Shown piece by piece: positions 1 through 64,000 of a DNA stretch of 64,000 nucleotides (within the stretch, counting starts at the first letter, position 1; every line of letters begins with the position of its first letter). Location of the stretch: assembly GCF_900094595.1 (NCBI RefSeq), contig NZ_FMAD01000003.1, positions 248,001 to 312,000 on the forward strand, read 5' to 3'. Position numbers and translations under genes: made by a program. Source of the stretch: Cupriavidus alkaliphilus. GTDB lineage: Bacteria > Pseudomonadota > Gammaproteobacteria > Burkholderiales > Burkholderiaceae. Under the pieces are notes generated by a model, which was not told where the DNA came from, did no database searches, and saw only the letters and a program-made list of their open reading frames with translations.

Positions 1-112
1 TGGATGGGACTCGAACCCACGACGACGGGAATTTGCCATCCCGGCGTCCATCGCCATTGACCCCATTGAAATCAACGCTTTCGGCTTCGCATTGCAGTTT
101 TGCGCGGAGCCG
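1..112 (-). ncRNA. Structured tRNA-like RNA, cut by the window edge
   Basis: Read on the minus strand, the last 40 bases resemble the anticodon arm, variable loop and T arm of a tRNA. The stretch from ATTCC through the T arm matches the tRNA-His gene at 3497 at about 30 of 31 positions. The putative anticodon loop has 8 bases instead of 7, position 8 is not T, and no normal D arm or acceptor pairing is visible, so it is not a standard tRNA. A second stem (CAATGC with GCGTTG) lies just 5' of it, and a TAAAAT -10-like hexamer sits at 120-125. Options are a tRNA-derived remnant or attachment site, or the acceptor half of a two-piece (permuted) tmRNA, whose coding half would lie off the left edge. 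The assignment is inference. Confidence 0.35.
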
Positions 113-199
113 GGTGCGGATTTTAACCCGCGCACGCGCCACGCGCCATCTCGATCTTTGCGCGATTGACCAGCAGCGGCGTTTGGCCCGGCAGGCGGC

Positions 200-517
200 T
201 TACCAGCGCTTGCACTCGATCTTCTCTTCGAATTCCCCGTCGCGCTCCCACTCGCGCTCGATCAGGCAAGGGCCTTCGCGGTATTTCTGCTTCTGTTCGT
301 AACCGCGCGGCCCACCCTTGCACTTGCGCTCTTCCTTGTATTCGCCATCGCGCTTCTGCTCGCGCTCCACCTCGCAGCCGCCGCTGCGGAACTTCTCCTT
401 GTATTCGCCACCGCCATGGCGATAGCCACCCGGATAATCGCGATCATCGGCCTGCGCCAGCGATGGCGCCATCAAACACAGTAGCAAGGAGACAGCGGCA
501 GCGGGCGTCCGGAGCAT
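200..517 (-). CDS. Small secreted protein with two cysteine-bearing repeats
   Basis: 105 residues. Residues 1-23 are a typical Sec signal peptide ending in AQA, so the product is probably periplasmic or secreted. The mature part is very rich in Glu, Lys and Arg and holds two copies of a 20-residue unit, about residues 48-67 and 84-103, each with a Cys at both ends 18 residues apart and a shared core of ERE-x2-RDGE. The four cysteines suggest one disulphide per repeat. I do not recognise a named family and assign no function. The start is chosen for the signal peptide; the sequence before it is pyrimidine-rich with no clear ribosome binding site. Confidence 0.7.
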   Translation of the reverse strand: MLRTPAAAVSLLLCLMAPSLAQADDRDYPGGYRHGGGEYKEKFRSGGCEVEREQKRDGEYKEERKCKGGPRGYEQKQKYREGPCLIEREWERDGEFEEKIECKRW

Positions 518-708
518 GGAGGAAGAAGCAGGAGGGAAATTGCGGCGAGCATAGCAACCGGAGTCGCTGGCCGCTGTATCAAAGCGTTACGCCGCGGCGA
601 TCAGCGGAATTCCTCCGACAACGCCCCCGCGCAACGAGGGGTGATAGGCCTCCGACACGGGGTGGCGTCTGCCGCCGCAGCTTGCTTGCGGCGACCTGGG
701 AGCTACCG

Positions 709-930
709 ATGGCAGTATCGAGCATTAGCGTCGTGCCCGCCGAACAAGGCTGGGCACTCGAAATAGACGGCACTCCCGAGCCGCGCGAGTTGTTCCCTAC
801 CCTTGAAGCCGCGATCAGTGCGGGCTGGGCACGCGCCCGAAGCGAACGCGTCGAGCTTCATATCCAGCCACTGGCTGGCGGCGTACGCCTGCGCGCGGAG
901 GACAGCAGTCCGGCGAATTTTGCCGCCTAG
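709..930 (+). CDS. DUF2188-like small protein
   Basis: 73 residues. The layout is a beta strand with a central Trp (WALEIDG), a short helix with a T-x-EAA pattern and a final strand (VELHIQPL). This resembles the DUF2188 fold of small bacterial proteins, whose role is unknown. The ATG is preceded by GGGAG at a spacing of about 7, which decides the start over the longer open frame upstream. The gene is monocistronic and stands before dusA with about 185 bases between. No signal peptide or membrane segment is visible, so it is likely cytoplasmic. Function unknown. Confidence 0.6.
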   Translation: MAVSSISVVPAEQGWALEIDGTPEPRELFPTLEAAISAGWARARSERVELHIQPLAGGVRLRAEDSSPANFAA

Positions 931-1116
931 CCGCTATGGCTCCGGTTATATCGTGGCGCAGCAGACCTTGGCGCGGTAGCCTATACTCACGTCTTCTCGC
1001 TGGCCCGCCACGCGCCAGGCCCATGCCGGGGTGAAGTGACCTGCATATGCCACCACGCCAGCCTCCGGGGCCTGCCGACGCTGCCGCATCCGGCCCGCAC
1101 CCAATTGCCGTATTCC

Positions 1117-2130
1117 ATGAACGTAAATCCCCGCCGCATTTCGGTTGCGCCGATGATGGACTGGACCGACCGTCATTGCCGCATGTTCCATCGCCAGCTC
1201 AGCCGCCACACCTGGCTGTATACCGAGATGGTGACCACCGGCGCGCTGCTGCATGGCGACGTGCCGCGCCACCTCGACTTCGATGCGGCCGAGCATCCGG
1301 TCGCGCTGCAGCTGGGCGGCAGCGAACCGGCCGACCTCGCCATGGCGGCGAAGCTTGGCCAGCAGTGGGGCTATGCCGAAATCAACCTGAACTGCGGTTG
1401 CCCGTCCGAGCGCGTGCAGCGCGGCGCCTTCGGTGCCTGCCTGATGGCGGAGCCGGAACTGGTGGCGGACTGCGTGAAGGCGATGCGCGATGCGGTAGAG
1501 GTTCCGGTAACCGTGAAGCATCGCATTGGCATCGACAAGGTCGAGCACTACGATTTCGTTCGCGATTTTGTCGGCAAGGTGGCGCAGGCGGGTTGCGGCA
1601 CGTTTATCGTGCACGCGCGCAATGCGATCCTGAAGGGCCTGAGCCCGAAGGAAAACCGCGAGATTCCGCCGCTGCGCTATGAGGTGGCATACCAGCTCAA
1701 GCGCGAATTCCCGGAGCTCGAGATCCTGATCAACGGCGGCATCGTCAGCCATGATGAAATCGCCGCCCATCTGGAGCACGTCGATGGCGTCATGATCGGA
1801 CGCGAGGCGTATCACCAGCCGTACATCCTCGCGGAAATGGACACGACGTTTTATGGCGATGACAGTGCGCCGGTGCCGTCGCGGCTCGAGGTCGAACTGG
1901 CAATGCAGCGTTATATCGGCGACTTCGTTGAGCAAGGCGGATATATGGGTGCCGTGACACGGCACATGCTCGGCCTGCATCGGGGCATCGCCGGCGGACG
2001 TGGCTGGCGCCGCGTGCTATCCGATGCGAAGCGCATGCATGCGGCGCGCACGCGGGCCGACGTCGAGGCACTGTTCGAAGAAGCCCGCACGCATCTGCAC
2101 CCACACGCGCACGAGCCGCTGGCCGCGTAA
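1117..2130 (+). CDS. dusA: tRNA-dihydrouridine synthase A
   Basis: 337 residues, the usual length. Reduces specific uridines in the tRNA D loop to dihydrouridine, using FMN and NADPH. The N-terminus has the family signature VAPMMDWTDRHCR, followed by the TIM-barrel core. NLNCGCPSERV around residue 91 carries the catalytic cysteine of the Dus family (about C95), and the C-terminal helical domain ends with the DusA-typical LGLHRG region. The ATG at 1117 starts directly before the barrel. A longer frame upstream exists but has no family sequence. dusA is a known target of a class of genomic island integrases, but none is present here. Confidence 0.95.
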   Translation: MNVNPRRISVAPMMDWTDRHCRMFHRQLSRHTWLYTEMVTTGALLHGDVPRHLDFDAAEHPVALQLGGSEPADLAMAAKLGQQWGYAEINLNCGCPSERVQRGAFGACLMAEPELVADCVKAMRDAVEVPVTVKHRIGIDKVEHYDFVRDFVGKVAQAGCGTFIVHARNAILKGLSPKENREIPPLRYEVAYQLKREFPELEILINGGIVSHDEIAAHLEHVDGVMIGREAYHQPYILAEMDTTFYGDDSAPVPSRLEVELAMQRYIGDFVEQGGYMGAVTRHMLGLHRGIAGGRGWRRVLSDAKRMHAARTRADVEALFEEARTHLHPHAHEPLAA

Positions 2131-2341
2131 GCGCGCATGGCCTCGTGCCGTGCCGAGGCTGTGCTCTAACTTCGAATCGTGAAAATATGCATGGCGGCGC
2201 GCGGGTTCCCCGCGCCGCACATGAAGTGCCCGATCGCCTGGAAACCGGCGTCCGGAAAGGGATTCCCCTAATTCGCTGAGTCAGGGCACTTTCTTACACT
2301 GTGCCTGCCCTCGAATACAGGGCTTTCTTCAACTGATTATT

Positions 2342-2366
2342 AGCCCGCTCCGGCGGGCTTTTTTTT
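2342..2366 (+). terminator. Intrinsic terminator 1 after dusA
   Basis: Stem AGCCCGC with GCGGGCT around a short loop, followed by eight T residues. It ends dusA transcription or that of a short RNA between dusA and this point. Confidence 0.85.
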
Positions 2367-2477
2367 CGTCGGCGAGCTCGTGCTTGCGGCATCGCTCTTC
2401 GTTTACCCGAATGGTGCATTCCCCCCATGGCAGTTACAGTGCAACGGCCTTCAGGGCATTTGAGATCGCTAAAGTTA

Positions 2478-2504
2478 AGAGTCCGCGCTGCGGACTCTTT
2501 TTTT
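2478..2504 (+). terminator. Intrinsic terminator 2, no gene in front
   Basis: Perfect 9-bp stem AGAGTCCGC/GCGGACTCT with a 3-base loop and a run of T residues to 2504. Only about 110 gene-free bases separate it from terminator 1, which suggests either a backup terminator or the end of a small RNA. Confidence 0.85.
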
Positions 2505-2609
2505 GCGCGCTCGCCTGGCACCACCCGGACAAACCGATTTGACCAGCCTTCCGGGCAAGCGTTCCATCGGTCACGCAAAATAGATTCCGCTGGCAGCGCA
2601 TCGCCGCGG

Positions 2610-2765
2610 CTATCGCGTATGGCTGACGCCGATGTCGAGCGTGCCGTAAGTCGTGATGCCCGATTCCCCGCCGTGGGCCCCGCCGCCCGCTGCGCATCCG
2701 CCCAGCAAGGCCGCCAGTGCGGCTACCGCCAGAAACCTCGTCGTCCATCTACACTTGTTCTGCAT
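2610..2765 (-). CDS. Very small lipoprotein
   Basis: 51 residues. The N-terminus is charged (KCRWTTR) and followed by a hydrophobic stretch ending in LLGGC, a clear lipobox for signal peptidase II cleavage and lipid attachment. The mature peptide is only about 28 residues and Gly/Ala-rich, then ends in a short polar tail. AGGGA lies at good spacing before the ATG. Many betaproteobacteria carry such entericidin-like or orphan lipopeptides, but no family can be named from sequence alone. Function unknown. Confidence 0.55.
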   Translation of the reverse strand: MQNKCRWTTRFLAVAALAALLGGCAAGGGAHGGESGITTYGTLDIGVSHTR

Positions 2766-2869
2766 GGCCCGTTCCCTGCATTCGATCACGTCGGTTGGGC
2801 TCGCGCGTGGCCGAGAGGTTCCGTCGCAGGCATGGTGCGGCATGGAAACGTAAGCTGCCTAGGGGAAGG

Positions 2870-2905
2870 AAAAAGAGGCAGGCGGCCCATGGGGCGGGCC
2901 GCCTG
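2870..2905 (-). terminator. Minus-strand intrinsic terminator
   Basis: Perfect 10-bp stem CAGGCGGCCC/GGGCCGCCTG. Read on the minus strand it is followed by CCTCTTTTTCC. It lies about 20 bases past the stop of the candidate 35-residue ORF and in front of the small lipoprotein gene. Confidence 0.7.
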
Positions 2906-2924
2906 ACGGGAAGGTCGAGGGGGG

Positions 2925-3032
2925 TCAATGTCCCTCGGACTCGAGTATCGCTTCGGGCACGTGCCGCATGAACCCTGCAGAGGTAGGGGCTGTGCGCAGC
3001 ATATTTGGCTGGCGGGCGTGGTCGGAAGTCAT
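2925..3032 (-). CDS. Candidate 35-residue peptide
   Basis: An ATG-to-TGA frame of 35 codons directly followed by the intrinsic terminator at 2870-2905. The peptide starts MTSDHARQP and ends ILESEGH. It has no signal peptide or membrane segment and no recognised family. No good ribosome binding site precedes it, so either the peptide is real and poorly translated or the terminator belongs to a non-coding transcript. Support comes only from the terminator and the lack of any other minus-strand gene here. Confidence 0.25.
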   Translation of the reverse strand: MTSDHARQPNMLRTAPTSAGFMRHVPEAILESEGH

Positions 3033-3114
3033 CCAGAAGCCGTGATACGATTTCCGCACGCTCCCCAGGCGAGATCAGGCACGGTATGCGGACCGTGCCG
3101 GCAGGGGAGGCAGC

Positions 3115-3393
3115 ATGGACAATGACAACGTGGAAAACGAAGCGCCGTTCGGCGTCGTCTATGAAGACTTCAGGGTGATCTGGGTAGCCGAGCAACTCCA
3201 GGACGGCAAATGGACCGCGCGCTACTGCTGGTACCCCGGCACCTCGGAAGCCGCGGGCAAGGCGTTGCAGGAAGCCGTGCTGAACGGCAAGTCGCGCCGG
3301 CTGCTGGGCCAGTTCGATACCGAAGCCGAGACCATCGCCGCGATCAAGCAGGCGGTGCTGCTCGAGGCCAAGTGGAGCCCGCCCCGCTCATGA
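3115..3393 (+). CDS. Small conserved-looking hypothetical protein
   Basis: 92 residues, soluble, with no signal peptide. It starts with an acidic/Asn-rich segment, then a Trp/Tyr-rich strand region (FRVIWVAEQ, WTARYCWYP) and a C-terminal helix with an ETIAAIKQAVLLEAK pattern. A strong AGGGGAGG site lies 8 bases before the ATG, so translation is well supported. It stands alone between the small lipoprotein and tRNA-His. I do not recognise the family and infer no function. Confidence 0.7.
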   Translation: MDNDNVENEAPFGVVYEDFRVIWVAEQLQDGKWTARYCWYPGTSEAAGKALQEAVLNGKSRRLLGQFDTEAETIAAIKQAVLLEAKWSPPRS

Positions 3394-3426
3394 GCGATGC
3401 TCCTCAAAATTTTTTGTGCGGGATAC

Positions 3427-3455
3427 TAGCCATCTCGAAAATCTGTTTGTATAAT
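3427..3455 (+). promoter_or_regulatory. Promoter of tRNA-His
   Basis: Perfect -10 TATAAT at 3450-3455 and a weak -35 TAGCCA at 3427-3432 with a 17-bp spacer. A 7-bp hairpin (ATCAGCG/CGCTGAT, 3470-3486) lies in the leader between promoter and tRNA. Confidence 0.75.
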
Positions 3456-3496
3456 CTTGTTTTTCGTCGATCAGCGCTTCGCTGATGACCTCTACG

Positions 3497-3572
3497 GTGG
3501 CTGTAGCTCAGTTGGTAGAGTCCAGGATTGTGATTCCTGTCGTCGTGGGTTCGAGTCCCATCAGCCACCCCA
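3497..3572 (+). tRNA. hisT: tRNA-His (GTG)
   Basis: Complete cloverleaf of 76 bases. The acceptor is GTGGCTG/CAGCCAC, the anticodon GTG (3530-3532) sits in a 7-base loop, the T arm is standard and CCA is encoded. The G at 3496 opposite C73 fits the extra 5' G(-1) that marks tRNA-His. Confidence 0.97.
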
Positions 3573-3581
3573 AAATTCCCT

Positions 3582-3614
3582 GCAAAACGGCGCCTGATCC
3601 AGGCGCCGTTTTGC
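3582..3614. terminator. Bidirectional terminator after tRNA-His
   Basis: Perfect 15-bp inverted repeat with A4 on one arm and T4 on the other and a 3-base loop. It serves tRNA-His on the plus strand and the convergent flavin reductase gene on the minus strand. Confidence 0.85.
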
Positions 3615-3656
3615 ATTTTGGACTCGGCTTTCGCAGGCTGACGCTGCGCGCGGCGC

Positions 3657-4217
3657 TCAGCGCGGCGCGTTCCGCTCGATCCAAACGCCGAACGTGGTCA
3701 TGAACTTGCCAAGGAAGCCCTTGGTCGACTCGTTGGCAATGCCGCCCTGCTCGTCGAACAGCTTGTCGACGCCGCTGATATAGGCTTCGGGCTGCTGCAG
3801 GATGGGAATATTCAGGAATACCAGCGACTGGCGCAGGTGATGGTTGGCACCGAAGCCGCCGATGGCGCCGGGCGAGGCACTGATGATAGCGCCGGGCTTG
3901 CCGTCCCAGACGCTGCTGCCATACGGGCGCGAGCCCACGTCGATGGCGTTCTTCAGCGGCGCCGGCACCGAGCGATTGTATTCCGGGGTCACGAACAGCA
4001 CGGCGTCGGCGCGGCGGATGCGGTCGCGAAATGCAGTCCAGGCCTGCGTCGGCTTGTCGTCGAGGTCCTGGTTATACAACTCCAGATTGCCGATCTCGAC
4101 GATTTCCGGCCTGAGCTGTGCCGGCGCAAGCGCGATCAGCGCCTTGGCCAGCTTGCGGTTGTATGACTCCTTGCGCAGGCTTCCCACCAGTACAACGACA
4201 TCACGAGGTTCACTCAT
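3657..4217 (-). CDS. NADPH-dependent FMN reductase family protein
   Basis: 186 residues with the flavodoxin-like fold of the ChrR/YieF/azoreductase family. The N-terminal phosphate-binding loop is GSLRKESYNRKLAKAL, and the central motif TPEYNRSVPAPLKNAIDVGSR is the family signature. Such enzymes pass electrons from NAD(P)H through FMN to quinones, azo dyes or metal ions; the true substrate cannot be read here. The ATG at 4217 follows AAAGGAG at proper spacing; a GTG 15 bases upstream overlaps that site and was rejected. The gene is soluble, monocistronic and ends at the terminator shared with tRNA-His. Confidence 0.9.
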   Translation of the reverse strand: MSEPRDVVVLVGSLRKESYNRKLAKALIALAPAQLRPEIVEIGNLELYNQDLDDKPTQAWTAFRDRIRRADAVLFVTPEYNRSVPAPLKNAIDVGSRPYGSSVWDGKPGAIISASPGAIGGFGANHHLRQSLVFLNIPILQQPEAYISGVDKLFDEQGGIANESTKGFLGKFMTTFGVWIERNAPR

Positions 4218-4345
4218 TGCGGCTCCTTTCACGGTGTAGACGGAATGGCACGGGCGGCGCCCGCGCGCGGCATGGCCGTGCGGGGGCGCCAGACCCTGCC
4301 CGTCACTCTACCTGAGTCGGCGCCGGCGCGTTCCGTGCAGCGATG

Positions 4346-5434
4346 TCAGGCAGGCTTGCCCAGTGCCGCCAGCGGGTGCTCCTCCTGGCGCCAGGGGCTG
4401 TCGAAGAACGACAGCGCCTTCTCGCGGCTGACTTCGTCGAGCCGCGCGTATTGCCAGCGCGGCTTGTGGTCCTTGTCGACCGCCAGCGCACGGATGCCTT
4501 CGACGCCGTCGCCCTTGCGGAACACGTAGTACATCATGTCGAGCTCCATGCGCAGTTCATCTTCCAGCGACATGCTGCGCGCGCGGCGGATCTGCTCCAG
4601 CGTCACGCACAGCATCAGCGGCGAACGGCTGCGCAGCATGGCGGCGGTCTGCGCGGCCCAGTCGCCGGGCGCATCGCTGACGGCGGCAAGGATATCCAGC
4701 GCGGTGTTGCCGGCGAACAGCTGGTCGATCTGCGGCGACAGCCCGGCCAGCGTGCTTTGCGCGGGCACGCAATCCTCGCGGTGCGCGGCGGTGAAGGTTT
4801 CGATATGCGCCAGCACCGCATCGCCGCTGGCAAACTGCTGCGCGCGCAGGGAATCGACCAGTTCCGCGAGACGGTTGCCGGGCAGGTAAGCGTCGGCCAG
4901 GCCGGCGTACAAGGCGTCGGCGGCATGGATCACGGCGCCGGTCAGCCCCAGGTATTCGCCGATGCGTCCGGGCGTGCGCGCCAGGAACCAGCCGCCCCCC
5001 ACATCCGGAAACAGTCCGATATTGGTTTCGGGCATGGCCATCTTGGTGCGATCGGTGACCAGCCGCAGGCGTGCGCCCTGCGAGATGCCCATGCCGCCAC
5101 CCATCACTACACCGTCCATCAGGGCGATATAAGGCTTGGCGTAGCGGTGGATCAGGAAATTGAGCGCGTATTCCTCGACGAAGAACTGGTCGAGCAGCGG
5201 ATCGCCGGCATGCGCGGCCTGGTGGAAATAGCGGATATCGCCGCCGGCGCAGAACGCCTTGCCACCGGCGCCGGCCACCACCACGGCGGCGACCTCGGGC
5301 GCTGCGGCCCAGTCCTGCAGCGCCCGCGTGATGGCGCGGATCATGTCGAGCGACAGCGCGTTGAGCGCTTGCGGGCGGTTCAGCGTCAGGTATCCGATGC
5401 CACCGCGGACCTCGGTCGTGACGAATTCAGTCAT
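4346..5434 (-). CDS. Crotonase-fold 3-hydroxyisobutyryl-CoA hydrolase-like protein
   Basis: 362 residues, matching the HIBCH branch of the enoyl-CoA hydratase superfamily, which is longer than plain crotonases. CAGGDIRYFH forms part of the oxyanion hole, GVVMGGGMGIS the second, and MPETNIGLFPDVGGG carries the Glu and Asp that HIBCH enzymes use to hydrolyse the thioester. This step frees 3-hydroxyisobutyrate in valine catabolism. No other valine-pathway gene is adjacent, so the pathway role is inferred from family only. GGAGGAG lies before the ATG at 5434. Confidence 0.88.
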   Translation of the reverse strand: MTEFVTTEVRGGIGYLTLNRPQALNALSLDMIRAITRALQDWAAAPEVAAVVVAGAGGKAFCAGGDIRYFHQAAHAGDPLLDQFFVEEYALNFLIHRYAKPYIALMDGVVMGGGMGISQGARLRLVTDRTKMAMPETNIGLFPDVGGGWFLARTPGRIGEYLGLTGAVIHAADALYAGLADAYLPGNRLAELVDSLRAQQFASGDAVLAHIETFTAAHREDCVPAQSTLAGLSPQIDQLFAGNTALDILAAVSDAPGDWAAQTAAMLRSRSPLMLCVTLEQIRRARSMSLEDELRMELDMMYYVFRKGDGVEGIRALAVDKDHKPRWQYARLDEVSREKALSFFDSPWRQEEHPLAALGKPA

Positions 5435-5539
5435 GTCGTACTCCTCCAATGCAACTGGCAATTTTACGCCAGTCACCTTGGCAAGCGCACGCTCGTGAGC
5501 CGCTTGCGGCGCATGCCGGCACGCATGCGCCCTGCCCGC

Positions 5540-7105
5540 TCAGGCCAGTCGGAACGTCGCCACCAGCGAGGTGAGCCGCTGCGCCTGCTCTTCCAGCGAT
5601 GCCGCGGCGGCCGCGGCCTGCTCCACCAGCGCCGCGTTCTGCTGCGTCATGCTGTCCATCTGCGACACCGCCACGTTGACCTGCTCGATGCCGTTGGACT
5701 GCTCGTCCGAGGCCGCGCTGATATCGCCGATGATGGCGCTGACGCGCTGCACCGCATCGACGATGTCCTGCATCGCGCGCCCCGCCTCATCGACCAGTCC
5801 CGAGCCCTCGCGCACGTTGGCCACCGAGGCACCGATCAGCGCGCGGATCTCCTTGGAAGCGCTGGCGCAGCGCTGCGCCAGGTCGCGCACATCGCCCGCG
5901 ACCACAGCGAAGCCGCGGCCGTGCTCGCCGGCGCGCGCTGCTTCCACCGCGGCGTTCAGCGCGAGGATATTGGTCTGGAACGCGATCTTCTCGATCACCT
6001 CGATGATGTCGACGATCTTGCCCGAGCTGGCGTCGATCGATTGCATGGTATTGACCACGCGCAGCACGGCATCGCTGCCGCGCCCGGCCAGGGTGGCGGC
6101 ATCCGTGGCCAGCGCGCGGGCCTCGCGCGCGCTGTCGGCATTCTGGCGCACGGTGCTGGTCAGTTCCTCCATGCTCGATGCCGTCTCTTCCAGCGAGGCC
6201 GCCTGCTGCTCGGTGCGCTGCGACAGGTCGGCATTGCCGCTGGCAATCTGCTTGCTGGCCGCGGCGATCGAGTCGGCACCGCCGCGCACATCGCCCACCA
6301 TCGCCACCAGGCTGGCCTGCATCCGGCCCAGCATGCCCAGCATGCGCGCGGTCTCGCTGCGTGCCGCTTCGTCGGCCATCGCTTCGCCGCCGGACGCGGC
6401 AACGCTCAGGTCGCCGCCGGCAATCTTTTCGAAGCGCGCAATCGCCGTATCCAGCGGCTGCACGATCGAACGGCGCAGGCGCCATGCCACCACGGTGCTG
6501 AACGCCAGCCCCACTGCCAGCACGCACACGGATAGCGTGAACAGGTTGCGATAGCGCTGCTGCGACGCCTCGTAGACCTGCTTCGCGCTGGCCACTTGCA
6601 GCTTGTTCAGCTCGGTGTTGACGCTGGTGAAAGCAATATCGAGCTGCGGGATGGTTTCCAGCACGGCCTTCATCACGCCGTCGCGATCGCCGGCATGCAG
6701 GGCCGCAATCATGGGCGCCACCCCTTGTTTGAACAACGCATCGCGCTTGGCGGTAACGTCTTCGACTACCCTGGCCTCGTCGGCCGAACGCGGCAGCGCG
6801 AGATAGGCCTTCCAGGCCTTCTCCGAATCGCGCGCAAAACCCTCGGCGGTCGCGGCGCGCGCCTTGGCGTCGGCCGGATCGGCGGCAAAGGTGGCCTGGT
6901 CCAGCAGCACGCGAACCAGCAACTGGTTCGAACGCGCCTCGGCCAGGTTGACCGCGGCCGACAGCTGCTGCCCGTAGATCTGGTGCGTGGCCTCATTGCT
7001 GCGCGACATGCCAAGCCAGCCGACGGCACCGACAATCAGCAACAACAAGTTTGTGACGATCGTGAGAAACCACAATCTGGCGCCGATAGTCGTGTTTTTG
7101 AACAT
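5540..7105 (-). CDS. Methyl-accepting chemotaxis protein
   Basis: 521 residues. The N-terminal membrane helix is at about 11-33, followed by a four-helix-bundle periplasmic domain to about residue 185, a second membrane helix (FTLSVCVLAVGLAFSTVVAW), a HAMP domain and a long signalling coiled coil. The hairpin tip reads AGDVRDLAQRCASASKEI. This is the usual CheA/CheW contact region, with Asp where most receptors have Glu. It ends without the NWETF-type CheR tether. The ligand is unknown. The ATG at 7105 is chosen because the first helix starts right after it. No chemotaxis genes are near, so it is an orphan receptor. Confidence 0.95.
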   Translation of the reverse strand: MFKNTTIGARLWFLTIVTNLLLLIVGAVGWLGMSRSNEATHQIYGQQLSAAVNLAEARSNQLLVRVLLDQATFAADPADAKARAATAEGFARDSEKAWKAYLALPRSADEARVVEDVTAKRDALFKQGVAPMIAALHAGDRDGVMKAVLETIPQLDIAFTSVNTELNKLQVASAKQVYEASQQRYRNLFTLSVCVLAVGLAFSTVVAWRLRRSIVQPLDTAIARFEKIAGGDLSVAASGGEAMADEAARSETARMLGMLGRMQASLVAMVGDVRGGADSIAAASKQIASGNADLSQRTEQQAASLEETASSMEELTSTVRQNADSAREARALATDAATLAGRGSDAVLRVVNTMQSIDASSGKIVDIIEVIEKIAFQTNILALNAAVEAARAGEHGRGFAVVAGDVRDLAQRCASASKEIRALIGASVANVREGSGLVDEAGRAMQDIVDAVQRVSAIIGDISAASDEQSNGIEQVNVAVSQMDSMTQQNAALVEQAAAAAASLEEQAQRLTSLVATFRLA

Positions 7106-7337
7106 GGATGAGGCTCCGCGAGGAAAGAGAGAACTGGAATAAGGCGGCGCGCCGCGCCGTTGCCCTGTCCAACTACGGCGCGCGCGCCGCATCCTTTACC
7201 CGTATTGATCGCCTTCACACGCGTGACAGAACTGCATGGCAGTACAGCATCGCCACCAAGTGATGGATTCGGCGCGCCCCCCGCCGTTTGGAGGAAGCCC
7301 TCGTGGCAATTTCGCGGCGAACAGGCACACTGCCGGG

Positions 7338-8201
7338 ATGAACACCGCTTCGCTCGATCCCGGACTCGTGCTGCTGGCCTTCGCGCCGGTCTTCGTGCTG
7401 ACCATCGGCGCCGAAGCGTGGTACTGGGCGCGGCGCGACCCTGCCGTCTACAGCCTGCGCGACACGCTCTCCAACGCCGCGCTGGCGCTGATGCACCAGG
7501 CCTCGGATGCATTCTTCCTCTGGCTGATGGTCCGCACCGTCTATACGTGGTGCTACCACCACGGCCTGCAGGCCATGCCGCAGACGCTGTGGTCGTTCGC
7601 ACTGCTGCTGTTGCTGCAGGACTTCCTCTACTACTGGTTCCATCGCGCCAGCCATCGCGTGCGCTGGCTGTGGGCCTCGCACGTGACGCATCATTCGTCG
7701 GAAGGCATGAATTTCTCGACCGCGTTCCGGCAGAGCCTGACCTACCCGCTGTCGGGCATGTGGCTGTTCTGGATTCCGCTGGCGTATATCGGCTTCACGC
7801 CGGACTGGGTGATCCTGGCCGTGGGCCTGAACCTGGGCTTCCAGTTCTTCGTCCATACGCGCCTGGGGCAACGCTGGCCGCTGGTCGAGCGGCTGCTGAA
7901 CACGCCTTCGGTCCATCGCGTGCACCACGCGAAAAACCCTCACTACATCGACCGCAACTATGCCGGCGTGCTGACGGTCTGGGACCGCCTGTTCGGCACC
8001 TTCGTCCCCGAGCACGAGGCGCCGGTCTACGGCATCACGCGCCAGGTGCGCAGCCATGACCCGCTGACGCTGACCTTCCACGAATGGCGCGACATGCTCG
8101 CCGATGCCTTGCGCGACCGCGACCTGCGCTATCTGTGGAAGCCGCCGGAATGGCGCAGCCCGCGTGCCGCGGTGCCGGCGACGCTGCCGGGCACGCAATA
8201 A
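7338..8201 (+). CDS. Sterol desaturase / fatty acid hydroxylase family membrane protein
   Basis: 287 residues with several membrane segments and the family's histidine clusters that bind a di-iron centre: WFHRASH, HVTHH and HRVHH. Members hydroxylate or desaturate lipid chains or sterol-like compounds. The bacterial substrate here is unknown. The ATG at 7338 starts just before the first membrane helix; the upstream extension in the same frame looks non-coding. It ends on a terminator shared with typA. A second family member lies at 61377. Confidence 0.88.
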   Translation: MNTASLDPGLVLLAFAPVFVLTIGAEAWYWARRDPAVYSLRDTLSNAALALMHQASDAFFLWLMVRTVYTWCYHHGLQAMPQTLWSFALLLLLQDFLYYWFHRASHRVRWLWASHVTHHSSEGMNFSTAFRQSLTYPLSGMWLFWIPLAYIGFTPDWVILAVGLNLGFQFFVHTRLGQRWPLVERLLNTPSVHRVHHAKNPHYIDRNYAGVLTVWDRLFGTFVPEHEAPVYGITRQVRSHDPLTLTFHEWRDMLADALRDRDLRYLWKPPEWRSPRAAVPATLPGTQ

Positions 8202-8229
8202 AAAACCGCGCCTGCAGGCGCGGTTTTTT
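8201..8229. terminator. Bidirectional terminator between desaturase and typA
   Basis: Perfect 14-bp palindromic stem AAAAACCGCGCCTG/CAGGCGCGGTTTTT, with A and T runs usable from both sides. It overlaps the desaturase TAA stop. Confidence 0.9.
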
Positions 8230-8254
8230 GTGAGCAGCGTCAGCGTCCGGGCGC

Positions 8255-10075
<1,821 letters not shown>

Positions 10076-10200
10076 TGCTGCGTCTCGCTAAGAACGGGGC
10101 CCTCGCATGGAGGGCCGGAGAATCTGAGGTAACCCAACATTCTAGCATGTTGCGGCGCAAGAAGCGTTGACCGGAACCGCCGCTGCCATAGGGAAAATAT

Positions 10201-10272
10201 TTGCGGATTTCGCAATAACCAATTTCCGTTCTTGCGGATCGTTAAACGTGAACATATATTTGCCTCAGCAAA
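10201..10272 (+). promoter_or_regulatory. Likely MarR operator pair
   Basis: Two short inverted repeats precede the marR gene: TTGCG-N5-CGCAA at 10201-10215 and TTTGC-N4-GCAAA at 10259-10272. MarR proteins usually bind such palindromes over their own promoter, so autorepression of the regulator and the efflux genes is inferred. Confidence 0.5.
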
Positions 10273-10288
10273 CATTGCAACGGCAAAG

Positions 10289-10780
10289 ATGTCACAACCA
10301 CCCGCTTCCGTCCCGCCCGCCTCGCCCAACCCTCCGGCCGGCTCGTTCGACCCCGCCCAGTACCAGATGTGCGACAGCGTCGGTTACCTGATGCAGCGCG
10401 CGAAGAACATGCTGGCGCACGGCGTCGAGCAGGAGGTCAGCAGCCTGGACATCACCCAGGCCCAGGCCAGCTGCCTGATGATGCTGGCCACCGGCCGCGC
10501 CTCGACCGTGACCGACCTGGGCCGCGAACTGAACACCGACATGGGCTCGGTCACGCGGCTGCTCAGCCGCATGGAAAAGCGCGGCCTGATCGAGCGCCGC
10601 CGCCGCGATGCCGACCGCCGCGTGGTCGACCTGTCGGTGACGCCGCAGGGCCAGGAGCTGGTGCAGCAACTGCCGGCGATCTTTTGCAAGGTCCTGGCGC
10701 ACCACTTTCGCGGTTTTTCCGAGGACGAGATCCAGTTACTGCGCGGCATGCTGCGGCGGGTCATCGACAACAGCGGGTAG
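10289..10780 (+). CDS. MarR family transcriptional regulator of an efflux operon
   Basis: 163 residues. The winged helix-turn-helix spans about residues 55-120, with the family pattern LGRELNTDMGSVTRLLSRME and the wing RRRDADRRVVDLSVT. The ATG at 10289 is the first good start; an in-frame TTG further up was rejected because it overlaps the probable operator. The three genes downstream encode a complete efflux system, so this is most likely its local repressor, relieved by a phenolic or other drug-like ligand. The ligand is not readable from sequence. Confidence 0.92.
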   Translation: MSQPPASVPPASPNPPAGSFDPAQYQMCDSVGYLMQRAKNMLAHGVEQEVSSLDITQAQASCLMMLATGRASTVTDLGRELNTDMGSVTRLLSRMEKRGLIERRRRDADRRVVDLSVTPQGQELVQQLPAIFCKVLAHHFRGFSEDEIQLLRGMLRRVIDNSG

Positions 10781-10889
10781 CAGGCTTCGCGCCGGACTTC
10801 CGGCACGCCAGATCGTCCGCGCCGGCCATCCCGGCCGGACACCGTCAGCAGCCCGTAGACCCCGTATGGCTCCGCCACGGAGCAACACC

Positions 10890-12434
10890 ATGAAACCAGA
10901 TTTTTCTTTCCGTTTTTCACAGTCGACCAGTTCGCGCAAGCTGGCGCGCCGTGCCGGCACGCTGGCGCTGACCGCGATCGCGGCCGCGGCGCTGGCCGGG
11001 TGTGCCGCGCTTGGCGATTCGCACAGCACCCAGACCATGGCCGGTCCGGCCACCATGGCGACTTCGCAAACCCTGCCCGGCGAACACGGCCAGTGGCCGT
11101 CGCAGGACTGGGTCAGCCAGTTCCAGGACCCGCAGCTGAACGCCCTGGTCGACGAGGCCATCCAGGACAGCCCCAACCTGCAGGCCGCATTTGCCCGCGT
11201 CGAGGCCTCGCGCGCGATGGCCGAGGCCACCCGCAGCGCGCTGTATCCGCACCTGGAGTTCGAAGGCAGCCTGCTGCGCCAGCGCTTTTCCAACAACGAC
11301 CTGTTCGAGGGCACGCCGCTGGCGGGCTCGTGGCAGAACCAGTCGCGCCTGCAGGTGGGCCTGTCCTATGACTTCGACTTCTGGGGCAAGAACCGCGATG
11401 CGCTCGAAGCCGCGCTCTCCGACGACCGCGCCGCCGAGGCCGAAAGCCAGGCCGCGCGCCTGATCCTGGCAACGTCGATCTCGCGCAATTACGCGCGCCT
11501 GGCCGCGCTCTATGCGCAGCGCGACGTGGCCGAGCGCGCCATCGCCCAGCGCCGCGACCTGACCGAGCTGTCGCGCCAGCGCCTGGCCGCCGGCCTGGAC
11601 ACCCAGGTGGAAACCACCCAGGCGCGCGGCACGGTGGCGGCCTCGCAGACAGACTTGCAGCGCGTCGATGAAGAAATCGCGCTGGCCCGCAACCAGCTCG
11701 CGGCGCTGCTCGGCAAGGGCCCGGACCGAGGCCTGCAGATCCAGCGCCCGGTGCTGCTGGCGCAGGCCACGCCGACGTTGCCCGACAACCTCACCATCGG
11801 CCTGCTGGGCCGCCGCCCGGACCTGGTGGCGGCGCGCTGGCGGGTCGAGGCCGCGTCGAAGGACATCAACGTCGCCAGGAAGGAATTCCTGCCCGACGTC
11901 AGCCTGAGCGCGTTCGCCGGCCTGGCCGCGCTGGACCCGTCCAAGCTGCTGATGGGCATCAGCCGCACGTTCGGCATCGGCCCGACCATCCGGCTGCCGA
12001 TCTTCGAAGGCGGCAGGCTGCGCGCCAACCTGAAGGGCAAGTACGCCGGCTACGACATTGCCGTGGCCAACTACAACCAGGCGCTGGTCGATGCGCTGCG
12101 CGAGACCGCCGACACCATGACCAGCATCCGCAGCGTCGACAAGCAGATCCAGACCCAGCGCGAAGCACTGGACCTGGCCGAGCACGCCTACGCGCTGGCC
12201 ACCACGCGCTACAAGGCGGGACTGGGCACGCAGCTGACCGTGCTCAACGCGGAAAGCAACGTGCTGCAGCAGCGCCGACTGGCGACCGACCTGCAGGCGC
12301 GGCGCCTGGACCTGCAGATGGGCCTGATGAAGGCACTCGGCGGCGGCTACCAGGAGCCGGCCGAAGGCCACGGCAGCATCGCCCATGGCCCGGCGCAGCA
12401 ACCGGACAACACCCAGGCGGGCGCCCGCGGCTGA
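10890..12434 (+). CDS. NodT family outer membrane efflux lipoprotein
   Basis: 514 residues, TolC-like. The signal peptide ends in the lipobox LAGC (about residue 37), so the protein is lipid-anchored and forms the outer membrane channel. Two repeats of the outer membrane efflux domain follow, with the family patterns LYPHLEFEG, LGRRPDLVAARWRVEAA and the C-terminal ATTRYKAGLGTQLTVLNAE. It sits 109 bases after marR and 44 before emrA, consistent with one operon. Partner proteins are the two genes downstream. The start follows CGGAG. Confidence 0.93.
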   Translation: MKPDFSFRFSQSTSSRKLARRAGTLALTAIAAAALAGCAALGDSHSTQTMAGPATMATSQTLPGEHGQWPSQDWVSQFQDPQLNALVDEAIQDSPNLQAAFARVEASRAMAEATRSALYPHLEFEGSLLRQRFSNNDLFEGTPLAGSWQNQSRLQVGLSYDFDFWGKNRDALEAALSDDRAAEAESQAARLILATSISRNYARLAALYAQRDVAERAIAQRRDLTELSRQRLAAGLDTQVETTQARGTVAASQTDLQRVDEEIALARNQLAALLGKGPDRGLQIQRPVLLAQATPTLPDNLTIGLLGRRPDLVAARWRVEAASKDINVARKEFLPDVSLSAFAGLAALDPSKLLMGISRTFGIGPTIRLPIFEGGRLRANLKGKYAGYDIAVANYNQALVDALRETADTMTSIRSVDKQIQTQREALDLAEHAYALATTRYKAGLGTQLTVLNAESNVLQQRRLATDLQARRLDLQMGLMKALGGGYQEPAEGHGSIAHGPAQQPDNTQAGARG

Positions 12435-12478
12435 TCCGCGCACCCGGTGATCGCAGACAAAAGTATCCAGAAGACATC

Positions 12479-13729
12479 ATGAGCAACAACCAGCAAGCGG
12501 CCGGCACCAACACTCCCCAGCAGGCCACGGCCACTCCTCCCAACGGCAAGCGCAAGCGCCTGCTGCTGTCGCTGAGCGCCGCGATCGTGGTCGCCGGCAT
12601 CGGCTACGGCGTCTACTGGGGGCTGTATGCCCGCCATTTCGAAAGCACCGACGACGCCTACGTCGCCGGCAACGTGGTCCAGGTCACGCCGCTGGTGGCC
12701 GGCACGGTGGTATCGATTGCCGCCGACGACACGCAGCTGGTCACCGCCGGCCAGCCGCTGATCCAGCTCGACCGCGCCGACACGCAGGTGGCGCTGGAAC
12801 AGGCCGAGGCCCAGCTGGCCCAGGCCGTGCGCGAAGTGCGCACGCTGTACGTCAACAACGGCTCGCTCGCCGCCAACGTGGCGCTGCGCGAAGCGGACGT
12901 GGCCAAGGCCCGCGACGACCTGCGCCGGCGCCAGGCCATTGCCGGCTCGGGCGCGGTATCGAATGAAGAGATCTCGCACGCGCAAGCCGCGCTCAAGGGC
13001 GCCGAGTCGGCGCTGCTGGCCGCGCGCGAGCAGCTGGCATCGAACAAGGTGCTGACCGACCAGACCACGGTCGAGAACCACCCCAACGTGCAGCGCGCCG
13101 CCGCCAACCTGCGCTCGGCCTACCTGTCGTTCGCGCGCTCGGCGCTGCCGGCGCCGGTGACCGGCTACGTCGCCAAGCGCTCGGTGCAGGTCGGCCAGCG
13201 CGTGGCCGCCGGCGCGCCGCTGATGGCGGTGGTGCCGCTGGACCAGGTCTGGGTCGACGCCAACTTCAAGGAAGTGCAGATCACGCATATGCGCATCGGC
13301 CAGCCCGTGACGCTGGAAGCCGACGTCTATGGCTCCAAGGTCGAATACCGCGGCAAGGTCGCGGGCTTCTCGGCCGGCACCGGCTCGGCGTTTTCGCTGC
13401 TGCCGGCGCAAAACGCCACCGGCAACTGGATCAAGGTGGTGCAGCGCCTGCCGGTACGCATCGCGCTGGACCCGCAGCAGCTCAAGGACCATCCGCTGCG
13501 CGTGGGCCTGTCGATGACGGTCAAGGTCGACGTGCGCCGCGAGGAAGGCGCCGCCATGGCCGCCGCCGCGCCGGCCAGGCCGATGCAGACCGACGTCTAT
13601 GACAAGGTGGCGCAGGATGCCGACCAGCTGATCGCGCGCATCATCGCCGCCAACAACGGCGGCCGCGGCGCCGGCCTGTCCTCGGCCAGCGCCGCCCACG
13701 CCAAGTCCGGCAAGCCCGCCAATACCTGA
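12479..13729 (+). CDS. emrA: EmrA-type periplasmic adaptor protein (HlyD family)
   Basis: 416 residues. A polar N-terminal 24 residues precedes one membrane helix (LLLSLSAAIVVAGIGYGVYW), then the split lipoyl/barrel-sandwich domain (TDDAYVAGNVVQVTP at its start), a coiled-coil hairpin and the beta-barrel with VPLDQVWVDANFKE, a strong EmrA signature. It links the inner membrane EmrB pump to the outer membrane NodT channel. The tail is Ala/Gly-rich and probably disordered. The next gene begins 2 bases after its stop. Confidence 0.94.
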   Translation: MSNNQQAAGTNTPQQATATPPNGKRKRLLLSLSAAIVVAGIGYGVYWGLYARHFESTDDAYVAGNVVQVTPLVAGTVVSIAADDTQLVTAGQPLIQLDRADTQVALEQAEAQLAQAVREVRTLYVNNGSLAANVALREADVAKARDDLRRRQAIAGSGAVSNEEISHAQAALKGAESALLAAREQLASNKVLTDQTTVENHPNVQRAAANLRSAYLSFARSALPAPVTGYVAKRSVQVGQRVAAGAPLMAVVPLDQVWVDANFKEVQITHMRIGQPVTLEADVYGSKVEYRGKVAGFSAGTGSAFSLLPAQNATGNWIKVVQRLPVRIALDPQQLKDHPLRVGLSMTVKVDVRREEGAAMAAAAPARPMQTDVYDKVAQDADQLIARIIAANNGGRGAGLSSASAAHAKSGKPANT

Positions 13730-13731
13730 TC

Positions 13732-15354
13732 ATGGCCACCTCCCCTTCCGCCGCACCGGCCGCGCCCGGGGCGCAGCCAGGCGCCGGCCCGGCGCCGGCG
13801 CGGGCCCTGCCGCAGCAGCCGCAGCCGCTGACCGGCGGCAAGCTGGTGCTCGGCACCATCGCGCTGTCGCTGGCCACGTTCATGAACGTGCTGGACTCGT
13901 CGATCGCCAACGTGTCGATCCCGGCGATCTCGGGCGACCTGGGCGTGGCGCCCAACCAGGGCACCTGGGTCATCACCTCGTTCGCGGTGGCCAACGCGAT
14001 CTCGGTGCCGCTGACCGGCTGGCTGACCACGCGCTTCGGCGCGGTGCGGCTGTTCATCACCTCGATCCTGCTGTTCGTGCTGGCGTCGTGGCTGTGCGGC
14101 GTCGCGCCCAACCTGGAGACGCTGCTGGCCGCGCGCGTGCTGCAGGGGGCGGTGGCCGGGCCGATGATCCCGCTGTCGCAGTCGTTGCTGCTGTCGAGCT
14201 ATCCGCCCGCGAAGAGCACCATGGCGCTGGCGCTGTGGGGCATGACCACGCTGGTGGCGCCGATCATGGGCCCGCTGCTGGGCGGCTGGATCTCCGACAA
14301 CATGACGTGGCCGTGGATCTTCTACATCAACGTGCCGGTGGGCATCGTCACCGCCTACGCCACCTGGGCCATCTACAAGGATCGCGAGACGCCCACCAAG
14401 ATGCTGCCGATCGACCGCATCGGCCTGGCGCTGCTGGTGATCTGGGTGGGCTCGATGCAGCTGATGCTCGACAAGGGCAAGGAGCTGGACTGGTTCCATT
14501 CGACCGAGATCGTGGTGCTGACGCTGGTGGCGATCGTCGGCTTCCTGTTCTTCCTGGCCTGGGAAACCTATGAGAAGCATCCCATTGTCGACATCAGCCT
14601 GTTCAAGGGCCGCAACTTCAGTTCCGGCGTGGTCGCGATCTCGGTGGCCTACGGGCTGTTCTTCGGCAACCTGGTGATCCTGCCGCTGTGGCTGCAGACC
14701 ATCGTCGGCTATACCGCGACCGACGCGGGCATCGTGATGGCGCCGGTCGGCATCTTCGCGATCCTGCTGTCGCCGGTGATCGGGCGCAACCTGCCGAAGA
14801 TGGATGCGCGCTGGGTGGCCACCGCGGCCTTCATCACCTTCGGCATCGTCAGCCTGATGCGCGCAGGCTTCACCACGCAGGTGGATACCTGGACGCTGAT
14901 GGTGCCCACGCTGATCCAGGGCGCGGCCATGGCGATGTTCTTCATCCCGCTGACCTCGATCATCCTGTCGGGCCAGCCGCCGGAGAAGATTCCGGCCGCC
15001 TCGGGCCTGTCGAACTTTGTGCGGATCACCTTCGGCGGCATCGGCGCGTCGGTCTCGACCACCGTCTGGGAGAACCGCTCGGCGCTGCACCACGCGCAGC
15101 TGGTCGAGCAGGTCAACCCCTACAACCCGGCCTACCACGACCAGCTCAACCACCTGATGCAGATGGGCATGAGCCAGGCGCAGGCGGTCGGCGTGATCGA
15201 GCGCAACATCACCCAGCAGGCGGCCATGCTCGGCGCCAACGACATCTTCTGGATCTCGGGCATGCTGTTCTTCGTGCTGATCGGCTTTGTCTGGCTGACG
15301 CGGCCGGCCAAGGGTGGCGGTGGCGGCTCTGCGGACGCGATGGCGGCGCATTGA
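13732..15354 (+). CDS. emrB: EmrB-type DHA2 drug:proton antiporter
   Basis: 540 residues, with the 14-helix layout of DHA2 major facilitator pumps. A Pro/Ala-rich N-terminal extension of about 35 residues precedes helix 1. Helix 1 carries LDSSIANVSIPAISG, typical of EmrB, and helix 5 region carries GPLLGGWISDNMTW (motif C like). It drives export of hydrophobic compounds using the proton gradient together with EmrA and the NodT channel. The genes are nearly contiguous, so translation is probably coupled. An intrinsic terminator closes the operon. Confidence 0.94.
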   Translation: MATSPSAAPAAPGAQPGAGPAPARALPQQPQPLTGGKLVLGTIALSLATFMNVLDSSIANVSIPAISGDLGVAPNQGTWVITSFAVANAISVPLTGWLTTRFGAVRLFITSILLFVLASWLCGVAPNLETLLAARVLQGAVAGPMIPLSQSLLLSSYPPAKSTMALALWGMTTLVAPIMGPLLGGWISDNMTWPWIFYINVPVGIVTAYATWAIYKDRETPTKMLPIDRIGLALLVIWVGSMQLMLDKGKELDWFHSTEIVVLTLVAIVGFLFFLAWETYEKHPIVDISLFKGRNFSSGVVAISVAYGLFFGNLVILPLWLQTIVGYTATDAGIVMAPVGIFAILLSPVIGRNLPKMDARWVATAAFITFGIVSLMRAGFTTQVDTWTLMVPTLIQGAAMAMFFIPLTSIILSGQPPEKIPAASGLSNFVRITFGGIGASVSTTVWENRSALHHAQLVEQVNPYNPAYHDQLNHLMQMGMSQAQAVGVIERNITQQAAMLGANDIFWISGMLFFVLIGFVWLTRPAKGGGGGSADAMAAH

Positions 15355-15377
15355 GCCTCCGGTTCAGCGATGCATGG

Positions 15378-15407
15378 AATGGTCCCGGTTTCGGGGCCAT
15401 TTTTTTT
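15378..15407 (+). terminator. Terminator of the efflux operon
   Basis: Nine-bp stem AATGGTCCC/GGGGCCATT with one G-T pair, followed by eight T residues, 24 bases after the emrB stop. Confidence 0.9.
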
Positions 15408-15435
15408 GCCCGTATCCGGCAAGGGAAATTTCCCC

Positions 15436-15511
15436 TTGTGTTCCGCCATCCATCGCCCTATGATTTGCCGACCGAATTACGGAACCTTGGTTCCAAAAAA
15501 CGGAACCAAGG
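15436..15511 (+). promoter_or_regulatory. iclR promoter with palindromic operator
   Basis: TTGTGT at 15436-15441, a 17-bp spacer and TATGAT at 15459-15464 make a good sigma-70 promoter. A perfect 14-bp palindrome, GGAACCTTGGTTCC, lies at 15481-15494 just past the expected start of transcription, and a further half-site GGAACCAAGG at 15502-15511. This position suits autorepression by the IclR protein encoded next. Confidence 0.75.
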
Positions 15512-15535
15512 CAACGAACGTAGCGGAGAGGCGAA

Positions 15536-16324
15536 GTGAGCATTCTTGAAGGCGTGGAGAGCGTGCTGGACTTGTTCGGGCACGGCCGCCACGAGATCAC
15601 GTTCAACGATGTGCTGGATGAGCTGGGCCTGGCCAAGAGCTCGGCGTCGCGCCTGCTCGCACAGATGGTGCGCTACCGGCTGCTGGAGTTGCAGCCATCG
15701 ACGCGACGCTATCGCCCAGGCGCACTGGTGATCCGCGCGGCACAGGCCGCCACGCAGGCGCACCCCTTTGACGACCAGTGCCGCGAGATCCTCGCCGCCT
15801 TGTCGGATTCGACTGGCTTCACGGCCTACCTTTCGATGCTCGACGGCACCGACACCGTGGTGCTGCAGCGCCTGAATGGCAGCAACCCGGTGCAGGTGCT
15901 GTCGCCGCCGGGCGCGCGCCGCCCGGCCTTCACCACGGCCATGGGCCGCGTGCTGCTGTCGCGCCTGTCCGAGACCGAATTCAGCGCGCGCTACGGCGCC
16001 ACCGGCGCCCGCAAGCTGCCCGACGCACCCGCCGGATGCCCCGCCACCGTAGCCGAGCTGCGCGAGCGCGTCGCCACGGCCCGCGCCGAGCGCAGCGCCA
16101 TCGCCGTCAACGAAGGCATGCCGGGCATCGGCGCCGTTGCCACCACGCTTGCGGATCCGCTCTCTGGCGACGTGCGCGGTCTGTGTCTGTCCTTCACCGC
16201 GATGCAGGTCAGCCAGGCCCAGGCCCGCGCGCTGCGGGAAACGCTGGTGCAGGCGGTGGCGCCGCTCGGGCAGCGCCTCGGCGATCCGCTCTGGCTCCAT
16301 CCCGGCGACGCCGCCGCCCACTAG
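15536..16324 (+). CDS. IclR family transcriptional regulator
   Basis: 262 residues. N-terminal winged helix-turn-helix (about residues 5-60, with LGLAKSSASRLLAQM as recognition region) and C-terminal IclR effector domain with the usual FTTAMGRVLLSRL and IAVNEGMPGIGAVA segments. It begins with GTG, preceded by GGAGAGG. It probably controls the four genes after it, which encode a dipeptidase, two proteins of unknown role and a periplasmic binding protein. The effector would then be a substrate or product of that set. Repressor or activator cannot be decided from sequence. Confidence 0.93.
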   Translation: MSILEGVESVLDLFGHGRHEITFNDVLDELGLAKSSASRLLAQMVRYRLLELQPSTRRYRPGALVIRAAQAATQAHPFDDQCREILAALSDSTGFTAYLSMLDGTDTVVLQRLNGSNPVQVLSPPGARRPAFTTAMGRVLLSRLSETEFSARYGATGARKLPDAPAGCPATVAELRERVATARAERSAIAVNEGMPGIGAVATTLADPLSGDVRGLCLSFTAMQVSQAQARALRETLVQAVAPLGQRLGDPLWLHPGDAAAH

Positions 16325-16358
16325 TCATCCCGGCAGCTCAAACCGCCAGCTCGAACTC

Positions 16359-17075
16359 ATGGAACTCCTGTTACTCAGCAACTCCTCCAGCGACGCGGGT
16401 TACCTCGTCCATGCCCACGACGCGATCCGCGAACTGGCCGACGGGCGCACCCGTGCCTGCTTCCTCCCGTTCGCCGGTGTCACGCGCGACTGGGACAGCT
16501 ACGAAGCCCTGGTGCGCGAGGCACTGGCCCCGGCCGGCATCGCCGCGCACTCGCCGCACCGGCTCGACCATGCGGATTGCGTGCGGGCGGTGGCAGCGGC
16601 CGAACTGATCGTCATCGGCGGCGGCAACACCTTCCGCCTGCTGCAATGCCTGCGCGCGCGCGGCCTGCTGCCGGTGATTGCGCGCCAGGTGGCCGCGGGC
16701 GCCGCGCGCTATATCGGCTGGAGTGCCGGCACCAATGTCGCCTGCCCGACCATCCGCACCACCAACGACATGCCGGTCGCCGACCCTGGCGGCCTCGACG
16801 CGCTCGGGCTGGTGCCGTTCCAGATCAACCCGCACTACTTCAACCTGGTGGTGCCCGGCTTCCGCGGCGAAACGCGCGACCAGCGGCTGGCCGAGTTCAC
16901 GGTGCTGCAGCCGCAGACGCCGGTGCTGGGCTTGCCCGAAGGCAACTGGGTGCGCGTCTCGGGCGATCGCATGGAGATGGGCGGCGCGCATCGCGCACGC
17001 TGGTTCCTTGGCCGGCAGATAGTGGACGTCGCCCCCGGCGCACTGTCCGTGCCGGCCTGTACCGCTGCCATCTGA
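16359..17075 (+). CDS. pepE: PepE-type dipeptidase (peptidase family S51)
   Basis: 238 residues, the usual length for alpha-aspartyl dipeptidase PepE. The nucleophile elbow GWSAGTNV holds the catalytic Ser, and a conserved INPHY segment downstream supplies the likely His. VIGGGNTFRLLQ is the family's substrate-pocket strand. Peptidase E cleaves dipeptides with N-terminal Asp. The precise specificity here is not certain because S51 relatives differ. It starts 34 bases after iclR and 42 before the DUF1177 gene, so the run is probably one transcript. Confidence 0.88.
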   Translation: MELLLLSNSSSDAGYLVHAHDAIRELADGRTRACFLPFAGVTRDWDSYEALVREALAPAGIAAHSPHRLDHADCVRAVAAAELIVIGGGNTFRLLQCLRARGLLPVIARQVAAGAARYIGWSAGTNVACPTIRTTNDMPVADPGGLDALGLVPFQINPHYFNLVVPGFRGETRDQRLAEFTVLQPQTPVLGLPEGNWVRVSGDRMEMGGAHRARWFLGRQIVDVAPGALSVPACTAAI

Positions 17076-17117
17076 TCCATCGCCATCCCGTAACGCAAGC
17101 AAGGAACCCCAAGCAAG

Positions 17118-18041
17118 ATGTCCATCAAGCAGGTGATTGAATCGATCGAGCTGCTGTCCGCGGCCAACGTCGACGGCGCAGCCGTTGCCACTTTGCTGCG
17201 CGCCCGCGGCATCCGCGACGTCACGGTGACGCGCGTGGAAGAGAACGGCCTCTACACCGACTTCCTCGCCTGCACCCTGCCGGGCCGCGACCCCGATGCG
17301 CCCGCGCTGGGCGTGGTCGGCCGCCTCGGTGGCGTCGGCGCGCGCCCGGCCGTGACCGGCCTGGTGTCCGATGCCGACGGCGCCATCGTTGCCGTCGCCA
17401 CCGCGCTCAAGCTGGCCGACATGGCCGCCGGCGGCGATGTGCTGGCCGGCCCGGTGCGGATCCATACCCACATCTGCCCGCACGCCGCGACGCGGCCGCA
17501 CCAGCCGGTGCCGATGATGAAATCGCCCTTCGCCATGCGCACGATGATGTCGCACGAAGTGCATCCCGACATGGCAGCGATCCTGTCGGTCGACACCACG
17601 CGCGGCAACCGCTTCGTCAACCGCCGCGGCGTGGCGCTGACGCCGGTGGCCAAGCAAGGCTGGCTGTTGCGCCTGCCGGAGCGGATGCTGGACCTGCTGG
17701 GCTGGGTCAGCGGCGAACTGCCGTCGGTGCTGCCGCTGACCACGCAGGACATCACCCCGTATGAGAATGGCCTGTGGCATGTCAATTCGATCATGCAGCC
17801 GGCCATCGTCACCGCGGCGCCGGTGGTGGGCGTGGCAATGACCGCGCAGACCACCGTGCCGGGATGTGCCACCGGCGTCACCAACGCCTTCGACATCGAT
17901 GTGGCGACACGCTTCTGCATCGAGGTTGCCAAGCAGTTCGGCGAGGGCCAGTGCGCCTTCTTCGATGCCGAGGAATGGGCCGAGCTGCAGCGGCGCTACG
18001 GCTCGCTCGCGCACCTGCAGACCGTCGGGACCGAAGCATGA
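17118..18041 (+). CDS. DUF1177 family protein
   Basis: 307 residues. The whole protein reads as the DUF1177 family, which has no established function. Notable conserved-looking points are GVVGRLGGVGARPAV, a His-rich THICPHAATRPHQPVP segment that could bind metal, SHEVHPDM, and TTVPGCATGVTNAFDID near the C-terminus. No signal peptide or membrane helix, so it is cytoplasmic. Its stop overlaps the next start (ATGA), showing translational coupling with the AroM-family gene. With PepE and AroM neighbours, an enzymatic role in peptide or amino acid breakdown is a reasonable inference. Confidence 0.85.
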   Translation: MSIKQVIESIELLSAANVDGAAVATLLRARGIRDVTVTRVEENGLYTDFLACTLPGRDPDAPALGVVGRLGGVGARPAVTGLVSDADGAIVAVATALKLADMAAGGDVLAGPVRIHTHICPHAATRPHQPVPMMKSPFAMRTMMSHEVHPDMAAILSVDTTRGNRFVNRRGVALTPVAKQGWLLRLPERMLDLLGWVSGELPSVLPLTTQDITPYENGLWHVNSIMQPAIVTAAPVVGVAMTAQTTVPGCATGVTNAFDIDVATRFCIEVAKQFGEGQCAFFDAEEWAELQRRYGSLAHLQTVGTEA

Positions 18042-18745
18042 CCACAGCCGCCCCACGCCTGCCGCGCGTGGCCTTCGTCACCATCGGGCAGTCGCCGCGA
18101 ACCGACGTGGTACCGCAGATGATGGCCGACCTGGGCCTGCCGGCCGAAGTCGAAGAATTCGGCATCCTCGACGCGCTGGGCCCCGACGAGATCGCCGCGC
18201 TGGCGCCCGCCGCCGGCGAGTACCGCTTCGCCAGTCGCCTGCGCGACGGCACGCAGGCGGTGATGGGCAAGCCGGTGGCCGAGGCCATGCTGGCGCGGCT
18301 GATGGCCTCGCTCGACGATGGCCGCTTCGACGCGCTGGTGCCGCTGTGCACCGGCACCGCGCTGCCGCCGATGCGCACGCTGGTGATCGAGCCGCAGCAG
18401 GTGGTCGATCACCTGACGGTCGCGCTTGGCCAGGGATGCAAGCGGCTCGGCATCGTGCTGCCCCTCGAGGGCCAGGCCGACAGCTTTCATCTGATCAAAC
18501 CGGTGTCCTGCGAACTGCGCGTTACGCATGCCTCGCCTTATACCGATCCTGGCACCGGCGGCTTCGCTCGCGCCGGCCAGGCCCTGCGCGGCTGCGATCT
18601 GGTGGTGATGCACTGCATGGGCTACACCGAGGCGATGCGTGCCGAAGTCGCGCACCATGCCCGCGCCCCGGTGCTGCTCTCTAACCGGATGGTGGCCACG
18701 CTGCTCGGCCAGGTGCTGGATGGCCGCGGCCGAAATGGCCTGTGA
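18038..18745 (+). CDS. AroM family protein
   Basis: 235 residues. It opens with RVAFVTIGQSPRTDVVPQM, the AroM family signature, and has a PLCTGTALPP segment and HCMGYTE near the end. The pattern of two Cys-bearing loops recalls the aspartate/glutamate racemase superfamily, to which AroM is distantly linked. The E. coli AroM protein has no established function despite its name. Coupled to DUF1177 through an ATGA overlap. A racemase, lyase or isomerase acting on a peptide breakdown product is possible but unproven. Confidence 0.85.
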   Translation: MTTAAPRLPRVAFVTIGQSPRTDVVPQMMADLGLPAEVEEFGILDALGPDEIAALAPAAGEYRFASRLRDGTQAVMGKPVAEAMLARLMASLDDGRFDALVPLCTGTALPPMRTLVIEPQQVVDHLTVALGQGCKRLGIVLPLEGQADSFHLIKPVSCELRVTHASPYTDPGTGGFARAGQALRGCDLVVMHCMGYTEAMRAEVAHHARAPVLLSNRMVATLLGQVLDGRGRNGL

Positions 18746-18811
18746 AATTGCTTACGGGTAAAGGCAAGCCCGCTGACAGATTGCCTGTGACACAGCTGGA
18801 GTGGAAGTAAC

Positions 18812-19804
18812 ATGGAAAAGGTGGCGAAGTGGATGGGACCGCTGCTGCGCGGCATGGCTTGCATGAGCCTGGTTGCGGTGGCGGCGTCGGGCGCGCATGC
18901 GCAGGAATGGAAGCCCGCGAAGCCGGTGCGGCTGCTGGTCGGCTTTGCCCCGGGCGGCTCCGCCGACCTGCTGGCACGGCTGGTGCAAGGTCCTTTGTCA
19001 GAAAGCCTCGGCGTGCCGGTGGTAGTCGAAAACGTGCCGGGCGCGGGTGGCAATATCGCCGCCGACAAGCTGGCCAAGGCCTCGCCGGACGGCTATACCA
19101 TCGGCATGGGCGCAGCTGGCGCGATGGCGGTGACCCACGTGCTCAACCCGAAGGGCACGCCGTACAAGGCCGATGACTTTACCCCCATTGCCATGCTGGC
19201 GACGCAGCCCAACGTGGTGATCATCAACCCTGCGCTACCGGTCAAGACGATGGCGGACTTCACCGCGTACGTGAAAAAGACACCGCAGGTCACCTATGGC
19301 ACCGCGGGCGTCGGCACGTCGAACCACCTGATCGCCGAGACCATGCTGCATCGCCTCGGCATCGACATGGTCCACGCGCCGTACAAGGGCGCCACCCCGG
19401 TGATCACCGATCTGATGGGCGGCCATATCGCCATGACCGTCGACAACATCACCACCGCCGCGGCGCTCGCCAAGAGCGGCAAGGTCAAGGCGCTGGCGGT
19501 CACGGGCAGCAAGCGCTCGCCGTTGCTGCCCGACGTGCCGACGCTGGCCGAAAGCGGCCTGAAGGATTTCAACATGCCGACCTGGCAAGGCATCTTCGGG
19601 CCCAAGGACCTGCCGAAGGCGATCGTGGCCCGCTACAACCAGGCCCTGGTGAAGGCGCTGGCGAATCCGGAAGTCAGGAAGAAGATGGCGGAGTTCGGCT
19701 CGGAACCGGTCGGCGACACCCCGGAACACTTCGCCGGCTTCCTGGCGCAGGACCGCAAGATGTGGACCGAAGTGATCAGGACGGCGAAGATCACGCTCGA
19801 GTAA
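18812..19804 (+). CDS. Bug/TctC-type periplasmic binding protein
   Basis: 330 residues. Sec signal peptide ends near AHAQE (about residue 30). The mature start KPVRLLVGFAPGGSADLLARL is the hallmark of Bug receptors, which are hugely expanded in Burkholderiales and bind carboxylates, amino acids or amides with high affinity. No TctA/TctB membrane partners are next to it, as is common for orphan Bug proteins. Its position after iclR-pepE-DUF1177-aroM suggests it captures the compound that this module handles. GGAAG precedes the ATG. Confidence 0.92.
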   Translation: MEKVAKWMGPLLRGMACMSLVAVAASGAHAQEWKPAKPVRLLVGFAPGGSADLLARLVQGPLSESLGVPVVVENVPGAGGNIAADKLAKASPDGYTIGMGAAGAMAVTHVLNPKGTPYKADDFTPIAMLATQPNVVIINPALPVKTMADFTAYVKKTPQVTYGTAGVGTSNHLIAETMLHRLGIDMVHAPYKGATPVITDLMGGHIAMTVDNITTAAALAKSGKVKALAVTGSKRSPLLPDVPTLAESGLKDFNMPTWQGIFGPKDLPKAIVARYNQALVKALANPEVRKKMAEFGSEPVGDTPEHFAGFLAQDRKMWTEVIRTAKITLE

Positions 19805-19863
19805 TCGCCGCAAGGGAAACGGCGCGCAAGCGGCCCCGTCTCCTGGCTCCCGGTCTGTCTACG

Positions 19864-20046
19864 CTAGCAGCCCTTGCCGAACAACCGATAGGCGGGGCAA
19901 TAGCCCATCACGCCGGTCAGCAAAGGCACCAGCCCGATCCAGCCCCACAGCGTCCCTGGCCTGATAAAGACCAGTGTGATCAGCGCGGCGCCAACCAGGA
20001 TCCGGATCGACCGATCCACAACACCAAGGTTCTTGCAGAACAACAT
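19864..20046 (-). CDS. DUF2892 small inner membrane protein
   Basis: 60 residues. Starts with NLGVVDRSIRILVGAAL, the standard DUF2892 (YgaP C-terminal-like) opening, then two membrane helices, and a CPAYRLFGKGC tail with two cysteines. Family members occur alone or fused to rhodanese domains and are linked to sulfur handling, but the role is unclear. AGGAG lies 7 bases before the ATG. Single gene, convergent with the Bug gene. Confidence 0.85.
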   Translation of the reverse strand: MLFCKNLGVVDRSIRILVGAALITLVFIRPGTLWGWIGLVPLLTGVMGYCPAYRLFGKGC

Positions 20047-20173
20047 GCTTTGCTCCTGTTTGCCAAGTAAACAGAGCGAGCTTGCGCCGCGTCTCGACGG
20101 AAGTCCTTGACCAGACCACAACTGGCGCATCATTCGATGCAGGCTTGGACGCGTCCCGGAGCCGCGGAAAAAC

Positions 20174-20215
20174 AAAAAGGCCACGTACCCCGATCGATCC
20201 GGGCGCACGTGGCCT
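20174..20215 (-). terminator. Terminator of the translation gene block
   Basis: Nine-bp stem AGGCCACGT/ACGTGGCCT with a 20-base structured loop, followed on the minus strand by five T residues. It lies just past the truB stop. Confidence 0.8.
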
Positions 20216-20237
20216 CCTGGCTCAGGCAGGACGCTGC

Positions 20238-21185
20238 CTATAGCTTCACCAATCGTTCAGGGCGCAACGCGCCCTCGCGCATGCGCGCCACGCCCAGCAG
20301 CCGCGCGGGCTCGCCGGCATAGACGCGGGCCAGCGCTTCCTCGGCCACGTCGGTACCCGCCGGCAGGTCGCGCCAGGCGATCCGCTGGCCCTGCAGGAAA
20401 CGCCCCGCCGCGGCTGCGTCCAGATGCACCGGCACACACTTCTGCAGCAAGGCGTCCACCGGCGCAAGCATGGCAGGGCGCTGCGCGTCATCCTGTTGCT
20501 CGATCTGCTCCAGCGTGACGGCGCCGTCGAGCGTCAGGTCGCCCACGGCAATCCGGCGCAGCCCGGTCAGGTGCGCGCCGCAGCCCAACGCTTCGCCGAT
20601 ATCCTCGGCCAGCGTGCGGATATAGGTGCCCTTGCTGCAAGTCACCCGCATCGTGAACGACGGGGCCTCGGGCAAGGCGCAGTCCAGCAGCGCGATCGAA
20701 CGGATCGTGACACGCCGCGCCGCGCGCTCCACGGTCTGGCCGGCGCGCGCGTATTCGTACAGCGGACGGCCGTCCTTCTTCAGCGCCGAATGCATCGGCG
20801 GCACCTGCTCGATCTCGCCGACAAAACCTGCCACCACACGCTCCACCGCGGCGCGGTCACAGGTGACCGCACGCACGTCGAGCAGCTCGCCTTCGGCATC
20901 GCCGGTGCTGGAACGCGCGCCCAGGCGCACTTCGGCGTCATAGGTCTTGTCCGCTTCGAGCAGGTCCTGCGAGAACTTGGTGGCTTCGCCGAAGCACAGC
21001 GGCAGCAGCCCGGTGGCCAGCGGATCGAGCGTGCCGGTATGACCGGCCTTGGCCGCGCGCAACAGGCGCTTGGCGCGCACCAGCGCGTCGTTGGACGACA
21101 GCCCCAGCGGCTTGTCGAGCAGCAGCACACCATGGACCTCGCGGCGCGGCAGGCGCGGCGGACGGTTGGCGTTGGAATCGGTCAT
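20238..21185 (-). CDS. truB: tRNA pseudouridine-55 synthase
   Basis: 315 residues. Converts U55 in the T loop of tRNAs to pseudouridine. GVLLLDKPLGLSSNDAL is the N-terminal TruB motif, and the catalytic Asp lies in GHTGTLDPLATGLLP. The C-terminus carries the PUA-like TruB domain. The ATG at 21185 starts the conserved region; the upstream frame is not conserved. Last gene of the minus-strand block rimP-nusA-infB-rbfA-truB. Confidence 0.96.
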   Translation of the reverse strand: MTDSNANRPPRLPRREVHGVLLLDKPLGLSSNDALVRAKRLLRAAKAGHTGTLDPLATGLLPLCFGEATKFSQDLLEADKTYDAEVRLGARSSTGDAEGELLDVRAVTCDRAAVERVVAGFVGEIEQVPPMHSALKKDGRPLYEYARAGQTVERAARRVTIRSIALLDCALPEAPSFTMRVTCSKGTYIRTLAEDIGEALGCGAHLTGLRRIAVGDLTLDGAVTLEQIEQQDDAQRPAMLAPVDALLQKCVPVHLDAAAAGRFLQGQRIAWRDLPAGTDVAEEALARVYAGEPARLLGVARMREGALRPERLVKL

Positions 21186-21266
21186 CGGGAACAAGCGGAA
21201 GGCGGGTGCGCAACGCGCGGCGACCGCGCCAGGAAAGCCCATGCCGGCCGGCACGGGCACCCGGCA

Positions 21267-21638
21267 TCAGTCTTCGTCTTTCGAACGCGTGGCGTTCGCT
21301 TCGTTGATCAGCCTGGACATCTCGATCGCGTGTTCGACCGAGGTATCGTGATGGAAATGCAGCGTCGGCACGGTATGGATGTGCAGGCGCTTGAACAGCA
21401 GCGAGTGCAGGTAGCCGGCCTTCTCGTTCAGGATGGCTTCGGCTTCGGCCGCTTCGGCGCCCAGCACGGTGAAGTACACCTTGGCGTGCGCGTAATCGGG
21501 CGTCAGCGTGACGGACTGCAGCGTGACCAGGCCGAGGCGCGGGTCGCGCAGTTCGCGCTGGATCATCTCGGCCAGGTCCTTCTGGATCTGGTCGGAGATG
21601 CGGAGATTGCGGGAGGAGATATTGCCTTTCTTGGCCAT
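21267..21638 (-). CDS. rbfA: Ribosome-binding factor A
   Basis: 123 residues, single KH-like domain, typical length. Helps mature the 16S rRNA 5' end during 30S assembly and is needed for cold adaptation. Family signs are [20 protein letters not shown] (trimmed here), the [19 protein letters not shown] strand and the C-terminal [11 protein letters not shown]. Placed after infB as in most proteobacteria, with a UUCG hairpin in the 60-base gap between them. Confidence 0.96.
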
Positions 21639-21662
21639 GCAATACAGTCTGGTCGAGATGAC

Positions 21663-21686
21663 AACGGCAGGCCGAAGCCTGCCGTT
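21663..21686 (-). other. UUCG-capped hairpin between infB and rbfA
   Basis: Perfect 10-bp stem AACGGCAGGC/GCCTGCCGTT closed, on the minus-strand RNA, by a UUCG tetraloop. No T run follows, so it is more likely an mRNA stability or processing element, or a partial attenuator, than a full terminator. Confidence 0.6.
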
Positions 21687-21698
21687 GCTTGCGACGCC

Positions 21699-24590
21699 TT
21701 ACAGCGTGCGCGCCACCTCTGTGATTTCGTACACCTCGAGCTGGTCGCCTTCCTGAACATCGTTGAAGTTCTTGATCGACAGACCGCACTCGAAGCCTTG
21801 CTTGACTTCCTTGACGTCGTCCTTGAAGCGCTTGAGCGAATCCAGCTCGCCGTCGTGGATGACCACGTTGTTGCGCAGCACGCGCACCAGCGAATTGCGC
21901 TTGACCACGCCGTCGGTGACCATACAGCCAGCCACCGTGCCGACCTTGGGCACGCGGAACACCTGGCGCACCTCGACCGTGCCGGTGGTGGTTTCGCGCT
22001 TCTCCGGCGCCAGCATGCCCGACATCGCCGCCTTGATCTCGTCTACCGCATCGTAAATGATGTTGTAGTAGCGGATATCAATGCCGTTGTGCTCGGCCAG
22101 CTTGCGCGCGCCCGCATCGGCACGCACGTTGAAGCCGATGATGACCGCCTTCGAAGCCGTCGCCAGGTTGACGTCGGACTCGGAGATGCCACCCACGCCG
22201 CCGTGCACGATCTGCACCCGCACCTCGGCGGTCGACAGCTTCTGCAGCGACTGCACCAGCGCTTCCTGCGAACCCTGCACGTCTGCCTTGACGATCAGCG
22301 GCAGCGTCTGGACTTCGCCTTCGGCCATCTGCTCCAGCATGTTCTCGAGCTTGGCGGCCTGTTGCTTGGCCAGCTTCACGTCGCGGAACTTGCCCTGGCG
22401 GAACAGCGCGATTTCGCGCGCCTTGCGCTCGTCCGGCAGCACCAGCACTTCCTCGCCGGCGGCAGGCACTTCCGACAGGCCCTGGATTTCCACCGGAATC
22501 GACGGGCCGGCTTCCTTGGTCGCCTTGCCGTTCTCGTCCAGCATGGCGCGCACGCGGCCGTAGGCGCTGCCAGCCAGCACCACATCGCCACGCTTGAGCG
22601 TGCCGCTGCTGACCAGGATGGTAGCGATCGGGCCCTTGCCCTTGTCGAGCTGGGCTTCCACCACCAGGCCCTTGGCCGGGGCGTCCACCGGTGCCTTCAG
22701 TTCCAGCACTTCGGCCTGCAGCGACACCTGCTCCAGCAGGTCTTCGATGCCGGCGCCGGTCTTGGCGGACACCGGCACGAACGGCGAATCGCCGCCGTAT
22801 TCTTCCGGCACCACCTGCTCGGCCACCAGTTCCTGCTTGACGCGGTCCGGGTTGGCTTCGGGCTTGTCGACCTTGTTGATCGCCACCACGATCGGCACGC
22901 CGGCAGCCTTGGCGTGCGCGATCGCTTCCTTGGTCTGCGGCATCACGCCGTCGTCGGCCGCGACCACCAGGATCACGATGTCGGTGGCCTTGGCACCGCG
23001 GGCTCGCATGGCCGTGAAGGCCTCGTGACCCGGGGTATCCAGGAAGGTGATCACGCCGCGGTCGGTTTCCACATGGTAGGCACCGATATGCTGCGTAATG
23101 CCGCCGGCTTCGCCCGCGGCCACCTTGGTGCGGCGGATGTAGTCCAGCAGCGAGGTCTTGCCGTGGTCGACGTGACCCATCACGGTCACCACCGGCGGAC
23201 GCGGCAGCAGCTCGGCGTCTTCGTGCTCTTCGCCGTCGACCACCAGCAGCGCTTCCGGATCGTCCAGCTTGGCGGCGTACGCCTTGTGGCCCATTTCTTC
23301 CACCACGATCATGGCGGTTTCCTGGTCCAGCACCTGGTTGATCGTCACCATCTGGCCGAGCTTCATCATCTGCTTGATGACCTCGGAAGCCTTCACCGCC
23401 ATCTTGTGGGCCAGGTCGGCCACGGAGATGGTTTCCGGCACGTGCACTTCGCGCACCACCGGTTCGGTCGGCGCCTGGAAGTTGCTGCGGCTGTCGTCAT
23501 GCTGCTGCTGACGGCCGCCACGGCCACGCGGGCCGCCGCGCCAGCCGCCCACGCCGCCCGACGAATCGCCGCGCGTCTTCAGGCCGCTGCCCTTCTTGCG
23601 GCTGCCTTCGTCCTGCCACGTCGACGAAGTGCCGGCCTTGACGACCTTGCCCTTCTTGTCGGTGGTGGTGGTCGCGGTGGCGGTCACCGGCTTTTTCTCG
23701 CCCGGCTTGGCTTCGGTGCCGGCCGGCTTGACCGGCTTGTGCAGGGTACCGGTCTGCTCGGCCTTCTTTTCCTCGGCCTTGCGCTCGGACGGCGCCTTCA
23801 GCACGCGTGCCGGCGCGTTCAGCATCTGCTGGATCGCACGGGCTTCGGCTTCGGCAGCCTCGCGGCGCTTGCGCGCGGCGACTTCCTGCTCGGCGCGGGC
23901 CTTGTCGGCGGCAGCCTTGGCCTCGTCGGCGGCCTTCTGCGCCTCGGCGCGTTCGGCGGCGACGCGGGCCTTCTCGTCCTCGGCCTTCTTGCGCGAAGTG
24001 TCCTCGTTGGCTTCGGTCACGGCGCGCGACGCGGCAGCCTCTTCCTCGGCCTTGCGGGCGGCGAGTTCGGCCTGGCGGCGCTGTTCGGCCTCGAGTGCCT
24101 CCTGGCGCGCGCGGCGCTCGGCTTCCTCGCGCTCGGCGGCCTCGCGGGCGGCCTTGGCCTCGGCTTCCTGGCGCGCCAGCAGTTCGGCCTGGCGGCGCTC
24201 TTCCGCTTCGCGGCGCGCCTCCTCGGCGGCGTCGACGACCTGGGCTTGCGCCTCGGCGCCATCGGCCTGCTGTTCGGGCGCAGCGTCGTCGCGCTTGATC
24301 AGCACGCGCTTCTTGCGCACTTCCACCTGGACCGTGCGGGTCTTGCCGGTGGCGTCCGACTGGCGGATCTCGGAGGTTTCGCGCTTGGTCAGTGTGATCT
24401 TCTTGCGGGCGCTGTCGTCGGACTGGCCGTGCGAGCGCTTCAGATAGTCCAGCAGCCTGGTCTTATCCGATTCCGTGATGATGTCTTCTGGCGTCGCTTT
24501 GCCCACCCCAGCCGCCTGCAATTGTTCCAGCAGGGCAGCTGCGCTGCGACTCAGTTCTGCGGCCAGTTGGGCAACTGTTGTGCTTGCCAT
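21699..24590 (-). CDS. infB: Translation initiation factor IF-2
   Basis: 963 residues, long form. The N-terminal IF-2N domain ([20 protein letters not shown]) is followed by a charged, Ala/Glu/Arg/Lys-rich coiled stretch (about residues 110-260), a second IF-2N domain (about 370-430), the GTPase domain (G1 [13 protein letters not shown]3 [10 protein letters not shown]4 NKVDK) and two beta-barrel domains that bind fMet-tRNA. It brings initiator tRNA to the 30S subunit. The Ala/Glu-rich linker is low complexity and varies widely between species. Confidence 0.98.
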
Positions 24591-24680
24591 TCAAACCCTT
24601 TCAATGCTTGGTTTCTACGTCGGGACAGATTGATGCGGAAAGCGCGCCCGGGCTGGCGTTGGCCGGCCCGGCCGTGTCCC

Positions 24681-26156
24681 TCAGTTGAACCAATGTTCCC
24701 GTGCTTTCATGATCAGCGACTTGGCTTCTTCCTCGCTGACACCGGTCATCTCGACCAGCTCGTCCACGGCCAGTTCGGCCAGGTCGTCACGCGTATGGAT
24801 ATCGCCTTCGGCCAGCTTGCCGATCAGTTCCGGGTTGAGGCCGTCGAGCGAGCGCAGATCCTGCGACACCTCTTCCACCTTTTCTTCCCGGGCCAGTTCC
24901 ATCGTCAGGAGCGCATCACGCGCGCGATTGCGCAGCTCGTTGACGGTGTCTTCGTCAAAGGCCTCGATCTCCATCATTTCACTGATGGGGACATAAGCCA
25001 CTTCTTCCAGCGTGGAGAAGCCTTCCTCGATCAGGATGTCTGCGACTTCCTCGTCCACGTCCAGCTTGGACATGAACAGCTTGCGCACGACATCGCTTTC
25101 TTCGGCCTGCTTCTGCGCCGATTCTTCCTGCGTCATGATGTTGATCTGCCAGCCGGTCAGCTCGGACGCCAGGCGCACGTTCTGACCACTGCGGCCGATG
25201 GAGACGGCGAGGTTCTCCTCGTCGACAACCACGTCCATGCTGTGCTTCTCTTCATCGACCACGATCGACTGCACCTGCGCCGGCGCCAGCGCGCCGATCA
25301 CAAACTGCGCCGGGTCTTCCGACCACAGCACGATGTCCACCGCCTCGCCGCCGATCTCGTTGCGCACCGCGGTGACGCGCGTGCCGCGCACGCCCACGCA
25401 GGTGCCGATCGGGTCGATGCGCTTGTCATGCGCCACCACCGCGATCTTGGCGCGAACGCCCGGGTCGCGGGCAGCCGCCTTGATCTCCAGCAGGCCTTGT
25501 TCCATCTCGGGCACTTCGTTTTCGAAGAGCTTGATCAGGAAGTCAGGGGCGGTGCGCGACAGCTCGATCTGCGGGCCACGCGCGGCGCGGTCCACATTCA
25601 GGATATAGGCGCGCACACGATCGCCGGTGCGCAGGTTTTCCTTGGGGATGATCTGGTCGCGGGCCAGCAGCGCCTCGACGCGGCCGGACTCGACGATCAG
25701 GCCCTTCTTGTCGGCGCGCTTGACCGTGCCGGTCATGATCTTTTCGCCGCGATCGAGGTAGTCGTTCAGGATCTGCTCGCGCTCGGCATCGCGGATGCGC
25801 TGGAGGATCACCTGCTTGGCGGCCTGCGCGCCGATGCGGCCGAACTCGACCGACTCGATCTGCTGCTCGATATAGTCGCCCAGCTCGATGCTGGGGTTTT
25901 CCTCGCGGGCCTCGAACAGCAGGATCTGCTTGTCCGGCTCCTGCAGGCCCAGTTCGTCGGGAACGACCAGCCAGCGGCGGAAGGTTTCATGCTCGCCCGA
26001 CTCGCGATCGATCGCGACACGGATATCCACGTCTTCCTCGAAACGCTTCTTGGTGGCCGAGGCGAGCGCCGCCTCCAGGGCACCGAATACCACATCCTTG
26101 TCGACGTTCTTCTCACGCGCAAGCGCATCGACGAGCAACAGAACTTCGCGGCTCAT
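24681..26156 (-). CDS. nusA: Transcription termination/antitermination factor NusA
   Basis: 491 residues. Order: N-terminal RNA polymerase-binding domain, S1 domain (about 135-200), two KH domains ([19 protein letters not shown] and the following [16 protein letters not shown]), and two C-terminal acidic helix-hairpin-helix repeats with [12 protein letters not shown] and [16 protein letters not shown]. The C-terminal repeats match the gammaproteobacterial/betaproteobacterial long form. Its start overlaps the rimP stop (ATGA). Confidence 0.98.
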
Positions 26157-26641
26157 TGCTTGTTCCCTTTTCTTTGATTTCCTTTGAAGTCGATCACCGG
26201 CACCAGGCGTGCCTTGTCGACATCGGATACGGCAAATTCCAGCAGCGCCGGGCCATCCTTGCCCTCGAACTCCAGGCCGATCTTCTCTTCGCCCGCGGCG
26301 CCGGTGGGCTCGCGCAGGATGCCTGTGAAGTTCTTCTGTCCATTGACGGGCAGGCGCAGCGTCACGCGCGCCTCCGCGCCGGCAAAGCGGATGAAGTCGG
26401 CCAGCTTCTTCAGCGGCCGGTCCAGTCCGGGCGACGAGACCTCGAGGCGTTCATAGTCGACGTTCTCGACCGTGAACACGTGGGTGAGCTGGCGGCTCAC
26501 CTTTTCGCAATCCTCGATGGCAATGCCGGTTTCAGGCTGATCGATATAGACACGCAGCAATCCGGCCGGGGCACGCTCGAGCTCGACCAGCTCATATCCC
26601 ATGCCGCTTAGGGTGGTTTCGATCAAATCTGCCAGATGCAC
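26153..26641 (-). CDS. rimP: Ribosome maturation factor RimP
   Basis: 162 residues, usual size. Acts in 30S assembly. N-terminal alpha/beta domain ([20 protein letters not shown]) and C-terminal SH3-like barrel. Family motifs [17 protein letters not shown] and the acidic [10 protein letters not shown] are present. First gene of the rimP-nusA-infB-rbfA-truB block, translationally coupled to nusA. The ATG at 26641 fits the family N-terminus. Confidence 0.96.
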
Positions 26642-26773
26642 TGTTATCCCGAGTAATGGCCATCAACACCGTGGCAGGCAAACCCGCCGGTGCCGTCCGG
26701 GACGACCCTGTTGCAGCGCTGCCTGTCCGCCACCCCTTCCGCCCATGCGGAAGCACCGAAAAACGGGCGAACC

Positions 26774-26798
26774 AAAAAAAAATGGGCGCAATGCCCAT
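26774..26798 (-). terminator. Terminator of scpB-rluB
   Basis: Six-bp stem ATGGGC/GCCCAT with a 5-base loop, followed on the minus strand by nine T residues. About 150 bases past the rluB stop. Confidence 0.75.
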
Positions 26799-26805
26799 CA
26801 TTCGC

Positions 26806-26831
26806 CCATCCTCGGACGAGGATGGCTTTTT
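26806..26831 (+). terminator. Plus-strand terminator without a gene
   Basis: Nine-bp stem CCATCCTCG/CGAGGATGG with a 2-base loop and CTTTTT on the plus strand. No plus-strand gene precedes it. It may end an RNA antisense to the rimP leader, or simply block readthrough. Confidence 0.55.
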
Positions 26832-26944
26832 GAATAGACTTGAATTATACGCGGATTATGTCGAAAAGGCAAAAGCCAGACATTTACCGCGGGCCGCACG
26901 CGGCACCGGCAGGCGCTCCGCCCGCCATGCGCCGCATACGGCGC

Positions 26945-28828
26945 TTAACGATTGCCGCCGCGGTTGCCACCGCGATTGCCGCCGCCGCCACGCGGCGAAC
27001 GGTTGCCACCCGACTTGGCTGCCTTCGGCATCACGTTGCCATTGGCTTCGCCGCCGCGGCGGGCCTTGCCCTGCCCCTGGCCGGCCTGGCCTCTCGCACC
27101 GCCCATGCCGCCCATGCCGGCGCCACCACCACGTCCCTGGCGCGCACCGGTGCCGCGCCCACCGCCGAGGTTGGCGGCGTGGGAAGTCAGCAGCGTCGGC
27201 CCGTGGCTGATATAGCCCATCGACGTCTTCATCGGATCCGGCTGGCTGCTGCGGCTGCCGCCGCCGCGGGCGCCGCCCTGCTCGAAGCGCGGCAGGCCGT
27301 CCATGCCGGTATGCATCGGCATGCCTGCAATCGCCGCCTCGGTGCGCTGCTTGCGCCCGCCCACCTTGGTGGCACCCTTGGGCGCCTGCTCGCCCTTGCC
27401 CGGCACCTTCAGGCCGACGCTGGTCATCAGCGCCTTGACGTCATTCGGCTCCACTTCCTGCCAGCGGCCGCGCTTGAGGCCGCGCGGCAGCAGGAACTGG
27501 CCGTAGCGGGTGCGGATCAGGCGCGACACGGTCAGGCCGACCGCCTCGAACATGCGGCGCACTTCGCGGTTGCGGCCTTCGGTCAGGGCCACGTGGTACC
27601 AATGGTTGGCACCTTCGCCGCCACCGTCGGCAATGCGCAGGAAGTTGGCTTCGCCGTCATCCAGCTTGATGCCGTGCAGCAGGCGCTGGCGGTCGGCTTC
27701 GGCCAGCTCGCCCAGCGTACGCACCGCGTATTCGCGCTCGACGCCGTAGCGCGGATGCATGAACCGGTTGGCAATGTCGCCCGAGGTGGTGAAGATCAGC
27801 AGGCCTTCGGTGTTGAAATCCAGGCGGCCCACCGCGACCCACTTGCCGGTCTTGATGCGCGGCAGGTTGTCGAACACGGTCGGACGACCTTCCGGATCGG
27901 ACTGGCTGACAATCTCGCCGGCAGGCTTGTGATACAGCAGCACGCGCGGCGGCTTGGTCGACACCTTGCGGTGGATCAGCTTGCCGTTCACGCGGACCTG
28001 GTCGGCCGGCAGGATGCGCTGGCCGATATGGGCGGGCAGCCCGTTGACCGAGACGCGTCCCTGCAGGATCAGCTCTTCCATCTCGCGGCGCGAGCCCAGG
28101 CCGCCGTCGGCCAGCACCTTGTGCAGCTTGGGCGCGTCGTCGTCGGCGGTCAGCTCGCGCACCGGCTTGGCCTTGGTGCGCGGGATGACGGTGTCTTCAC
28201 TGTCGTACTGCTCGGAGATGACGAAGCGGAACAGGTCTTCGCTGCTCGCCGCGGCCTTCTCGGCACCGCCCTGGCCCTGGCCCTGGCCCTGGCCCTTGCG
28301 CGCAGCCTGCGGCTTGCCGCCATCCTTGCGCCGGCCCTGCTGGCGCGCACCGGTGCCCTGGTTCTCGCCGGGGGTGGCGGGCTTGCCGCCGCGCTGGCCC
28401 TGCTTGCGCTTGCGGGCCGGCTGCTCCGGCTTGTCGGCACCTTCGGCGCGGGCTGCGCGGTCGATCTTGTCTGCCTTGCTGCCTCCCTGGCTGCCCTGCC
28501 CGCCTTCGCCCTGGCCCGTCTTGCGCTTGCCGCGGCCGCGCTGGCCGCCGCGCCCGGCACCGGCGGCGCCCGCGCTGGCGGCGGCACCCGCCTCGCCGGC
28601 ATCGCCCTGGCCGGCCGCGCCGGCGCCTTCGGCACCCTCACCGCGGTCCTGCGCCGCCTGCCGGCGCGAAGCCACCAGGTTCCTCAGACCGCGGCGCAGC
28701 CCCTTGCGGCGGGGCGCGGCGTCGCTGCCCGTTCCGGGTTCTGCGGCGCCGGTGTCGGCGGATGCGCCCGCATGGCGGGCGTCTTGCTCAACGGAATCAG
28801 ACAAGATATTCACTATCGGATGTTGCAT
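26945..28828 (-). CDS. rluB: 23S rRNA pseudouridine-2605 synthase RluB with long tails
   Basis: 627 residues, about twice the length of E. coli RluB. Residues 1 to about 215 are low complexity (Gly, Gln, Lys, Arg, Ala). The S4 RNA-binding domain follows ([20 protein letters not shown]), then the RsuA/RluB catalytic domain with [11 protein letters not shown] (catalytic Asp near residue 335). From about 495 the tail is rich in Gly, Arg and Asn, ending in repeated GGNRGGNR. Both tails are basic and probably disordered, and likely aid rRNA binding; this is inference. It follows scpB by 5 bases. Confidence 0.94.
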
Positions 28829-28833
28829 GTTGT

Positions 28834-29670
28834 TCAGTTCGGCACGCGCTCGTCGTGCTCGCTCGGGTGCGGCGGGGTGCCGTCGTCAGGCAGCAGCTCG
28901 CGCGCCCCGTCCGGAGGGGGTGCAGCCGGTTCGGTGGCATCGCCCGTACCCGCCTCAACCACCGTCTCGGCGGCCGGCTGCGCATCAACGCCATCGGCGC
29001 CGTCGTCGCCCACGGGCGCAGGTTCGGCCGCTGGCGATGTGTCGGCCGGCGTGACCGGTTCGGCAAAGGCTTCCTCGTCGGCGCTGGCAGGCTTGTTCGC
29101 CGCCAGGTCTTCGAAATTGATCGCCTGCTGCTCCAGCAAGGCGGCCTGCGCCTGCGCCTGGGCGTCTTCCAGCGGCGGCAGCTCGTCCAGCGTGCGCAGC
29201 CCGAGGTCGTCCAGGAAGGCCTTGGTGGTGGCATACAGCGCCGGGCGGCCCGGCACGTCGCGATGGCCGATGACCTCGATCCAGCTGCGGTCCTCTAGCT
29301 TCTTGATCACTTCGGTGCTCACCGTCACACCGCGGATTTCCTCGATATCGCCGCGGGTCACCGGCTGGCGGTAGGCGATGATCGCCAGGGTTTCCATCAC
29401 CGCGCGTGAGTATTTTGGCGGTTTTTCCGGATTCAGGCGGTCGAGGTATTCCCGCATTTCGGGCCGGCTCTGGAACCGCCAGCCGCTTGCCAGCGCTACC
29501 AGCTCCACGCCGCGCGGGCGCCAGTCCTGGCGCAGCTCGTCCAGCAGCACGCGGATGGTGTCTGCGCCGACGTCATCGTCGAACAGGCGGCGCAGATCGT
29601 TGACGCGCAACGGTTCCTGCGCGCAGATCAGCGCCGTCTCGAGGACGATCTTCGCCTCTTGGGTATTCAT
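28834..29670 (-). CDS. scpB: Segregation and condensation protein B
   Basis: 278 residues. The first 180 residues are the two winged-helix domains of ScpB, a partner of SMC and ScpA in chromosome condensation ([30 protein letters not shown]). The last 100 residues are an acidic, Ala/Pro/Glu-rich tail without recognisable domain. scpA and smc are not in the window. Co-transcribed with rluB, a pairing common in bacteria. Confidence 0.93.
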
Positions 29671-30256
29671 GTTGATGGTGTGCAGCCTGTCTTTGCACCT
29701 GCTCCCGGACGGATCCGGGGCACCGGAGATTTTGGATACAGCGGTGCCAAAGCCACCGCCATCTCATTGCGCAGCGAGCCGGATACCTGCTGTACCCAGG
29801 CCGTGCGCTTCCCTTTCTTTGCATCGAGTTGCCGGGGCTTCCGGCAGGAGATCGTCCGCATGCCGTCATGGACCGGCCAGCGAACCTCTTGCGTCGCTCG
29901 TCCGCACAAACGGACATCGCAATCGGCGAACTGAACGCCTCGGACGCAAGAAAATACGGGTATCGGGAGCAAGGCCGGCATCTACCACGCCGCAGCGCCA
30001 ACCGGACTTTTGAACCAGATCTTTTGAACCGGATGGACCGCGGGGACTGGCGCTCATCGAAAGCCTTCCGCTTCCCGCGTCCCGAGCGCGCCTTCGGATA
30101 GGAAGACCGCCAGGCGCTGTTCGCCGCTGCTTACCGCAGCCTGTCTGACTCCGCGCGATACCGCAATGCTGGCGATTGTATGGCATTCCCGCCTCCGGCT
30201 GCAACCATCATCCTGCTTGCGCGGGGTGCCGGCGCCGCAGGATGCCGCGTGCGGCA
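29671..30256. other. 586-base spacer upstream of scpB
   Basis: No gene I can support. A minus-strand frame of up to 104 codons (29667-29981) ends with an ATGA overlap onto scpB, but its codon use is much less GC-biased at third positions than its neighbours and it has no family features. The only clear structure is the 14-base tandem repeat at 30007. Confidence 0.4.
30007..30034 (+). repeat. 14-base tandem repeat
   Basis: Two adjacent copies of CTTTTGAACC-A/G-GAT, 13 of 14 bases identical, in the spacer between scpB and the COG2836 gene. Could be a direct-repeat binding site or chance; no regulator is suggested. Confidence 0.5.
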
Positions 30257-31015
30257 TCAAAACACCAGACAAAAGCCCTGTTCTGCCAGCGAATGTGGCA
30301 GCAGCACCGCACGCGCAATGCCAAGTCCGCCGAACGCCATCACGGCGAGGCCCGCGCCCAGGCGCACGCCGGGCCGCCGCGACCACAGCCTGAGGTAGCC
30401 GGACAGCCCGGACAGCACCAGCAGGTTCGGCAGCGTGCCAAGTCCGAACACCCCCATCACCAGCGCGCCCGAGCCGGCATTCCCTGCCAGCAGCGCCAAC
30501 GTCAGCGCACCGTAGACCATGCCGCACGGTACCAGCCCCCAGGCCAGGCCCACGCCATAACGCCCAGCCAGCCCTCCGCGCGCCCGCACGAAAGCCGGCA
30601 ACGCGCCAGCAAGGCCGCCGGCCCGGCTGGCCACCGCCGTGCCGGCACGCGCCGCCAGCCGCTCCAGCCAGTTCACGGTAAAGGTACTGCCACGCATCAA
30701 GCGCCATCCCGACCACAGCAGCATCAGGCTGCCTGCGCCGAACAGCCAGCGTTGCACCGGCAGATAGTCCTGTTTCCAGGCCGTGGCGCCGGCGGCGCCC
30801 AGCGCGGCACCGAGCAGCATATAGGTGCTGATCCTGCCAAAGTGCATCACCAATAACTCGCCAAGCCAGGCAGTCCGGCTGCGCACCAGGCTCACCGGTG
30901 CCCCCACACCGCGCCGCTGCTCCACGGCCAGTGCCACTCCGCCGCACATGGCGGCGCAGTGCACCCCGCCCAGCAGAGCGAGCAGGAAAACGCTGATCAA
31001 TACACCAAATGTCAA
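30257..31015 (-). CDS. COG2836/TauE-SafE-like membrane protein of the cbb3 locus
   Basis: 252 residues, six or more membrane helices. The first helix ends with GGVHCAAMCGG, the Cys/His metal-type motif of the COG2836 family, often encoded next to cbb3 oxidase and copper genes. A role in copper or thiol handling for oxidase assembly is inferred from motif and location. It starts with TTG, preceded by GGGAG at good spacing; no ATG lies ahead of the conserved motif. Divergent from fnr. The TauE/SafE name in databases does not prove sulfite export. Confidence 0.85.
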   Translation of the reverse strand: MTFGVLISVFLLALLGGVHCAAMCGGVALAVEQRRGVGAPVSLVRSRTAWLGELLVMHFGRISTYMLLGAALGAAGATAWKQDYLPVQRWLFGAGSLMLLWSGWRLMRGSTFTVNWLERLAARAGTAVASRAGGLAGALPAFVRARGGLAGRYGVGLAWGLVPCGMVYGALTLALLAGNAGSGALVMGVFGLGTLPNLLVLSGLSGYLRLWSRRPGVRLGAGLAVMAFGGLGIARAVLLPHSLAEQGFCLVF

Positions 31016-31092
31016 TTCTGTCTCCCTGCCGGATCACATCGCACGGTAAAATGCTTGTATCGTGCCCCGCTGCCATTTCTAGCAGGTTCCAA

Positions 31093-31818
31093 TTGCTCAC
31101 TTCCATCCCCATTACCGAGATGTCGCCCCGCTGCTCCACCTGTGCGATGGGACAGCTGTGCCTTCCGGTTGGCATGTCGCAGCAAGACCTTGCCAAGATC
31201 GACACGCTGGTGCAGGAACGCATCCGCGTGCACAAGGGGGAAACCCTCTACCGCATGGGCGACCCGCTCACCGCGGTATACGCTATCCGCTTCGGTACGC
31301 TGAAGACACATGTCACAACCGAAGACGGACGCTCGCAGATTACCGGGTTCCACCTGCCCGGTGAAATCGTCGGCCTCGACGGCCTGGGCGAAATGCAGCA
31401 TGCGTCCGATGCGACCGCGCTCGAAGACACCGAGGTATGCGTGGTCCGCATGAACGATCTGCAGACGCTGTCGGCCGACCTGCCTTCGCTGCAACAGCAG
31501 TTCCTGCGTCTGATGGGCAAGGAAATCACGCACGACCAGCTGATGCTGGTTACGCTCGGCTCGATGCGCGCCGAAGAACGCCTGGCTGCCTTCCTGATCA
31601 ATCTGTCGGAGCGGCTGTCGGCACGCGGTTATTCGGCGTCCGAGTTCGTGATGCGCATGAGCCGCGAAGAGATCGGCAGCTACCTGGGGCTGAAGCTCGA
31701 GACCGTCAGCCGCCTGTTCTCGCGCTTTGCCGAGGCCGGGCTGATCCAGATTCGCCAGCGGCATGTCAAGCTGATCGACATCGACGGCATCAAGCAACTT
31801 TACAGCCGTTCCTGCTGA
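31093..31818 (+). CDS. fnr: FNR-type oxygen-sensing regulator
   Basis: 241 residues from the TTG used here. Crp/Fnr family activator of anaerobic and microaerobic genes. The N-terminus has CSTCAMGQLC (Cys-x2-Cys-x5-Cys), and a fourth Cys lies in EVCVVR, together the set that ligates the oxygen-sensitive 4Fe-4S cluster. The C-terminal helix-turn-helix reads MSREEIGSYLGLKLETVSRLFSRF, where E-SR contacts the TTGAT half-site. Start: an ATG at 31051 overlaps a possible TAAAAT -10 box and has no ribosome site; TTG 31093 has AGCAGG; ATG 31120 is also possible. Two perfect FNR boxes lie in the adjacent cco cluster. Confidence 0.93.
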   Translation: MLTSIPITEMSPRCSTCAMGQLCLPVGMSQQDLAKIDTLVQERIRVHKGETLYRMGDPLTAVYAIRFGTLKTHVTTEDGRSQITGFHLPGEIVGLDGLGEMQHASDATALEDTEVCVVRMNDLQTLSADLPSLQQQFLRLMGKEITHDQLMLVTLGSMRAEERLAAFLINLSERLSARGYSASEFVMRMSREEIGSYLGLKLETVSRLFSRFAEAGLIQIRQRHVKLIDIDGIKQLYSRSC

Positions 31819-31827
31819 GCCACCGCG

Positions 31828-31860
31828 GCGTTGCCGCGCCGACTGCGGCGCCGGCAACGC
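31828..31860. other. Long GC hairpin between fnr and the cco operon end
   Basis: GCGTTGCC plus GCGCC pair with GGCGC plus GGCAACGC over a 6-base loop. It lies between convergent genes and has no T run, so a terminator role is possible but not certain. Confidence 0.5.
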
Positions 31861-31874
31861 GCGGCGGTCCTTCC

Positions 31875-32120
31875 CTATTCCAGTTCGTCCGTATCCGCCA
31901 GCCGCGTCGGCATGGTGTACAGCGTCAGCCCGCTGGACAACGCACAAAACACCCACGCCAGCAGGAAGCCGACGGTATAGACCGACTCGCGCGACGATTC
32001 GATCGGATGGCCGAAGAATTTCAGGTCGCCCGGATCGACGACGGAAAAAACCGTCGCCGTCGCCAGGCCCGCCATCAGAAAGCCCGGCCACAGCACCCAC
32101 ATCAGCCAGCGCAACCTCAT
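31875..32120 (-). CDS. Small membrane protein at the end of the cco operon
   Basis: 81 residues with two predicted membrane helices (WLMWVLWPGFLMAGLATATVF and the VGFLLAWVFCALSSG stretch) separated by a short loop with DPGDLKFFGHPIESSRES. Acidic tail. Start overlaps the ccoH stop (ATGA), so it is translated with the oxidase genes. I do not recognise a named family. A role in cbb3 assembly is inferred from coupling only. Confidence 0.75.
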   Translation of the reverse strand: MRLRWLMWVLWPGFLMAGLATATVFSVVDPGDLKFFGHPIESSRESVYTVGFLLAWVFCALSSGLTLYTMPTRLADTDELE

Positions 32121-32326
32121 GGCTGCCTCGCTGCCGCGGACTTGGGCGCCACCGCTTCCACCTTCTCGACCACCAGGCCATGCCGCGTCGCACCCTGCAC
32201 CGGCATGTCGGGGTGCGCCGACGCCAGCCAGATCGTCACGCCGCACGCCACCATGGCCACCAGCGGACCCGCCATCAGCAGCCATGGCCACGGTTCCTTC
32301 CACCACGGATTGCCTTGCTGACTCAT
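32117..32326 (-). CDS. ccoH: FixH/CcoH-like oxidase assembly protein, short form
   Basis: 69 residues. N-terminal WWKEPWPWLLMAGPLVAMV followed by WLASAHPDM is the FixH family start, with one membrane helix, but the protein lacks the periplasmic domain of rhizobial FixH (about 160 residues). Such short forms occur in betaproteobacteria. Probably helps assemble the cbb3 complex. AAGGGGG precedes the ATG at 32326; a GTG further up was rejected. Confidence 0.82.
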   Translation of the reverse strand: MSQQGNPWWKEPWPWLLMAGPLVAMVACGVTIWLASAHPDMPVQGATRHGLVVEKVEAVAPKSAAARQP

Positions 32327-32343
32327 TTTGCCCCCTTCGTCCT

Positions 32344-32365
32344 GGCGACTACGCCAGTAGTCGCC
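32344..32365 (-). other. Perfect hairpin in the ccoG-ccoH gap
   Basis: Nine-bp stem GGCGACTAC/GTAGTCGCC with a 4-base loop inside the 44-base gap, without a T run. Likely an mRNA processing or stability element that sets the ratio of upstream to downstream products. Confidence 0.6.
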
Positions 32366-32370
32366 TAGCT

Positions 32371-33843
32371 TCACAAATCGCGCGGCACGATAAAACTGGT
32401 GGATTGCCGGATTTCGGCATGCCCCTGCCCCGTGCCTTCGCTCGTTACCGTTACGTTGATCTTGTGCGTGCCCTGGCTGGCGGCCTCGATCGGCACGCGG
32501 ATGCGGATCGGCAGCAGCCGGTTGGAGGTTGGCGCCAGCGATTCGGCCTGCTTGTCGTATTCGACCGTCAGGTCCTTCAGTTCATCGCTGTCGGCCCGCA
32601 CGCGGATCTGCATCGGCGCTTCGGTGGTGTTGATCAGCTGCAGCCGATAGACGTTTTCGATCCAGCGCCCTTCCACCTCGCGGCCCAACGCACCGCGGTC
32701 GCGGATGATATCGACCTTCAGCGGCGTGCGCAGCATGATCGACGCCATGAACCCCGCCAGCAGCGCCACCCAGATCACCGAGTAGATGATGACGCGCGGA
32801 CGCAGCAGGCGCTTGCGCGAGGCCACGGCGGACAGGCCCTTGCGCATCGCGTTTTCCGAGGTATACCGGATCAGCCCGCGCGGGTAGTCCATCTTGTCCA
32901 TGACCTGGTTGCAGGCGTCGATGCAGGCGCCGCAGCCGATGCACTCATACTGCAGGCCATCGCGAATGTCGATGCCGGTCGGGCACACCTGCACGCAGAT
33001 GCTGCAGTTGACGCAATCGCCAAGCCCCGCCTGGTGATGGTCGGTCTTGCGCGAGCGGCTGCCGCGCGGCTCGCCGCGGCCGACGTCATAGGTCACGACA
33101 TAGGTGTCGCGGTCCACCATCACGCTCTGGAAACGCGCATAGGGGCACATGTACTTGCACACCTGCTCGCGCATGAAGCCTGCGTTGCCCCACGTGGCGA
33201 ACGCATAGAACAGCATCCAGAACGCCTGCCAGGGGCCCAGCGACAACGCCAGCACCTCGCCACCCAGCTCGCGGATCGGCGCAAAGTAGCCGATGAACGT
33301 GAAGCCGGTCCACAGTGCGATCAGCACCCACAGGAAATGCTTGGTTGCCTTGATGCGGAATTTGCGCAGGCTCCACGGATCCCCGTCGAGGCGGATGCGG
33401 GCGATGCGGTCGCCTTCGACCCGCCGCTCGATCCACATGAAGATCTCGGTGTAGACCGTTTGCGGGCACGCGTAGCCGCAAAACAGGCGTCCCGCGATTG
33501 CCGTGAACAGGAACAGCGCCAGTGCGGAGATGACCAGCAGCACCGCCAGGTAGATGACGTCCTGCGGCCACAGCACCAGCCCGAAGATATAGAACTTGCG
33601 CTCGCCAAGGTCAAACAGCACGGCCTGGCGTCCATTCCATTGGAGCCAGGGCGTGCCGTAGTAGATCAGCTGGGTCAGGATCACCAGCCAGACCCGCCAA
33701 CTGGAGAACGCGCCCTTCACCGAGCGCGGATAGATTTTGCGGCGGACCTCGTAAAGGGTTTCCTCCGAGGTCTCGCCTGGCGCAGCGGCCGACCGTTGCA
33801 GGTCGGCCGCCCGGGCCACTTCTTCGGTCCCGGGCGCGTTCAT
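32371..33843 (-). CDS. ccoG: Cytochrome c oxidase accessory protein CcoG
   Basis: 490 residues. Polyferredoxin-like membrane protein. Early CGYACPQTVYTEIFMWIERR is the CcoG signature, and two 4Fe-4S ferredoxin motifs follow (CVNCSICVQVCP and CIGCGACIDACN). Five or so membrane helices, then a C-terminal Ig-like domain ending in TSFIVPRDL. CcoG proteins reduce Cu(II) to Cu(I) for cbb3 assembly. Downstream of ccoP by 49 bases. Confidence 0.96.
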   Translation of the reverse strand: MNAPGTEEVARAADLQRSAAAPGETSEETLYEVRRKIYPRSVKGAFSSWRVWLVILTQLIYYGTPWLQWNGRQAVLFDLGERKFYIFGLVLWPQDVIYLAVLLVISALALFLFTAIAGRLFCGYACPQTVYTEIFMWIERRVEGDRIARIRLDGDPWSLRKFRIKATKHFLWVLIALWTGFTFIGYFAPIRELGGEVLALSLGPWQAFWMLFYAFATWGNAGFMREQVCKYMCPYARFQSVMVDRDTYVVTYDVGRGEPRGSRSRKTDHHQAGLGDCVNCSICVQVCPTGIDIRDGLQYECIGCGACIDACNQVMDKMDYPRGLIRYTSENAMRKGLSAVASRKRLLRPRVIIYSVIWVALLAGFMASIMLRTPLKVDIIRDRGALGREVEGRWIENVYRLQLINTTEAPMQIRVRADSDELKDLTVEYDKQAESLAPTSNRLLPIRIRVPIEAASQGTHKINVTVTSEGTGQGHAEIRQSTSFIVPRDL

Positions 33844-33892
33844 GGGCGAGTTCTCCCGCGAGCCACGAGCGCTCGCTCACATGAGTCGTCGA

Positions 33893-34810
33893 TCATTGCC
33901 CGGCTCCGCCTCCCGTATTGGACAACCCCCACACGTAGGCCGTCAGCATGCGGATGCGTTCGGGCGTCAGGATTTCCTCGTGTGCCGGCATATGGTTGTT
34001 GTGGCCCTTCAGGATGGCCTCGACGATGCTGGCCTCCGAGCTGCCATAGAGCCAGACGTTGTCCGAAAGGTTCGGCGCACCGAGGGCCTGGTTGCCCTTG
34101 CCGCCGGCGCCGTGGCATGCCACGCAGGTGGTCTTGAACGCGCCTTCGCCGCGCGATACACGGATCGGATCCGACGACAGCCCGGACAGCGAACGCACGT
34201 ACTGCGCCACGTCGCCCGCCTGCTTGGCATCGATGGCAGCGCCAAACGGCGGCATCACGCCGTTGCGGCCCTTGGCGATGGTCTGGCTGATGGTCTCGGG
34301 CTCGCCGCCGTACAACCAGTCGTTATCGGTCAGGTTGGGGAAGCCCCGGCTGCCACGCGCGTCCGAGCCATGGCACTGCGCGCAGTAGTTCAGGAACAGG
34401 CGCTGGCCGATCTCGCGCGCCTGCGGGTCCGCCGCTACCTGCTTGACGTCCATCTTCAGGTACTTGCCGTAGATCTCGTTCTGCATGCGTTCCTGCGCCG
34501 CGCGATGCGCGGCCAGTTCGCCCTGCGTGGAGAACTTCAGCACGCCGGCGTACGAGCCCAGGCCCGGATACAGCACGAGGTAAGCAAGGCCGAAAATGCA
34601 GGCCAGCAGGAACATCCACATCCACCAGCGCGGCAGCGGGTTGTTCAGTTCACGCAGGTCGCCGTCCCAGACATGGCCGGTATCTTCCGTGCCTCCGGGG
34701 GTCTTGGTGATCTTGCGTTGGGAGAACAGCAGCCATACGCACCAGACGATGCCGATGAGCGCGATGGCGGCAATGTAGTAACTCCAGAAATCGGAAATGA
34801 AATCGCTCAT
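33893..34810 (-). CDS. ccoP: cbb3 oxidase subunit III (di-haem cytochrome c)
   Basis: 305 residues. N-terminal FixP/CcoP membrane part with two hydrophobic segments (about 11-30 and 62-82), then two periplasmic cytochrome c domains with CAQCH and CVACH haem-binding motifs. The invariable DGDLRELNNPLPRWW lies between the helices. Transfers electrons from cytochrome c to CcoO/CcoN. Begins 2 bases after the ccoQ stop. Confidence 0.97.
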   Translation of the reverse strand: MSDFISDFWSYYIAAIALIGIVWCVWLLFSQRKITKTPGGTEDTGHVWDGDLRELNNPLPRWWMWMFLLACIFGLAYLVLYPGLGSYAGVLKFSTQGELAAHRAAQERMQNEIYGKYLKMDVKQVAADPQAREIGQRLFLNYCAQCHGSDARGSRGFPNLTDNDWLYGGEPETISQTIAKGRNGVMPPFGAAIDAKQAGDVAQYVRSLSGLSSDPIRVSRGEGAFKTTCVACHGAGGKGNQALGAPNLSDNVWLYGSSEASIVEAILKGHNNHMPAHEEILTPERIRMLTAYVWGLSNTGGGAGQ

Positions 34811-34812
34811 GG

Positions 34813-34977
34813 CTAGGTGTTCCGGCTCGATGTTGTCGTAGTTTCGTCAGGCAACGCGAACGGCAGCATGGCGGATTCGCGGTTGGCGGCCTGGCGGCCG
34901 GCGGACCAGGCCCACCAGCAGATGCCGAGGAAGACGACCATGGACACGACGGTCGCAATGGCGGTGATCATGGCCAT
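34813..34977 (-). CDS. ccoQ: cbb3 oxidase small subunit CcoQ
   Basis: 54 residues, one membrane helix (about 5-25) followed by the family-typical WWAWSAGRQAANRESAMLPF. AAGGAG stands 7 bases before the ATG. CcoQ stabilises the oxidase complex, mainly the CcoP interaction. Three bases after ccoO, two before ccoP, so tightly packed in the operon. Confidence 0.92.
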   Translation of the reverse strand: MAMITAIATVVSMVVFLGICWWAWSAGRQAANRESAMLPFALPDETTTTSSRNT

Positions 34978-34980
34978 GGC

Positions 34981-35640
34981 TTACTCCTTCGGTGCCGCTG
35001 CGGCGGCATCGACTCGCACGTTGCGGCGGTTGGTGCCAAGGGCCTGCAGATAGGCAACCAGCGCGTCTTCTTCGGTCTTGCCTTTCAGCTCTTCCGGCGC
35101 CTTTGCGATTTCGGCGTCGGTGTACGGCACGCCCAGCTTGACCAGCGCGCGCATGCGCGCCTGGATATCGTTGGTGGGCAGCTCGGCCTTCTCCAGCCAC
35201 GGGTACGACGGCATCACCGATTCCGGCACCACGTCGCGCGGGTTGCGCAGGTGGATGCGCTGCCAGTCGTCGGAGTAGCGTCCGCCCACGCGCGCCAGGT
35301 CGGGGCCGGTACGCTTGGAGCCCCACAGGAACGGATGGTCGTAGACCGATTCGCCGGCGGTGGAGTAGTGGCCGTAGCGCTCGGTTTCGGCCTGCAGCGT
35401 GCGCACCTGCTGCGAGTGGCAGCCGACGCAGCCTTCGCGGATATAGATATCGCGCCCCATCAGCCGCAGCGGCGAATACGGCGTGATGCCCGGATCCGGC
35501 TCGGTGGTGGAGTGCTGGAAGAACAGCGGCACGATCTGGACCAGACCCGCGATGCTGACCACGAGGATCGTGCAGATGATCAGCCAGCCGATGTTCTTCT
35601 CCAGCGTTTCGTGGGAAAAGAAGCGTTGTTTGTCGGACAT
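34981..35640 (-). CDS. ccoO: cbb3 oxidase subunit II (mono-haem cytochrome c)
   Basis: 219 residues. One N-terminal membrane anchor (about 19-40), then a cytochrome c domain with [15 protein letters not shown] as haem site and an axial Met in SVMPSYPW. Family-typical [15 protein letters not shown]. Passes electrons from CcoP to the CcoN active site. Second gene of the operon, 18 bases after ccoN. Confidence 0.97.
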
Positions 35641-35658
35641 CTTTCTATCCTGGATTGA

Positions 35659-37107
35659 TCAGTGGGCAGAGGCGGCGATGCTGGCCGGGATCGGCGCATC
35701 CACGGCGGTCTTGCCGGCAATGGTCTTGGCGATGTTGTAGGCCATCAGCAGCATGCCGGACAGGAAGCACATGCCACCCAGCAGGCGAATCAGATAGAAC
35801 GGGTACTTGGCCTTGACCGCTTCGACGAAGGCGTAGGTCAACGTGCCGTCAGGCTGCGTGGCGCGCCACATCAGGCCTTCCATCACCCCCGCGATCCACA
35901 TCGAGGCGATATACAGCACCACGCCGATGGTCGCGATCCAGAAGTGCCATTCGATCAGGCGCACGCTGTACATCTGCTTCTCGCCGAACAGCCGCGGGAT
36001 CAGGTAGTACAGCGAACCGATCGAGATCATCGCGACCCAGCCCAGCGCGCCGGAGTGCACGTGGCCGATGGTCCAGTCGGTGTAGTGCGACAGCGCGTTG
36101 ACGGTCTTGATCGACATCATCGAGCCTTCGAACGTTGACATGCCGTAGAACGACAGCGCCACTACCAGGAACTTCAGGATCGGGTCGGTGCGCAGCTTGT
36201 GCCAGGCACCGGACAGGGTCATGATGCCGTTGATCATGCCGCCCCAGGAGGGGGCCAGCAGGATCAGCGAGAACACCATGCCCAGCGACTGCGCCCAGTC
36301 GGGCAGCGCGGTGTACTGCAGGTGGTGCGGGCCGGCCCACATGTAGGTGAAGTTCAGCGCCCAGAAGTGGACGATGGACAGGCGGTAGGAAAAGATCGGG
36401 CGCTCGGCCTGCTTGGGAATGAAGTAGTACATCATCCCCAGGAAGCTGGTGGTCAGGAAGAAGCCGACCGCGTTATGGCCGTACCACCACTGGATCATTG
36501 CGTCCTGCACGCCGGCATAGGCCGAGTAGGACTTCCACAGCGACACCGGCATCTCGACGTTGTTGACGATATGCAGGATGGCGATGGTCAGGATGTAGGC
36601 GCCGAAGAACCAGTTGGCGACGTAGATATGCCGGGTCTTGCGCTTGACGATGGTGCCGAAGAACACGATGGCGTAGGCCACCCAGACCGCGGTGATCAGC
36701 AGGTCGATGGGCCATTCGAGTTCGGCGTATTCCTTGGAGCTGGTGATGCCCAGCGGCAGCGTGATGGCGGCCGCGACGATGACCAGTTGCCAGCCCCAGA
36801 ACGTGAATGCGGCCAGCGGGCCGCAGAACAGGCGCGCCTGGCAGGTGCGCTGGACCACGTAGTAGGAGGTGGCAAACAGCGCGCTGCCGCCGAAGGCGAA
36901 GATCACCGCATTGGTATGCAGCGGACGCAGCCGGCCGAACGACAGCCACGGTGTATTGAAATTGAGCTCGGGCCAGATCAGCTGTGCTGCCAGCAGCACG
37001 CCGACGGCCATGCCGACGATCCCCCAGACTACCGTCATGACAGCGAACTGTCTTACGACGCCGTAATTGAAGGTGTCGACGCGTGAAGACGCGGCAGTGA
37101 CATCCAT
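35659..37107 (-). CDS. ccoN: cbb3 oxidase subunit I (catalytic)
   Basis: 482 residues, 12 membrane helices. Haem-copper oxidase of the C type: reduces O2 at high affinity and pumps protons. Histidine ligands are visible in [12 protein letters not shown] (low-spin haem), [11 protein letters not shown] (Cu-B), and [13 protein letters not shown], with HVHSGALGW near the C-terminus. Begins [15 protein letters not shown] precedes it. A perfect FNR box lies about 82 bases upstream, so microaerobic induction is expected. Confidence 0.98.
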
Positions 37108-37182
37108 TCAGACCCCCAAAGCTTAGAGAAAATAAAAAACCTACTGACAGTGTGACTTTAGAAAAACCATGCCACGGGTGCG

Positions 37183-37196
37183 TTGATCTTTATCAA
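37183..37196 (-). promoter_or_regulatory. FNR box of ccoN operon
   Basis: TTGATCTTTATCAA, a perfect match to the FNR consensus TTGAT-N4-ATCAA. A class II position (centre at -41.5) would put the start of transcription near 37148, with a TAAAGT -10-like hexamer at the right distance. Confidence 0.9.
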
Positions 37197-37258
37197 GCCG
37201 CTCCGGGCACGTCCTGAACCTGTGCGCGCGGCTCCGGTCCGAGGCACGCGCCGCGGGC

Positions 37259-37405
37259 TCACGGCTTGTCGTTGTCCAGCAGGATCGATTCGGCAGGCCG
37301 GTCCAGGTCGTCGTACTGCCCGGCATGAAGCGCCCACCACAGCGCGCCCGCGATGACCACCACGAGCACCAGGCTCATCGGCACCAGCAGGTAAAGCGTT
37401 TCCAT
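37259..37405 (-). CDS. ccoS: cbb3 oxidase maturation protein CcoS
   Basis: 48 residues. One membrane helix directly at the N-terminus (METLYLLVPMSLVLVVVIAG) followed by ALWWALHAGQYDDLDRPA, the CcoS/FixS signature. Needed for cofactor insertion into CcoN. Begins 2 bases after the ccoI stop, and ends about 60 bases before the FNR box of ccoN. Confidence 0.93.
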   Translation of the reverse strand: METLYLLVPMSLVLVVVIAGALWWALHAGQYDDLDRPAESILLDNDKP

Positions 37406-37407
37406 CG

Positions 37408-39999
37408 TCAGGCTCCGTTATGCCGCGAGGTGCGCCGCGTCGTACGCCGCGGCTTGCCTGCGCGCAGCAGGCGCCAGGCATTGGCGACCACCAGCAGCGA
37501 CGACAGCGACATGCCGATGCCGGCCATCCAGGCCGTCACCAGCCCCGTCGCCGCGAGCGGAATGGCGACCACGTTGTAGAAAAAGGCCCAGCCCAGGTTC
37601 TGGCGCACCACCCTGCGCGTCTGGCGCGATACGGCCAGCGCCGTCGCGATCTCGGCCACGCGGCCGTGCGTCAGCACCGCGTCCGCGCCGGCCTGGGCCA
37701 GCGGCGCGCCGCTGCCGATGGCAATCGAGACCTGCGCCTGCGCCAGCACCGGCGCGTCGTTGATGCCATCGCCGACCGCCAGCACCACGGCCCCGCCCTG
37801 CTGCAGCTGCGCCACGTAGTCGCGCTTGCCTTCGGGCGTGACCTCGCCGGCCATGCGCTCGATGCCGAAGTGCGCGGCCCACCAGTGCACCGCCGCCATG
37901 TTGTCGCCCGATACCAGGTGGCAGCGCACGCCCAGTTCGCGCAGGCGCGCCAGCAGCATCGGGGTTTCCTGGCGTTCGACGTCGGCCAGGACGAAGCGCG
38001 CTAGCGGACCGGTCTCGGCGCCGAGCCAGACCACCGTGGCCCCCGGATGCACCAGGCTGTCGACAGCGGCAGGCGCAGGTCGGGCCTCGCCGGCCAGCGC
38101 AAAGACAAAATCGGCACGGCCGAGGCGCAGGCGGCGGCCCGCGACCACCGCCTCGAGGCCATGCCCGGGCACGTTGCGCATGTCGCTGACCTGCAGCGGC
38201 TGGCCGGCGGTGGCCGGCGCTGCCGCCACTAGCGCGCGCGCGATCGGATGCTCGCCGCCGCGCTCCATCGCCGCGGCCAGGGACAGGCATCGGGCGGAAT
38301 CGGCTTCACCCAGCGGCTCGACCGCCGCCACGGCAAAGCAGCCCTCGGTCAGGGTGCCGGTCTTGTCGAGCACCACGTCGGTGACGCGGGCGAGTGTTTC
38401 CAGCGCGTGGCCCCGGGTCAGCAGCATGCCGCGCCGCGACAACGCCGCGCCGGCCGCGGCCAGTGCCGCGGGCGTGGCCAGCGACAATGCGCACGGACAG
38501 CTGACCACCAGCACCGCGATCGTCACCAGCAAGGCCCGCGACGGATCGATCCAGAGGCCCCAGACCATGCCGGTCAGTGCTGCCAGCACCAGCAGCGTCG
38601 CCACGAACCAGCCCGCAACGCGGTCGGCCAGCGTCGCCAGTCGCGGCTTCTCCGCCAGCGCGCGGTCCAGCACCGCGACGATCTCGGCCAGGCGGGTGCC
38701 GGCGCCGACGCGGGTAACGCGCAGTTCCAGCGGGCTGGCGGTATTGAAGCTGCCGGCCAGCACGGTGTCGCCGGCGCAGCGGCGCACCGGGCGGCTTTCG
38801 CCGGTCAGCATGGATTCATCGAGTTCGCTGGTGCCAGAAGTGACCGCGCCGTCCGCCGGGACGATCTCGCCCGCCTTGACGCGGATCAGGTCGCCCGCGC
38901 GCAGCCGCGCGACCGGGATACGCTCTCCCGCCGCGCCGGCCGCAGCCAGCCGCTCGCACGTGGCGGGCAACTGGCGCGCCAGCATTTCGGCACCGCTGCG
39001 CGAAGCCTGGCGCACGCGCAGTTCCAGGTAGCGCGCCAGCAGCAGGAAGGCGACGAACATCGTCACCGAATCGAAATAGACCTCGCCCACGCCGCGCACC
39101 GTGGCCAGCGCACTGGCGGCAAAGCCCGCCGCGACGCCGATCGCCACCGGCACGTCCATGCCCATATGCCGCTGGCGCAGGCTGCGCCAGGCGCCGGCAA
39201 AGATCGGCGAGGCGGCATAGCACACCACCGGCAAGGTCAGTGCGAAGCTGGCCCAGCGCATCAGCTGCAGCTGGCCGGGATCGATGCTGGCCTCGTGGGT
39301 GTAGATCGGCCACGCGTACATCATCACCTGCATCATGCCGAGCATGGCCACCGCCATGCGCATCAGCAGGCCGCGGCGCGCGCGGCGGTCCTGCTGGTCG
39401 GTGCGCGAGACTTCGAAGGGCCAGGCCATGTAGCCGATGCCGGCCAGCGCGGCCAGCAGCCCCGAGACCGTCTGGGCGCCGTCGCGCCAGCGCACCACCA
39501 CACGCCGCGTGGCGACGTTGGCGACCGCCGATTCCACGCCCGGCTGGCGGGACAGATGCTGTTCGATCAGCCAGGCGCAGGCGGCGCAGCGGATATTCTC
39601 GGGAGCCAGCGTAATCTCGGCGCGGCCGCCGTCGAGCGGGCGGACAAACTGCGCGCGCAGTTCCGGGGCATCGTAGGCAGCCCAGATCGGCTCGGCCTGG
39701 CGCCGGGCGTCGTCGTCGATGGGCCGGGCGAAGCGGGCTTCGTCGCCGTACAGGTGGGCAAAGCCGGCGGCATGGAGGGTCTGCGCCAGGGCCTGGCAAC
39801 CGCCGCAGCAGAATACGCGGCGGCTGCCGTCCAGGTCGGCGGCGAGCGGTTCGGCATCGGTGACCGTCAAACCGCAATGGAAGCAGGCCAGCGCCGCGCC
39901 GGCGCCGCGCGCGGCTGCGTCGGCGCCATCGCGCCCGACGGGCGGCGAAAATGGCGCCAGCATGCTGGCGGAAGGAATGGTGGCTGGGGGCGGCGACAT
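37408..39999 (-). CDS. ccoI: Copper-transporting P1B-type ATPase for cbb3 assembly
   Basis: 863 residues. Starts with an extra metal-binding domain (CFHCGLTV, FCCGGCQALAQ; about 39-75), then an HMA domain with CAACAWLIEQHL, eight membrane helices with the SCPCALSLATP copper-site motif, the phosphorylation site DKTGTLTEG and the GDGINDAPVLAQA hinge. This is the FixI/CcoI/CopA2 type, which exports copper to the periplasm for cbb3 assembly rather than for detoxification. A perfect FNR box lies about 50 bases upstream. No strong ribosome site is seen for the chosen ATG, and the transcript leader would be short. Confidence 0.96.
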   Translation of the reverse strand: MSPPPATIPSASMLAPFSPPVGRDGADAAARGAGAALACFHCGLTVTDAEPLAADLDGSRRVFCCGGCQALAQTLHAAGFAHLYGDEARFARPIDDDARRQAEPIWAAYDAPELRAQFVRPLDGGRAEITLAPENIRCAACAWLIEQHLSRQPGVESAVANVATRRVVVRWRDGAQTVSGLLAALAGIGYMAWPFEVSRTDQQDRRARRGLLMRMAVAMLGMMQVMMYAWPIYTHEASIDPGQLQLMRWASFALTLPVVCYAASPIFAGAWRSLRQRHMGMDVPVAIGVAAGFAASALATVRGVGEVYFDSVTMFVAFLLLARYLELRVRQASRSGAEMLARQLPATCERLAAAGAAGERIPVARLRAGDLIRVKAGEIVPADGAVTSGTSELDESMLTGESRPVRRCAGDTVLAGSFNTASPLELRVTRVGAGTRLAEIVAVLDRALAEKPRLATLADRVAGWFVATLLVLAALTGMVWGLWIDPSRALLVTIAVLVVSCPCALSLATPAALAAAGAALSRRGMLLTRGHALETLARVTDVVLDKTGTLTEGCFAVAAVEPLGEADSARCLSLAAAMERGGEHPIARALVAAAPATAGQPLQVSDMRNVPGHGLEAVVAGRRLRLGRADFVFALAGEARPAPAAVDSLVHPGATVVWLGAETGPLARFVLADVERQETPMLLARLRELGVRCHLVSGDNMAAVHWWAAHFGIERMAGEVTPEGKRDYVAQLQQGGAVVLAVGDGINDAPVLAQAQVSIAIGSGAPLAQAGADAVLTHGRVAEIATALAVSRQTRRVVRQNLGWAFFYNVVAIPLAATGLVTAWMAGIGMSLSSLLVVANAWRLLRAGKPRRTTRRTSRHNGA

Positions 40000-40050
40000 G
40001 GGAAGCTTTTTTTACCCAGTCGAGGATATAGGCCGGCCCCCGATTCCAAC

Positions 40051-40064
40051 TTGATATAGATCAA
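40051..40064 (-). promoter_or_regulatory. FNR box of ccoIS
   Basis: TTGATATAGATCAA, perfect FNR consensus. At a class II distance the start of transcription would be near 40016, with TATCCT as -10 at 40023-40028. Confidence 0.88.
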
Positions 40065-40103
40065 GGCGGCCCGGCTATGGCTGCGCCGGGCCTGAAATAC
40101 CGC

Positions 40104-41201
40104 TCAGGTAAGCGTCGTATCCATGGTGCGGCGCTCGGATTCCAGGTACTCGCGCGACTGCATCTCGATGATGCGGGACACGGTGCGATGGAATTCGTTG
40201 GCCATCTGGCCTTCGGTATAGAGTTCGTCGGCCGGCACTTCCGCCGACATCAGCAGCTTGACCTTGTGATCGTAGAAGACGTCGATCAGCCACGTGAAGC
40301 GGCGCGCCTCGGACGACATCCGCGGCGTCATGCGCGGCACGTCGGACAGGATCACCGTATGGAACTGCGAAGCCAGTTCCAGGTAGTCGTTCTGCGAGCG
40401 CGGGCCGCCGCACAGCGTGGCAAAGTCGAACCACACCACCCCGTTGGCCTTGCGCAGCGAGCGCAGTTCGCGGTGCTCGATATGCAGAAGCGGCGACTCG
40501 TCGGCGACGCCGGCAATCGAAGTGAAGGCATCCCGCAGCGCCGAGTTGGCCTTGGCGTCCAGCGGGGTGTGGTAGGCCTGCACCTGTTCCAGCGCCCGCT
40601 TGCGATAGTCGATGCCGGCATCGACATTGAGCACGTCCAGCTTCTGCTGCAGCAGCGCGATGGCGGGCAGCACGCGGTCGCGGTGCAGGCCATCGGTGTA
40701 CAGCAGGTCGGGCCGGTAGTTGGAGGTCATCACGAACTGCACGCCGTTGTCGAACAGCTGCTGCAGCAGGCGATGCAGGATCATCGCGTCGGCGACGTCG
40801 CTGACATGGAATTCATCGAAGCAGATCAGGCGGAAACGGCGCGCGATGCGCCGGGCCAGTTCGTCGAGGGGGTCGGGACGGCCGCGCAGCTCTTCCAGCT
40901 GGCGGTGCACCTCGCGCATGAATTCATGGAAATGCAGCCGCGTCTTGCGCACCACCGGCACGCAGGTATAGAAGCTGTCCATCAGGAACGACTTGCCGCG
41001 CCCCACCCCGCCCCACATATAGACGCCCTGTGGCACATCGGGGCGCACCAGCAGCTTTTTCAGCGCGTTGTTGCGGCGCCCCTTGTAGGCGACCCATTCG
41101 TCGTAGCACTGCTGCAGCCGGGCCACGGCACGCAGCTGGGCCTCGTCGGACTGGTAGCCGCGCTCCTTCAGTTCCTTCTGGTAGTACTCGGTGACGTTCA
41201 T
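40104..41201 (-). CDS. zapE: Cell division ATPase ZapE (AFG1 family)
   Basis: 365 residues. AFG1-like P-loop ATPase. Walker A is GGVGRGKSFLMD (near residue 65) and Walker B is RLICFDEFHVSDVADAM. MTSNYRPDLLY follows as a sensor region. ZapE acts at the division ring under low-oxygen or heat stress in E. coli; mitochondrial AFG1 relatives serve in oxidase quality control. Follows odhL on the minus strand after a terminator. Confidence 0.93.
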   Translation of the reverse strand: MNVTEYYQKELKERGYQSDEAQLRAVARLQQCYDEWVAYKGRRNNALKKLLVRPDVPQGVYMWGGVGRGKSFLMDSFYTCVPVVRKTRLHFHEFMREVHRQLEELRGRPDPLDELARRIARRFRLICFDEFHVSDVADAMILHRLLQQLFDNGVQFVMTSNYRPDLLYTDGLHRDRVLPAIALLQQKLDVLNVDAGIDYRKRALEQVQAYHTPLDAKANSALRDAFTSIAGVADESPLLHIEHRELRSLRKANGVVWFDFATLCGGPRSQNDYLELASQFHTVILSDVPRMTPRMSSEARRFTWLIDVFYDHKVKLLMSAEVPADELYTEGQMANEFHRTVSRIIEMQSREYLESERRTMDTTLT

Positions 41202-41232
41202 GCTCGGGGCTCACGCGGCATGGCCGCAAGTG

Positions 41233-41261
41233 AAAACGGCGCGCCGCAGAACGGCGCGCCG
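41233..41261 (-). terminator. Terminator of the odh operon
   Basis: Two copies of the self-complementary CGGCGCGCCG separated by 5 bases form a 10-bp hairpin, followed on the minus strand by TTTT. It lies 27 bases past the odhL stop. Confidence 0.75.
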
Positions 41262-41288
41262 GTACTCAGGCAACGGCGGACACGCGCC

Positions 41289-42713
<1,425 letters not shown>

Positions 42714-42780
42714 GGAAATTCCTTGTTGGGCGCCGGCGGCAACTTGTGCCGGCGCGCCGTGATCACGGGAGTGCGCTCCC

Positions 42781-42802
42781 CGCGCACGCCTGGGCGTGCG
42801 CG
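42781..42802 (-). other. Strong hairpin between odhB and odhL
   Basis: Ten-bp stem CGCGCACGCC/GGCGTGCGCG with 2-base loop, no T run, in the 102-base gap. A smaller GGGAG/CTCCC hairpin is directly beside it. Likely tunes E3 expression or mRNA stability. Confidence 0.6.
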
Positions 42803-42815
42803 GAGGGACCGGCTA

Positions 42816-44066
42816 TTACAGGTCCAGCAGCAGGCGCGCCGGATCTTCCAGGGCGTCCTTCATGGCGACCAGGCCCAGCACGGCTTCGCGGCCGTCGATG
42901 ATGCGGTGGTCGTAGGACATCGCCAGGTAGTTCATCGGGCGGATCACGATCTGGCCGTCTTCCACCACCGGGCGGTCCTTGGTGGCGTGCACGCCCAGGA
43001 TGGCCGACTGCGGCGGGTTGATGATCGGGGTCGACAGCATCGAACCGAACACGCCGCCGTTGGAGATCGAGAAGGTGCCGCCGCTCAGCTCTTCCAGCGA
43101 CAGCTTGCCGTCACGGGCCTTGACGCCGAACTCGGCGATCTTCTTCTCGATGTCGGCCAGGCTCATCTGGTCGGCGTTGCGCAGGATGGGCACCACCAGG
43201 CCGCGCGGCGAGCCGACGGCGATACCGATGTCGAAGTAGCCGTGGTAGACGATGTCGTTGCCGTCGATCGAGGCGTTGATCAGCGGGAACTTCTTCAGCG
43301 CGTGCACCGCGGCCTTGACGAAGAACGACATGAAGCCCAGCTTCACGCCGTGTTCCTTCTCGAAGCGGTCCTTGTACTTGTTGCGCAGGTCCATCACCGG
43401 CTTCATGTTGACTTCATTGAAGGTGGTGAGGATGGCGTTGGTGGCTTGCGACTGCAGCAGGCGCTCGGCGATGCGGGCACGCAGGCGGCTCATCGGCACG
43501 CGCTCTTCCGGACGGTCGCCCAGGGCGGCAAAGTCGACCGGCGCCGAAACCTGCTGCAGTGCCGGCTTGGCGGCCGGGGCCGGAGCGGCCTTGGCGGCCG
43601 GGGCCGGCGCGGCGGCCGCGCCCAGCACGTCGCCCTTGGTAATGCGGCCGTCCTTGCCGGTGCCGCCAACCTGGCCAGCCGACAGGCCGGCTTCGGCCAT
43701 CAGCTTGGCGGCCGACGGCATCGCCACGGCGCCGGCGGCAGCCGGAGCGGCAGCAGCGGCCGGGGCCGGAGCGGCAGCAGCCGGAGCCGGGGCAGCGGCT
43801 GCGGGAGCGGCGGCGCCAGCAGTGGCTTCGGTGTCGATCTTGGCGATGATTTCATCGGCCACGACGGTGTCGCCGTCGTTCTTGACGATCTGCGACAGCA
43901 CACCAGCCGACGGGGCCGGCACTTCCAGCACGACCTTGTCGGTTTCGATTTCGATCAGGATCTCGTCCTGGGCAACGGCTTCGCCTGGCTTCTTCTTCCA
44001 GTTGAGCATGGTCGCTTCGGCGACCGATTCGGAGAGTTGCGGAACCTTGACGTCAACGATAGCCAT
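42816..44066 (-). CDS. odhB: Dihydrolipoyl succinyltransferase (E2)
   Basis: 416 residues. N-terminal lipoyl domain with lipoylation lysine in [11 protein letters not shown], an Ala/Pro-rich linker (about 78-115), the E3-binding domain ([19 protein letters not shown]) and, after a second Ala-rich linker, the trimeric catalytic core with [13 protein letters not shown], which holds the active-site His and Asp. Forms the core of the 2-oxoglutarate dehydrogenase complex. 87 bases after odhA. Confidence 0.97.
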
Positions 44067-44153
44067 GGTGGTGAATTCCTCGTGTTATGCGTGTTGTCTT
44101 GATGCTGGCGAGGCCACGGGGCGCCTGCGCGCGCCGCCGTGGCTGCCGACTGA

Positions 44154-47006
44154 TTACTTGGTCAGAACAAAGCCCTTGAGCTTGGCGAAGGCCGCGTCCA
44201 GCAGTGCCTTCTGTTGCTCGTTGTGCTTTGCGTAGTAGCCCACCGCCGGCGAAGCCGAGGCGGGGCGACCGGCATAACCGAGCTTCTGGCCGTCCGTCAT
44301 GTTTTCCATGATGTAGTGCTGGACGAAGAACCAGGCGCCCTGGTTCTGCGGCTCGTCCTGGCACCACAGGATTTCGTTGGCGTTCGGGTACTTCTTCAGT
44401 TCCGCGGCCAGCGCCTTGTGCGGGAACGGGTACAACTGCTCCAGGCGGATGATGGCGGTGTCGTTGGCCTCGCGTTCCTTGCGCGTGTTGACCAGGTCGT
44501 AGTAGACCTTGCCCGAGCACATGATGACGCGCTTGACCTTGCCGGCGTTCAGTTCTTCGTGGTCGCCGATAACGGTCTCGAAGTGGCCCTTGGCCAGGTC
44601 GGACAGCGGCGACACCGCGTCCTTGTTACGCAGCAGCGACTTCGGCGTCATGATCACCAGCGGCTTGCGGAACAGGCGGATCATCTGGCGGCGCAGCAGG
44701 TGGAAGATCTGTGCCGGCGTGGTCGGCTGGCAGACCTGCATGTTGTGGTCCGCGCACAGCTGCAGGAAACGCTCGATACGGGCCGAGCTGTGTTCCGGAC
44801 CCTGGCCTTCGTAGCCGTGCGGCAGCATCAGGGTCAGGCCCGAGGCACGGCCCCACTTCACTTCACCCGACGAGATGAACTGGTCGATCACCACCTGGGC
44901 GCCGTTGACGAAGTCGCCGAACTGGGCTTCCCAGATCACCAGCGCGTTCGGTTCGGCGGCCGAGTAGCCGTATTCGAAGCCGAGCACGGCCTCTTCGGAC
45001 AGCACCGAGTCGATCACCGTGAACGGCGCCTGGTTTTCCGACACGTTCTGCAGCGGCACGTAGCTGCCGGCATCCCAGCGCTCGCGGTTCTGGTCGTGCA
45101 GCACGGCGTGGCGGTGGGTGAAGGTGCCGCGGCCGGCGTCCTGGCCGGTGATACGTACCGGATAGCCCGACGACACCAGCGAGGCGAAGGCCAGGTGCTC
45201 ACCCATGCCCCAGTCCAGCGGCTGGTCGCCGCGGCCCATGTTGGCGCGGTCCTTGACGACCTTCTCGACCAGCGGGTGCAGCTTCAGGTGTTCGGGGATG
45301 GCGGTGATGCGTTCGGCCAGGCGCTTGAGCTCGGTCACCGGCACGGCGGTGTCGGCGGCGTCGGTCCACTTGCGGTTCAGGAACGGCATCCAGTCGACCG
45401 CGAACTTGTTCTTGAAGTTCGACAGCACCGGATCGGCGGTGTGCTTGCCGGCGTCCATCGCGGCGCGGTATTCCTTGACCTTCTCGTCGCCGAAGTCGGC
45501 CGGGACCAGGTTCTGCGCGGCCAGCTTGTCGGCGTACAGCTTGCGCGTGCCGGGGTGCTGGGCGATCTTCTTGTACATCAGCGGCTGCGTGACCGCGGGC
45601 GTGTCCTGCTCGTTGTGGCCCAGCTTGCGGAAGCAGATGATGTCGACCACGACATCCTTCTTGAACTCCATGCGGAAATCCACGGCCAGCTGCATGGCGT
45701 ACACCACGGCTTCGGGATCGTCGCCGTTCACGTGCAGCACCGGGGCCTCGATCATCTTGACCACGTCCGTGCAGTACAGCGTCGAGCGTGCGTCGCGCGG
45801 GTCGGAGGTGGTGAAGCCGATCTGGTTGTTGATGACGATGTGCATCGAGCCGCCCGTGCCGTAGCCGCGGGTCTGCGCGAGGTTCAGCGTCTCCATCACC
45901 ACGCCCTGGCCGGCAAAGGCGGCGTCGCCGTGCACCTGCACCGGCAGCACTTCCTTGTGGCCGACTTCGCCGCGGCGTTCCTGGCGGGCCTTGGCCGAGC
46001 CTTCGACCACCGGGTTGACGATTTCGAGGTGCGACGGGTTGAACGCCAGCGACAGGTGGACCGGACCGCCTTCGGTCGAGACATCGCTCGAGAAGCCCTT
46101 GTGGTACTTGACGTCACCGGCCGGCAGGTCGTCGACGTGCTTGCCTTCGAACTCGGCGAACAGGTCGGCGGGCATTTTGCCCAGGGTGTTGACCAGCACG
46201 TTCAGGCGGCCGCGGTGGGCCATGCCGATCACGATTTCCTGCACGCCCTTGCTGCCGGCGTGCTGGATCAGTTCGTCCATGGCAGCAATGAAGCTCTCGC
46301 CGCCTTCCAGCGAGAAGCGCTTCTGGCCGACATACTTGGTGTGCAGGAAGCGCTCGAGGCCTTCGGCCGCGGTCAGGCGGTCAAGGATGTGCTTCTTCTT
46401 TTCCAGCGTGAACACCGGCTTGGAACGCGTGGTTTCCAGGCGCTCCTGCCACCAGCGCTTCTGCGCCTGGTCGCTCACGTACATGAATTCGAAGCCGATG
46501 GTGCCGCAGTACGTTTCGCGCAGGTTGTTGAGCAGCTCGCGCAGGCTCATCGACTCCTTGCCGAAGTAGGTATTGCTGGCGTTGAAGACGATATCGAGAT
46601 CGGCTTCGGAAAAACCGTAGAAGGCCGGGTCCAGATCCGGCAGGGGCGGACGCTCCTGGCGCTTGAGCGGGTCCAGGTCGGCCCAGTGCGAACCGATGTT
46701 GCGGTAGGCGGCGATCAGCTGCGTGGCAGCGACGCGCTTGCGGCCCATGTCGGAATCGGCCGACGCAACGATGGTGCGGATGGGGCCTTGCTTGGCGCGC
46801 TCGGCGAACGAGGCAACGATGGGAGCGTGGGCGATATCCCGGCCGTTCGAGCCGTCGACGGCGGGAACGTTCTGCATGGCGTCGAAATACGCGCGCCAAT
46901 TGTCGGGAACCGAGGCGGGGTTCTGGAGGTAGGCTTCGTACAGTTCTTCGACATAGGGGGCGTTACCGCCGAAGAGGTACGAATTGCTCTGATACTGCTG
47001 CATCAT
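44154..47006 (-). CDS. odhA: 2-oxoglutarate dehydrogenase E1 component
   Basis: 950 residues, full length. TPP-dependent decarboxylation of 2-oxoglutarate in the citric acid cycle. N-terminal E2-binding helix SNSYLFGGNAPYVEELYEAY, TPP motif region with VLHVNGDDPEAVVYAM, and GMAHRGRLNVLVNTLGK as substrate and TPP-binding loop. C-terminal transketolase-like domain with LPHGYEGQGPEHSSARIERF. First gene of the odhA-odhB-odhL operon. Confidence 0.98.
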   Translation of the reverse strand: MMQQYQSNSYLFGGNAPYVEELYEAYLQNPASVPDNWRAYFDAMQNVPAVDGSNGRDIAHAPIVASFAERAKQGPIRTIVASADSDMGRKRVAATQLIAAYRNIGSHWADLDPLKRQERPPLPDLDPAFYGFSEADLDIVFNASNTYFGKESMSLRELLNNLRETYCGTIGFEFMYVSDQAQKRWWQERLETTRSKPVFTLEKKKHILDRLTAAEGLERFLHTKYVGQKRFSLEGGESFIAAMDELIQHAGSKGVQEIVIGMAHRGRLNVLVNTLGKMPADLFAEFEGKHVDDLPAGDVKYHKGFSSDVSTEGGPVHLSLAFNPSHLEIVNPVVEGSAKARQERRGEVGHKEVLPVQVHGDAAFAGQGVVMETLNLAQTRGYGTGGSMHIVINNQIGFTTSDPRDARSTLYCTDVVKMIEAPVLHVNGDDPEAVVYAMQLAVDFRMEFKKDVVVDIICFRKLGHNEQDTPAVTQPLMYKKIAQHPGTRKLYADKLAAQNLVPADFGDEKVKEYRAAMDAGKHTADPVLSNFKNKFAVDWMPFLNRKWTDAADTAVPVTELKRLAERITAIPEHLKLHPLVEKVVKDRANMGRGDQPLDWGMGEHLAFASLVSSGYPVRITGQDAGRGTFTHRHAVLHDQNRERWDAGSYVPLQNVSENQAPFTVIDSVLSEEAVLGFEYGYSAAEPNALVIWEAQFGDFVNGAQVVIDQFISSGEVKWGRASGLTLMLPHGYEGQGPEHSSARIERFLQLCADHNMQVCQPTTPAQIFHLLRRQMIRLFRKPLVIMTPKSLLRNKDAVSPLSDLAKGHFETVIGDHEELNAGKVKRVIMCSGKVYYDLVNTRKEREANDTAIIRLEQLYPFPHKALAAELKKYPNANEILWCQDEPQNQGAWFFVQHYIMENMTDGQKLGYAGRPASASPAVGYYAKHNEQQKALLDAAFAKLKGFVLTK

Positions 47007-47334
47007 GGGACGCTCACTTTTCTCCGGGTCTGCCGGAGTTCAGCGGGTTATTCAACCTTCCGCGACACGGCTTGACCGGTTAGCGGATCGCAAACAACTC
47101 TTGGGAGCCAGGGGAGGCACTTACGCAAACGGCACCACCAGGGTGCCGCATGTGATGGCCGCCTCACAAGGCCCGAAAGGGCAAGTTGTGCGGGGAAGGA
47201 CCTTAAGTCTTCACGGCGGTAAGGATAGCACGGATTGCGTTTGATCAATGTGGACTTTTCGCGATACGAAACACAACCGCGCGACAATTCCAACCGTGTT
47301 CAGCGAATTCGCAACAGCCTCACAACAATCCGGA
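47007..47334. other. Leader and promoter region of odhA
   Basis: 328 bases between odhA and the end of ugpQ. It must hold the odh promoter and a 5' UTR. A TTGATC/TATCCT pair occurs on the minus strand near 47222-47248 but with only a 15-bp spacer. No riboswitch fold or coding sequence seen. Confidence 0.4.
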
Positions 47335-48081
47335 TCAGGGGGCGATCTGGTCGACGGCGTCGGTAATCACCCCATCGAGCCCCCATTCCAGCAATTGCGC
47401 CGCCCGCGCCGGATCGTTGACGGTGTACGCCAGCACGCGCAGGCCGGCCGCATGTGCGGCGGCAATCACGCCGGCATCCAACTCGCGATGGTTGGCATCG
47501 AGCGCGACGCAGCCGAGCCGGCGCACCCGCTCCAGCCAGTCACCCGGTAGTTTGTCCAGCAGCAACGCGCGCGGCAGGCCGGGCGCGACACGCGCCGCGG
47601 TGGCAAGCGCTTCTTCCGAAAACGAGGACAGCAGCGGCGGCACCTCGGCGCCGGCCCACAGCGACTGGGCATCGAGGGCCACGGCGGCGCCGGTGCGCGC
47701 CTCGGTGCCCGGCACCGGCTTGATCTCGATATTGACCTGGAAGCCGTTGGCGCGGGTGTAGCGCGCGATCGCCGCCAGCGTCGGCACCGGCTCGCCGGCG
47801 AAGGCCGGGCCGTGCCAGCCGCCGGCATCGAGCAGCGCAAGTTCGCCCAGCGTCAGCGTGTCCACCCTGCCCTGGCCGCTGGTGGTGCGGTCCAGGGTGG
47901 CATCGTGCATCAGCACCGGCTTGCCGTCGGCCGACAGCTTCACGTCGAACTCGAACATGCGGTAGCCAAAGCCGGCGCCGTGGCGGAACGCCGCCAGTGT
48001 GTTCTCCGGCGCCAGCTTGCCGGCGCCGCGGTGCGCAATGTGGCTGGGATAGCGCCAGGGGTGGTCGGTTGCCGTGGTCAT
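47335..48081 (-). CDS. ugpQ: Glycerophosphodiester phosphodiesterase
   Basis: 248 residues. GDPD-type TIM barrel. HRGAGKLAPENTLAAF and FDVKLSADGKPVLMHD carry the catalytic His residues and metal ligands. Hydrolyses glycerophosphodiesters to glycerol 3-phosphate plus alcohol, in the cytoplasm since no signal peptide is present. Overlaps or abuts ugpC (its start lies 1 base before the ugpC stop codon), so it is part of the ugp operon. Start ATG at 48081 chosen over an upstream frame inside ugpC. Confidence 0.94.
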   Translation of the reverse strand: MTTATDHPWRYPSHIAHRGAGKLAPENTLAAFRHGAGFGYRMFEFDVKLSADGKPVLMHDATLDRTTSGQGRVDTLTLGELALLDAGGWHGPAFAGEPVPTLAAIARYTRANGFQVNIEIKPVPGTEARTGAAVALDAQSLWAGAEVPPLLSSFSEEALATAARVAPGLPRALLLDKLPGDWLERVRRLGCVALDANHRELDAGVIAAAHAAGLRVLAYTVNDPARAAQLLEWGLDGVITDAVDQIAP

Positions 48082-48082
48082 G

Positions 48083-49183
<1,101 letters not shown>

Positions 49184-49193
49184 TGTGTTCCGC

Positions 49194-50042
49194 TTATTTC
49201 TCGGTTTCTACCAGGCCCTTGACGAACCACTTCTGCATCAGCACCACCACCACCGCGGGCGGGATCATCGCCAGCATCACCGTGGCCATCACCAGGTTCC
49301 AGTCGGTGGCGGCGTCGCCCGAGCGCGAGATCATTTGCGTCACGCCCACCACCACCGGCGTCATCGACTTCTGCGTGGTGATCAGCAGCGGCCACAGGTA
49401 CTGATTCCAGCCGTAGATGAACTGGATCACGAACAGCGCGGCGATGCTGGTACGCGACAGCGGCAGCACCACGTCCCAGAAAAAGCGCAGCGGCCCGGCG
49501 CCGTCGATGCGCGCCGCTTCCGCGAGTTCATCGGGAATCGTCAGGAAGAACTGGCGGAACAGGAAGGTCGCGGTCGCCGACGCGATGATTGGAATGGTCA
49601 GCCCGAAGTAGCTGTCGAGCAGCCCGAGGTCCGACACCACCTTGTAGGTCGGCAGGATCCGCACCTCCACCGGCAGCATCAGGGTAATGAAGATCAGCCA
49701 GAAGAAGGTCTTGCGCAGCGGGAACTTGAAATAGACGATGGCAAAGGCCGAGATGATCGAGATCGCGATCTTGCCCAGCGCGATGCCCAGCGCCATGATC
49801 AGGCTGTTCTTCATCATGGTCGAGACCGGCGAGGCGGCCTCGCCCACGCCCTGGAACAGCACGGTGCGATAGTTGTCGATCAGGTGGCTGCCGGGGATCA
49901 GCGTCATCGGCGCGTCGAGCACTTCTTCGGCGGTCAGCGTCGACGCGACGAAGGTCAGGTACACCGGGAACACCACGATGACGATGCCGAGGATCAGCAC
50001 CGCGTGGGTCAGGAAATCGAGGAAAGGACGACGTTCTACCAT
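49194..50042 (-). CDS. ugpE: Glycerol-3-phosphate ABC transporter permease UgpE
   Basis: 282 residues, six membrane helices. The EAA loop, which docks onto UgpC, reads [40 protein letters not shown] is the first helix. Forms a heterodimer with UgpA. 11 bases after ugpA. Confidence 0.96.
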
Positions 50043-50053
50043 GGTTGCCTCTG

Positions 50054-50935
50054 TCAGTACTGGACCTTGCGTTCCACATAACGGAACTGCACCACGGTCA
50101 GAGCGATCACGATCACCATCAGCACCACCGACTGCGCGGCCGAGCCGCCGATGTCCATGCCGCGGAAGCCGTCATGGAAGACCTTATAGACCAGCGTGTT
50201 GGTCGAGTTGAACGGCCCCCCATGCGTGACCGCGTCGATGATGGCAAACGTGTCGAAGAACGCGTACACCACGTTGATCACCATCAGGAAGAAGGTGGTC
50301 GGCGACAGCAGCGGGAACACGATCGACCAGAACCGGCGCCACGGGCCCGCGCCGTCGATGGCGGCGGCCTCGATCAGCGAGCGCGGAATGCTTTGCAGCC
50401 CGGCCAGGAAGAACAGGAAGTTGTAGCTGATCTGCTTCCAGGCCGCGGCCAGCACCACCAGCAGCAAGGCCTGGTTGCCATTGAGCAGGAAGTTCCATTC
50501 GACGCCGAGCTTGCGCAGCGCAAATGACACCACCCCGAGGGTCGGGTTGAACATGAACATCCACAGCACGCCCGCCACCGCCGGCGCCACCGCGTACGGC
50601 CAGATCAGCAGGGTCTTGTAGCCCACCGCGCCGCGGATCACGCGGTCGGCAAAATAGGCCAGCGCCAGTGCGGTGGTCAGCCCCACCACCGTGACGCCCA
50701 CGGCAAAGATGGCGGTGACCTGGAACGACTCGACATAGAGCGGGTCGTTCCACAGCATGCGGAAGTTGTCCAGGCCGACGAACTCCAGGTTGATGCCGAA
50801 GGCATCCTGCTGCAGCATCGACTGGTACAGGGCCTGCCCGGCGGGCAGGAAAAAGAAGATCAGCGTGATCGCGATCTGCGGCAACACCAGCAGATACGGC
50901 AGCCACGGCGAGCGGAACACGACGCGTTTTTCCAT
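50054..50935 (-). CDS. ugpA: Glycerol-3-phosphate ABC transporter permease UgpA
   Basis: 293 residues, six membrane helices. EAA loop [20 protein letters not shown]. Starts [20 protein letters not shown], which is typical of UgpA. Partner of UgpE. Separated from ugpB by 160 bases, in which no terminator is seen. Confidence 0.96.
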
Positions 50936-51095
50936 GAACGGATTCCGGCGGATGCCGCGGATGGCGGCATCGGACAAGGTAAGGATCAGGTACGAAGCGG
51001 CGGCCGGCACCGATCGGTGCCGGCCACAAAGCAAGCGGGCGGAGGTTTCGCCGCCGCCCGCCTGTCACGTCAGCCTGCTGGCAAGGCCCTGCGCC

Positions 51096-52412
51096 TTATT
51101 CGCGCGCGGTCTTCTGGAAGCGCTCCAGCAAGTCGTTGCCGCGTGCCACGGCCGAGTCCAGCGCCGCCTTGGGCTCCTTCTTGCCGGCCCAGACGGCCTC
51201 CAGCTCTTCGTCGACCACGGTGCGGATCTGCACCATATTGCCCAGGCGCACGCCGCGCGACTTGTCGGTGGTCTTGACCACCATCTGCTGCACCGAGACG
51301 TCGGCGCCGGGGTTCTTGTCGTAGTAGCCCGATTTCTTGGTGGCCTCGTAGGCGGCCATGGTCACCGGCAGGTAGCCGGTGGCCTGGTGCCAGTCAGACT
51401 GGATCTCCGGGCGCGACAGGTAATTGAAGAACTTGGCGACGCCCTTGTACTCTTCAGGCTTCTTGCCGCCCATCACCCACAGCGAGGCACCGCCGATGAT
51501 GGTGTTCTGCGGCGCACCCTGCACGTCCGGGTAGTACGGCAGCTGCGCCACCGCGAACGCGAACTTGGCGTTCTTGCGGATATTGGCCAGCGACGCCGAC
51601 GAGCCGGTGAACATGGCGCATTCGCCGTTGTAGAACTTGGCCTGCGACTCGGCCTTGCGCCCGCCATAGCTGAAGTAGCCCTTCTTCACCATGTCCTGCA
51701 GGTTGGTGACGTGCTTGACGTGCAGCGGGCTGTTGAAGATCAGGCGCGTATCGGTGCCGCCGAAGCCGTTGTTCTTGGTGGCGTACAGCGTGTTGTGCCA
51801 GGCCGAGAAGCTCTCGAGGTGGACCCAGCCCTGCCAGTCGGTGGTATAGGCGCAGTTGGTGCCCGAGGCCTTGAGCTTGGCCGAGTACTGCATCACCTCG
51901 GGCCAGGTCTTGGGCGGCTTTTCCGGATCCAGGCCCGCCTTCTTGAAGGCGTCCTTGTTGTAGTAGAACACCGTGGTCGAGCTGTTGAACGGGAACGACA
52001 GCATCTCGCCCTTGGACGAGGTGTAGTAGCCCGCCACGGCCGGGATGTAGGCCTTCTGGTCGAACTTCTCGCCGGCGTCCTTCATCACCGTCGACACCGG
52101 CTTGATCGCACCCTTGGCGCTCATCATGGTGGCGGTGCCGACCTCGAACACCTGCAGGATCGCCGGCGCGCCGCCGGCGCGGAAGGCGGCGATGCCCGCC
52201 GCCATGGTTTCGTCGTAATTGCCCTTGTTGACCGGCACCACCTTGTATTCGGACTGGCTGGCGTTGAACTTGTTGGCGATCTCGTTCACCTTGTCGTTCA
52301 GCGCGCCCTGCATGGCGTGCCACCACTGGATTTCAACGGCGGCGTGCGCGCTGCCGGCCCCGGTCAGGGCGGCCAGCGCGGCGAGTTTGAGCACGGTACG
52401 GGATACGGACAT
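51096..52412 (-). CDS. ugpB: Glycerol-3-phosphate periplasmic binding protein
   Basis: 438 residues. Sec signal peptide (residues 1-24, ends AHA) and mature start [15 protein letters not shown], typical for UgpB. Binds sn-glycerol 3-phosphate and glycerophosphodiesters in the periplasm and delivers them to UgpAEC. First gene of the operon; GGAGAG precedes the ATG. A Pho-box-like element lies about 45-70 bases upstream. Confidence 0.96.
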
Positions 52413-52454
52413 CGAGGCTCTCCTTGGCTTGTCTTGTTGCGGTCAGTCGAAAAT

Positions 52455-52482
52455 CCGACAGCATGTGATTTTTTTGTGACAG
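52455..52482 (-). promoter_or_regulatory. Pho-box-like element of the ugp operon
   Basis: On the minus strand: CTGTCAC, AAAA, AAATCAC, ATG, CTGTCGG. Three 7-base units resembling CTGTCAT at 11- and 10-base steps fit the PhoB-binding direct repeat. In E. coli the ugp operon is controlled by PhoB, so phosphate starvation induction is plausible. Confidence 0.65.
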
Positions 52483-52606
52483 CGGCATGTTACGCCGGTC
52501 GCACCTGCGCAAGCAAATCAGCAGATTCACCAGTATGGCCGTGCCGCGGCGTTTTGCAGTGCAATAAACGAATTTGGCCGCAGATCCACGGTTACAATGG
52601 CCCGCC

Positions 52607-53398
52607 ATGCAATCCCTGAACAAGCTCTCTAATACGGCGCTGCGCAACGTGCGCGGCGTGCTGACCGATATCGACGGCACCCTGACCACCGACGGCCGGC
52701 TGCCGGCCTCGACCTACCTGGCCCTGGACGGCCTGCGCCGGGCCGGCCTGCATGTGATCCCGGTAACCGGGCGCTGCATCGCGTGGGCCGAGATCCTGAC
52801 GCGGCTATGGCCGGTCGATGCCATCATCGGCGAGAACGGCGCGTTCTATTCGCACCTGCACAACGGCCGGCTGCAGACCCGCTTCCTCGACGATGCAGCC
52901 ACGCGCGCACGCAACCTCGAGCGCATCCAAGCGTTGGGGCAGCGCATCGTGCGCGAGGTGCCCGGCTGCGCGCTGGCTTCCGACCAGGCCTGGCATGCCG
53001 CCGACCTGGCCATCGACCACGCCGAGGACGTGGTGCCACTGCCGGAGGACGCCGTGGCGCGCATTGCGGAGCTGATGCGCGAGGCCGGCATGACCGCCAC
53101 CGTCAGCTCTATCCATGTCAACGGCTGGTTCGGCCAGCATGACAAGCTGTCGATGAGCAAGCTGTGCGTGGCCGAGCTGCTGGGCGAGGACGTGGACGCG
53201 CGGCGCGACCAGTGGCTGTTTATCGGGGATTCGGCCAACGATGCGTCGATGTTTGCGCATTTCCCGCTGTCGGTGGGCGTGGCCAATGTGCGCGATATCC
53301 TGCCGCAGCTGCCGGTGCCGCCGGCTTACATCACCGCGGCCGCGGGCGGCGAGGGTTTTGCGGAGATGGCGCAGCGGCTGATCGAAGCGCGCGGCTAG
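52607..53398 (+). CDS. HAD superfamily phosphatase (type IIB)
   Basis: 263 residues. Motif I is TDIDGTLTTDG with the nucleophile and acid/base Asp pair, motif II in VIPVTGRCIAW, a central C2B cap (about 90-190), lysine in SMSKLCVAELL and motif IV in FIGDSANDASMF. Related to Cof-like, sucrose-phosphate and mannosyl-3-phosphoglycerate phosphatases. The substrate is probably a phosphorylated sugar but is not readable. Divergent from ugpB. Confidence 0.9.
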   Translation: MQSLNKLSNTALRNVRGVLTDIDGTLTTDGRLPASTYLALDGLRRAGLHVIPVTGRCIAWAEILTRLWPVDAIIGENGAFYSHLHNGRLQTRFLDDAATRARNLERIQALGQRIVREVPGCALASDQAWHAADLAIDHAEDVVPLPEDAVARIAELMREAGMTATVSSIHVNGWFGQHDKLSMSKLCVAELLGEDVDARRDQWLFIGDSANDASMFAHFPLSVGVANVRDILPQLPVPPAYITAAAGGEGFAEMAQRLIEARG

Positions 53399-53430
53399 TG
53401 CCGCGGCATGTGCAAAGGGAAGATTTGTCC

Positions 53431-53452
53431 CCTCTCCCGCCGGCGGGAGAGG
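53431..53452. repeat. REP-like palindrome
   Basis: Perfect 22-base palindrome of CCTCTCCCGCC and its complement, flanked by GTCC on one side and a purine-rich GAGAGAGAGGGG tail. This core is a widespread intergenic repeat in many proteobacteria. It lies between the convergent HAD and ntrC genes and may act as a terminator-like hairpin. Confidence 0.65.
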
Positions 53453-53510
53453 GAGAGAGAGGGGCAGCAAACAACGGGAGTCGGCCAGGGCCGTAGTGCC
53501 CTGCCCCGCT

Positions 53511-55070
<1,560 letters not shown>

Positions 55071-55155
55071 GTGCGTCGCTTGTCTGCTCGGTGTCAGTTG
55101 GTCTTCCGCATGCCCTGGCCACGTCGGTGCACGCGCTTGCGGACGCCGGCAAAGG

Positions 55156-56334
55156 CTAGTGCAGCGGCAGCAGGATACGGAAGTCGGTACAGCCCGGCCT
55201 GCTCTCGCATTCGATCAAGCCCTCGTGCTGCTGCACGAAGGTTTGAGCGAGTGTGAGACCCAGTCCGCTGCCGCCATCCCTGCCCGATACCAGCGGATAG
55301 AAAATGCGTTCGCGGATGTCTTCGGGGATTCCCGGGCCGTTGTCGATCACATGCAAGTCCAATGCCAGCTTGAACAGGCGCTTGGCAATGGTGACCTGGC
55401 GCGCGATGCGCGTGCGCAGCACGATCTGCGCGTCGCCGCGCGCGATGCGCTCGGCCAGCGCCTGCGCGGCGTTATGGACGATGTTGAGCACGGCCTGGAT
55501 CAGCTGCTCCATGTCGCCCCGCAATTCGGGCAGGCTGGCATCGTAGTCGCGCACGATCTCGAGCCCGTTGGGAAACTCGGCCAGCACCACCGAGCGCACG
55601 CGCTCGAGCACCTCGTGGATATTCAGGCTCGATACGATATGCGGGTGCCGGTGCGGCTCAAGCAGCCGGTCGACCAGCGTCTGCAGCCGGTCCGACTCCT
55701 TGATGATGACCTGGGTGTATTCGCGCAGCGAGCGTTCGGGCAGCTCGAATTCCAGCAGCTGCGCCGCGCCGCGGATGCCGCCCAGCGGATTCTTGATCTC
55801 GTGGGCGAGGTTGCGGATCAGCTCCTTGTTGGCCGAGGTCAGGTCCAGGATGCGCTCTTCGCGGTCGCTGCGCACCTTCTGCTCGTTGGGCAGGATCTCG
55901 ACCACCACGGTGTCGCCGACCGCCTCGAGCGCGGCGATCACCACGTGCACATGGATCGGTTCCTGCAGCGGCGGATGCAGGATCAGGTCCTGCCGGCGCA
56001 CGTCGAACTGCCGCGTGACCACGGTGTCGAGCATGCTGTGCAGTTCATCCGATTTGCCGAACAGGTCGGGCAGCGTCAGCTCGACCATGCCCTTGCGCGA
56101 CACGCCGAAGGTGGCCTCGGCGGCCGCATTCGCGTAGACCACGCGCAGCCCGGGCTGGCGTACCAGCAGCACCGGGTTGGCGACCACGTCCAGGCCGGCA
56201 TGAAACGCCGCCGCGCCGATGCTGAGCACGCGCGCGCCGGTTTCGGACGGTGCCGGGTCCGCCGCGGGCGGCTCGGCCCGCGCGCCGTCGGCATTGCCGG
56301 CCTTGCGTGAGACTCCGCGAATCAGGCGACGCAT
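55156..56334 (-). CDS. ntrB: Nitrogen regulation sensor kinase NtrB
   Basis: 392 residues. N-terminal PAS domain (about 45-110), HisKA with phospho-His in NLAHEIKNPLGGIRGAAQLL (given as motif), N-box NIVHNAAQAL, and G-boxes in DNGPGIPEDIRERIF and GGSGLGLTLAQ. No membrane helix, so cytoplasmic, as expected for a GlnB-controlled kinase. Phosphorylates NtrC. Follows the DUF4124 gene by 4 bases and precedes ntrC by 85. Confidence 0.96.
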   Translation of the reverse strand: MRRLIRGVSRKAGNADGARAEPPAADPAPSETGARVLSIGAAAFHAGLDVVANPVLLVRQPGLRVVYANAAAEATFGVSRKGMVELTLPDLFGKSDELHSMLDTVVTRQFDVRRQDLILHPPLQEPIHVHVVIAALEAVGDTVVVEILPNEQKVRSDREERILDLTSANKELIRNLAHEIKNPLGGIRGAAQLLEFELPERSLREYTQVIIKESDRLQTLVDRLLEPHRHPHIVSSLNIHEVLERVRSVVLAEFPNGLEIVRDYDASLPELRGDMEQLIQAVLNIVHNAAQALAERIARGDAQIVLRTRIARQVTIAKRLFKLALDLHVIDNGPGIPEDIRERIFYPLVSGRDGGSGLGLTLAQTFVQQHEGLIECESRPGCTDFRILLPLH

Positions 56335-56338
56335 AAGA

Positions 56339-56911
56339 CTAGTCCTTCAGGTTGCCGAGCTCGCGCCGCAGCGACGCCGCGTTGGCCTCGCTGCGGGCAA
56401 TGTCGTCGCGCAGCGCCGCGGTGCGGTCGAGGTATTTCTGGTAGTTGCGCTCATTGCCCTGGCGCTCCGGCTGGCCGTTGTTGTATTCGGCGCGCAGCCC
56501 CTGCAGCTTGGCCTCCTCGGCCTGCAACTCCTGGGTCAGCACGGTGCGGCGCTCGCTGTCGCGGCTGCGCTGGGTGGCGCTGTCCACGCGCGGGAAACCG
56601 GTGCTGGCGGCGGTGGTGGCGCTGCTGCCGGCACTCTTGGCCGGTGCGGCAATGCGCCCGCCCGGCACGGTCACGACTTCGGGCAGGTTCAGCTTCTTGC
56701 AGCCCTTGCCGGCATTGCCGTTGCGGTACTCCGGCACGCCGTTGGGCCCGGTGCAGACATAGACATCCGAGGACTGCGCCAGCGACGGCCCGGCCCACGC
56801 GCCCAGTACCAGCGCCGCGGCGCTCACCAGAACGGGGAATTGGCGTCGGATTTGGTGCACGGAACGGGGCATGGCATGAGTCCGGCGGACCGTGCGGGAA
56901 AAGGCATCCAT
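56339..56911 (-). CDS. DUF4124-type periplasmic protein
   Basis: 190 residues from the first ATG; an ATG 13 codons later (56872) gives a more ordinary signal peptide (FPVLVSAAALVLGAWAG, cleaved near SLAQSS). The mature N-terminus VYVCTGPNGVPEYRNGNAGKGC matches DUF4124, a small beta-strand domain with a Cys pair. The C-terminal 90 residues form a coiled coil. The function is unknown. It sits between glnA and ntrB, 4 bases ahead of ntrB, an arrangement seen in related betaproteobacteria. Confidence 0.82.
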   Translation of the reverse strand: MDAFSRTVRRTHAMPRSVHQIRRQFPVLVSAAALVLGAWAGPSLAQSSDVYVCTGPNGVPEYRNGNAGKGCKKLNLPEVVTVPGGRIAAPAKSAGSSATTAASTGFPRVDSATQRSRDSERRTVLTQELQAEEAKLQGLRAEYNNGQPERQGNERNYQKYLDRTAALRDDIARSEANAASLRRELGNLKD

Positions 56912-56980
56912 GGCGTGGCGTCAGGTTAGAACGGGGGTGGATCGGGACAGAATCGGATTCCCCATTCTAGCGAGCAAAGC

Positions 56981-57008
56981 AAAAAGGGACAGCCGAAGCC
57001 GCCCCCTT
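56981..57008 (-). terminator. Terminator of glnA
   Basis: On the minus strand a roughly 10-bp stem with two G-U pairs and one bulge, closed by UUCG, then TTTTT. It lies about 65 bases past the glnA stop and separates glnA from the ntrBC genes. Confidence 0.75.
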
Positions 57009-57072
57009 GTGGTGCAACTGTTGCCCGGTCACAACCTGCGTGATGGCCGGAGAAGGGCCGGGCAAGGGCCGC

Positions 57073-58488
57073 TTACAGCGAGTAGTACATTTCGAACTCG
57101 ACCGGGTGCGTGGTCATGCGGAAACGCGTGACTTCTTCCATCTTCAGTTCGATGTAGGCATCGATCATCGAGTTCGAGAACACGCCGCCGCGGGTCAGGA
57201 ACTCGCGGTCGTTGTCCAGGTACTCCAGCGACTGGTCCAGGCTCGAGCAGACGGTCGGGATCTTTGCATCCTCTTCCGGCGGCAGGTCGTACAGGTTCTT
57301 GTCGGCGGCTTCGCCCGGGTGGATCTTGTTCATCACGCCGTCCAGGCCGGCCATCAGCAGCGCCGAGAAGCCCAGGTACGGGTTCATCAGCGGATCCGGG
57401 AAGCGGGTCTCGATGCGACGGCCCTTCGGGTTGGCCACATACGGGATACGGATCGAAGCCGACCGGTTGCGGGCCGAGTAGGCCAGCTTGACCGGAGCCT
57501 CGAAGCCCGGCACCAGGCGCTTGTACGAGTTCGTGCCCGGGTTGGTGATGGCGTTCAGCGCGCGGGCGTGCTTGATGATGCCGCCGATGTAGTACAGCGC
57601 GAATTCCGACAGGCCGGCGTAGCCGTTGCCAGCGAACAGGTTCTGGCCGTCCTTCCACACCGACTGGTGCACGTGCATGCCGGAACCGTTGTCGCCAACG
57701 ATGGGCTTCGGCATGAAGGTCGCGGTCTTGCCGTAGGTGTGGGCGACGTTCTGGATCACGTACTTCTGCAGCTGGGTCCAGTCGGCGCGCTGCACCAGCG
57801 TGCTGAACTTGGTGCCGATTTCGTTCTGACCCTGGCCAGCCACTTCGTGGTGGTGGACTTCAACGGGGATGCCCAGCGATTCCAGGATCAGGCACATCTC
57901 CGAACGCATGTCCTGGAAGGTGTCGATCGGAGCAACCGGGAAGTAGCCGCCCTTCTTGCCCGGACGGTGGCCGCTGTTGCCGTGCTCGAATTCCTTGGCC
58001 GACGACCACGGAGCTTCTTCGGAGTGAATCTTCACGAAGCAGCCTTGCATGTCGACGTTCCAGGTCACGCCGTCGAAGATGAAGAATTCGGGTTCCGGAC
58101 CGAAGAAGGCGGTGTCGCCCAGGCCGGTGCTCTTCAGGTAGGCTTCGGCGCGCTTGGCGATCGAACGCGGGTCGCGGTCATAGCCCTTGCCATCCGACGG
58201 CTCGATCACGTCGCACGACAGCACCAGCGTCGGCTCTTCATAGAACGGGTCGATGTGAGCCGTGTTCGAATCCGGCATCAGCAGCATGTCCGAAGCTTCG
58301 ATACCCTTCCAGCCGGCGATCGACGAGCCGTCGAAAGCGTGGCCGCTTTCGAACTTGTCTTCATCGAAGTGCGACACGGGCACGGACACGTGTTGCTCCT
58401 TGCCTTTGGTATCGGTGAAGCGGAAATCGACGAACTTGACGTCGTTTTCCTTCACCAGCTTCATCACGTCTGCAACGCTGTGGGCCAT
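57073..58488 (-). CDS. glnA: Glutamine synthetase, type I
   Basis: 471 residues, standard GSI-beta. Makes glutamine from glutamate, ammonia and [23 protein letters not shown] start, [16 protein letters not shown] latch, [17 protein letters not shown] active site and NLYDLPPEE with the adenylylated tyrosine near the C-terminus, showing control by GlnE. Start ATG at 58488 follows AGGAGATTGGC. Transcription is likely from the sigma-54 promoter upstream. Confidence 0.98.
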
Positions 58489-58608
58489 GCCAATCTCCTG
58501 GGTATTCGGCAAATGTCTGTGAAAGCCAATTCTTGGGACTGTCGCCAGCGGCGCCGCTGCATCGTTGCCGCGCCTGACTGGCCTCGCCGCGAAAGGACGA
58601 CGGATGTT

Positions 58609-58624
58609 AGCAGAAAGCGTGCCA
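58609..58624 (-). promoter_or_regulatory. glnA: Sigma-54 promoter of glnA
   Basis: Minus strand TGGCACGCTTTCTGCT: a perfect -24 element TGGCACG, four bases, and CTGCT as -12 (consensus TTGCT, with the key GC kept). Transcription would begin near 58597, giving a leader of about 109 bases. Confidence 0.85.
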
Positions 58625-58776
58625 ACCAAACGTCCCACGCGGCGCCGGGCCCGAAAATTGTGCAACTCCGGCGAATCGCGCACCATGCTGGCCGGCAACG
58701 AAAACACCGTCCAGCGGGCGGGGGGACCATGTGGCGCTCACGCGACACGGGCAACCAAGATTGCCAGCGTCATGGA

Positions 58777-58792
58777 ACACCATCATGGTGCA
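58777..58792 (-). promoter_or_regulatory. NtrC-binding-like site
   Basis: ACACCA-TCA-TGGTGCA, one mismatch from the NtrC dyad GCACCA-N3-TGGTGC. It lies about 185 bases upstream of the glnA start of transcription, suitable for an enhancer. Confidence 0.7.
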
Positions 58793-58971
58793 AACTTCAA
58801 GCGACAGCACCGTCTTAGTGCATTCGCACCAAAATCGATCCACTTTCGCCCTGCGGCGGCGCTTCCCGGGCCCTCCCGGCCAGCGCAGCCACCGCCCCGC
58901 AACCGCGGCGCTATAGAATAACGGGTTGCGGCCCTTGCGCCACGATTCCACCCATTCAATTTGTCACGCCG

Positions 58972-59436
58972 ATGACCACCCGAGACGATCTCCTCCAGGC
59001 CGCCCGCCAGCGCCAGGAACAAAACCAGTTGCCGTACTTCGGCGCGCTGTCGCCGCAGGAAGCCTATGCCCTGCTGCAGAACGACCCTTCCGCCGTGCTG
59101 GTGGACGTGCGCACGCAGGCCGAGCTGGACTGGGTCGGCGGCGTCGACGTGCCCGACGCGCAATTTGCCCATGTCGAATGGATGTCCTACCCGGGCGGCG
59201 CGCAGAACGCGCGCTTTATCGAGGAACTGCGCGCACGCGTGCCGTCCGACGTGCCGGTGCTGTTCCTGTGCCGCAGCGCGGCGCGCTCCAAGCATGCGGC
59301 GCGGGTGGCCACCGAGGCCGGCTACCACTTCGCCATGGACGTGCTCGAAGGTTTCGAGGGCAACCGCGACGATCACCACCACCGCAAGACCGTCGAGGGC
59401 TGGTGCGTGCGCGGCCTGCCCTGGCATGGCGCCTGA
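58972..59436 (+). CDS. Rhodanese-like sulfurtransferase
   Basis: 154 residues, single rhodanese domain. The active-site loop FLCRSAARSKHAA holds the catalytic Cys (C100) in the CRxxxR pattern of sulfurtransferases. AVLVDVRTQAELDWVG is the first family strand. No signal peptide. Sulfur donor and acceptor are unknown. Ends at a strong terminator. Confidence 0.92.
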   Translation: MTTRDDLLQAARQRQEQNQLPYFGALSPQEAYALLQNDPSAVLVDVRTQAELDWVGGVDVPDAQFAHVEWMSYPGGAQNARFIEELRARVPSDVPVLFLCRSAARSKHAARVATEAGYHFAMDVLEGFEGNRDDHHHRKTVEGWCVRGLPWHGA

Positions 59437-59456
59437 TTGCGCCCGGACCTGATGAA

Positions 59457-59487
59457 AAGGGGCAGCCAAGGCTGCCCCTTCTTTTTT
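59457..59487 (+). terminator. Terminator of the rhodanese gene
   Basis: Perfect 11-bp stem AAGGGGCAGCC/GGCTGCCCCTT with 2-base loop and TCTTTTTT. It also faces the convergent CinA-like gene. Confidence 0.92.
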
Positions 59488-59502
59488 GGCCTGCCGCAAC
59501 GA

Positions 59503-60327
59503 CTAGACCGGTGACGCCTGCCGCGGCGGCTGCTCCACGGTCTCGTACCCCATCGCCTGCACGCCTTCCAGCAGCATCTCATAGGCCGGGGCCACCAGCT
59601 CGGCCGGGCCCTTGACGCCCAGATCGATATGGCGGCGCGCGAAGCGGTCGCCGCGCTGCACGTCGCCGACCGACGGCAGGCTGAACACGCGGATGCCCGG
59701 ATGCGCGGCCTCGACCTTCTCCATCAGCGGCGTCAGCGTCGACTCCGGCGCCTCGAACACGTAGAAGGCCCGCTCCTGCTGCGACACCTGGTGGAACAGG
59801 TGCGCATAGTCGTGGTCCAGCACCCACTCCATCATCGGCCACGCCATCACCGGAAAGCCGGGCATGAAGTGATGGTGGCCGACCGAGAAGCCGGGGATGC
59901 GATTGTAGCTGTTGGGGATGATGCGCGCGCCCTCGGGGAACTCGCCCATCTTGAAGCGGTGCTGGTTCTCCGGCAGGGTCAGGTCGCCCTTGGCGGGGTC
60001 GCCGCCGGCGGTCTCGGCGATGCGCAGCGCAATCAGTTCGCGCGCCTCGGGATGCAGCACCAGCGGCACGCCCAGCGCCGCGGCCGCGCACTGGCGCGTG
60101 TGGTCGTCGGGGGTGGCGCCGATGCCGCCGGTGCAGAACACCACGTCGGGGCCGGCCAGCGTGCGCCGCAGCGTGGCGGTGATGCGGGCGCGGTCGTCGC
60201 CGACATACTCGGCCCAGTCCAGCGCCAGGCCGCGCGAGCCCAGCAGTTCGATGGTGCGGCGCAGGTGCTTGTCTTCGCGCCGCCCCGACAGAATCTCGTC
60301 GCCAATGACGATCAGGCCGAAACCCAT
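59503..60327 (-). CDS. CinA/MoaB-like molybdopterin-binding-fold protein
   Basis: 274 residues. MoCF-type domain at the N-terminus (GLIVIGDEILSGRREDKH, FCTGGIGATPDDHTR), followed by about 100 residues seen in the CinA N-terminal family. The amidase domain of full CinA is absent. Some stand-alone members hydrolyse ADP-ribose or nucleotides; the activity here is unknown. Follows the EI24 gene by 12 bases. Confidence 0.87.
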   Translation of the reverse strand: MGFGLIVIGDEILSGRREDKHLRRTIELLGSRGLALDWAEYVGDDRARITATLRRTLAGPDVVFCTGGIGATPDDHTRQCAAAALGVPLVLHPEARELIALRIAETAGGDPAKGDLTLPENQHRFKMGEFPEGARIIPNSYNRIPGFSVGHHHFMPGFPVMAWPMMEWVLDHDYAHLFHQVSQQERAFYVFEAPESTLTPLMEKVEAAHPGIRVFSLPSVGDVQRGDRFARRHIDLGVKGPAELVAPAYEMLLEGVQAMGYETVEQPPRQASPV

Positions 60328-60339
60328 ATTGCCCTCGCT

Positions 60340-61227
60340 TCAGGAGTTTTCGATGCGGCGCACTTCGTGCGGCGCCAGGTCGATGACGTCGCCGCCCGAC
60401 GACGGCGCGGCCGGCGGCTGGGCCGGCACGGCTACGCGCTCGGCCCGCAGCTGCGCCAGCGCGCGCAGGCAGAAATGGCCGAACCACAGCGCCGAGAAAA
60501 TGAAGATCAGCACATAGAGCCACAGCGTGCCGGCCAGCACGAACGGGAACAGGAAGATCACCGCCGCCGACGACACCCACAGTATCGTCGGCGCCGAGCC
60601 TAGCAGCCCTACCGCCACGCCGATCACCAGCAGCGGCGTGCGGTGGCGGCGGACCAGGGTCTTGCGCTCTTCGGCGCTGGCGTGGTCGGCGAGCGCGTCA
60701 TACGTCATCACGCGGTAGGTCAGCCAGCCCCACAGCACCGGCGGAATCAGCGCAAAGAACGGCGGGATCAGCCACAGCGGCAGCGTCACCAGCACCAGCG
60801 ACAGGAACACCAGGGTACTGCCGAGCGAATGGAACACGCTGCCCAGCACGCTGCCGCCATGGGCCTTGGCCAGGTCCGGGTAGTTGCGCTCCAGGTGGCG
60901 CACCACCGCCGGCACCGAGAACACGCCGATAAACATCAGCATCGACGCGATCACCAGCGGGATCGCCAGCGCCGCCACGAACAACGGCGCCACCACGGAG
61001 CGCAACGATTGCAGCCCGAACCAGTCGAGCGCGCTGTAGATCCAGCTGGTCAGCACCGAGGTTTCCAGGAAGCTGCGCGTGGCGCCCATGATGGGGTCCC
61101 AGCCCCACCAGAGCAGCCCGCCCCACAGCAGCGTGGCCAGGACGAAAGGCAGCACGGTCAGCATCAGCATGCGCGGATGCAGCTGGCTGACCAGCGCGCG
61201 GCCAAACGAGCGGAAGATATCGTTCAT
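60340..61227 (-). CDS. EI24/CysZ-like membrane protein
   Basis: 295 residues, about six hydrophobic segments. Starts MNDIFRSFGRALVSQLHPRM, then LPFVLATLLWGGLLWWGW, and has the GSTLVFLSLVLVTLPLWLIP region typical for the EI24 domain family, which includes the sulfate transporter CysZ. The protein is longer than CysZ by a polar C-terminal tail. Substrate unknown. The ATG at 61227 is the first start consistent with the family. Confidence 0.85.
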   Translation of the reverse strand: MNDIFRSFGRALVSQLHPRMLMLTVLPFVLATLLWGGLLWWGWDPIMGATRSFLETSVLTSWIYSALDWFGLQSLRSVVAPLFVAALAIPLVIASMLMFIGVFSVPAVVRHLERNYPDLAKAHGGSVLGSVFHSLGSTLVFLSLVLVTLPLWLIPPFFALIPPVLWGWLTYRVMTYDALADHASAEERKTLVRRHRTPLLVIGVAVGLLGSAPTILWVSSAAVIFLFPFVLAGTLWLYVLIFIFSALWFGHFCLRALAQLRAERVAVPAQPPAAPSSGGDVIDLAPHEVRRIENS

Positions 61228-61376
61228 GCAGTCGAAGGCAAAACAGGAAAGTCGCGGGGAACCGGCCACGTCAGCAGAGTGACGTGCCGGCGGCAACCCG
61301 GAACACTAGCATACGCCGCTTGCCGCCATGGCGCGGCGGCGTCCGCCGCGGCTGGAGGATGGCCTCGAATGCGCCG

Positions 61377-62351
61377 TCAGCGCAGCCGCAGCAGCCGCTT
61401 GACGCCGTACCACTGGTGGGCCAGGAAGCCCGTGCCGTAGTCGTGGCCCTTGCCCACCGGCGGCGGCAGCTGGTCGCGGATGCCGGTGGGGTGGTAGGTC
61501 TCGGTGAAGACCGCGGTGCCGAACAGCATGTCCCACCAGGGGAAGATCACGCCGTAGTTGCAGCCGCCCAGCTTTGCCGGGGCACCGTCGGCTTCATGGC
61601 CGATGCCGACCGCGTGGTGGGTGCGGTGGAAGCGCGGCGAAATCAGCAGCCGCTCGCCGATGGTGCCGAAGTGCAGCCGCAGGTTGGCATGCTGCAGGCT
61701 CTGCAGCAGCTGCGACAGCGCCACCAGCAGCACATACTGCGACGGCTCCACGCCCACGCCCAGCGCCACCAGCGCAAACACCAGGTCGCGCAGCATGTCG
61801 TCGAGCAGGTGGTTGCGGTTGTCGCTCCACAGCGTCATCTGGCGCTGGCTGTGGTGCACCGCATGCAGGTGCCACCACCAGCGGAACGAGTGCGACAGCC
61901 GGTGGTACCAGTAATCGAGCAGGTCGAACAGCAGCAGGTAGACAAAGAAGCTGACCAGCGGCACCGAGGTCACGCCCGGCCACCAGTCTTCCACGTTGAT
62001 GCGGTGCCACCCCATCAGCCGCAGGTGGCCTTCCAGCGCGTCGGTCAGCGGCGCCAGCAGGAAGAACATCGCCAGCCGGAACAGGCCGAGGCGGTGGATC
62101 ACGGTGTAGAGGACGTCGGTGCGGATGGCGGCCCGGTCGGCCACGGCCTCGACCGGACGCCATTTCTCCAGCGGCCCGAGGATCAGCGCCATCACCGCGA
62201 TCTGCACCAGTCCGACCAGCAGCCATTCCGTGCCGGTGAAGGCTTCCTCGGCATAGCGCCCGAAGCCCAGGTCATAGACCACGGGCAGCACCACGTCCTG
62301 GAACAGCGTGCCCTCGATCTGGCCGATCCAGCCGTTAAGCGTGTCCCACAT
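61377..62351 (-). CDS. Sterol desaturase family protein, second copy
   Basis: 324 residues, four or five membrane segments. His clusters YHRLSHSF, HAVHHSQ and RFHRTHH form the di-iron site of the fatty acid hydroxylase superfamily. Differs clearly from the copy at 7338 in both ends. Its ATG shares one base with the stop of the deacetylase gene (TGATG), so translation is coupled. The substrate is unknown; with the deacetylase, a cell-envelope lipid or glycan role is possible. Confidence 0.87.
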   Translation of the reverse strand: MWDTLNGWIGQIEGTLFQDVVLPVVYDLGFGRYAEEAFTGTEWLLVGLVQIAVMALILGPLEKWRPVEAVADRAAIRTDVLYTVIHRLGLFRLAMFFLLAPLTDALEGHLRLMGWHRINVEDWWPGVTSVPLVSFFVYLLLFDLLDYWYHRLSHSFRWWWHLHAVHHSQRQMTLWSDNRNHLLDDMLRDLVFALVALGVGVEPSQYVLLVALSQLLQSLQHANLRLHFGTIGERLLISPRFHRTHHAVGIGHEADGAPAKLGGCNYGVIFPWWDMLFGTAVFTETYHPTGIRDQLPPPVGKGHDYGTGFLAHQWYGVKRLLRLR

Positions 62352-63199
62352 CAGCGTGCACCCTCCTGTTGTCCGATGGGCCGCGCGATCCAGTCGCGAT
62401 AGGTCGGGTGTTCGCGCAGCGTCGCGAAGCAGAAGCCCTTGCGTTCCAGACCGGTAAGCAGCGGCTCGAGCACCGCCGGCGCCCAGGGATCCTGCCGCGA
62501 CCAGATGCCGAGGTGCGCCATGGCGATGTCGCCGTCGCGCAGGCCGGCCAGCGCGCGCTGCAGCAGCACGGCATTGGGATAGCGCTCCGACGACAGCTCA
62601 TCGCCCAGGAAGCCGGCCGGCGCCCAGCCGACATGCCGGTAGCCGCATTGCTCGGCCCACTGCAGCGTCTGCGGCGCGGTGCGGCCGCCCGGGGCGCGCC
62701 ACAGCGGCACCATGTCGGCACCGGTCATGCCGCGCAGGGCCTCGGCGCTGCGCCGCAATTCCTTGCAGAAGCCGGCCTGGTCCATGGCCACGTCCTGGCC
62801 CGCCCGCGCGCCGAACTGCGGCCGCATGGTCACCTGGCCGGCGCGCACGCTGCGCAGGTAGACATGGTCGAAGGTATGCGTGCCGAAGGCGTGGCCGTCG
62901 GCCACCAGCGACTTCCAGTAAGGGGCCCACGACGGGTCGAGCGAACTATCCTTGCGCACCGTCGGCTCGTTGGCCAGGAAGAAGGTGGCGCGGATATGGT
63001 GGCGGCGCAGGGTGGCGGCGATCAGCTGCGCCTGGCTCATGCTGCCGGTGTCGAAGGTCAGGTAGAGCGTACCGGCCGGACACGCCTTGGCGGCCGGCGC
63101 GGCGGCCGCGTGCTGGGCCAGCGGCAGGCCGCACGCCAGCACCAGCGCGGCCAGCCGCTTGTTGATCGTCGCCGAGCGCAATGCCCTGATCCGTGCCAT
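62351..63199 (-). CDS. Polysaccharide deacetylase family protein, altered metal site
   Basis: 282 residues. Signal peptide (about 1-34, ends AAAPA) and NodB-type domain. The first motif reads LTFDTGS where active enzymes have TFDDG, so the metal-binding second Asp is replaced by Thr. The HxxxH motif is kept in GTHTFDHV, and RAPGGRT corresponds to motif 3. Either the metal site is re-formed or the enzyme is inactive and binds glycans. It lies after the beta-propeller gene by 24 bases. Confidence 0.85.
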   Translation of the reverse strand: MARIRALRSATINKRLAALVLACGLPLAQHAAAAPAAKACPAGTLYLTFDTGSMSQAQLIAATLRRHHIRATFFLANEPTVRKDSSLDPSWAPYWKSLVADGHAFGTHTFDHVYLRSVRAGQVTMRPQFGARAGQDVAMDQAGFCKELRRSAEALRGMTGADMVPLWRAPGGRTAPQTLQWAEQCGYRHVGWAPAGFLGDELSSERYPNAVLLQRALAGLRDGDIAMAHLGIWSRQDPWAPAVLEPLLTGLERKGFCFATLREHPTYRDWIARPIGQQEGAR

Positions 63200-63223
63200 G
63201 GTCCCTGCCCTGCCCGCCTTGCG

Positions 63224-64000
63224 TCAGTACAGCGGCGCGCGCGTGCGGAAATAGATGCCGTGCGGCGAGCGCCCGACCCGCACGGTCTTGACCAGCTTGC
63301 GGCTGGCCACGTCGACCAGCCCGACCGAGCGCGCCCAGCGGAACGTCACCCACAGGGTCTTGCCGTCGGCGGTCAGTTCCATGTCGTCCGGGCCCGGCGG
63401 CAGGCCGGTGATGTCGCCGACCTTGCTCAGCGTCTGCTGGTCGATGATGCTGATGCTGCCGGTGACGCGGTTGCTGAGGAACAGGTGGCGCCGGTCGCCG
63501 ACGGCGCGGAAGTTGTGCGCGCCCTTGCCGGTCTGGATCTGCTTGACCACGGTGCGGGTGCGCCAGTCGATCACGGCCACGTAGTCGGCCCCCGTCATGC
63601 CGACCAGCAGGAATTTCTGGTCGGGCGTGACCCAGATCCCCGCCGGCGCCGAACCGGTTTCCATGCGCCACATCACGTTCTGCGTGACCAGGTCGATGGC
63701 GGCCACTTCGTTGGAATCCTGCAGCGTGATGAAGGCAATGCGGCTGTCGGCGGTGAACGCGATATGGCTGGGGGTCTTGGCCAGGGGATATTGCTTGGCC
63801 AGCTTCAGCGCCTTGCCGTCCCAGCGGTACACGTCGACGCGGTCGAGCCGGTTGCCGGTGGCGACAAACCACTTCTGGTCCGGCGAGAAGCCGATCTGGT
63901 ACGGGTCGTCGATATTGGGCACGCGCTGCTGCACCTTGCCCGTGACCGGGTCGAGGAAGACCAAGTCGTTGCCGACCGCATTGGCGACGATCAGCGATTT
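63224..64000 (-). CDS. YVTN-type beta-propeller protein, partial
   Basis: At least 258 residues; the 5' part lies beyond the window. It has repeated blades with patterns such as WFVATGNRLDRVDVYRWDG, IAFITLQDSNEVAAIDL and FLLVGMTGADYVAVIDW, typical of the YVTN/cytochrome D1-like seven-bladed propeller. Probably periplasmic. Nothing catalytic is visible. First of a run with the deacetylase and desaturase genes on the same strand. Confidence 0.85.
   Translation of the reverse strand, partial: KSLIVANAVGNDLVFLDPVTGKVQQRVPNIDDPYQIGFSPDQKWFVATGNRLDRVDVYRWDGKALKLAKQYPLAKTPSHIAFTADSRIAFITLQDSNEVAAIDLVTQNVMWRMETGSAPAGIWVTPDQKFLLVGMTGADYVAVIDWRTRTVVKQIQTGKGAHNFRAVGDRRHLFLSNRVTGSISIIDQQTLSKVGDITGLPPGPDDMELTADGKTLWVTFRWARSVGLVDVASRKLVKTVRVGRSPHGIYFRTRAPLY

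Follow-up and report, generated by a model that had tools for sequence, protein, structure and literature searches.

A five-gene operon in a Cupriavidus-type bacterium that probably serves the uptake and breakdown of a peptide-like compound

What do five genes at positions 15436-19804 of a 64,000-nucleotide stretch of Cupriavidus alkaliphilus DNA (the window) accomplish together, when two of them, DUF1177 and aroM, belong to families without a known role? AroM has reportedly carried its name, without a function, since the sequencing of the E. coli aroL-aroM unit in 1986. The analysis described here points to a small operon whose probable role is to import and degrade a peptide-like compound.

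All five reading frames are open and lie on the + strand: iclR (15536-16324, GTG start), encoding a regulator of the IclR family; pepE (16359-17075), a dipeptidase of family S51; the DUF1177 gene (17118-18041); aroM (18038-18745); and bug/tctC (18812-19804), encoding a Bug/TctC-type periplasmic binding protein. The co-directional arrangement with coupling that an earlier note on this DNA had described is present, with an ATGA overlap between DUF1177 and aroM at 18038-18041. Among 18 cassette loci that keep aroM, two of which are repeat fetches of contigs already in the set, DUF1177 ends in CATGA in 16 and in CATAAG in the other two.

The DNA upstream of iclR contains promoter-like hexamers on the + strand, TTGTGT (15436-15441) and TATGAT (15459-15464), separated by a 17-bp spacer. 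Several Cupriavidus loci share both hexamers, and other loci have variants of them; TTGTGT agrees with the -35 consensus in only 3 of 6 positions, and a consensus promoter scan returned no site by the scan's rule. At 15481-15507 (+ strand) lies a probable IclR operator composed of GGAACCTTGGTTCC, AAAAAA and a third half-site, CGGAACC; its palindrome, GGAACC-N2-GGTTCC, occupies 15481-15494, and the third half-site at 15502-15507 is 21 bp from the first. The palindrome and third half-site precede the cassette in 20/20 fetched loci (18 distinct) with small variations, such as AGAACC in one locus (L009) and a palindrome shorter by one base in two others (L014 and L015). Within the organism's own 6.1-Mb genome, GGAACCNNGGTTCC occurs at 2 places, compared with 1 for a reversed control pattern. 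The encoded regulator matches the Pfam IclR HTH (1.7e-9) and IclR_C (1.2e-17) models, and its best subfamily model, PcaR/PcaU/PobR, scores 71.9 bits, far under the cut-off of 284.75. Together, an IclR protein and a conserved upstream palindrome suggest an IclR-regulated operon, and this conservation favors the proposal that the regulator has its own operator.

PepE matches Pfam Peptidase_S51 (9.9e-54), passes the NCBIfam PepE equivalogue model (297.9 bits, cut-off 156) and has the Salmonella-type aspartyl dipeptidase 1fy2 as its best solved relative (3.1e-67). The Ser-His-Glu triad given for Salmonella PepE in PMC9239234 probably corresponds to S122, H159 and E194 in the window protein, which also keeps the GETRxQR segment of this alpha-aspartyl dipeptidase (S51); the window pepE differs in its operon setting, beside the genes for a regulator, DUF1177, AroM and Bug. 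The Bug protein carries a TctC domain (PF03401, 1.2e-69) and an N-terminus that, judged by eye, resembles a signal segment. Its nearest solved chains are 2dvz and the terephthalate-binding proteins 8hka, 8hk9 and 8hkb, with BugD 2f5x also matched (1.2e-55); as these relatives include terephthalate binders, the Bug ligand may not be a peptide.

AroM belongs to the Asp/Glu/hydantoin-racemase superfamily (PF01177) by both fold and sequence profile, as the earlier note had suspected. In addition to matches with Pfam AroM (1.7e-61) and NCBIfam AroM/PRK10481 (220.6 bits, above the cut-off of 198), hhalign aligned it to the Asp/Glu racemases of the collected loci at 97.2% (E 4.7e-11), with 11 other family profiles at no more than 0.5%. 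A Foldseek search with its AlphaFold2 model (pLDDT 95.4) retrieved hydantoin racemase 2eq5 (5.4e-6) as well as maleate isomerase and arylmalonate decarboxylase, with query TM-scores of about 0.5-0.6. Two cysteines, C104 and C193, are present in the window AroM and in 49/51 distinct copies linked to DUF1177, and by their position they may be equivalent to the catalytic cysteine pair of the superfamily. AroM differs from PF01177 members in forming a separate Pfam family, PF07302, and in that the first cysteine is replaced by serine in 7/11 distinct unlinked copies, all 7 of which fall in one family (f18) from the sample of the organism's own phylum. The contrast between linked copies with two cysteines and unlinked copies, most of them with serine, suggests that a solitary AroM may represent the family poorly.

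The DUF1177 protein is a clear member of its Pfam family (1.6e-118), and its structure model (pLDDT 93.8) matches the folds of M28 aminopeptidase 1qq9 (9.2e-9), M17 chains and the DapE catalytic domain 4onw (9.1e-7), so its predicted fold resembles that of M28/M17/M20-type zinc aminopeptidases, with query TM-scores of only about 0.5. By sequence profile, DUF1177 has no significant match to those enzymes. Assignment as a metallopeptidase by sequence was rejected, with hhalign probabilities of 0.3% or less against M28, M42, M17 and M20 profiles built from 11, 21, 25 and 9 sequences of the fetched loci, respectively; Pfam peptidase families gave no match to the 44 DUF1177 members at E up to 1, and PDB searches by sequence and profile yielded nothing significant. 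The M20 alignment pairs the DUF1177 segment VSDADG with the M20 segment ASDMKC, a hint that falls short of significance, and membership is therefore not claimed. The His/Cys-rich segment remarked upon earlier is real (residues 116-128), but its histidines are not all conserved: H116 and H122 occur in only 2/44 and 5/44 sequences, and conservation there is confined to T117 (44/44), H118 (42/44), C120 (39/44) and H128 (41/44). Across the whole alignment D85, D159 and H221 are invariant, and H118, C120, H128 and E147 are present in 39-42 of the 44; these residues are candidates for the five-residue two-metal site of the M28/M20 zinc peptidases.

The earlier note had stated in advance that its reading would fall if these genes were not linked in other genomes. 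Of 180 loci gathered, 78 were 5.5 kb or longer and contained a DUF1177 ORF of >240 aa, and 43 were left at <80% identity; this set excludes short loci of about 3.8 kb, copies that were split or incomplete, and the fragment-only genomes G609 and G679. Neighbors were labeled by phmmer to seeds, several of which were checked with Pfam, and as one or both flanks were <6 kb in 8/43 loci, the neighborhood counts are lower bounds. AroM lay within 8 kb of DUF1177 in 26/43 loci when all ORFs were considered, the figure used here, and in 23/43 with a non-overlapping gene set. The linkage thus extends far outside the genus. Other neighbors included Asp/Glu-type racemases (19), DUF917 (16), M29-like peptidases (12), M20 (6) and PepE (5), along with Dpp-type permeases or binding proteins (13) and OPT importers (11). 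An importer (OPT, Dpp, Bug or cytosine permease) was found in 22/26 AroM-positive loci and a peptidase in 18/26, compared with 7/17 and 4/17 for AroM-negative loci. OPT and Dpp never occurred together (0/43; Fisher p 0.019, kinship ignored), as would be expected of alternatives for one job. In both bacteria and archaea, DUF1177 and AroM turn up together beside genes for peptide import and for peptidases, and the peptide setting proposed for the pair is upheld.

Several observations temper this linkage. AroM was not seen within 8 kb in 17/43 loci, some with short flanks, which counts against the reading. In C. numazuensis (L010) and C. yeoncheonensis (L011), iclR-pepE-DUF1177 is still present, and aroM and almost the entire bug gene have been lost, the latter species retaining DNA for 66 residues of Bug; these losses count against a salvage function of the whole operon. 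The organism's own genome carries a second DUF1177 cluster without AroM, and its sole AroM is that of the window. In favor of the reading, on the other hand, all three genomes of its phylum in which DUF1177 was found (3/398, one being the window's own) also have AroM, which itself was found in 14/398. A quick tree of the 43 loci, in which only a minority of branches are firm (11/40 starred) and one row is very long (L168), gave change counts of 10 for AroM, 7 for OPT and 11 for ABC.

A literature search found no characterized pathway with this gene set, as the earlier note had claimed, and a single relevant paper, PMC11055893. That paper describes AroM, DUF917, hydantoin racemases, OPT/Dpp transporters and peptidases as enriched in cyclodipeptide-oxidase (CDO) clusters; it thus already covers the larger part of the wider gene set, and the neighborhood is not wholly undescribed, although DUF1177 has 0 occurrences in its main text. 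The DUF1177 neighborhoods resemble the non-CDPS CDO clusters of bacteria and archaea reported there, which combine AroM, hydantoin racemase, DUF917, an OPT or Dpp importer and peptidases; the window operon differs in that PepE and Bug stand where those clusters have M29, DUF917 and OPT/Dpp. As for the CDOA and CDOB genes that define such clusters, the organism's own genome gave no CDOB match and the five operon proteins gave no match to Pfam Nitroreductase. CDOB (PF19585) was found in 2/17 DUF1177-bearing genomes or records checked, both times inside the fetched neighborhood (L144, L166), and nitroreductase-family genes (the CDOA kind) in 4/43 neighborhoods. The word DUF1177 was otherwise found only in passing, for Arabidopsis E3 ligases, a seemingly unrelated use.

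We propose, with an even chance of being right, that this is a substrate-induced salvage operon for the import and hydrolysis of a peptide that contains Asp, or of a cyclic or epimerised version of it. IclR would probably repress its own operon from the conserved operator just downstream of TATGAT. In the periplasm, Bug would bind its ligand, a small carboxylate or a peptide-like compound, and its membrane partner is presumably encoded outside the operon. In the cytoplasm, PepE, because its active site is intact, would hydrolyze a dipeptide with an N-terminal L-Asp, and AroM, judging from its family, may invert or isomerise the compound or its product and so make it usable. The step we would assign least firmly is that of DUF1177, which may perform a companion hydrolysis on the same compound, for example the opening of an amide that is cyclic or blocked. 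The pair would have different partners in other lineages, with OPT or Dpp ABC importers and M29-like or M20 peptidases.

The same neighborhoods could instead reflect cyclic-ureide metabolism (hydantoin, allantoin or another ureide, in nucleobase breakdown or a secondary metabolite), with PepE and Bug as late additions in this lineage. This type of metabolism is suggested for related clusters in PMC11055893, and DUF917 (16/43), Asp/Glu-type racemases (19/43), HyuA/B-like genes (4/43) and PucR-type regulators (9/43, one representative checked with Pfam) would suit it; in two genomes without DUF1177, homology scans placed AroM near HyuA-, DUF917- and SBP5-like genes in one locus (L092) and near DppF- and DUF917-like genes in another (L091). 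Nevertheless, most of the importers belong to peptide-transporting kinds (OPT 11/43, Dpp 13/43), peptidases are found in 22/43 loci, and the window operon has neither DUF917 nor a hydantoinase, leaving this explanation unlikely.

We judge it rather less probable that the operon handles a non-peptide carboxylate or amide, such as an aromatic or dicarboxylic substrate, with AroM acting like maleate isomerase or arylmalonate decarboxylase and not as a racemase. Those enzymes (4fq7 and 2vlb) are among its fold neighbors, and the terephthalate-binding relatives of Bug and the sub-cut-off PcaR/PcaU/PobR match of the regulator point the same way, but the aspartyl-dipeptidase site of PepE is intact and the wider DUF1177 neighborhoods are peptide-like. 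Arylmalonate decarboxylase, moreover, works with one cysteine, compared with the two kept in linked AroM. Very improbable, in our view, is detoxification, in which the S51 peptidase, aided by AroM and DUF1177, would inactivate an imported microcin C-like aspartyl inhibitor. An Asp-directed site would suit PepE in this role, an efflux triplet lies directly upstream of the operon, and cleavage of processed microcin C is described for S51 peptidases called MccG (PMC9239234); against this, the same paper reports that E. coli PepE overexpression gives no protection and that MccG and Salmonella PepE fall in different clades, the window protein is of the PepE kind by sequence, and a high-affinity binding protein would favor uptake.

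Finally, the salvage reading can be extended to a bolder and unlikely proposal, that DUF1177 represents a novel type of amide-ring opener, with an aminopeptidase fold and a rebuilt active site, which together with an AroM epimerase would form the core of a widespread pathway, whatever the type of importer, for salvaging dipeptides in cyclic or epimerised form (diketopiperazines, for example cyclo-Asp-X), finished by PepE, M29-like or M20 peptidases. To our knowledge, few enzymes that open diketopiperazine rings have been described. Such rings were left uncut by the peptidases tested in PMC3852281. If the ring-opening reading is true, it would fill a gap among the enzymes that degrade cyclic dipeptides. 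In either case, DUF1177 and AroM are tied, across bacteria and archaea, to one another and to the import and cleavage of peptides, and a single small operon with a proposed operator thereby offers a place to test their function.

The five genes of the operon, iclR (15536-16324), the S51 gene pepE (16359-17075), the DUF1177 gene (17118-18041), aroM (18038-18745) and the tctC-like gene bug (18812-19804), are co-directional on the forward strand downstream of a conserved site, and an ATGA overlap joins DUF1177 and aroM. An efflux triplet (OEP/HlyD/MFS) lies upstream, and genes for a YgaP-like protein, truB, infB and nusA lie downstream on the opposite strand. The gene set, direction and coupling described in the earlier note are real, and the linkage in other genomes on which that note had staked its reading was found. 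Searching with the DUF1177 protein of this 6.1 Mb genome (G000, operon on contig C28) retrieved 22 named loci, the nearest mostly titled Cupriavidus. The order IclR-PepE-DUF1177 recurs in twelve loci (L003-L013 and L016), 11 of them titled Cupriavidus and the other, L012, “Burkholderiaceae bacterium 16”, and also in the more distant L014 and L015; DUF1177 is present in 30 of 60 genomes of the genus. The window also holds a SucA RNA motif (RF01070; 47011-47093, minus strand, 87.9 bits).

Upstream of iclR, a palindrome (15481-15494) is followed by a third half-site (15502-15507), and the two ACGGAACC copies are spaced 21 bp apart, i.e., two helical turns. A pattern search located this triple half-site, with variations, in 20 of 20 cassette loci, which correspond to 18 distinct loci, mostly from one genus, as L176 and L180 are contigs of L013 and L012 fetched twice. 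In its own genome GGAACCNNGGTTCC occurs in two places, compared with one for a control pattern; the sole exact copy outside the operon is at C20:454391-454404. The operon likely has a dedicated local regulator.

Linkage of DUF1177 (PF06675) to AroM (PF07302) extends well beyond the genus. In its own phylum DUF1177 is rare (3 of 398 genomes; AroM, 14 of 398), and all three genomes also hold AroM adjoining a DUF1177 copy, for which the chance probability is 3.5e-5, one genome being the window's own and a second belonging to the same genus. DUF1177 was found in 28 of 249 genomes of the phylum of a Bacillus sp. locus (L021) and 13 of 151 of that of a Bathyarchaeota locus (L024); among 14 named control genomes, Haloferax volcanii holds both families, Sulfolobus acidocaldarius DUF1177 only and Escherichia coli AroM only. 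Seven of 72,556 plasmid records carry DUF1177. Six were examined, and AroM adjoins DUF1177 in four of the five having a gene table, the Planococcus table placing no AroM beside it; in the Niallia region, which has no gene table, AroM was detected by homology scan. In Klebsiella pneumoniae, a plasmid classed as conjugative carries an IclR-OPT-DUF1177-AroM-PepE-racemase module (L029, 6559-11966) flanked by transposase genes, and the module is thus capable of horizontal transfer. A 44.7 kb Paenibacillus plasmid carries an IclR-Dpp-M20-DUF1177-AroM module (L030, 1021-18927) adjoining phage tail genes.

Neighbourhoods were compared across 43 DUF1177 loci non-redundant at 80% identity, an uneven sample that combines draws from three phyla with named relatives and plasmids, and with companions within 8 kb labelled by phmmer matches to 26 seeds. 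These were AroM (26 loci), an Asp/Glu-type racemase (19), DUF917 (16), a Dpp-type permease or binding protein (13), M29-like (12), OPT (11), M20 (6), PepE (5), and Bug, hydantoinase and cytosine permease (4 each). AroM lies downstream of DUF1177 on the same strand in 22 loci at a distance of no more than 1.1 kb, and in 20 of no more than 190 bp; L138 has an M29-like gene between the two. OPT and Dpp never co-occur (0 of 43, Fisher p 0.019). AroM is associated with DUF917 and OPT (p 0.009 and 0.029, respectively), whereas over the same loci its association with a second racemase or with Dpp is not significant (p 0.13 and 0.51); all these tests are uncorrected for kinship or number. The same homology scan found similar partners in L091 and L092, which have AroM without DUF1177. 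A fairly constant core with a varying importer and peptidase is what a pathway that salvages a peptide-like compound would be expected to show.

Against this reading, AroM was not found within 8 kb in 17 of the 43 loci. The loci of C. numazuensis (L010) and C. yeoncheonensis (L011) retain iclR, pepE and DUF1177 but lack aroM and almost the whole of bug, which seem to have been deleted, with putative scars at 10880-11060 and 10880-11180, respectively; in L011 the aroM start abuts, in a different frame, DNA encoding the C-terminal 66 residues of Bug. A second DUF1177 cluster in the window's own genome (L088, 5231-12186 on C9) contains IclR, OPT, a class V aminotransferase, a PepE-like S51 peptidase, a porin and DUF1177, without AroM; comparable clusters were found in further genomes of the genus (L089, L171, L173-L175). 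The second cluster of the window's own genome, in which PepE again stands beside a diverged DUF1177, favours a PepE-DUF1177 link but shows that AroM is not obligatory. Elsewhere, in L155, L156 and L157, DUF1177 is flanked by two ABC-ATPase genes, and no AroM was seen; the family may serve another purpose there. The DUF1177 copy of L050 (G424 C2:1408411-1409214) has a single in-frame TAG and is possibly a decaying gene.

An alignment of 44 DUF1177 proteins has 24 invariant columns, including R69, R76, D85, T117, D159, N164, D211 and H221. The best 50 of 1369 matches of the structure model (score 93.8) include the M28 Streptomyces griseus aminopeptidase (9.2e-9), numerous M17 chains and the catalytic domain of DapE (9.1e-7), at query TM-scores of about 0.5. 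Because profile-profile comparison showed no relation to peptidase families and none of the 44 members matched a Pfam peptidase family, we describe the predicted structure as an aminopeptidase-like fold and do not call the protein a peptidase. The confident AroM model (95.4) has hydantoin racemase 2eq5 as its top match, followed by maleate isomerase and arylmalonate decarboxylase (best 50 of 931); an AroM profile search of PDB sequences gave 2eq5 at 2.2e-4, and its profile, compared with that of the Asp/Glu racemases from these loci, gave 97.2% (E 4.7e-11). Among distinct AroM copies linked to DUF1177 by a match within the same fetched locus, many of them close kin, C104 is present in 51 of 51 and C193 in 49 of 51, the exceptions being two archaeal-phylum copies with Ser; in 7 of 11 distinct unlinked copies Ser replaces the first cysteine. 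PepE matches the aspartyl dipeptidase 1fy2 (3.1e-67) with the Ser, His and Glu positions of the catalytic triad (PMC9239234) conserved, and 31 of the 32 distinct PepE sequences from the fetched loci carry the motif pattern. Bug is nearest in sequence to 2dvz and terephthalate-binding proteins, so its ligand could be of more than one kind.

Part of this picture is already in print. An account of 274 cyclodipeptide oxidase (CDO) clusters, mostly without a cyclodipeptide synthase, describes hydantoin racemases, DUF917, AroM, OPT and Dpp transporters and peptidases in them, attributes to them possible roles in the metabolism of hydantoin or allantoin, or in new metabolites, and states that the structures predicted for AroM are almost the same as those of hydantoin racemases (PMC11055893), so the racemase-like AroM structure had been reported before. 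The main text of that paper does not mention DUF1177, and a literature search for it returned a single paper, PMC4738358, with an unrelated mention; we did not find it named in print as an AroM partner. A check of 17 genomes or records that carry DUF1177 found CDOB (PF19585) in 2 of them, and the window's own genome had none. The best reading of the operon is a compact, Cupriavidus-type form of a widespread, uncharacterised module for salvage of peptides or cyclic amides, a chemistry that we infer.
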